This document shows, in pieces, positions 1-32,359 of a stretch of DNA of 32,359 bases (positions are counted from its first letter, which is position 1; every line of letters starts with the position of its first letter). Under the pieces are notes generated by a model. That model worked only from the letters and a program-made list of their open reading frames with translations. It was not told the DNA's origin and did not search any database. The stretch comes from Bradyrhizobium sp. (GTDB lineage: Bacteria; Pseudomonadota; Alphaproteobacteria; Rhizobiales; Xanthobacteraceae): contig NZ_JADGRI010000014.1 in NCBI RefSeq assembly GCF_017881085.1, positions 1-32,359 on the forward strand. The letters run 5' to 3'. The position numbers and the translations under genes were made by a program.

Positions 1-1560
1 AGCATCGCCACCGACGCCAAGGGCGTCATTCAGATCTTCAACGTCGGCGCCGAGCGGATGCTCGGCTACACCGCCGCCGACGTCATGAACAAGATCACGC
101 CGGCTGACATCTCCGATCCGCCGGAGCTGATCGCGCGCGCCAAGGCCTTGAGCGTCGAGTTTGCGACCCCGATCACGCCGGGCTTCGAGGCCCTGGTGTT
201 CAAGGCTTCGCGCGGGATCGAGGATATCTATGAGCTGACCTATATCCGCAAGGACGGCAGCCGGTTCGGAGCGGTGGTGTCGGTGACGGCGCTGCGCGAT
301 GCGCAGGACGTCATCATCGGCTATTTGCTGATCGGTACCGACAACACCGCGCGCCAGCAGGCGGAAGAGGCGCTGCTCAAGGCGGGGGCGCTGCAGAGCG
401 CGATCTTCAACAGCGCCAACTTCTCCAGCATCGCCACCGACGCCAAGGGCGTCATTCAGATTTTCAACGTCGGCGCCGAGCGGATGCTCGGCTACACCGC
501 TGCCGAAGTGATGAACAAGATCACGCCGGCCGACATCTCCGATCCGCAGGAGTTGATCGCGCGCGCCAAGGCGCTGAGCGTCGAACTCGGAACCCCGATC
601 ACGCCGGGTTTCGAGGCTCTGGTGTTCAAGGCCTCGCGCGGGATCGAGGATATCTACGAGCTGACCTATATCCGCAAGGATGGCAGCCGGTTCCCGGCGG
701 TGGTGTCGGTCACGGCGCTGCGCGATGCGCAGGACGCCATCATCGGCTATCTGCTGATTGGCACCGAGCTCAAGGCGGGGGCGTTGCAGAGCGCGATCTT
801 CAACAGCGCCAACTTCTCCAGCATTGCCACCGACGCCAAGGGCGTCATACAGATCTTCAATGTCGGCGCCGAGCGGATGCTCGGTTACACCGCTGCCGAA
901 GTGATGAACAAGATCACGCCGGCCGACATCTCCGATCCGCAGGAGTTGATCGCACGCGCCAAGGCGCTGAGCGTCGAACTCGGCACCACGATTGCGCCGG
1001 GGTTCGAGGCCCTGGTGTTCAAGGCCTCGCGCGGGATCGAGGACATCTACGAGCTGACCTATATCCGCAAGGATGGCAGCCGGTTCCCCGCAGTGGTGTC
1101 GGTCACGGCGCTGCGCGACGCACAGGACGCCATCATCGGTTATCTGCTGATTGGCACCGAGCTCAAGGCGGGGGCGCTGCAGAGCGCAATCTTCAACAGC
1201 GCCAATTTCTCCAGCATCGCCACCGACGCCAAGGGAGTCATTCAGATCTTCAACGTCGGCGCCGAGCGGATGCTTGGTTACGCCGCCGCCGACGTGATGA
1301 ACAAGATCACGCCGGCTGACATTTCCGATCCGCCGGAGCTGATCGCGCGCGCCAAGGCCTTGAGCGTCGAGTTCGCGACCCCGATCACGCCGGGCTTCGA
1401 GGCTCTGGTGTTCAAGGCCTCGCGCGGGATCGAGGACATCTACGAGCTGACCTATATCCGCAAGGATGGCAGCCGGTTCCCTGCGGTGGTGTCGGTCACG
1501 GCGCTGCGCGACGCGCAGGGCACCATCATCGGTTATCTGCTGATAGGCACCGACAACACC
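1..1560 (+). repeat. Tandem in-frame PAS-domain repeats, four copies (starting at 1, 427, 820, 1213; periods 426, 393, 393 nt)
   Basis: The string agcat(c/t)gccaccgacgccaag recurs at 1, 427, 820 and 1213, with near-identical nucleotide sequence between. The 33-nt difference in the first period is an 11-aa linker (DNTARQQAEEA) missing from copies 2 and 3. Confidence 0.95.
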
Positions 1561-3480
1561 GCGCGCAAGCTGGTCGAGGAAGAGCAAAAAAAGTCCGATC
1601 AACGCCTGCGCGACCAGCAATTCTACACCCGCTCGCTGATCGAATCCAACATCGACGCGATCATGACCACCGATCCGTCCGGCATCATCACCGACGTCAA
1701 CAAGCAGATGGAGGCGCTTACCGGCTGCACGCGCGATGAGTTGATCGGTGCGCCGTTCAAGGGATATTTCACCGATCCGGAGCGAGCCGAGGCGGCGATC
1801 AAGCGCGTGCTGAGCGAAAAGTCGGTCACCGACTACGAACTGACGGCGCGCGCGCGCGACGGCAAGCAGACGGTAGTGTCCTACAATGCGACCACCTTTT
1901 ACGACCGGAACCGTACGCTGCAGGGCGTTTTCGCCGCGGCGCGCGACGTCACGGAGCGCAAGCGTGTGGAGGCCGAACTGCAGCAGGCCAAGGCCGCCGC
2001 CGAGAGCGCGAGCCGGACCAAATCGGATTTTCTCGCGAGCATGAGTCATGAGATCCGGACGCCGATGAATGCGATCATGGGCATCGCCGATCTGCTCGCG
2101 AAGACGGCGCTCTCGCCGGAGCAGGACAAGTATGTGCAGATATTTCGCCGCGCCGGCGACAACCTGCTGAATCTCATCAACGACATCCTGGATCTCTCCA
2201 AGGTCGAAGCCTCACAGCTGGAGCTAGAGCGGACCGGCTTCTCGCTGAACGACCATTTGGAGAAGGTGACGGAGATGGTGGCGGCCCGGGCCGATGAAAA
2301 GGGGCTCTCCCTTGTCTGCGAGATCGCTCCGGATGTGCCCACCGACCTGGTTGGTGATCCGACACGGCTGCGGCAGGTGCTGCTCAACTTGATCGGAAAC
2401 GCGATCAAGTTCACGCAATCCGGCGGTGTGTCGCTGCGGGTCGCACCGGATGCGGATTCGTCCATTCCGACCGCATTGCGGTTCACCGTCTCGGACACCG
2501 GCATCGGTATTCCGGACGAGAAATTGGCGCGGGTGTTTGAACGCTTCACGCAAGCTGACTCGTCCACCACGCGCAGGTTCGGGGGCTCGGGGTTGGGGCT
2601 CACGATTTCGAAGCGGCTGGTGGAACTGATGGGTGGGCGTATCTGGGTCGAAAGTGAGGTCGGGAAAGGCAGCGTGTTTGCTTTTGCCGTGCCATTCGAG
2701 ATCTCGGCGACGGTTCACCGGCCGACGGTGGCGCCGATCGGGACGGGTCCGGAGCCGGCGCTGCCGGCGCTGCATATTCTTCTGGTCGAGGACTCCCCCG
2801 ACAACCGAACCATCACGATGGCCTATCTGGAGGACACGCCGTACCAGGTCGAAATTGCCGAAAATGGGGCCATCGCCTGCAAAAAGTTTACAGCGGGAAA
2901 CTATGACCTTGTCCTGATGGACCGGCAAATGCCGGTCATGGATGGCCTGACGGCGACGCGGGCGATTCGCGCGTGGGAACAAGCGAACGATCGGCCGCCC
3001 ACGCCGATCATCGCACTGACGGCCGCCGCCTTGAAGGGGGATCGAGAAAAGTGTCTGGCAGCCGGATGCACGGCTTTCCTGACAAAACCGATCAAACAGG
3101 ACGTGCTGCTGCAAGCGATCAAGGAGCACTCCCGGGTCGCGCTTACGCCATCGGAAGCGGAAGAAAGCCGGTTGGATCCGATCCTCCTGCGCGTGAAACC
3201 AACATTGGCAAACCGGATCCCTGCGTATCTGCTGAACTGCAGGCAGAACGTCGTGGTGATGCTGGACGCTTTGGATCGGGTCGACTTTGAGACCGTGACG
3301 AGTCTGGGGCACCAGATGAGGGGTTCCGGGGGCGCCTTCGGATTTCAGGCCATCACAGACATCGGCGCCGCGCTTCAGCAGGCTGGCGAGAGCGCCGACA
3401 GCGATGTGTCGCGCAAGTGGGTGGGGGAATTGTCCAACTTTCTGGACGGTATCGGCACCGATGTCCGCGTTGGGCCATAG
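1..3480 (+). CDS. Hybrid sensor histidine kinase (5'-truncated by window): at least 4 tandem PAS repeats + 1 divergent PAS + HisKA/HATPase + REC + Hpt
   Basis: Frame 1 is open from base 1 (SIATDAKGVIQIFNVGAERMLGY...), so the listed ATG at 58 is internal. Motifs: H-box FLASMSHEIRTPMNAIMG, DTGIGIP and GGSGLGL ATP-binding boxes, receiver LLVEDSPDNR...LMDRQMPVMDG...LTKPIK, C-terminal Hpt-like GHQMRGSGGAFGF. Confidence 0.95.
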   Translation, partial: SIATDAKGVIQIFNVGAERMLGYTAADVMNKITPADISDPPELIARAKALSVEFATPITPGFEALVFKASRGIEDIYELTYIRKDGSRFGAVVSVTALRDAQDVIIGYLLIGTDNTARQQAEEALLKAGALQSAIFNSANFSSIATDAKGVIQIFNVGAERMLGYTAAEVMNKITPADISDPQELIARAKALSVELGTPITPGFEALVFKASRGIEDIYELTYIRKDGSRFPAVVSVTALRDAQDAIIGYLLIGTELKAGALQSAIFNSANFSSIATDAKGVIQIFNVGAERMLGYTAAEVMNKITPADISDPQELIARAKALSVELGTTIAPGFEALVFKASRGIEDIYELTYIRKDGSRFPAVVSVTALRDAQDAIIGYLLIGTELKAGALQSAIFNSANFSSIATDAKGVIQIFNVGAERMLGYAAADVMNKITPADISDPPELIARAKALSVEFATPITPGFEALVFKASRGIEDIYELTYIRKDGSRFPAVVSVTALRDAQGTIIGYLLIGTDNTARKLVEEEQKKSDQRLRDQQFYTRSLIESNIDAIMTTDPSGIITDVNKQMEALTGCTRDELIGAPFKGYFTDPERAEAAIKRVLSEKSVTDYELTARARDGKQTVVSYNATTFYDRNRTLQGVFAAARDVTERKRVEAELQQAKAAAESASRTKSDFLASMSHEIRTPMNAIMGIADLLAKTALSPEQDKYVQIFRRAGDNLLNLINDILDLSKVEASQLELERTGFSLNDHLEKVTEMVAARADEKGLSLVCEIAPDVPTDLVGDPTRLRQVLLNLIGNAIKFTQSGGVSLRVAPDADSSIPTALRFTVSDTGIGIPDEKLARVFERFTQADSSTTRRFGGSGLGLTISKRLVELMGGRIWVESEVGKGSVFAFAVPFEISATVHRPTVAPIGTGPEPALPALHILLVEDSPDNRTITMAYLEDTPYQVEIAENGAIACKKFTAGNYDLVLMDRQMPVMDGLTATRAIRAWEQANDRPPTPIIALTAAALKGDREKCLAAGCTAFLTKPIKQDVLLQAIKEHSRVALTPSEAEESRLDPILLRVKPTLANRIPAYLLNCRQNVVVMLDALDRVDFETVTSLGHQMRGSGGAFGFQAITDIGAALQQAGESADSDVSRKWVGELSNFLDGIGTDVRVGP

Positions 3481-3525
3481 GCGTAGATCGGCTTGCGCCG
3501 GTGGCACCGGCTGCAGGCGGCCGGC

Positions 3526-3927
3526 TCAACCGGCCTGTTCGAGCCGCGTATCGATCTCCTGCCTGAGCGAGACGAAGTCGATCGGCTTGGTCAACAGCCC
3601 GCTCGCGCCGCTTTCGATCGCCTTGCGTTTGGTTTCGGGATCGCCGTAGGCGGTGATCATGATGACGGGCACGTCGGGCCGCATTGCCCTGACCTTGGGC
3701 AGCATTTCGAGGCCGGTCATGCCGGGCATGTTGATGTCCGAAAGGATCAGGATCAGCGACTGCTCGATGGTGTCGGCAATGCGCGCCAGCGCGTCCGCCG
3801 CCGAAATCGCAAAATCCATCACGAAACGCTGCGCGCGCAGATCGCGCCGGAACTGCTGGCGGAACAGCGCCTCGACGTCGGGCTCATCGTCGACCACTAG
3901 AACCAGAACGCTCACGTCTGACCTCAC
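3526..3927 (-). CDS. Single-domain response regulator (REC only)
   Basis: VLVVDDEPDVEALFRQQF...LILILSDINMPGMTGLEML...MITAYGD...GLLTKPIDF; 133 aa, no output domain. GTG start overlaps the upstream kinase stop (GTGA). Confidence 0.9.
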   Translation of the reverse strand: MRSDVSVLVLVVDDEPDVEALFRQQFRRDLRAQRFVMDFAISAADALARIADTIEQSLILILSDINMPGMTGLEMLPKVRAMRPDVPVIMITAYGDPETKRKAIESGASGLLTKPIDFVSLRQEIDTRLEQAG

Positions 3928-6900
3928 TCCTTGTCTGAAAATCTGCTTGTCCGCGGCAGGACGATCCTGAATTCGGTGAACGCTCCGGGCTCCGTCTCGA
4001 CGTCGATCCTGCCACCGTGTTGTTTCACGATGATGTCGTGGCTCATCGAGAGGCCGAGCCCGGTCCCTTCACCGGCCGGCTTGGTCGTAAAGAACGGGTT
4101 GAACATCTTTTCCTTCACCTCCGGCGGGATTCCGGTGCCGTTGTCGCGGATGCGGATTTCCACGGTGTCGCCGAGATTGCGCGTGGCTGCGGTCACCACC
4201 GGCTCGAAGCCGGAACCGCCATTCTCCGTCATGCGCTTGGTGACGGCATAAAATCCGTTCGCGATCAAATTCAGGAAGACGCGGGTGATCTCCTGTGGAA
4301 ACAATTCGATCGTGCCCGCCATCTCGTCGAAGTCGCGCTGCAGGGTCACGTTGAATTGCGGCTTCTCGGCGCGGGCGCCGTGATAGGCGAGGTTGAGACT
4401 CTCATCCAGCAGCGCGTTGATATCGGCGGGCCGGTGCTCGCCGGAACCTTCGCGCGAATGCAGCAGCATATTCTTGACAATGGAGTCGGCGCGCTTGCCG
4501 TGCTGGACCACCCGTTCGAGATTGTCCTTCAGCATGCGCGTCAGTTCGTCGACTTCCTCCCGCATCTTGCCGGTGAGCGAAGCGGACCCGAGCAGATCAT
4601 TGAGTTCGTCGGTCAGCTCCGCCGAAAGTGCTGCAAAGTTGTTGACAAAATTGAGCGGGTTCTTGATCTCGTGCGCGATGCCCGCGGTGAGCTGGCCGAG
4701 CGAAGCGAGCTTTTCGGTCTGCACCAGGCGGTCCTGGGCGGTGCGCAAATCGTCGAGGGAAGCGGCGAGCTCCTTGGTGCGCGCCTGCACCTCGTCGAAT
4801 AGACGCACGTTGCCGATCGCGATCACCGCCTGGTCGGCAAAGGTCTGCAACAACGCGATTTGCTTGTCGCTGAATGGCTGAACCTCTGTGCGGCGCAGCA
4901 GGATCGTTCCGATGCTCTCATTCTCGCGCAGCAGGGGTACGCTCAAGATAGTGCGGATGCCAGGGGAGCCTGTGTGCCGCGATAATTCCATGCTCTCGGG
5001 GAACTCGGCGCCTTCGCTTGACAGCATGTCATGCACATGGATATGCCTCTGATCCACGAACGCCCGTCCGGCGGTCCAGTCGCGACTGATCGGCCATTTT
5101 TCCAGATTGATTCCGATCGGACCGTGATGAGCGCTGAAGCGCAGGCTGTCACCGTCTTTGAGAAGCACGACGGCATCATAGGCCTCGCAAAGCTCGCAGG
5201 CGCTTTCGACAATGGCATTGAGCACCGGCCCGACATCGGTCGGCGAAGAGGCAATCACCCGGAGAATATTGCCGCTGCCGGTCTGGTAGGTCAGAGCCTC
5301 GGAAAGATCGTCGGTGCGCTGCCGGACTTGGTCGAAGAGGCGTACGTTTTCAATGGCGATTACGGCCTGGTCAGCAAAGGTGGTGAGGAGATCGATCTGT
5401 TTTGGCGTGAACGGCTCTACCCGTTGGCGCGCCAACACGATCGTTCCAATGGGTTCGTTCTCGCGAAGCAGCGGCACACATAGCGCGGTGTGCTGACGGG
5501 CAAGCGAAGTCGATTCTCGTAGCGTGTATTCCGGATCGGTGGCCGTATCGAGGATGTGCACGGTGCGTCGCTCAAGCACGGCGCGGCCGGTGAGGGTACC
5601 CCTATCCACGGTCAGCGGGTGATTCTTCAGAAAATCGATGTATTCGCTGGAATAGCCAACGGCGGCACCAGCGCGATAGACGGCGCCCTCGCGGCGCATG
5701 ATGAAGGCCATCTCGGCGTCGCACAGGCGCGCGGCGGTGTGCACCAGCGTGTCGAGTACGGGCTGAAGATCGAAGGTCGAGCGGCTGATTGTCTTGAGCA
5801 CATCACTGACCGCGGTCTGCTGCTGCAGCGATTCCGTGAGGTCGTTCGTCTTCGCCTGCACCTCGTCGAACAGCCGCACGTTCTCGATGGCGATCAGGGC
5901 CTGGTCGGCGAAGGTCCGAACCAGCTGGATATGTTGCTCGGCAAACTTCCCCGGCTCCTTTCGAGTGACGCTGATCATGCCGATCGGTGTGCCGTTGCTC
6001 ATCAGCGGCGTGAACAACATGCTGCGATAGCCGCGCAATCGCGCCAATTCCCTGTTCAGGTTTGGCACGTCTTCCGCTTCGGTGTCGGTGAACTGTACCG
6101 TCTTTCCGTCGCGAACCAGCATGAACGGAGGAAACCTGGATATTGGACCGGGAAACGATGCTTTCAAGGCAGCGTCCGCCGTCGGGTTCGTCGGGGTGAA
6201 GGCCGCCAGATGAAGCTCATCGCCGGTAAAGCGCAATACCGCGGTCGAAAAGCCGCCGATCAGCCTGTTGGCGCTGGCTGCTATGGCCTCGAACACCGGC
6301 TGCACGTCCGACGGCGAACTAGCGATCACCTTCAGGATGTTGGCGGTAGCGGTCTGGCGCTCCAGCGTTTCCTTTGTCTCGTTGAACAGCCGGGCATTCT
6401 CGATGGCGATCACGGCCTGGTCGGCAAAACTTTGCTGGAGCGCAAGCTCCTCGCCCGTGAAGGGTATGGGCCGGTCGCGGAAGACGATGAGAGCGCCGAT
6501 CGCGCGACCCTCGCGCCGCAGCGGCGTGCCGGCGATGACGCGGGTGCCTGCGGCGCGCGCCAGCGGCGGACCTGGCCAGTCGGCCATCGCGGCATCGACA
6601 TTGTCCAGGTCGGGAATGTGAATCTGCCGGTTCTCGCTCACGACCGTGCCCGGGAGGTTAGGGCCTCCAATCCGTAGCTGTTCCGCGGATACTTTGGCGC
6701 CGATGCGTTTCGATCCGTCACCGACGCGGATGGTTTTTCCCCATTCGTTGCCGTCGGCGATCAGAACCGTGACGCTGGGAGCGTCGAACAGGCGGGCAGT
6801 GGTTTCCGCGATTTGCTGCAGCGACTGCTCGGCGTCGCCCGGCGCGCTGGCGATGGTGCGCAGGATTTCGGCGCCCGCCGTCTGGCGGTCCCGCGCGGCA

Positions 6901-6971
6901 CGCAGCTCGGCCTGCAGCCGGACATTCTCCCGCTCGAGATCGGCCACCATGTCCGGGGAAAGCGTGGTCAT
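3924..6971 (-). CDS. Sensor histidine kinase with four GAF domains
   Basis: Four repeats of the type '(S)xxDVxPVxxAI...SVPLLRENExIGTI...FADQAVIAIENVRLF', then LGQLTAGIAHEIKNPLNFVNNF, DNGTGIPPEV, GTGLGLSMSHDIIVKQHGG. Confidence 0.93.
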   Translation of the reverse strand: MTTLSPDMVADLERENVRLQAELRAARDRQTAGAEILRTIASAPGDAEQSLQQIAETTARLFDAPSVTVLIADGNEWGKTIRVGDGSKRIGAKVSAEQLRIGGPNLPGTVVSENRQIHIPDLDNVDAAMADWPGPPLARAAGTRVIAGTPLRREGRAIGALIVFRDRPIPFTGEELALQQSFADQAVIAIENARLFNETKETLERQTATANILKVIASSPSDVQPVFEAIAASANRLIGGFSTAVLRFTGDELHLAAFTPTNPTADAALKASFPGPISRFPPFMLVRDGKTVQFTDTEAEDVPNLNRELARLRGYRSMLFTPLMSNGTPIGMISVTRKEPGKFAEQHIQLVRTFADQALIAIENVRLFDEVQAKTNDLTESLQQQTAVSDVLKTISRSTFDLQPVLDTLVHTAARLCDAEMAFIMRREGAVYRAGAAVGYSSEYIDFLKNHPLTVDRGTLTGRAVLERRTVHILDTATDPEYTLRESTSLARQHTALCVPLLRENEPIGTIVLARQRVEPFTPKQIDLLTTFADQAVIAIENVRLFDQVRQRTDDLSEALTYQTGSGNILRVIASSPTDVGPVLNAIVESACELCEAYDAVVLLKDGDSLRFSAHHGPIGINLEKWPISRDWTAGRAFVDQRHIHVHDMLSSEGAEFPESMELSRHTGSPGIRTILSVPLLRENESIGTILLRRTEVQPFSDKQIALLQTFADQAVIAIGNVRLFDEVQARTKELAASLDDLRTAQDRLVQTEKLASLGQLTAGIAHEIKNPLNFVNNFAALSAELTDELNDLLGSASLTGKMREEVDELTRMLKDNLERVVQHGKRADSIVKNMLLHSREGSGEHRPADINALLDESLNLAYHGARAEKPQFNVTLQRDFDEMAGTIELFPQEITRVFLNLIANGFYAVTKRMTENGGSGFEPVVTAATRNLGDTVEIRIRDNGTGIPPEVKEKMFNPFFTTKPAGEGTGLGLSMSHDIIVKQHGGRIDVETEPGAFTEFRIVLPRTSRFSDKE

Positions 6972-7151
6972 TCACTCAATTCCGTTCGCGCCGGGCCTGT
7001 GGCGGCGCAGCACCCAACCAACACGCCGGTCCGGGCGCCGGGCTCACGGGTTGGCCGGCAAATCCGGCAGAAAAGCACCTGATTATTTCACCCCGGACGC
7101 ACCCGGGCTAGCGCCATCTTTGGTCGCGGTTAAGCCGAAGGGCCGTCGAAC

Positions 7152-8786
7152 TCAGGTCCCGGGTCTCGAAACCTCGGTTTCCTTGGAGGTGATGAATTCC
7201 AGCAGCACCGGGATGCCTTCCCGGGTCTTCTGGATGCCGCGCTTAATCGCCGGGATGATATCTTCCGGTTTCGTCACGCGCTCGCCATGGCCGCCGAAGG
7301 CCCGTGCCATGGCGGCGTAGTCGCCGGAGATATCGGTGGAACGATATTTCTCGGTCGAAATCGGCATCACTTTCAATTCGATCGCCATGCTGAAATTGTT
7401 CAGGAGAATGGACATGATCGGGATCCGCTCGCGCACCGCCGTCTCGAAATCCATGCCGGTAAAGCCGATCGCGGCATCGCCCCAGACGTTGACGCAGAGC
7501 TTTTCCGGTTTTGCGAGTTTGGCGCCCATGGCGAGCCCGAGCCCATAGCCGAGCTGGGTGGTCTTGCCCCATCCGATATAAGACAGCGGCTCGACCGCCT
7601 TCCAGAACGGCGACAACTGGTCGCGCGGACTGCCGGCATCATGGGTGATGATGGTGTTGTGGATGTCGACGGCGTGCTGCAGATCCCAGAGCACGCGATA
7701 GGGATTCAACGGCGCGTCGTTGCTGGTGAGCTTCGGCATCCATTTCGCCAGCCACTCCTGATGCGAGGCGGCGATCTCGGCGGCGACGGCGGACGCGTCG
7801 CGGTCAGACGTCACGCTCTTGCCGATCTCCTCCAGCAGCGCGTCGAGAACCAGGGAAGCGTCACCAACCAGCCCGATCTGGGCCTCGACATCCTTGTTGA
7901 GATGCGCGGGGTCCAGCGTCGAATGGATGATGGTCTTGCCCTTCGGCATGGCGATGCCGAACGACGTCTCCGTGAACGAGCAGCCGATGCCGAAGATCAC
8001 GTCGGCCTGCTCCAGGAATTTCGGCACCGCGCGCGGGACCGCAAGCCCGCCTGAGCCGAGCGACAGCGGGTGCGTCTCCGGGAAGGACGATTTGCCGCCG
8101 AGGCTCGACGTGACGGGGATGGCGAGCCGTTCGGCGAGCCGCTTGAGCTGCGGCCATGCTTGCGCGTAATGTACGCCCTGGCCGGCATAGATCACCGGCC
8201 GCCTGGCCGAGATCAACAGCGCCGCCGCTTCCTTCACATGCACGGGATCGGCGCCGTAGCGGGTGCGCAGCACCGGGGTGTAGTTCAAGGGCTCCGGCAC
8301 TTCCTCGTTCCACATGTCGGCCGGGATTTCCACGATGACCGGTCCGCCGCGGCCGTTTTTCAACTTGGTGAAGGCGCGGCGGAAGATGTTGCCGACTTCG
8401 GCGGCGAGGTTGATCGGCTCGGAAGACTTCGAAAATGCCTTCATCGCCTGGCTGGAATTGAAGTTCGGATCGATATTGGCCAACCGCCGCGCATAGCCCA
8501 TCGGCAACACCAGCACCGGCACGGATTCGCCGTAGCATTGCGCCACGCCGCCCATGGCGTTTTCCGCGCCGGGGCCGTGCTGCATGCAGAACGCGCCGAT
8601 GCTGCGCCCGGAGGTCACGCGGGAGATCGCGTCCGCCATGTGCAGGCCGATACGCTCCTGGCGCACCATCACGGGACGGATGTCGGCATTGGCTGCATAT
8701 TCAATGAGGTGATTGACCGGATAGCCGCAGAGGATTTCGATTCCCTCGCGCCTCATGATTTCCGCGATCGCGGTACCGAGTTTCAT
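7152..8786 (-). CDS. Thiamine-pyrophosphate-requiring enzyme, acetolactate-synthase-like
   Basis: MKLGTAIAEIMRREGIEILCGYPVNHLIEY...QHGPGAENAMGGVAQCYGESVPVLVL; ThDP-binding region GDAAIGFTGMDFETAVRERIPIMSILLNN. Start moved to the ATG at 8786, which has GGGAGGAATAGGC just upstream; the ORF track start (8879) looks too long. Confidence 0.88.
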   Translation of the reverse strand: MKLGTAIAEIMRREGIEILCGYPVNHLIEYAANADIRPVMVRQERIGLHMADAISRVTSGRSIGAFCMQHGPGAENAMGGVAQCYGESVPVLVLPMGYARRLANIDPNFNSSQAMKAFSKSSEPINLAAEVGNIFRRAFTKLKNGRGGPVIVEIPADMWNEEVPEPLNYTPVLRTRYGADPVHVKEAAALLISARRPVIYAGQGVHYAQAWPQLKRLAERLAIPVTSSLGGKSSFPETHPLSLGSGGLAVPRAVPKFLEQADVIFGIGCSFTETSFGIAMPKGKTIIHSTLDPAHLNKDVEAQIGLVGDASLVLDALLEEIGKSVTSDRDASAVAAEIAASHQEWLAKWMPKLTSNDAPLNPYRVLWDLQHAVDIHNTIITHDAGSPRDQLSPFWKAVEPLSYIGWGKTTQLGYGLGLAMGAKLAKPEKLCVNVWGDAAIGFTGMDFETAVRERIPIMSILLNNFSMAIELKVMPISTEKYRSTDISGDYAAMARAFGGHGERVTKPEDIIPAIKRGIQKTREGIPVLLEFITSKETEVSRPGT

Positions 8787-8922
8787 GCCTATTCCTCCCG
8801 AACGCTTGCCGATGTTGGGCCCGGCCTTTGCGGGATAGTTGGAACAGGAATCCGTCGGTTGGTAAAGCGTATCCGCCACTGCTGCCGGAAGCCCTGATAT
8901 GCATCATCCAGGCGCGTTGGCC

Positions 8923-10521
8923 TCAGGCGGATCCCTCCAGCGCGCGCCGCAGCCGGCGGATGATGACGCCGCGGGCGCGGTCATCGGCTGCGGCCCCTAT
9001 CTGATCGTTGATGTCGAGCACCAGTTTCGACATCTCATTGTGCCAGTCGAGATGCGTTACCGCTTCGGGCGCAAGCCGGCGGCGGTGCGCGACATCCATG
9101 AGCGTGGGCGCGGGCGTCGAAAGCTCGTAAATGTCGTCCAGCAGCGGCTGAAACAGTTTCGCCGCCGGAATGACCCGCCCGGCGAGGCGCTCGGCCAGAG
9201 CTGCGATCGCGGCCTCTTCGCCGTGAACGAGGAATACGCCTTTTTCAATCGGGCGGCGCGCGGCGACCCATCCCGCGATTTCATTGCCATCGGCATGGCC
9301 TGAATATTCGTCGATCATGCGGATGCGCGCGGCTACCTTGATCTCCTCGCCCTGGATACGAACGGCCTTGGCGCCATCCTGGAGAAATCGGCCGAGGGTG
9401 CCGTTGGCCTGATAGCCGACCAGCAGCACGGTGGCGCGGTCGTTCCACAGCCAGCGTTTGAGATGATGCCGGATGCGGCCGGCGTCGCACATGCCGCTGG
9501 CGGCGATGATGATGTGAAAGCCAGTCAGCTTGGCGATCGATTTGCTCTCGTCGACGGTCTCGGTGAACCGCAGATGCGGCGAGTCGAACAGGCGGTTGAC
9601 ATCGATATCCCGATCGAGGCTCGCGGCATGTTTGCGGAACACCTCGGTGGCGTGAATTGCCAGCGGCGAATCGAGAAAAATCGGCGCCGCCGGCACTTCA
9701 CCGCGCTCCATCAGGTCGACCAGATCGACGATCAGTTCCTGAGTGCGTTCGACCGCGAAGGCGGGGATGAGCAGGGCGCCCTTTGAGCTAGCGGCGTCGC
9801 GGACCTCGGCGGCGAGATGCTGACGGCGTTCTTCCGGCGTGGTTATCGCGCGAATCCGGTCGCCATAGGTCGATTCCGAAATCACGTAGTCGAAGCCCGC
9901 CGGTGCCTTCGGGTCGGGCTCGAGCAGTTTGGCGTCGGGGCCGACATCGCCCGACGCGAGCAGTCGCAGCGGCTTGCCGGAAGAACCTTCGCCGTCGAAC
10001 TCGATTTCGATCGAGGCCGATCCGAGCAGGTGACCGGCGTTCCAGTAACGCGCGCGGACCCCCGGCATCACGTTGACCCAGGTCTCGTATTCGACCGGCT
10101 GGAATGACTGCAGCGAAGCAATCGCATCGGCCTGGGTGTAGATCGGGCTCACCTCGGACCGCCCACGCGCCGCATTGCGCCGGTTCAGCGCAACGACTTC
10201 CGATTCCTGGATGCTGCCGGCATCCGGCAGCATGTAGGAACAGAGGTCGATGGTTCCACGCGTCGCCAGAATCCTGCCACGGAAACCTTCGCGCACCAGC
10301 TTCGGCAGTAGCCCGCTATGGTCGATATGGGCATGCGTCAGCAGCACGCGATCGACCTCGGCGGGCCGGAACGGGAAGGCGTGATAGTTGAGCTCCTTCA
10401 GGGTCTTTTGCCCCTGGAACAGGCCGCAATCGATCAGGAAACGCCCGGACGGCGTTCCGACGAGGTAACACGAACCCGTCACCGTGTGCGCCGCGCCGCA
10501 AAATCGAACCGTCACGCTCAT
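8923..10521 (-). CDS. MBL-fold beta-CASP metallo-hydrolase (putative RNase / RNA-processing exonuclease family)
   Basis: [21 protein letters not shown]...LLTHAHIDHSGLLPKL...NAGHLLGSASIEIEF...PAFAVERTQELIVDL...ASGMCDAGRIRHHLKRWL...VHGEEAAIAAL. True start is the ATG at 10521, overlapping the prs-like stop by 4 nt. The ORF track extension to 11172 is antisense-like read-through in another frame of the prs-like gene. Confidence 0.9.
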   Translation of the reverse strand: MSVTVRFCGAAHTVTGSCYLVGTPSGRFLIDCGLFQGQKTLKELNYHAFPFRPAEVDRVLLTHAHIDHSGLLPKLVREGFRGRILATRGTIDLCSYMLPDAGSIQESEVVALNRRNAARGRSEVSPIYTQADAIASLQSFQPVEYETWVNVMPGVRARYWNAGHLLGSASIEIEFDGEGSSGKPLRLLASGDVGPDAKLLEPDPKAPAGFDYVISESTYGDRIRAITTPEERRQHLAAEVRDAASSKGALLIPAFAVERTQELIVDLVDLMERGEVPAAPIFLDSPLAIHATEVFRKHAASLDRDIDVNRLFDSPHLRFTETVDESKSIAKLTGFHIIIAASGMCDAGRIRHHLKRWLWNDRATVLLVGYQANGTLGRFLQDGAKAVRIQGEEIKVAARIRMIDEYSGHADGNEIAGWVAARRPIEKGVFLVHGEEAAIAALAERLAGRVIPAAKLFQPLLDDIYELSTPAPTLMDVAHRRRLAPEAVTHLDWHNEMSKLVLDINDQIGAAADDRARGVIIRRLRRALEGSA

Positions 10522-11438
10522 GTTGTCGTCTCCGGAAAAGTTGCGCCGTTTATTTCGCCTTGCAGCGCTGCGGCGAAGATATCGTCGAGCGGGATCGCAT
10601 TGGTGGGATGCGGCACGCTGGATGTCGAGCGGATGGAACGAATGCCGGCCTTTGCAAAACCGACAGCCATGCCGGAGGGAAACAGCGCGTGGGTCACGAC
10701 GGCGTCCACCGCCGTGGCGCCTGCCGCGATCAGCGCCCTGGCGCAGGTCATCAGGGTGCCGCCGGAGGAGACGATATCGTCGACCAGCAGCACCGGCCGG
10801 CCCGCGATCAACGCGGCCTCCGCAAAGCTGATTTCGACGGAGCGATCGCCGCGGCGAATCTTCTGCGCAACGATATGCGCCAGCCCGAGTTGGCCGGCGA
10901 GATCGCTCACCCAGGGCCGCGACTCCGCGTCTGGACCGGCCACGATGGTTGCGGGATCGATCCCGGTCAGGCGCAGCGCGCCGGCAATCGCCGGCATCGC
11001 CGACAGGTTGTCGGCCTCGATGCCGGGAAAGACCGCCTTGATGTCGGTGGTGCGATGAAGATGGGCGTCGACCGTGATCACGCGGTCCACTATTCCCGCG
11101 ATCAGCCGGCCGACCGCCTTCTGGCTGATTGCTTCGCCTTCGCTGAAGGCTTTGTCCTGCCGCATGTAGCAAAGATAGGGCGCTACCAGTACCAAGCGCC
11201 TGGCGTCCGCCCGCCGCAACGCTTCGGCGGCGAACAGGAGGGCAATCAGCTTGTCATTCGGCTGATCGAGCGAGGCATAGATGATCGTGGTCGAGGCGGC
11301 ATTCCCGACCGTCACCCGGACTTCCCCGTCGGGAAACCGGTGCAAGGCTATTTCCTGCGAGCCAACGCCAAGTCGACCCGCCAGCCGCCGCGCATCGGCG
11401 ACACCGGATGGCAGGCACTGGATGGCGACCTTGTTCAT
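10518..11438 (-). CDS. Ribose-phosphate pyrophosphokinase (PRPP synthetase) family protein
   Basis: [30 protein letters not shown] (PRPP synthetase signature region), [26 protein letters not shown]-binding loop [21 protein letters not shown]. Confidence 0.92.
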
Positions 11439-12967
11439 GGCGTGACCTGGCCGCGTTTTTCGATCGCATAGCCGGTATCGATCTTCGCTCCGGCTGCCGC
11501 AAGATCTTGTTCCGATTGATCAAAGGCATAAACCCGGTACAGCGGTTCGCCGCTTTCGACGCGGTCGCCGATCTTCTTGAACAGTCTTATGCCGGCTCCC
11601 TTGTCGAGGGGCGCGCCCGCCGTCCGCGCCAGCCGGTTCAACTGCAGACAATCGATACCCGCGACGACGCCATCGCTTCCGGCCTTCACATCGAAAGTCA
11701 TGTTGCCCAAATCGGTGCGGCAGCTCGCCGGCCCCTGCGCATCGATGATCCTTTGCATCTGCTTGAGCGCCGCCCCGCTATCGAGCAGCTCGCGGGCGCG
11801 GGCATAGCCCGTTCCGCCGCGCAGCTTCGGATCGTATTCCAGCAGATGCGCGGCGAGCCGCAGCGACTTTTCGCGCAGGTCCCTCGGCGCGGCGGGGTCG
11901 TTGGCCAGAACAGCCATCACGTCCTCGGCTTCGAGCACCGGACCGATACCGTTGCCGATCGGCTGGCGGCCGTCCGTAATGATCACCTCCACCGCGATGC
12001 CGAAGCGATCGCCGACGAACTCGAACAGCTTGCGCAGCCTCATGGCTTCCGTGCCATTGGTGAGCTTGGCGGTCGGGCCGACCGGCAGATCGATCAGCAG
12101 ATGGGTCGAACCGGCGGCGAGTTTCTTGGACATGATCGAGGCCACCATCTGCTCGCGCGTATCGAGGCTGAGCGGGCGCTCCACGGAGATCAGGATATCG
12201 TCGGCCGGCGACAGGTTGACGTGGCCGCCCCAGATCAAACAGCCATTGCAGGCCGCGACGATGGCCTTCATCTCGTCGACGCCGACGTTGACGCGCGCCA
12301 ATACTTCCATCGTGTCCGCGGTGCCGGCCGGAGACGTAATGGCCCGCGAAGAAGTCTTCGGGATGGTGAGCCCGTGCGCCGCAACGATCGGCACCACGAT
12401 CATCGACGTCCGATTCCCGGGGATTCCGCCGATGCAGTGCTTGTCGACGACGATCGGGTCGGCCCATTTCAGCTGCGTTCCCGCCTCGGCCATCGCGCGG
12501 GTGAGGGCGATCAGCTCGTCGCTCGTCATGAAACTGGCGGAGCTAATCAGGAAGGCGGCAATCTCCATGTCGGAGTACCGGTAGTGGGTAAGATCGTTGA
12601 CGATGGCAGTGATCTCCCGAGCGCTCAGGGTCTGGCCGCGGATTTTGGCGCGTACCGCTTCGAGACTCTCCGGGGGCGTCGCCGGCGTGACCGTCACGAG
12701 GTGACCGGCAGGTTCGGCGAAGCGCCGGAATGCCGGTTCGGAAAGGCCGATTTCGTGGGGCCCCACCAGGGCGTCGTCATCCGTGATGAGAAGGGTGGCG
12801 AGCAGCACCTTTGAATCCCGGCGGAGTTCGACCCGGCTGAATCCTCGAAAGATCTCCGCGCGGAGCGCCTTCGACTGCCGCGAAATGACCACGACGTTCT
12901 CGCGTCCGGTATCGAGATTGACGCTTCGAATTTGGAGTTGCGGACGGAATGTGTCGACGGAGTTCAT
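11435..12967 (-). CDS. Thymidine phosphorylase family protein, AMP-phosphorylase-like
   Basis: [55 protein letters not shown]...[24 protein letters not shown]...[24 protein letters not shown] is the pyrimidine/AMP phosphorylase signature region. ATG at 12967 preferred over the ORF-track TTG at 13036. Confidence 0.88.
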
Positions 12968-13027
12968 TGGCCAAGCCGGCGGCTGAGGGACATTGAACCC
13001 TCTTAGGAGGTTCTCGCGCCGGCTCCC

Positions 13028-13041
13028 TTGACCCAAATCAT
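13028..13041 (-). promoter_or_regulatory. Putative FixK/FNR-type binding site upstream of the phosphorylase-prs-MBL unit
   Basis: Plus strand TTGACCCAAATCAT (minus ATGATTTGGGTCAA) against FNR/FixK consensus TTGAT-N4-ATCAA (8/10). The centre is about 68 nt from the start codon. Confidence 0.4.
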
Positions 13042-13125
13042 GATTTTGGCCTCTAGCCCGCGCCGAGGCGATGAAATATCGGCGAGCTGGAGCTGGAGGC
13101 AGACGCAGGGGCCGGGACGCGACCG

Positions 13126-13296
13126 CTACTCTCGCGCGTCGGCATCGCGGTTGAACACGGCGGCCATCAAACCGAGAAGGTATTTCTTCGTGAGGTTATC
13201 GGATTTTGCCAGCGACGCGACAGCGCGCTGCTCGTCGAGCGCGTCGGAGACGATACCGATGTAGTTCTTTTTCAATTCCCGCTGCTGCGCTGGCAT
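13126..13296 (-). CDS. Small uncharacterised protein, 56 aa (missed by 60-aa ORF cutoff)
   Basis: Translates as [56 protein letters not shown]. Composition is balanced, unlike the Arg/Pro-rich shadow ORFs. Confidence 0.6.
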
Positions 13297-13561
13297 GTTG
13301 GCAAACTCGAGGGGCCGCCGATCGAGCCACCTTGTTGGGTCAATCCGGAATCGAAGGTTAATTTTTCATACCGTAGAAACACCGGCGCGGCGGAATGTGG
13401 GCCTTCGTGAGGGCCATGCGCGCCGACCGGAAATACCGACCCTGGCCTTAACCGACCGTTCAGCGCGTCTATGAACACCGCGGCAACCAATCCAACCTAG
13501 ATTGCGCCCTTTAGCGTCGGCACGGGGTGCATCCCGAGGCAAGCGTAAACGGGAGTTTTGA

Positions 13562-13726
13562 ATGCGGCAGCTGTTTTCAAGATTCCTGGCCGATCAATCC
13601 GGCGCGACGGCCATCGAGTATTGCCTGATCGCGGTCGGGCTGAGCATCGTGATCATCACTGCCGTCAATGGCATCGGATCCACCCTCAACACGAGGTTCA
13701 CCTCCGTGAATTCGTCGCTGAAATAG
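13562..13726 (+). CDS. Flp/Fap type IVb pilin component, 54 aa (missed by 60-aa ORF cutoff)
   Basis: MRQLFSRFLADQSGATAIEYCLIAVGLSIVIITAVNGIGSTLNTRFTSVNSSLK*: GATAIEY prepilin processing motif followed by a hydrophobic segment. Confidence 0.9.
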   Translation: MRQLFSRFLADQSGATAIEYCLIAVGLSIVIITAVNGIGSTLNTRFTSVNSSLK

Positions 13727-13749
13727 CGCCGGGTGGGAAGAGGTCGTGG

Positions 13750-13986
13750 TCATCGCGCCCGGCCATCGCCGTTCAGCGCCCGCATCACTCCGATCCGCGC
13801 GAACATCAGCCAGCCGCCGCCGGTCTCCGCGGCGTTGATCAGGTTTTCGACCGCGATCTGCCAGCGCTCTTGTTGCTGGACGTGTTCCGGCATTTCCATG
13901 ATGTAGTCGGCGGCTTGCTGCAGCGTCACAAGCCTGCGGCCCCCGCGCAAGCGTATCGGGTCATCGAACGGCGTCGACCACGGCAT
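13750..13986 (-). CDS. Conserved-type small hypothetical protein (78 aa)
   Basis: MPWSTPFDDPIRLRGGRRLVTLQQAADYIMEMPEHVQQQERWQIAVENLINAAETGGGWLMFARIGVMRALNGDGRAR; ATG start, plausible composition, resembles a rhizobial hypothetical family from memory. Confidence 0.7.
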   Translation of the reverse strand: MPWSTPFDDPIRLRGGRRLVTLQQAADYIMEMPEHVQQQERWQIAVENLINAAETGGGWLMFARIGVMRALNGDGRAR

Positions 13987-14034
13987 CTCACGCTTCGCCC
14001 ATGATGTGCGCGCGCCGCCGCAACGGCTGCTGCA

Positions 14035-14994
14035 CTATCCGGCCTTCTTCGAGCGGGCCGCCGGCGTGCGCGCCGGCTTTTCCGCCTTCTTCGACTCCTG
14101 AACCCTTGGCTCTTCCTTGGCGCGCTTGCCGCTGATCGGCAGCAGCATCTCGCGCTGGCCGGAAGCGGCCTTGCGCGGCTTCTTGCCTCTTGTCTTGGCG
14201 GCAGGCGGGGCCTGCCGCTCGCTGGCGAGGCTCTTCTTCAGCGCGTCCATCAGATTGATGACATTGCCGGCGGTCTTCGGCGCGGCTTTCGCGGTCAGGC
14301 GAACGCCGCTGCGTTTCCTGTTGATGAGATCGATCAGCGCGGATTCATAGTGATCCTCGAACTTTTCGGGCTCGAATGCGCCGGATTTCTTCTCGACGAT
14401 ATGCTTGGCGAGATCCAGCATATCCTTGGTGACCTTCACGTCCTGAATGTCGTCGAAATAATCCTTCTCGCTGCGTACCTCGTAGGGGTAGCGCAACAGC
14501 GTTCCCATCAGGCCCTTGCCGAGCGGATCCAGCGCGATGATGTGCTCGCGGTTAGTCAGCACCACGCGGCCGATCGCGACCTTGTTCATGCTGCGGATGG
14601 TTTCGCGGATCACCGCGAAGGCGTCATGGCCGACCTTGCCGTCGGGCACGAGATAATAGGGGCGGATCAGATAGCGGCTGTCGATGTCGGTCCTGGGTAC
14701 GAACTCGTCGATCTCGATGGTGTGCGTCGATTCCAGCGCGATATCGTCGAGTTCGTCCTTCGACACCTCGATATAGGTGTCGGTATCGACCTTGTAGCCC
14801 TTCACGATGTCATCGGAAGCGACTTCCTCCCCGGTGTCGGCATCGACCTTGGCGTATTTGATGCGGTGGCCGGTCTTGCGGTTGATCTGGTTGAAGCTGA
14901 CCTTTTCGCTGTCCGACGTCGCCGGGTAAAGGGCAACCGGGCAGGTCACGAGCGAAAGGCGCAGGAAGCCTTTCCAGTTGGCGCGGGGGGCCAT
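14035..14994 (-). CDS. ku: Ku protein (bacterial non-homologous end joining)
   Basis: MAPRANWKGFLRLSLVTCPVALYPATSDSEKVSFNQINRKTGHRIKYAKVDADTGEEV...YLIRPYYLVPDGKVGHDAFAVIRETI with a Lys/Arg/Ala-rich C-terminal tail. Start moved from 15054 to the ATG at 14994. Confidence 0.95.
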   Translation of the reverse strand: MAPRANWKGFLRLSLVTCPVALYPATSDSEKVSFNQINRKTGHRIKYAKVDADTGEEVASDDIVKGYKVDTDTYIEVSKDELDDIALESTHTIEIDEFVPRTDIDSRYLIRPYYLVPDGKVGHDAFAVIRETIRSMNKVAIGRVVLTNREHIIALDPLGKGLMGTLLRYPYEVRSEKDYFDDIQDVKVTKDMLDLAKHIVEKKSGAFEPEKFEDHYESALIDLINRKRSGVRLTAKAAPKTAGNVINLMDALKKSLASERQAPPAAKTRGKKPRKAASGQREMLLPISGKRAKEEPRVQESKKAEKPARTPAARSKKAG

Positions 14995-15179
14995 GGGATA
15001 CTCCAAAACGCAACAGACGACCCGCAAGGATACCACCGAGGGACCGGCTTTCAAAGCGACGAGGCAGGGAAACTCGCGACGGAGTTAACCCTGGCTGGAA
15101 CGGGTGAGGGACGAGGCAGACCGGCGCCGCAGCAGCTCCCGGGTCGGCGCGTTCGGGGAACCGCAGGCCGCCGAAACCC

Positions 15180-15204
15180 GGAACATCGCCGGAGATCACG
15201 CGTT
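15180..15204 (+). promoter_or_regulatory. EcfG (general stress sigma factor)-type promoter
   Basis: GGAAC (15180-15184), N16, CGTT (15201-15204): exact match to the alphaproteobacterial GGAAC-N16/17-CGTT consensus, 61 nt upstream of the small CDS at 15266. Confidence 0.65.
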
Positions 15205-15265
15205 GCAATCGGTATGTAACGCCGAAAGGACTGCGTTCTCCGGCGACGATTCAAGGAACGGCACC

Positions 15266-15418
15266 ATGGCAACCAGACGGCATCAGCAGATCATCGAAAC
15301 CCCGACCGAAGCTCGCCAGGCCGAGCCGGGGCCGTCGGTACTTGCGCTACTCGCGATCTCTACCGGGCTGGCCATACTCATCCTCGGCGTCGTCTGGTTC
15401 GTGTTCTTCCGGACTTAA
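15266..15418 (+). CDS. Small single-pass membrane protein (50 aa)
   Basis: MATRRHQQIIETPTEARQAEPGPSVLALLAISTGLAILILGVVWFVFFRT*; AAGGAA 8-10 nt upstream of ATG; one C-terminal transmembrane helix. The ORF-track start at 15104 is too early. Confidence 0.75.
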   Translation: MATRRHQQIIETPTEARQAEPGPSVLALLAISTGLAILILGVVWFVFFRT

Positions 15419-15553
15419 CGAGGCAGGCAAGGCTGATCGCGGCAAGGCGGGCACAGCCAACTGGAAAAAGCTGCGGCAGAACGGTTGGCGGATTGATGGC
15501 GGACATCGATTGTATTAGGACCCCGCCATGCCCGCCGGGAATGCAGCCGCCCC

Positions 15554-16225
15554 ATGAGCCTGACTTACGTCATTCCCGACATCCACGGCCGCTACGATCT
15601 GCTCAGCGCTGCACTTGCCGAGATAACCGAGCGTCCGGGCGGCGAGGCGGGCGCGATCGTCACCATCGGCGACTACGTTGACAAAGGCCCGGACAGCAAA
15701 GGGGTCATTGAGCGACTGCTGGCAGGCGTCGACGCGGGCTGGAATTTGGTGACGCTGAAGGGCAACCACGACGCCCTGATGGTTGAGGCGCTACGCGATC
15801 CTTCGAAAATGGCGGCGTGGCTGGGGAAGGGCGGGGACGCAGCGCTGGCCTCTTACGGCGGCGAGCCGGCCGCGGTGCCGCCTGCCCATATCGACTGGCT
15901 CGAGCGACTGCGGCTGCTGCATGTCGACGCCCATCGCGTCTACGTTCACGCCGGCGTCGATCCCGGCATTCCCCTCGGTCAGCAGAGCGAAGCGACACTG
16001 CTGTGCAAACGCTATCCGAAAGAATTTTCTGCCGGCTTCGGTACGCTGCACGTCGTCCATGGGCACGACAATCACCCCGAAGGCCCGCTGCTGTACGAAG
16101 GTCGCACCAATCTGGACACGCTCGCGTGGCGAACGGGACGGCTGACGGTCGGGGTTTTCGATGATGACAGACCGGGCGGGCCGATCGATTTTATCGTGGT
16201 CATGGGAGCGCCGGCTGGACGTTGA
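15554..16225 (+). CDS. Metallophosphoesterase (serine/threonine phosphatase / Ap4A-hydrolase-like)
   Basis: YVIPDIHGRYDLL...VTIGDYVDKGPDSKGVIERL...LKGNHDALM...VHGHDNHPEGP: complete calcineurin-like motif set. Confidence 0.92.
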   Translation: MSLTYVIPDIHGRYDLLSAALAEITERPGGEAGAIVTIGDYVDKGPDSKGVIERLLAGVDAGWNLVTLKGNHDALMVEALRDPSKMAAWLGKGGDAALASYGGEPAAVPPAHIDWLERLRLLHVDAHRVYVHAGVDPGIPLGQQSEATLLCKRYPKEFSAGFGTLHVVHGHDNHPEGPLLYEGRTNLDTLAWRTGRLTVGVFDDDRPGGPIDFIVVMGAPAGR

Positions 16226-16492
16226 CGCGCCGGCGGAGGGACCGCTTTTGGGTATGGCTCGCAACAAGCTCAGGTCATTCTGCCGCCATCTCCCGTGGCA
16301 ATTGACGAATAATCGTCGGCTGCCGGGAGCAGCGCCTGGTTGGAGCTCTACAGCGAGCATAACCGGGCCTAAGAACCAGTTGATGGTTGAAATCGCCGCG
16401 GATCGGTCTCGGAAATTTAACCTTTGTTAACTAAGTTGGAGTGACCTGAGCAAGATTGCGCCGATGGCTGCGGCTTGGACCGGACATACCCG

Positions 16493-16915
16493 ATGTTTCA
16501 GCTTTTTCTGCGGGCGCGCGCCCATAATTATTTCAAGCCCTTCCTTCGCGGTCATGAGTTTAAGGCCCGCTCCGCCGACCGCGACGCCGAGACCGACAGG
16601 TCGCGCGTCAACTCCATTCTGGAGGTCATCGAAAACGCACTCCATGCCGCTGAGCAGGAACAGTCAGGGCTCAAACGGCGGGTCGAAGACGTGCTGGCGC
16701 GCGCCGCCGTCACGTTAGGAGATGGTACTGACGAATATTTGGAGCGCGAACCGCTCGATAGCCACCATCAAGACTTGTTCAGCGCCGAGATTTCAAATGG
16801 CCAGCGCCGCCTCACGGAACTCGCCACCACGATCACGCATTTCAAGTTCCTGAAGGCAGCAACGCTGAGCAGGTTTCCGGACTACAAGCCAACTGCACCG
16901 AACAACCAAATCTAA
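16493..16915 (+). CDS. Hypothetical protein (about 140 aa)
   Basis: MFQLFLRARAHNYFKPFLRGHEFKARSADRDAETDRSRVNSILEVIENALHAAEQEQSGLKRRVEDVLARAAVTLGDG...; plausible composition. Start could be 16475 or 16493. Confidence 0.65.
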   Translation: MFQLFLRARAHNYFKPFLRGHEFKARSADRDAETDRSRVNSILEVIENALHAAEQEQSGLKRRVEDVLARAAVTLGDGTDEYLEREPLDSHHQDLFSAEISNGQRRLTELATTITHFKFLKAATLSRFPDYKPTAPNNQI

Positions 16916-17133
16916 ACGGACGAAATATCCGTTACGTCTTCTCAATTCAGCTGCGGTCCCACTTCCGTCACGGCATCGAGCTCGCTTATGTAGCGTCGTC
17001 GGCCAAGCTTATCTTTAACAAACAACAATCAGTGTGGAACCCGTGCAAGCTCACTGCGCCTTGACCGAGATCATCGTGCTGGCACTTGGTCGGGGCTGAA
17101 CGTGGCCTTCGTCGCGCGACGGAAAATCATAGG

Positions 17134-17487
17134 TTAGCCGGAGCGCCTGACTTGGGTCTGCAACACGATCTCTGCCAGCTGACCGATGCCGATACCGCAC
17201 ATGCCGCCCGCCGCTTTGACCAGCGCATCGAGCAGGCGGGCATGACGGTCGGGAGTCAGCAGCTGCAGAGCCTCCAGCCCAAATGCGCTGATCAATATGA
17301 TGGCCGCAACCAGAAGAACGCGCCTGGGGTTGGCCAGACCGAACGCCAACCCGACAACGGCAAATGCGGCGAAATGTTCTAACTGCGCGCCTGCGATGAC
17401 CGGACGGTCATCGATTGGAGACAACGTCGCGTATGCGATGAAGGCGAGAGCAAGCCAGCCTGCAATAGTGGAGATCCTTTGAACCAT
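17134..17487 (-). CDS. VanZ-like membrane protein (117 aa)
   Basis: MVQRISTIAGWLALAFIAYATLSPIDDRPVIAGAQLEHFAAFAVVGLAFGLANPRRVLLVAAIILISAFGLEALQLLTPDRHARLLDALVKAAGGMCGIGIGQ: VanZ pattern (TLSP, EHF, E-x-xQ, R-x..D). The upstream 127 aa of the ORF track look non-coding. Confidence 0.75.
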   Translation of the reverse strand: MVQRISTIAGWLALAFIAYATLSPIDDRPVIAGAQLEHFAAFAVVGLAFGLANPRRVLLVAAIILISAFGLEALQLLTPDRHARLLDALVKAAGGMCGIGIGQLAEIVLQTQVRRSG

Positions 17488-17746
17488 CGCCGGTAGATAG
17501 GCCACAAAGCTTCTGATCTCAACCTGTTCGACGTCGCGTAAAGTGGCTCTAGGGAGTGATTGGTTGAAGATCGTTAACCTCGGGGGTGCTCGCCCGAATG
17601 CGGTGGCTCCGTGGCCTCGAACCGAGTCGCGGGCATGCCGGTGCGGCCATTTGGGGCTTCCGATCCGGCATGGTAGGCGTGTAAGGCGCGGTGCGGGGTA
17701 CCCGGAGACGGGGGCAAATATGCTCATGACGAAAAAGTAACATTGC

Positions 17747-17773
17747 GTTTGTGCCCCGTTCATGGCCCGTTCA
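17747..17773 (+). promoter_or_regulatory. Putative OmpR/PhoP-family operator: three direct repeats GTT(T/C)(G/A) at exact 11-bp spacing
   Basis: GTTTG (17747), GTTCA (17758), GTTCA (17769), within cGTTTGtgccccGTTCAtggcccGTTCA, 58 nt upstream of the regulator start. Confidence 0.5.
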
Positions 17774-17830
17774 CGCCCGCAAGGCTCAACTTGAAGGTGG
17801 AATTCGTGGAGCTCACATGCGGAGGCCAGC

Positions 17831-18502
17831 GTGCGCCTGCTCGTCGTTGAAGATGATCCCGATCTCAATCGTCAGCTCACCACGGCGCTGAGCGACGCCG
17901 GCTACGTGGTCGACCGCGCCTTCGACGGCGAGGAAGGGCACTATCTCGGCGACAGCGAGCCCTACGACGCGGTGGTGCTCGATATCGGCCTGCCCAAGAT
18001 GGACGGCATTTCGGTGCTGGAGGCATGGCGCCGGAACGGGCGCACCATGCCGGTCCTGATCCTTACCGCGCGCGACCGCTGGAGCGACAAGGTGCAGGGT
18101 TTCGACGCCGGCGCCGACGACTACGTCGCCAAACCGTTTCATCTCGAGGAAGTCCTGGCCCGGATTCGCGCGCTGTTGCGCCGCTCCACCGGCCACGCCC
18201 AGTCCGAGCTGACCTGCGGGCCGGTCTCGCTGGACACCCGCACCGGCCGGGTCAGCGTATCCGGCAATCCTATCAAGATGACCTCGCACGAGTACCGCCT
18301 GCTGGCCTATCTCATGCACCATAGCGGGCGCGTGGTGTCGCGCACCGAACTGGTCGAGCATCTCTACGATCAGGACTTCGACCGCGACTCCAACACCATC
18401 GAGGTGTTCGTCGGGCGCATCCGCAAGAAGCTCGATGTTGACATCATCCAGACGGTGCGGGGGCTCGGCTACCTGCTGACGCCACCGTCGCCCCCAAGCT
18501 GA
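17831..18502 (+). CDS. feuP: OmpR/PhoP-family response regulator (FeuP-like)
   Basis: MRLLVVEDDPDLNRQLTTALSDAGYVVDRAFDGEEGHYLGDSEPYDAVVLDIGLPKMDG...LTARDRWSDKVQGFDAGADDYVAKPFHLEEVLARIRALLRR; winged-helix TSHEYRLLAYLMHHSGRVVSRTELVEHLYDQ...VRGLGYLL. GTG start. Symbol by family resemblance and synteny. Confidence 0.88.
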   Translation: MRLLVVEDDPDLNRQLTTALSDAGYVVDRAFDGEEGHYLGDSEPYDAVVLDIGLPKMDGISVLEAWRRNGRTMPVLILTARDRWSDKVQGFDAGADDYVAKPFHLEEVLARIRALLRRSTGHAQSELTCGPVSLDTRTGRVSVSGNPIKMTSHEYRLLAYLMHHSGRVVSRTELVEHLYDQDFDRDSNTIEVFVGRIRKKLDVDIIQTVRGLGYLLTPPSPPS

Positions 18503-18509
18503 TCAGCAG

Positions 18510-18530
18510 CCGATCAAGGGTGTTGATCGG
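18510..18530 (+). terminator. Hairpin between feuP- and feuQ-like genes (possible attenuator)
   Basis: CCGATCAA-gggtg-TTGATCGG perfect 8-bp stem, 5-nt loop, T-containing but interrupted downstream tract (gcggccttcttgctctttt). Confidence 0.45.
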
Positions 18531-18631
18531 GCGGCCTTCTTGCTCTTTTGTGCGGGCATGATCTCATCAGGCCAGCGGCATCCATCCATCGGGCCTTCGC
18601 CCGAGGACATGCGTACTAGGATCATGCTCTG

Positions 18632-20008
18632 ATGCGCGCCAGTTCGCTCGCCACCCGGCTGTTTCTATCCGCGACCGCCTGGGTAGTGGTGATCCTGCTT
18701 ATCACCGGCATCGTGCTGTCGTCGGTTTACCGAGGCGCCACCGAGCGCGCCTTCGACCGCCGGCTCAACCTCTATCTGCGCACCCTGATCGCGGAAGTCG
18801 CGACGCCCGACGAGCCGCCCGACCACCCGTTCCAGTCACTCGGCGAACCGCTGTTCGAACTGCCGCTGTCCGGCTGGTACTGGCAGATCACCCGTACCGA
18901 CTCCGAAAAGCCCGAGATGCGCGCCTCGCGCTCGCTGTGGGACAAGAAGCTGCCGAAGCTCGAAGAACAGGGCGCCGACCTGACCGCGGCCGGCATTCGC
19001 CTCGGCTATGTCGAGGGTCCCGAGGGCCAGAACCTGAGGATGGTGGAACGGCCGGTCGATCTCGGCGCCGACGGCAAGTTCCTGGTCAGCGTCGCCGGCG
19101 ACGCCAGCGAGATCTTCGACGAAACACGTACCTTCGATTATTACCTCGGCGGCACCTTCGCCGCGCTGACGATCGTGCTGGTGCTGACCACGATCTTCCA
19201 GGTGCGCTTCGGCCTTGCGCCCTTGAAGCGCATTTCGGAATCGATCGCCGATGTGCGGTCCGGCCGCGCCGAGCGGCTGGAGGGCGAATTTCCCGTCGAG
19301 ATCGCGCCGCTGGCGCGCGAGACCAACGCGCTGATCGACGCCAACCGCGAAATCGTCGAGCGCGCGCGCACCCATGTCGGGAATCTTGCCCACGCCATCA
19401 AGACGCCGCTGTCTGTCATCGTCAACGAGGCCGCCGCGCACGGCGCCGATCCGTTCGCGAACAAGATTCTGGAGCAGGCGGACGTGATGCGCGACCAGGT
19501 TGCGCATCATCTGGAGCGCGCGCGCATCGCGGCGCGGCTCACCATCATTGGTACGGTCACCGAAGTCGCGCCGGCGATCGAGGCGCTGCGCCGGACCATG
19601 GAGAAGATCCATCGCGACCGCGGCATCGCCATCACGGTCGATGCCGACCCGCGGGCGAAGTTCCGTGGTGAACGGCAGGATCTCGAGGAGATGGCCGGCA
19701 ACCTGGTCGACAACGCCTGCAAATGGGCGGCGTCGCAGGTGTTCATCGAGGTGCTGGTGGAGCAGCCGGCCGAGCCCGGTGTCGGCCCGAGCTTGCGGAT
19801 CGTCGTCGACGATGACGGGCGCGGGCTGTCGGAGGCGGAGCGCGCCCAGGTCTCGCGCCGCGGCCAGCGGCTGGACGAGTCCAAGCCCGGTTCCGGGCTT
19901 GGACTATCGATCGTGGTCGATCTCGCAGCCCTCTATGGCGGGAGCCTGACGCTCGGCAGCGCGCCGATCGGGGGGCTGCGGGCGGAACTGGTGCTGCCGG
20001 GCGTTTGA
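18632..20008 (+). CDS. feuQ: Sensor histidine kinase (FeuQ/PhoQ-like)
   Basis: Two TM segments, VGNLAHAIKTPLSVIVNEA H-box, NLVDNACKWA, DDDGRGLSEAE, GSGLGLSIVVDLAALYGG. Confidence 0.88.
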   Translation: MRASSLATRLFLSATAWVVVILLITGIVLSSVYRGATERAFDRRLNLYLRTLIAEVATPDEPPDHPFQSLGEPLFELPLSGWYWQITRTDSEKPEMRASRSLWDKKLPKLEEQGADLTAAGIRLGYVEGPEGQNLRMVERPVDLGADGKFLVSVAGDASEIFDETRTFDYYLGGTFAALTIVLVLTTIFQVRFGLAPLKRISESIADVRSGRAERLEGEFPVEIAPLARETNALIDANREIVERARTHVGNLAHAIKTPLSVIVNEAAAHGADPFANKILEQADVMRDQVAHHLERARIAARLTIIGTVTEVAPAIEALRRTMEKIHRDRGIAITVDADPRAKFRGERQDLEEMAGNLVDNACKWAASQVFIEVLVEQPAEPGVGPSLRIVVDDDGRGLSEAERAQVSRRGQRLDESKPGSGLGLSIVVDLAALYGGSLTLGSAPIGGLRAELVLPGV

Positions 20009-20142
20009 ACGGGCTCGCCGATCCTTGGGCAGCCCGGACGGACCTGCCGGATTGTTCCTAAACGACTTCTTAACGCCGGCGCTTTTATGATGACCCGCGG
20101 ATGGTTTTGCCGTCCGCTGACCCACGCATTCCTACCGGGCGC

Positions 20143-21582
20143 ATGAGCCAGACATCGATCGAGCGGCTGAGGGATTATCTCGCGCAGCTTCCGCCGCAAT
20201 CGCAGGCGCTGCTGATGCGGGAGTTCGAGCGCGCCCTCGAGCGCGGCGAGGACACCACGGTCGCGACCTTCGTGCTCGAACAATTGCGCTGGGTGGTACG
20301 AGTCCCGGAGCCCGCCGCACCAAAACCGGAGGTGGACGCAGAAGATCGGGAGGAGGCCGTCAGGCGGCGCAGCGGAGAAGCCGCGCGGTTGCTGTACCGC
20401 CCACTGGATCCATTTATTGTCGGGAGCAGTTCCACCCGGCCTGGCCAGGTTCGCCGATCGTCGCTGTTGTCGGTGTGGCAATGGCTGGCCCGCGACGGCG
20501 CGCCTGAACAGGTGCGGGAGTACGAGGCGGCGCTGGAGCGGTCGCGTCAGTCCGGAAGTTCCCATGAGGCAGAGGCCTCCGTCCGCAAATTGCAGCTCGC
20601 CGCGGCGGATGCCATCCTCAAAATTGCCGGGCCGTCGCAGGGTGGCGACAAACAGCGCGCGCTGGCCCGTGTCGGTCCTCCCAACGTCATCGAGGATCTG
20701 CTGCCGATCGGCTACGTCCTGCAGGCTCGAGAAGCGCTCGACGCTCTCAACGGTAAGCTACCCAGCCAGTTGCGGGTTTTCGCGGATTCGCAGATCGCCT
20801 CGGTCACCGCCGCACTCAACGTCCCCATGCTGCAAACTCCGCAGGTGCTGCCGTTCGCACTGTCCTTGATCATGCAGCGGCTGAGCGCGTCGTGGCAGAT
20901 TATCCGCCTCGCCATCAAGATGGCGGCGTCCGACGATGAAATCCGCGTTGCCGCGACCCCTTACGGAATTGCCGTCACCATCGCGCTGCACGATCTGTCG
21001 TGCCTCGCGTCCACCTTGCGGATGGATATCAAGCGCGGCCATTTCGACAACGTCGCCGAGCAGCTCAAGACCCTCCATGACGGCGTGCGCGGCTTGCGGA
21101 CCGAACTCGATCTGCGCAACGAATCGAACTGGGGCCGGCAACTGACCTCGATCCGGGCCGACATTTCCAACTCGCTGCAATCGGAAATCGACAGCGTGCC
21201 CGGCCGGGTCCGGCGTATCCTGCGGCAGCGCTCCGACAAGGACATTCCAGCCGGCGCCAGGGTCGACGCCACCGAGGTCGACGAAGCCGCCGCATTGATC
21301 GATTTCGTCGCGGTCTGCCGCAACTATGCCAGCGAGCTTGCCATCAACGAAGTCACGCTGCGGACCTATTCGGACCTGCAGCAATATGTCGAGCGGTCCA
21401 CCGAGGCGCTGGTGCAGTCGCTGCGAAGCGGCGACGCCAAGTCGCGTCCCTATCGGCAGGCGCAGGTGGCGGCGGCAATCCGCTTCTGCGACGTCCTGTT
21501 CGGCCACGACTATGCGTCCCTGATGAGCCGCGCGGCCGAAAATGCCGTGACGGTCGAGCGCAAGCCGTCGCGCGCCGGCTAG
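20143..21582 (+). CDS. Uncharacterised protein (about 480 aa)
   Basis: Long ORF with balanced composition, MSQTSIERLRDYLAQLPPQSQALLMREFERALERGEDTTVATFVLEQLRW...; no recognised domain. Internal ATG at 20143 preferred over 20101. Confidence 0.8.
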   Translation: MSQTSIERLRDYLAQLPPQSQALLMREFERALERGEDTTVATFVLEQLRWVVRVPEPAAPKPEVDAEDREEAVRRRSGEAARLLYRPLDPFIVGSSSTRPGQVRRSSLLSVWQWLARDGAPEQVREYEAALERSRQSGSSHEAEASVRKLQLAAADAILKIAGPSQGGDKQRALARVGPPNVIEDLLPIGYVLQAREALDALNGKLPSQLRVFADSQIASVTAALNVPMLQTPQVLPFALSLIMQRLSASWQIIRLAIKMAASDDEIRVAATPYGIAVTIALHDLSCLASTLRMDIKRGHFDNVAEQLKTLHDGVRGLRTELDLRNESNWGRQLTSIRADISNSLQSEIDSVPGRVRRILRQRSDKDIPAGARVDATEVDEAAALIDFVAVCRNYASELAINEVTLRTYSDLQQYVERSTEALVQSLRSGDAKSRPYRQAQVAAAIRFCDVLFGHDYASLMSRAAENAVTVERKPSRAG

Positions 21583-21683
21583 AAGAATAGTGCAAGGCTC
21601 TTGATACAATTTATAATTGACGCGATCCGGCAGGGAACGTACCGTTTTGGTGCGAACCGAACCCGATCATTGTTGATTTTGAA

Positions 21684-21953
21684 ATGAACCCAGTCATTAA
21701 TTTCGTTGAGTATGAAAACCGCGTAATTTCGGCGACATATCGAAACCTCATGGTCAGGGCCAAGATCGTCCTCGTCGACAAGACGAGCGGGGAGCAATTG
21801 CCCGATCCGGTGGCCACGATTTCGTCGCCGGTGCCCAGCGGCTCGCTAAGGATGAGGCTGCCGGAGTCCGTCAAACCGGGAACCTATTATCTGAAGGCGC
21901 TGAACGGGCACGGCGAATTTGCCGGGCAAAGCCTCGATTTTTTCGTGAGCTGA
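21684..21953 (+). CDS. Small hypothetical protein (89 aa), beta-rich
   Basis: MNPVINFVEYENRVISATYRNLMVRAKIVLVDKTSGEQLPDPVATISSPVPSGSLRMRLPESVKPGTYYLKALNGHGEFAGQSLDFFVS: beta-sandwich-like strand pattern. No clear Shine-Dalgarno. Confidence 0.6.
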   Translation: MNPVINFVEYENRVISATYRNLMVRAKIVLVDKTSGEQLPDPVATISSPVPSGSLRMRLPESVKPGTYYLKALNGHGEFAGQSLDFFVS

Positions 21954-22123
21954 CACTTTCGGCAGACATCGGGCTTTGCACGGGCGGACACCGCTTTTGA
22001 CGGGTTTTCGGGCCTTGCCGGCCGCATCGGCGACCTGAGAATTGTCAATTGCCGGGCTCGGCGCCACCGGTGTAAAGCGGCGCGTCGGCGCTTGCGTTAC
22101 TGGCGCAGAGTGGAACCCGCTGG

Positions 22124-23233
22124 ATGACGTTGTGGTTTGTGTTTGCGCTGATGACGGCAGCGGCGAGTTTCGCCGTGCTCTGGCCGCTGGGACGTCGCGG
22201 CCAGCCGCACAGCGGCGGCAGCGAGGCGGCCGTCTATCGGGATCAGCTCGCTGAAATCGATCGCGACGTTGCCTCCGGCCTGCTCGGATCCTCCGAGGCG
22301 GACGCCGCGCGCATCGAAATCAGCCGTCGTCTGCTGGCGGCAGCGGATGCACAGCGCGATCCGCCGCCACCGGCATCGTCGAATCTCAAATGGCGACGTG
22401 CGGTGGCCGTCGTCGCGCTGGTTGGACTGCCGATCGTGGCGATTGCGATCTATCTTCCGCTCGGCTCGCCGCTACTCGGCGATTTTCCGCTCGCCCAGCG
22501 TGACCGCACGCCGGTGGCCGCGCAGCCCCTCGACAGTTTGGTGGCGCAGGTCGAAGCGCATCTGGAAAAAGATCCAACCGACGGCCGCGGCTGGAGCGTA
22601 CTTGCGCCTGTGCTGGCGAGGCTCGGTCGCTATGACGAAGCGGTCCGGGCCTATCGCAATTCGATTACCTTTAACGGCGACAGTGCCGAGCGCCGGGCCG
22701 ATCTCGGCGAAGCCATCGCAGGCGCGGCAGGTGGCGTCGTCACCGCGGACGCCAAGGCCGAATTCGAGCGCGCCGTCGCGTTGAGTGCCGGCGCGGCCAA
22801 GGCGAACTACTTCCTCGGGCTCGCGGCCGAGCAGGACGGACGCAGCTCCGAGGCCGCGTCGATCTGGCGGGCGATGCTTGCGAAGGCGCCGCCGGATGCG
22901 CCCTGGCGCCCGCTGGTTCAGGCCGCCTTGGCGCGGGTCGACGAGTCTGGCGCGCCTCCGCTGTCGGACGATGCGGTGGCGGCGGCAAAGGAGATGAGCG
23001 GAACCGACCGGGACGCGATGATCCGCGGCATGGTCGAACGTCTTGCCGCGCGATTGAAGCAGAATGGCGACGACATCGATGGATGGCTGCGGCTGGTACG
23101 CGCCTACATGGTGATCGGCGATCGCGACAAGGCGAGAGGCGCGCTCGCCGAGGCCCGTCAGGCCGTCGCCAATGACGCCGAGCGGCTGCGGCTACTGAAC
23201 GACGGCCTGAAGGATCTCGGGCTCGACGGATGA
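22124..23233 (+). CDS. ccmI: c-type cytochrome biogenesis protein CcmI/CycH
   Basis: MTLWFVFALMTAAASFAVLWPLGRR...SEAAVYRDQLAEIDRDVASGLLGSSEADAARIEISRRLL... with TPR region LEKDPTDGRGWSVLAPVLARLGRYDEAVRAYRNSI. Confidence 0.92.
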   Translation: MTLWFVFALMTAAASFAVLWPLGRRGQPHSGGSEAAVYRDQLAEIDRDVASGLLGSSEADAARIEISRRLLAAADAQRDPPPPASSNLKWRRAVAVVALVGLPIVAIAIYLPLGSPLLGDFPLAQRDRTPVAAQPLDSLVAQVEAHLEKDPTDGRGWSVLAPVLARLGRYDEAVRAYRNSITFNGDSAERRADLGEAIAGAAGGVVTADAKAEFERAVALSAGAAKANYFLGLAAEQDGRSSEAASIWRAMLAKAPPDAPWRPLVQAALARVDESGAPPLSDDAVAAAKEMSGTDRDAMIRGMVERLAARLKQNGDDIDGWLRLVRAYMVIGDRDKARGALAEARQAVANDAERLRLLNDGLKDLGLDG

Positions 23234-23235
23234 GC

Positions 23236-23271
23236 ATGATACCGAAAAGTGTGAACCGGTTTTCGGATCAT
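23236..23271. repeat. Imperfect palindrome of a dispersed rhizobial intergenic repeat type
   Basis: ATGATACCGAAAA ... TTTTCGGATCAT (reverse complement ATGATCCGAAAA, one-base bulge), 2 nt after the ccmI stop codon. Confidence 0.6.
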
Positions 23272-23545
23272 CTTGTGCACGAAATGCCGCGCATGACGGC
23301 GTCCATCCATGCGCGGCGGGGGACGAGGCATCTCCGCAGAAGCCGGCTTGAGCTCCATAGTGCTATGGGGCGACTCTACGAATGCGACTGAATTGCAATG
23401 TCGGCGGCGCCGCGCGGGCAGCGATTGCAATTGATTTTTCGCAAGCGTCGGCGCGCCGTCGCGGCCTCCAGCCTTCATGCTATTTTGACCTTTGTCTGAA
23501 AGTTTAGGTCTACGCGCCCTCAGTTCTTTCCCACCGAGCAAACCG

Positions 23546-24889
23546 ATGTTCTCCAACAGCAATTTGACCATCCGTTTCCTGATTGGAGGCGTCGTGGCGG
23601 CCCTGCTGCTACTGCTCGCGGTCGGCGGAGGTACGGGATTTGTCGCCGTCCTTTATTTGAACAACGAGATCACCGGTCTCTCCTCGGATTTCGGTGCGCT
23701 GAGCGGTCCGGGGCGTGATCATGCTATGCAGATCTATCAGCAGGCCCAGGCGGCGTTTTCATATTTCTTGATGGCATGCGTTGCGATCGCAGTCGTTGCC
23801 TCCACCGTGTGCCTGATCACCTATTTTGCAGTTCGAAACGGCATCATGGGACCGCTGGCCGCCATGGTGCACGCCATGCGCGAGGTCGCCGACCAGAAAT
23901 ACGGGACCCCGATCCCCGGACTCGGCCGCGGCAATGAAATCGGCCAGCTTGCCGGCGCGCTCGAAGTCTTCAAGACGACGGGCATGGAGCGCCAGCGCCT
24001 GACCGAGCACGAATTGCAGGAAGCGCAGCGACAGGCCGAGCGTTCGCGATATCTCGACGACAAGATTCGGGATTTCAACGGCCTGGTCGCCAATGTCGTC
24101 AGCAGCGTCGCATCGTCGGCCGTACGGTTGAAAAGCAACGCGGAAACCCTGTCGCAGGCCGCCAATGAAACCACCGCCAAGGCCAATGCGGTCGCCAGCG
24201 CTGCAAGCGAGGCCAGCAGCAGCGTCCAGACTGTCGCCGGTTCGGCGGAGGAGATGACGACGTCGATCGGCACCATCAGCCGGCGCGTGACCGATGCCAC
24301 GCAGCGCGCCGAAGGAGCGGCTGCCCAGGCCCGCAAGAGCAGCGACACCATTCATGCGCTGTCGGCGGCCGCCGAGAAGATCGGCGCCGTCGTGCAACTG
24401 GTTCAGGCGATCGCCTCGCAGACAAACCTGCTGGCGCTCAACGCCACCATCGAGGCGGCGCGCGCCGGCGAGGCCGGCAAGGGGTTCGCGGTGGTCGCGT
24501 CGGAGGTCAAGAACCTCGCCCACCAGACCAGCAAGGCCACTGAGGAAATTTCCACGCACGTCGCCAGCATCCAGGGCATCACCGGCGAGACGCGGCAGGC
24601 GATGGATGACATATCCAACACGATCGCGGAAATCAGCGCGATCATGTCCGGCATCGAAGTCGATACGGCGCAGCAGCGAAACGCGACGCAGGACATCTCC
24701 AAGAGCGTTCAGGTTGCAGCCAAGGGTACCCTCGACGTCTCGAATCATATTGTCCAGATCACTTCGACGTCGTCCGAAACCGGCCGCATGGCCGGCGATG
24801 CGCGGGATTCGGCGGTCGATCTTTCGCAACAGGCCGAAACCCTTAAACGGGAAGTGGACGGCTTCATCATGAGCGTCCGGGCCGGCTAA
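23546..24889 (+). CDS. Methyl-accepting chemotaxis protein
   Basis: Two TM helices, HAMP-like segment, signalling hairpin [56 protein letters not shown] at 23546. Confidence 0.93.
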
Positions 24890-25107
24890 CCGACCGACAG
24901 CGGTATTCGACGGCCGAGCGAACCGGTCGCGGCCGCCTTGGCCCTAACCCGCCAGGCGCCCTGCGATAAACTGCCGCATTTGCTTATCCCTTCATTACAA
25001 AAGTTTAATTCCCCCGCCAGCGCGCCGTAAGGCGGAAATACCCATCTTCAGAGCCGTAACTGCTTGCCCCCCGCGGCATCATCGATTCAGGCTCTGGAGA
25101 TTTTTGA

Positions 25108-26697
25108 ATGAACGACCGTCCAACCGATCTTTCGTCCCGTGGGTCTGCTCAGGCGCCCCGCCGTCCGCTGTTCTCCGCGCGCAAATTCGCGCTGATGGCC
25201 TCCGTTGTCGCCGGCCTCGGCGTCGCCGTTTACGGCTTTGACCCCTCGCATGGCCCGGTCGACATTTTCAGCAGCACCGCGCATGCGCAGGTCAACAACG
25301 AGGTCAGCAAGGTCGATAAGCCTGTCGGTTTTGCCGACATCGTTGAGCGCGTGAAGCCGTCGGTGATTTCGGTGAAGGTCAACATCAACGAAAAGATCGC
25401 CAAGGATGATAGCGGCAACGACGACTCGCCGTTCCAGCCGGGCTCGCCGATGGAACGCTTCTTCCGCCGCTTCGGCGGACCCGATGGGCTGCCTCCGGGC
25501 CAGCGCGGCATGCCCCGCGGCCGCGGCGCGGTGACCGGGCAGGGCTCGGGCTTCTTCATCTCGGCCGACGGTTTTGCCGTCACCAACAACCATGTGGTCG
25601 ACGGTGCCGACAAGGTCGAGGTGACGACCGACGACGGCAAGATCTTCAAGGCCAAGGTGATCGGCACCGACGCGCGCACCGACCTGGCGCTGATCAAGGT
25701 CGAGGGCGGCTCGAACTTTCCGTTCGCCAAGCTTTCCGACGGCAAGCCGCGGATCGGCGACTGGGTGCTCGCGGTCGGCAACCCGTTCGGCCTCGGCGGT
25801 ACCGTGACCGCCGGCATCGTCTCGGCCAGGGGCCGCGACATCGGCAACGGCCCGTACGACGATTTCATCCAGATCGACGCGCCCGTGAACAAGGGTAACT
25901 CCGGTGGCCCGGCCTTCGACACCTCCGGCGAGGTGATGGGCGTCAACACCGCGATCTATTCGCCCTCCGGCGGCAGCGTCGGTATCGCATTCTCGATCCC
26001 GGCATCGACCGTGAAGAGTGTTATTGCGCAGCTCAAGGACAAGGGCACGGTCAGCCGTGGCTGGATCGGCGTCCAGATTCAGCCGGTCACGCCTGACATA
26101 GCCGACAGCCTCGGGTTGAAGAAGGCGGAAGGCGCGCTGGTGGCGGAACCGCAGGCCAACGGACCGGCCGCCAAGGCCGGTATCGAATCCGGCGATGTCA
26201 TCACCAAGGTGAACGGCGAAACGGTGAAGGATGCCCGTGAACTCGCCCGCACCATCGGCGGGTTCGCGCCCGGTGCCGCCGTGAAGCTCGACGTGGTGCA
26301 TAAGGGCCAGGACAAGACCATCAACCTCACCCTCGGCCAGTTGCCGAATTCGGTGGAAGCCAAGGCCGACACCGGCGACGACAGCGACAAGGGCAGCGTG
26401 ACCCGCGGTACCGACGTGCCGAAGCTCGGCCTGACGGTGGCGCCCGCCAACAGCGTCGCCGGCGCCGGCAAGGACGGTGTCGTGGTGACCGAGGTCGATC
26501 CCAGCAGTGCGGCGGCGGAACGTGGCTTCAAGGAAGGCGACGTGATTCTCGAGGTAGCCGGAAAGAGCGTCGCCAGCGCCGGTGACGTGCGCGATGCGGT
26601 CAACGCCGCGCGAACCGACAACAAGAACAGCGTTCTCATGCGAATCAAGAGCGGTGGATCGTCGCGCTTCGTTGCGGTCCCCCTGGCGAAAGGCTGA
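25108..26697 (+). CDS. degP: Do/DegP-family periplasmic serine endopeptidase
   Basis: GQGSGFFISADGFAVTNNHVVDGA, DARTDLALIKV, NKGNSGGPAFDTSGEVMGVNTAI, two PDZ domains; GGAGATTTTTGA before ATG. Confidence 0.95.
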   Translation: MNDRPTDLSSRGSAQAPRRPLFSARKFALMASVVAGLGVAVYGFDPSHGPVDIFSSTAHAQVNNEVSKVDKPVGFADIVERVKPSVISVKVNINEKIAKDDSGNDDSPFQPGSPMERFFRRFGGPDGLPPGQRGMPRGRGAVTGQGSGFFISADGFAVTNNHVVDGADKVEVTTDDGKIFKAKVIGTDARTDLALIKVEGGSNFPFAKLSDGKPRIGDWVLAVGNPFGLGGTVTAGIVSARGRDIGNGPYDDFIQIDAPVNKGNSGGPAFDTSGEVMGVNTAIYSPSGGSVGIAFSIPASTVKSVIAQLKDKGTVSRGWIGVQIQPVTPDIADSLGLKKAEGALVAEPQANGPAAKAGIESGDVITKVNGETVKDARELARTIGGFAPGAAVKLDVVHKGQDKTINLTLGQLPNSVEAKADTGDDSDKGSVTRGTDVPKLGLTVAPANSVAGAGKDGVVVTEVDPSSAAAERGFKEGDVILEVAGKSVASAGDVRDAVNAARTDNKNSVLMRIKSGGSSRFVAVPLAKG

Positions 26698-26830
26698 ACG
26701 TTTTACCAGATGGAGGGTGTCGCCGGCATTAGTCGCCCCCGCCGACGGCTCTTTCCGGGGGGCGGGTCAAAAACCCGCTCCCACCAGTTCCTTCCGGTGG
26801 ATTACGCCCCCCTCCGTCGGAAGGTCCAAA

Positions 26831-26868
26831 GGGCGGTGAGGTCCCCCCAGCTTCACCGCCCGCTTTTT
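26831..26868 (+). terminator. Rho-independent terminator after degP
   Basis: GGGCGGTGA (26831-26839) / TCACCGCCC (26853-26861) 9-bp stem followed by gcTTTTT. Confidence 0.75.
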
Positions 26869-26963
26869 CCCCGAGCGGAGAGACGGCAGGTCGCCTTGCA
26901 TGAGTATGCCGACCGCGCCATGGTGATAGAAGGCCAGCCCACTTGAGTGCAACCGACCAAAAT

Positions 26964-27644
26964 ATGCGCCTCTTGATCATCGAAGACGACCGCGAATCCG
27001 CCGACTATCTGGCGAAGGCGTTTCGCGAAGTCGGCTACGTCGCGGACCTCGCCGGCGATGGCGAGGAAGGCCTGGCGCTGGCCGAAACCGGCGATTACGA
27101 TGTGCTGGTGGTCGACCGGATGCTGCCCAAGCGCGACGGCCTGTCATTGATCGGCTCGCTTCGCGACAAGGGCAATCGGACGCCGGTGCTGATCCTGTCC
27201 GCGCTCGGACAGGTCGACGACCGCATCAAGGGCCTGCGCGCCGGCGGCGACGACTACCTGCCAAAACCCTACTCATTCGCCGAATTGCTGGCGCGGGTCG
27301 AGGTGTTGTCGCGCCGCCATGGCGGTCCGGCCGAGGAGACCAGCTACCGCGTCGGCGATCTCGAACTCGATCGCCTCTCGCATCGGGTGGCGCGCGGCAA
27401 GGACGAATTGACCCTGCAGCCGCGCGAGTTCCGTCTCCTGGAATACCTGATGAAGCACGCCGGCCAGGTGGTGACGCGCACCATGCTGCTGGAAAACGTC
27501 TGGGATTATCATTTCGATCCCCAGACCAACGTCATCGACGTCCATATTTCGCGGCTGCGCTCCAAGATCGACAAGGGTTTTGAACGCCCCTTGCTGCACA
27601 CGATCCGCGGGGCTGGATACATGATCCGTGACGGCATTCGGTAA
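26964..27644 (+). CDS. OmpR-family response regulator
   Basis: MRLLIIEDDRESADYLAKAFREVGYVADLAGDGEEG...VDRMLPKRDG...ILSALGQVDDRIKGLRAGGDDYLPKPYSFAELLARVEVL; winged helix LQPREFRLLEYLMKHAGQVVTRTMLLENVWDY. In-frame TTG at 26943 is an alternative start. Confidence 0.92.
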   Translation: MRLLIIEDDRESADYLAKAFREVGYVADLAGDGEEGLALAETGDYDVLVVDRMLPKRDGLSLIGSLRDKGNRTPVLILSALGQVDDRIKGLRAGGDDYLPKPYSFAELLARVEVLSRRHGGPAEETSYRVGDLELDRLSHRVARGKDELTLQPREFRLLEYLMKHAGQVVTRTMLLENVWDYHFDPQTNVIDVHISRLRSKIDKGFERPLLHTIRGAGYMIRDGIR

Positions 27645-29088
27645 GCTGGTCCGAACCACCGCGTTTCGGTTGACGCTGGTCTACCTGTTTTTGTTTGCGC
27701 TGTTTGCCGCTTCGCTGCTCGGGTATTTCGCCTGGAACACGCGCCGCCTGATCACCGAACAGATCGCCACCACCGTCAATGCGGAAACCGGCGAGTTGTC
27801 CGATATCTTTACCCGCCGGGGCCTGCACGGACTGGTCTTCAACATTGAGAACCGGGCGCTGCGGCCGGGCGCCAACCTCTACCTCGTCGCCACGCCGCAG
27901 GGGCGCGCCATCGCCGGCAATGTCGGCTCGCTCGCGCCCGGCGTGATGGCGAGCACCGGATGGTCGGAGACCGCCTACCGGCGGCTTGATGACCAGGATA
28001 GCGGGGACCATCGCGCGCTGGTGCTGGTCAGCGAACTCGGCGGCGGGTTCCGGCTGCTGATCGGGCGCGATCTGGAGGAGCGGCGGCGGCTGTTCGGCAT
28101 CGTCGCCAAGGCGGCGCAATGGTCGGTGTTGATCGTGGTCGTGCTGGGCCTTGGCGGCGGCATCTTCGTCGCGCGGCGCGTGTTGCGCCGGATCGATGCC
28201 ATGACCGGCACCACCCAGCGCATCATGGCCGGCGATCTGAGCGGGCGGCTGCCGGTCGGGCGCAGCGGCGACGAGCTCGATCGTCTGGCGGAAAATCTCA
28301 ATGCCATGCTGGAGCGGATCGAGGCCCTGATGATGGGGCTGAAGGAGGTTTCCGACAATATCGCCCACGATCTGAAGACGCCCCTGACGCGATTGCGCAA
28401 CCGCGCCGAGGAGGCGCTGGCGAAATCCGGCAGCGAGGCCGAATACCGTACCGCCCTGGAACGGACCATCGAGGAATCCGACGGCCTGATCCGAACCTTC
28501 AACGCGCTATTGATGATCGCGCGCGCCGAGTCCGGGCAGGCGCGCGGAAATATGGACGATTTTGACGCCGCCGACGTCGCCAAGGGCATTCATGAGCTCT
28601 ATGAACCGCTGGCGGAAGACGACGGCATGACCTTGCATGTCAGGACCGCGTCGACGCCGCTTCATGGCAACCGCGAATTGATCAGTCAGGCGCTGGCCAA
28701 TCTGGTCGAGAATGCGATCAAATACGGCAAGCCGGATCCGGTCGTACAGCCGCTGAGTGCCGCGGCGGACGCCAAGGAAATCCTGATCGAGGCCCGGCGC
28801 GAGGGCGATTTCGTGCTGATTAGTGTCACCGACCACGGCCCCGGCATTCCCGAAAGCGACCGCAAGCATGCGGTGGAGCGCTTTGTACGGCTCGAGGCGA
28901 GCCGCACCCAGCCCGGTTCCGGCCTTGGTCTAAGCCTCGCGTCGGCGGTGGCGACGCTGCATGGCGGCGAGCTCAGGCTCGGCGATGCTCATCCTGGTTT
29001 GACCGCGACGCTGGCGATACCGGCGGCGGCAGGGGTTAGCGACAGGCTTGCGGCTCAAACACCGGATGTGCCACAGAAGGTGGCATGA
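27628..29088 (+). CDS. Sensor histidine kinase (HAMP-HisKA-HATPase)
   Basis: VSDNIAHDLKTPLTRLRNRAEEAL, NLVENAIKYG, VTDHGPGIPESD, GSGLGLSLASAVATLHGG. GTG start inside the regulator gene (17-nt overlap). Confidence 0.93.
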   Translation: MTAFGKLVRTTAFRLTLVYLFLFALFAASLLGYFAWNTRRLITEQIATTVNAETGELSDIFTRRGLHGLVFNIENRALRPGANLYLVATPQGRAIAGNVGSLAPGVMASTGWSETAYRRLDDQDSGDHRALVLVSELGGGFRLLIGRDLEERRRLFGIVAKAAQWSVLIVVVLGLGGGIFVARRVLRRIDAMTGTTQRIMAGDLSGRLPVGRSGDELDRLAENLNAMLERIEALMMGLKEVSDNIAHDLKTPLTRLRNRAEEALAKSGSEAEYRTALERTIEESDGLIRTFNALLMIARAESGQARGNMDDFDAADVAKGIHELYEPLAEDDGMTLHVRTASTPLHGNRELISQALANLVENAIKYGKPDPVVQPLSAAADAKEILIEARREGDFVLISVTDHGPGIPESDRKHAVERFVRLEASRTQPGSGLGLSLASAVATLHGGELRLGDAHPGLTATLAIPAAAGVSDRLAAQTPDVPQKVA

Positions 29089-32054
29089 CCTCATCCGCGA
29101 CGGGCGACGCGGACCGACATTGTCTGGCCGCGCGGTTCGTGGGCGGACCGCATGTGTCCGCTCCCGAGAGTGCCGAGCAGCGACTGGCAGACTGGCTCAG
29201 CGACCTGACGCCGGCGCAGGCGGCTGACATTGATGGTCTCCTCACCCGATTTCCCCTCGCCAGGACGATTCTGCGGGGCATCGCGGAAGCTTCTCCCTAC
29301 CTTTTCGATCTGACACGTGCTGACGCCGCGCGGTTGGTCCGGCTGCTCGAATGCGAGCCGCAGCGGCATCTGGCCGCCCTGATCGAAAGAACCTGCCGCG
29401 AGGTGTCGACCGCGGCGGGCGAAGCCGACGTGATGCATCTGCTCCGGCGCATGAAATCGGAAGCCGCGCTGTTGATTGCGCTCGCCGACATCGGCGGCGT
29501 CTGGCCGGTGATGCAGGTGACGGCGGCGCTGACGGATATCGCGGTCGCCTCGGTGCAGACGGCGCTGCGCTTTGTGCTCCGGCAGGAAGCCGCACGCGGG
29601 CGGCTGTCGCCGCCCAACGTCGATACGCCCGAGGACAACAGCGGCCTGGTCGTGCTCGCGATGGGAAAGATGGGCGCGGGCGAGCTGAACTACTCCAGCG
29701 ACATCGACCTGATCGTGTTTTTCGATCCGGCCGCGCCGACGCTCGCGCCTGATATCGAGCCGGCGCCGTTTTTCGTGCGCGTCACCCAGGGCATGGCGCG
29801 GCTCGTGCAGCAGCGCACCGGCGATGGCTATGTTTTCCGCGTCGATCTGCGGCTGCGGCCGGATCCGTCCTCGACGCAGGTGGCGATCTCGACCGAATCG
29901 GCACTGCATTATTACGAGCGGGAAGGGCGGACCTGGGAACGCGCGGCCATGATCAAGGCGCGGCCCTGCGCCGGCGACGCCAAAGCCGGCGAGGCGCTGC
30001 TTGCGGATATCGCCCCGTTCGTCTGGCGCAAGCATCTGGATTTCGCGGCCCTTGCCGACGTGCACGACATGAAGCGGCAGATGCAGACCTACCGCGGGCA
30101 AAGCGAGGTCGCGGTCGAGGGCCACAATGTCAAGGTCGGGCGCGGCGGCATCCGCGAGATCGAGTTCTTCGCGCAAACCCAGCAATTGATCGCGGGTGGC
30201 CGGCATCCGGAATTGCGGGTGCGGCCGACCCTCGAGGCGCTGAAGGTCCTGGCTTCGAGCAACTGGATCACCTTCGCCGCGCGCGATGAATTGACCGCGG
30301 CGTACGAATTCCTGCGCCGGGTCGAACACCGGCTGCAGATGATTGCCGACGAGCAGACCCACAGCCTGCCTGACGAGATCGAGGCCGTGGAGCGTTTTGC
30401 CTGCTTCTTCGGTTACGACAGCCGCGCGGCGTTCGCAAAAGACCTGCTCGGCCATCTCAACGTCGTGCAGGGGCATTACGAAAAGCTGTTCGAGGGCGAT
30501 CCGGCCGGCACCGAGAAATTGCCGGCGGTGGATTACCGCGCCGGCCCGGACGATCCGCGCCTGCTCGAATACCTGGCGACACTCGGCTTCAAGAAACCGC
30601 TGATGGTGGCGGAGACGGTGCGGCAATGGATGCTCGGCGACTACCGCGTGTTCAGGACGGAATCGACGCACAATGCCTTTGTCGAGTTCGTGCCCGCGCT
30701 GATCGACGGCCTGGCGCATGCCGAGGAGCCCGACAGCGCGGTGACGGCGTTCGACCGCTTCCTGCAGGCGCTGCAGCGCGGCGGGCGGCTGATCTCGCTG
30801 CTCAGCCAGAACCGCGATCTCGTCGCGCTGGTGGCGCTGATCCTCGGCGCCGCACCCCGGCTCGGCGACATGCTGGCGCGGCAGCCGCAGATCATGGACG
30901 GGCTGATCGATCCGCGCTTCTTCGGCGCGATGCCGGACCAGCGCGAACTTTCCTCGCGGCTGGCGGCGACATTGGCGGATGCCAATTCCTACGAGGAGTT
31001 CCTCGACCGGTTGCGGCTGTTCGGCCAGGAAAGCCTGTTCCTGATCGGCACGCGCATCCTGTCGGGCACGGTCTCCGCCCAGCAGGCCAGCGTCGCCTTC
31101 GCCGACGTCGCCGAGGGCATTGTCCACACCGTGCATGGCCTGGTCACCGATCGCTTTGCGGCTCAGCACGGCCGCATCAGGGGTCAGCAGACCGCGATCG
31201 TCGCGATGGGCCGGCTGGGCAGCCGCGAGATGACCGCGTCGTCCGATCTCGATTTGATCCTGCTCTATGATTTCGATCCCGAGCAGCCGGATTCCGACGG
31301 CCCGCGTCCGCTGCACGGGGCGCATTATTTCGCACGCTTCACCCAGCGGCTGATCAGCGCCTTCACGACGCGGACGAACTACGGCGTACTCTACGATGTC
31401 GATATGCGGCTGCGGCCCTCGGGCCGGGCAGGCCCGGTGGCGTCCCACATCGTATCGTTCGCCGAATACCAGGAGCGGGAGGCCTGGACCTGGGAACACA
31501 TGGCGCTGACCCGCGCGCGGGTGATTTCGGGGCCGCCCGAGTTCCGCGCGCGCATCGAGAAGGTCATCCGCGACGTGCTGACGCGGCCGCGCGACACGGC
31601 CGGTGTCGCCAACGATGTCGCGGAGATGCGCCGCGCCATTGCGCTGGAGAAGGGCGAGGACGATGTCTGGGACCTGAAATATGCGGCCGGCGGCCTGGTC
31701 GACATCGATTTCATCGCGCAGTATCTGCAGCTCGCGCATGCCGCCGCCATGCCCGACATTCTCGACGTCTCGACGCGGCAGGTGCTCGACAACGCCGCGC
31801 GGCTGGGCGTGCTGCCGCCATCTTCGGCGGAAATCCTGCGTGCGGCGGCGCATCTCTATCACGACCTGACGCAAATCCTGCGGCTCTGCGTCAGTGAACG
31901 GTTCAAGCCGGAAAACGCGGGCGACGACCTGCTGCGCGTAATGGCACGCGCCGGCGACGCCCCGGATTTTTCCTCGCTGCAGGCGCGGGTCAGGGAAACG
32001 CAAGGCGAGGTGAGGCGGGTGTTTTTCGAAATTGTCGAGGGCAGGGTGGCGTAG
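29085..32054 (+). CDS. glnE: Bifunctional glutamine synthetase adenylyltransferase/deadenylyltransferase
   Basis: Two nucleotidyltransferase halves: LAMGKMGAGELNYSSDIDLIVFFD and VAMGRLGSREMTASSDLDLILLYDF; VDLRLRPDPSST, VDMRLRPSGRAG, KVGRGGIREIEFFAQ. ATGA overlap with the upstream kinase. Confidence 0.97.
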   Translation: MTSSATGDADRHCLAARFVGGPHVSAPESAEQRLADWLSDLTPAQAADIDGLLTRFPLARTILRGIAEASPYLFDLTRADAARLVRLLECEPQRHLAALIERTCREVSTAAGEADVMHLLRRMKSEAALLIALADIGGVWPVMQVTAALTDIAVASVQTALRFVLRQEAARGRLSPPNVDTPEDNSGLVVLAMGKMGAGELNYSSDIDLIVFFDPAAPTLAPDIEPAPFFVRVTQGMARLVQQRTGDGYVFRVDLRLRPDPSSTQVAISTESALHYYEREGRTWERAAMIKARPCAGDAKAGEALLADIAPFVWRKHLDFAALADVHDMKRQMQTYRGQSEVAVEGHNVKVGRGGIREIEFFAQTQQLIAGGRHPELRVRPTLEALKVLASSNWITFAARDELTAAYEFLRRVEHRLQMIADEQTHSLPDEIEAVERFACFFGYDSRAAFAKDLLGHLNVVQGHYEKLFEGDPAGTEKLPAVDYRAGPDDPRLLEYLATLGFKKPLMVAETVRQWMLGDYRVFRTESTHNAFVEFVPALIDGLAHAEEPDSAVTAFDRFLQALQRGGRLISLLSQNRDLVALVALILGAAPRLGDMLARQPQIMDGLIDPRFFGAMPDQRELSSRLAATLADANSYEEFLDRLRLFGQESLFLIGTRILSGTVSAQQASVAFADVAEGIVHTVHGLVTDRFAAQHGRIRGQQTAIVAMGRLGSREMTASSDLDLILLYDFDPEQPDSDGPRPLHGAHYFARFTQRLISAFTTRTNYGVLYDVDMRLRPSGRAGPVASHIVSFAEYQEREAWTWEHMALTRARVISGPPEFRARIEKVIRDVLTRPRDTAGVANDVAEMRRAIALEKGEDDVWDLKYAAGGLVDIDFIAQYLQLAHAAAMPDILDVSTRQVLDNAARLGVLPPSSAEILRAAAHLYHDLTQILRLCVSERFKPENAGDDLLRVMARAGDAPDFSSLQARVRETQGEVRRVFFEIVEGRVA

Positions 32055-32181
32055 CTCCGGTCCATGGGCTTTGTCGCAATGACGTTTCGACAGTCGCGTT
32101 GATGGCCTCCAGACATGCGTGTAGCTCTCGCGACGCGATGCGCCCGAGGCCTTGATAAATCTTCCGCCCCAAAGAGGGCGT

Positions 32182-32288
32182 GGGGAATGCCGGGTGCCCA
32201 GTGCACCCGCAGCCTCGTGTGCGAAGTGGTAGTGCAGAATGCACACGAGTATTCACAGCGGTCGCACCGGAAATCACCCGGCATCCCC
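32182..32288. repeat. Structured, probably dispersed intergenic repeat downstream of glnE (may run past the window edge)
   Basis: Outer inverted repeat GGGGaATGCCGGGTG (32182-32196) / CACCCGGCATCCCC (32275-32288). Inner hairpins CGGGTGC-ccagt-GCACCCG (32191-32209) and CTCGTGTGC ... GCACACGAG (32214-32222 / 32241-32249). Confidence 0.65.
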
Positions 32289-32359
32289 GCACGCAATGGT
32301 TTTAACGGCTTCCTTCGCGCTCTCCTCGGCGATCGGGCTTTTTTGTCACCGTCATCGGC

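Follow-up and report, generated by a model that had tools for sequence, protein, structure and literature searches.

Ribose-1,5-bisphosphate (R15P) metabolism has so far been known from two settings, the NMP phosphorylase pathway of archaea and the breakdown of phosphonates, in which PhnN takes part. According to the passages that cite it in two papers (PMC11452294, PMC9700705), PhnN makes PRPP from R15P. Another related system is the B. diazoefficiens bll3117-bll3116-bll3115 operon, a member of the FixK2 regulon that is strongly induced in microoxia in a FixK2-dependent manner (PMC6515984, PMC9104804); in the published passages these genes appear as expression data and no function is proposed for them. 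Neither a characterised bacterial NMP phosphorylase nor a phosphorylase paired with a PRPP synthetase (PRS) was found in the searchable literature, although an earlier mention in the R15P review literature is possible, and the searchable papers yielded no published activity for any enzyme of the bacterial phosphorylase clade discussed here.

The window (the whole stretch of 32,359 nucleotides from Bradyrhizobium sp. that was analysed) contains three genes whose product annotations and order match those given for bll3117-bll3116-bll3115 in the published passages. The first-pass annotation had described them as minus-strand genes joined by ATGA overlaps, and both their positions and the two 4-base joints were verified. 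The features are the following:

11435..12967, minus strand: NMP-phosphorylase-like enzyme (TIGR02645), 510 aa, annotated in relatives as 'thymidine phosphorylase family protein'
10518..11438, minus strand: PRPP-synthetase-like protein, 306 aa, subfamily PRK07199 (NF005537), the proposed R15P-consuming partner
8923..10521, minus strand: beta-CASP metallo-beta-lactamase (MBL) RNase-like protein with an RMMBL domain, 532 aa, closest solved protein TTHA0252
11435..11438, minus strand: ATGA stop/start overlap of the phosphorylase and PRS-like genes, 4 bases
10518..10521, minus strand: ATGA stop/start overlap of the PRS-like and beta-CASP genes, 4 bases
13028..13041, minus strand: FixK/FNR-type box ATGATTTGGGTCAA, which precedes the phosphorylase start by about 60-75 nt (about -70)

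The neighbourhood survey that the first-pass annotation had called for found the phosphorylase-PRS(-beta-CASP) order conserved across genomes. The triplet, which had been taken for the conserved unit, does recur with its gene order intact in 31 of 80 named relatives; the core, however, is the pair: a PRK07199 gene follows the phosphorylase in 71 of these 80 relatives (fetched loci), and in another count the two genes lie next to each other in 29 of 30. The beta-CASP gene is absent beside the pair in most gammaproteobacteria, which counts against the full pathway proposed below. The conserved unit is the phosphorylase-PRS pair and the beta-CASP RNase is mainly an alphaproteobacterial addition. 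Many relatives share the -4 overlap of the phosphorylase and PRS-like genes, and the remainder mostly have short or zero gaps; since the overlap is recurrent and the pair is so regularly adjacent, the arrangement goes beyond chance.

The box upstream of the phosphorylase, a predicted FixK2-type site, is identical in 13 of 14 bases to the FixK2 box of bll3117, ATGATCTGGGTCAA, as printed in the relevant passage of PMC9104804, and its distance from the gene is nearly equal. A FixK/FNR-like box was detected in 12 of 14 close relatives, against 0.57 expected. Judging from the box and from the B. diazoefficiens orthologues, FixK2 probably controls the trio in this Bradyrhizobium as well. The first-pass annotation had omitted this low-oxygen regulation, which the same published passages already report for the orthologues.

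The phosphorylase had been considered AMP-phosphorylase-like rather than DeoA-like, a view backed by its family scores, its loop signature and its phylogeny. It reaches 734.3 bits with the TIGR02645 profile (cut-off 434.6), covering positions 1-492 of 493, and falls far under the cut-offs of the DeoA/PyNP equivalog and subfamily models (203 vs 269, 200 vs 409 and 153 vs 571 bits). It resembles the archaeal NMP (AMP) phosphorylase TK0352 of Thermococcus kodakarensis (PDB 4ga5/4ga6) over its full length, N-terminal domain included (350 bits, vs 137 bits to PyNP), and has in common with this solved enzyme the loop signature GG[IVL]PG[NS]R plus SSRA[IV]TSxAGTAD, which is absent in PyNP/DeoA. In the tree, phosphorylases fused to PhnN are nested inside the PRS-linked ones. 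Nevertheless, the bacterial clade differs from the archaeal enzymes in its partner, which is a PRS-like protein or PhnN instead of R15P isomerase and RuBisCO, and in its score with the AMP phosphorylase equivalog TIGR03327 (500.1 bits, under the cut-off of 535), which counts against our main proposal. The proline of a 13-residue signature, previously read as a mark of AMP phosphorylases, was dropped as non-diagnostic: the solved T. kodakarensis enzyme has alanine at this position, and either residue is seen in archaeal and PhnN-fused relatives.

If the enzyme were DeoA-like, as its name in public records suggests, the operon would serve plain thymidine or pyrimidine nucleoside salvage. Given the low DeoA/PyNP scores, the NMP-type signature and the fusion of sister phosphorylases to PhnN, whose substrate is R15P, this is highly improbable. 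The first-pass annotation had instead invoked R15P isomerase and RuBisCO, that is, the archaeal-type route from AMP to R15P, ribulose-1,5-bisphosphate and RuBisCO. The likeness to the archaeal AMP phosphorylase speaks for this route, and the genome search that had been suggested did recover a RuBisCO large-subunit gene. Yet no R15P isomerase (TIGR00511) was found in this genome (assembly 89.9% complete), in which the only IF-2B homologue found is MtnA, with 126.6 bits against the R15P isomerase cut-off of 314. Moreover, RuBisCO is present in 21 of 42 phosphorylase-positive and 19 of 38 negative genomes, and IF-2B-family proteins in 22/42 and 18/38, respectively. Since the phosphorylase has no association with either in these 80 genomes, the coupling was dropped, and we regard the route as very unlikely. 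Most likely, the phosphorylase releases R15P from NMPs.

The second protein reaches 375.4 bits with the PRK07199/NF005537 profile (cut-off 322), which places it in this subfamily. Its predicted fold is that of PRPP synthetases such as E. coli Prs and M. jannaschii 1u9y (AlphaFold2 pLDDT 92.5, TM 0.80-0.85 to solved PRS), and the nucleotide and R5P residues of PRS are retained (F35, D37, E39, R93, Q94, H126, R195, D220, D221, T228). The PPi loop, by contrast, departs from the PRS pattern PDxG[GA]: PRK07199 has PDxES, with a glutamate (E172, 29/29) where PRS has glycine. Also invariant are H128 and R129, a His-Arg after the catalytic His, and D198. Another PRS match, normally an ordinary full-length gene, occurs in all 80 genomes, whereas PRK07199 is an extra gene and not the housekeeping PRS. 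In this set it never appears unless the phosphorylase does: of the 42 Pseudomonadota genomes with the phosphorylase, 39 encode it, and all 38 matched genomes devoid of the phosphorylase lack it (p about 1e-19, from counts that are not phylogenetically independent).

The three PRK07199-less exceptions among the 42 (G308, G383, G393), together with G249, encode PhnN and the phosphorylase in a single open frame, with PhnN at the N-terminus. Each of these fusions has nadC directly upstream, and the nadC-phnN::phosphorylase order also occurs on Variovorax and Pacificitalea plasmids; because the fusions adjoin nadC, they may act on NaMN and not on AMP/CMP/UMP, a point against our main proposal. A further six relatives that lack PRK07199 each have a PhnN over the cut-off, three of them with no C-P lyase genes within 7 kb. 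In G404, G405 and G407, where PhnN stands alone, its gene showed no telling neighbours. PhnN is common in Bradyrhizobium anyway, there in C-P lyase operons, which counts against our main proposal. Among phosphorylase genomes, PhnN is present in 9/9 PRK07199-negative and 13/47 PRK07199-positive ones (p=7e-5), and in 7/7 and 6/40 when the family of the window organism is left out (p=3e-5). Since the relatives lacking PRK07199 have PhnN, fused or separate, PRK07199 probably replaces PhnN as the consumer of the R15P that the phosphorylase would release, and is a good candidate for an R15P enzyme with a wrong annotation. Its putative activity would then resemble that of PhnN, the ribose-1,5-bisphosphate phosphokinase of the E. 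coli phosphonate pathway, with R15P in and PRPP out, despite unrelated folds (guanylate-kinase-like in PhnN, PRS-like in PRK07199). The first-pass annotation had been right to propose a link to PRPP but had missed the fate of R15P, to which the PhnN fusions point.

With its catalytic residues kept, PRK07199 could simply be a PRS. As a PRPP synthetase of the ordinary kind or one for low oxygen (R5P + ATP -> PRPP + AMP), it would agree with its fold and with its NCBI name, ribose-phosphate diphosphokinase; the phosphorylase would remove its AMP or supply bases, and R15P would go elsewhere. This is unlikely, though deserving of serious consideration: such a protein would duplicate the other PRS match of every genome, its confinement to phosphorylase genomes and the invariant glutamate in its PPi loop would be unexpected, it is exchanged for PhnN and not for another PRS, and R15P would be left without a consumer in many genomes lacking PhnN. 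Alternatively, PRK07199 could catalyse R15P + AMP <-> R5P + ADP and thereby link NMP phosphorolysis to pentose-phosphate fermentation through phosphoketolase and acetate kinase. The reaction is PRS chemistry minus one phosphate, and the PPi-loop glutamate could block the gamma-phosphate site. In G076, G293 and G003 a phosphoketolase gene lies no more than 3 kb from the phosphorylase, as happens twice in G154; phosphoketolase and acetate kinase are both near the phosphorylase in Criblamydia, and Rhizobium rosettiformans has a phosphoketolase-sized neighbour annotated as a xylulose-5-phosphate enzyme; phosphoketolase-acetate kinase is also a FixK2 target in B. diazoefficiens, according to passages of PMC9104804. 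However, a dependable link with phosphoketolase was dropped in spite of these clusters, the overall association being weak (14/42 phosphorylase-positive vs 6/38 negative genomes, p=0.08). In addition, the apparent substitute PhnN yields PRPP and not R5P, and the equilibrium toward ADP is expected to be unfavourable, which makes this reaction doubtful.

The third protein has the Beta-Casp and RMMBL domains and the MBL metal motifs of a beta-CASP MBL RNase (HAHIDH 63, AGHLLGSA 162, SGDVG 190, ESTYGDR 216, SGHAD 407). Its MBL, beta-CASP and RMMBL layout is that of the RNase TTHA0252 (PDB 2dkf, 3iek), from which it differs by about 80 extra C-terminal residues and by its location in an operon with nucleotide enzymes. 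The text of the Burkholderia lxa locus paper mentions no phosphorylase or pyrophosphokinase.

We lean towards the trio being an oxygen-limited nucleotide-recycling operon in which RNA is cut, NMPs are phosphorolysed and R15P is consumed by PRK07199. Gene order and regulation have been shown in relatives; the enzymatic steps are all ones that we infer. At low O2, a FixK2-type regulator would switch the operon on. The beta-CASP protein would trim RNA to 5'-phosphate pieces and finally to 5'-NMPs, from which the phosphorylase would, very probably, produce free base and R15P using phosphate. PRK07199 would consume this R15P, as its exchangeability with PhnN suggests, most likely by the PhnN-like reaction R15P + ATP -> PRPP + ADP; the alternative phosphotransfer to AMP would feed the phosphoketolase that adjoins the pair in several genomes. 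The RNA and nucleotide turnover module of the first-pass annotation is thus plausible and keeps its PRPP link, but loses the triplet as its unit and the RuBisCO route.

A broader hypothesis, whose chances we judge evenly balanced, is that PRK07199 represents a new enzyme class, a PRS relative turned R15P enzyme (an R15P kinase yielding PRPP or an R15P:AMP phosphotransferase yielding R5P) that is interchangeable with PhnN. It and the phosphorylase would make up a widespread bacterial low-oxygen salvage from NMP to R15P; with nadC, the PhnN fusion would close a PRPP cycle from quinolinate to nicotinate. If this is true, the R15P pathway would also be common among bacteria under low oxygen, present in alpha-, beta- and gammaproteobacteria as well as on the plasmid of a chlamydia relative, and hidden by annotation as 'thymidine phosphorylase' and 'ribose-phosphate pyrophosphokinase'. 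The nadC-phnN neighbourhood near Bordetella Bug27 homologues would then make chemical sense, and the B. diazoefficiens operon with its strong microoxic induction would acquire a function.

The three minus-strand genes read in the window as the first-pass annotation had described them, with both ATGA stop/start overlaps present, and its observation is thus confirmed. Family scans assign the phosphorylase to TIGR02645, the PRPP-synthetase (PRS)-like protein to PRK07199 and the third protein to Beta-Casp plus RMMBL. The solved structure nearest to the phosphorylase is that of AMP phosphorylase from T. kodakarensis (350 bits versus 137 for pyrimidine nucleoside phosphorylase), and its relatives at 82-84% identity are mostly from Bradyrhizobium. 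The assembly (5.36 Mb, 494 contigs, 89.9% complete) holds the window within a single contig, and its genome shares one genus with four further phosphorylase-positive genomes. The relevant features are:

14035-15054, minus strand: bacterial Ku (TIGR02772, 293 bits)
13028-13041, minus strand: ATGATTTGGGTCAA upstream of the phosphorylase
11435-12967, minus strand: phosphorylase
10518-11438, minus strand: PRK07199 protein
8923-10521, minus strand: beta-CASP/RMMBL (MBL) protein
7152-8786 or 8879, minus strand: thiamine-diphosphate enzyme (PRK06154, 933 bits)

Elsewhere in the window, a small unlisted plus-strand gene (13562-13726; 54 aa, MRQLFSRFLADQSGATAIEYCLIAVGLSIVIITAVNGIGSTLNTRFTSVNSSLK) looks like a Flp-type pilin, and three near-identical 393-bp tandem repeats (375-1553, 93% matches) encode repeated PAS-like sensor units of a hybrid histidine kinase (58-3480), probably through recent internal duplication.

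The phosphorylase exceeds the cut-off in 43 of 399 Pseudomonadota genomes. The PRS-like gene adjoins it on the same strand in 29 of 30 fetched loci, usually overlapping or within 25 bases; in the remaining locus the phosphorylase is a second copy, and the genome's other copy does have the PRS-like gene beside it. Among 80 further named alpha-, beta- and gammaproteobacterial loci, the PRS-like gene is adjacent in 71, the whole triplet in the window's order occurs in 31 by our count, and six have phosphorylase and MBL without the PRS-like gene. In most gammaproteobacterial loci a nearby MBL gene is lacking. On these counts the conserved unit is the pair. We compared 42 phosphorylase-positive genomes with 38 negative ones, which were selected without knowledge of their PRS status and matched by family as far as possible. 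PRK07199 exceeds its cut-off in 39/42 (counting G285, whose adjacent match falls just below it) and 0/38, respectively. All 80 genomes have a further PRS match, as a rule the ordinary gene (130-160 bits), of which the window's own fragmented assembly shows only pieces.

In B. diazoefficiens, bll3117-bll3116-bll3115 is reported to carry ATGATCTGGGTCAA at -74, and fixK2 deletion to lower bll3117 6.6-fold and bll3115 30.6-fold (PMC9104804); all three are reported up at 0.5% O2 in protein and transcript (PMC6515984). We infer that the trio is orthologous to these genes from its matching product annotations, gene order and box; other Bradyrhizobium loci have the same trio. A box with at least 7/8 core bases lies at a similar distance in 12/14 Bradyrhizobium-like relatives (0.57 expected), and such a box is found in 18/66 more distant relatives (3.6 expected). 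Operon and oxygen control are already recorded in B. diazoefficiens; the phosphorylase-PRK07199 partnership is new.

The PRK06154 gene lies just downstream of the trio (gap 43-136 bp) and is probably outside the operon, because it is several kb away in one locus (L043). Some clusters include phosphoketolase and acetate kinase (Criblamydia, Rhizobium rosettiformans, G076, G293, G003, G154) or universal stress proteins (B. septentrionale, archaeal Natrialba), neighbours that fit energy-limited life; over all genomes the phosphorylase-phosphoketolase association is weak (p=0.08). On a Legionella anisa plasmid (L159) the pair directly precedes an F-type ATP synthase operon, atpD first. The phosphorylase frame of G255 seems broken, with a match to model positions 41-335 only; a divergent beta-CASP gene and a regulator of the CRP/FNR type are its neighbours (L132 5096-6970, 6948-8510, 8749-9549).

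The three positive genomes that lack PRK07199 (G308, G383, G393) encode PhnN, the kinase turning ribose-1,5-bisphosphate (R15P) into PRPP, and the phosphorylase in one open frame. Reading the loci confirmed a continuous protein (e.g. L128 7619-9775, L129 7331-9433) over both cut-offs (TIGR02322, PRK04350), as is a fourth fusion (L131, G249). All four have nadC directly upstream on the same strand, an order recurring on plasmids of Variovorax sp. SRS16 and Pacificitalea manganoxidans. The loci with nadC followed by the fusion are:

L128 7619-10616
L129 6470-9433
L130 7659-10681
L131 6425-9080
L138 5159-8154
L140 5125-8091

Several also contain transporter or substrate-binding genes. PMC11452294 notes nadC-phnN adjacency near Bug27 homologues, the phosphorylase going unmentioned in the portion consulted. 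Nine of the named loci have no PRS-like gene next to the phosphorylase. For three of these PRK07199 lies elsewhere (that of G401 scores 321.3 bits, narrowly missing the cut-off of 322), and PhnN is found in each of the remaining six, three of which lack C-P lyase genes within 7 kb. PhnN occurs in 9/9 PRK07199-negative (three of them fusions) versus 13/47 PRK07199-positive phosphorylase genomes (p=7e-5, phylogeny ignored), and in 7/7 versus 6/40 outside the window's family, phylogeny again ignored. The tree places the fusions (support 100) in a nested position between two PRS-linked phosphorylase groups (support 81-100); the partners were therefore swapped within one family. This exchange is also new.

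The enzymatic roles of trio and fusions we infer throughout. R15P is the established PhnN substrate (restated in PMC11452294 and PMC9700705), so a phosphorylase fused to PhnN should deliver R15P, and its family should consequently split NMPs, not nucleosides. An active-site loop signature shared with archaeal AMP phosphorylase and missing from PyNP and DeoA agrees with this; with the family scans, this NMP-type loop makes a thymidine-salvage role unlikely. The first-pass interpretation, a turnover module, is partly supported. An archaeal-type R15P route through isomerase and RuBisCO finds no support: genes for RuBisCO and the IF-2B family occur as often in the 38 negative genomes as in the 42 positive ones, and the IF-2B protein of the window genome is MtnA. 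On the simplest reading, PRK07199 would perform PhnN's job. Its predicted structure has the PRPP synthetase fold and keeps the PRS nucleotide and R5P residues, but the PPi loop carries an invariant Glu, an invariant His-Arg adjoins the catalytic His, and the flexible loop contains Asp198. We predict that PRK07199 is an R15P enzyme, which might form PRPP from R15P and ATP, or R5P from R15P and AMP. The nadC loci look like a quinolinate-to-nicotinate PRPP-recycling cassette, for which we propose a closed cycle: quinolinate and PRPP would give NaMN, NaMN and Pi would give nicotinate and R15P, and R15P and ATP would restore PRPP.
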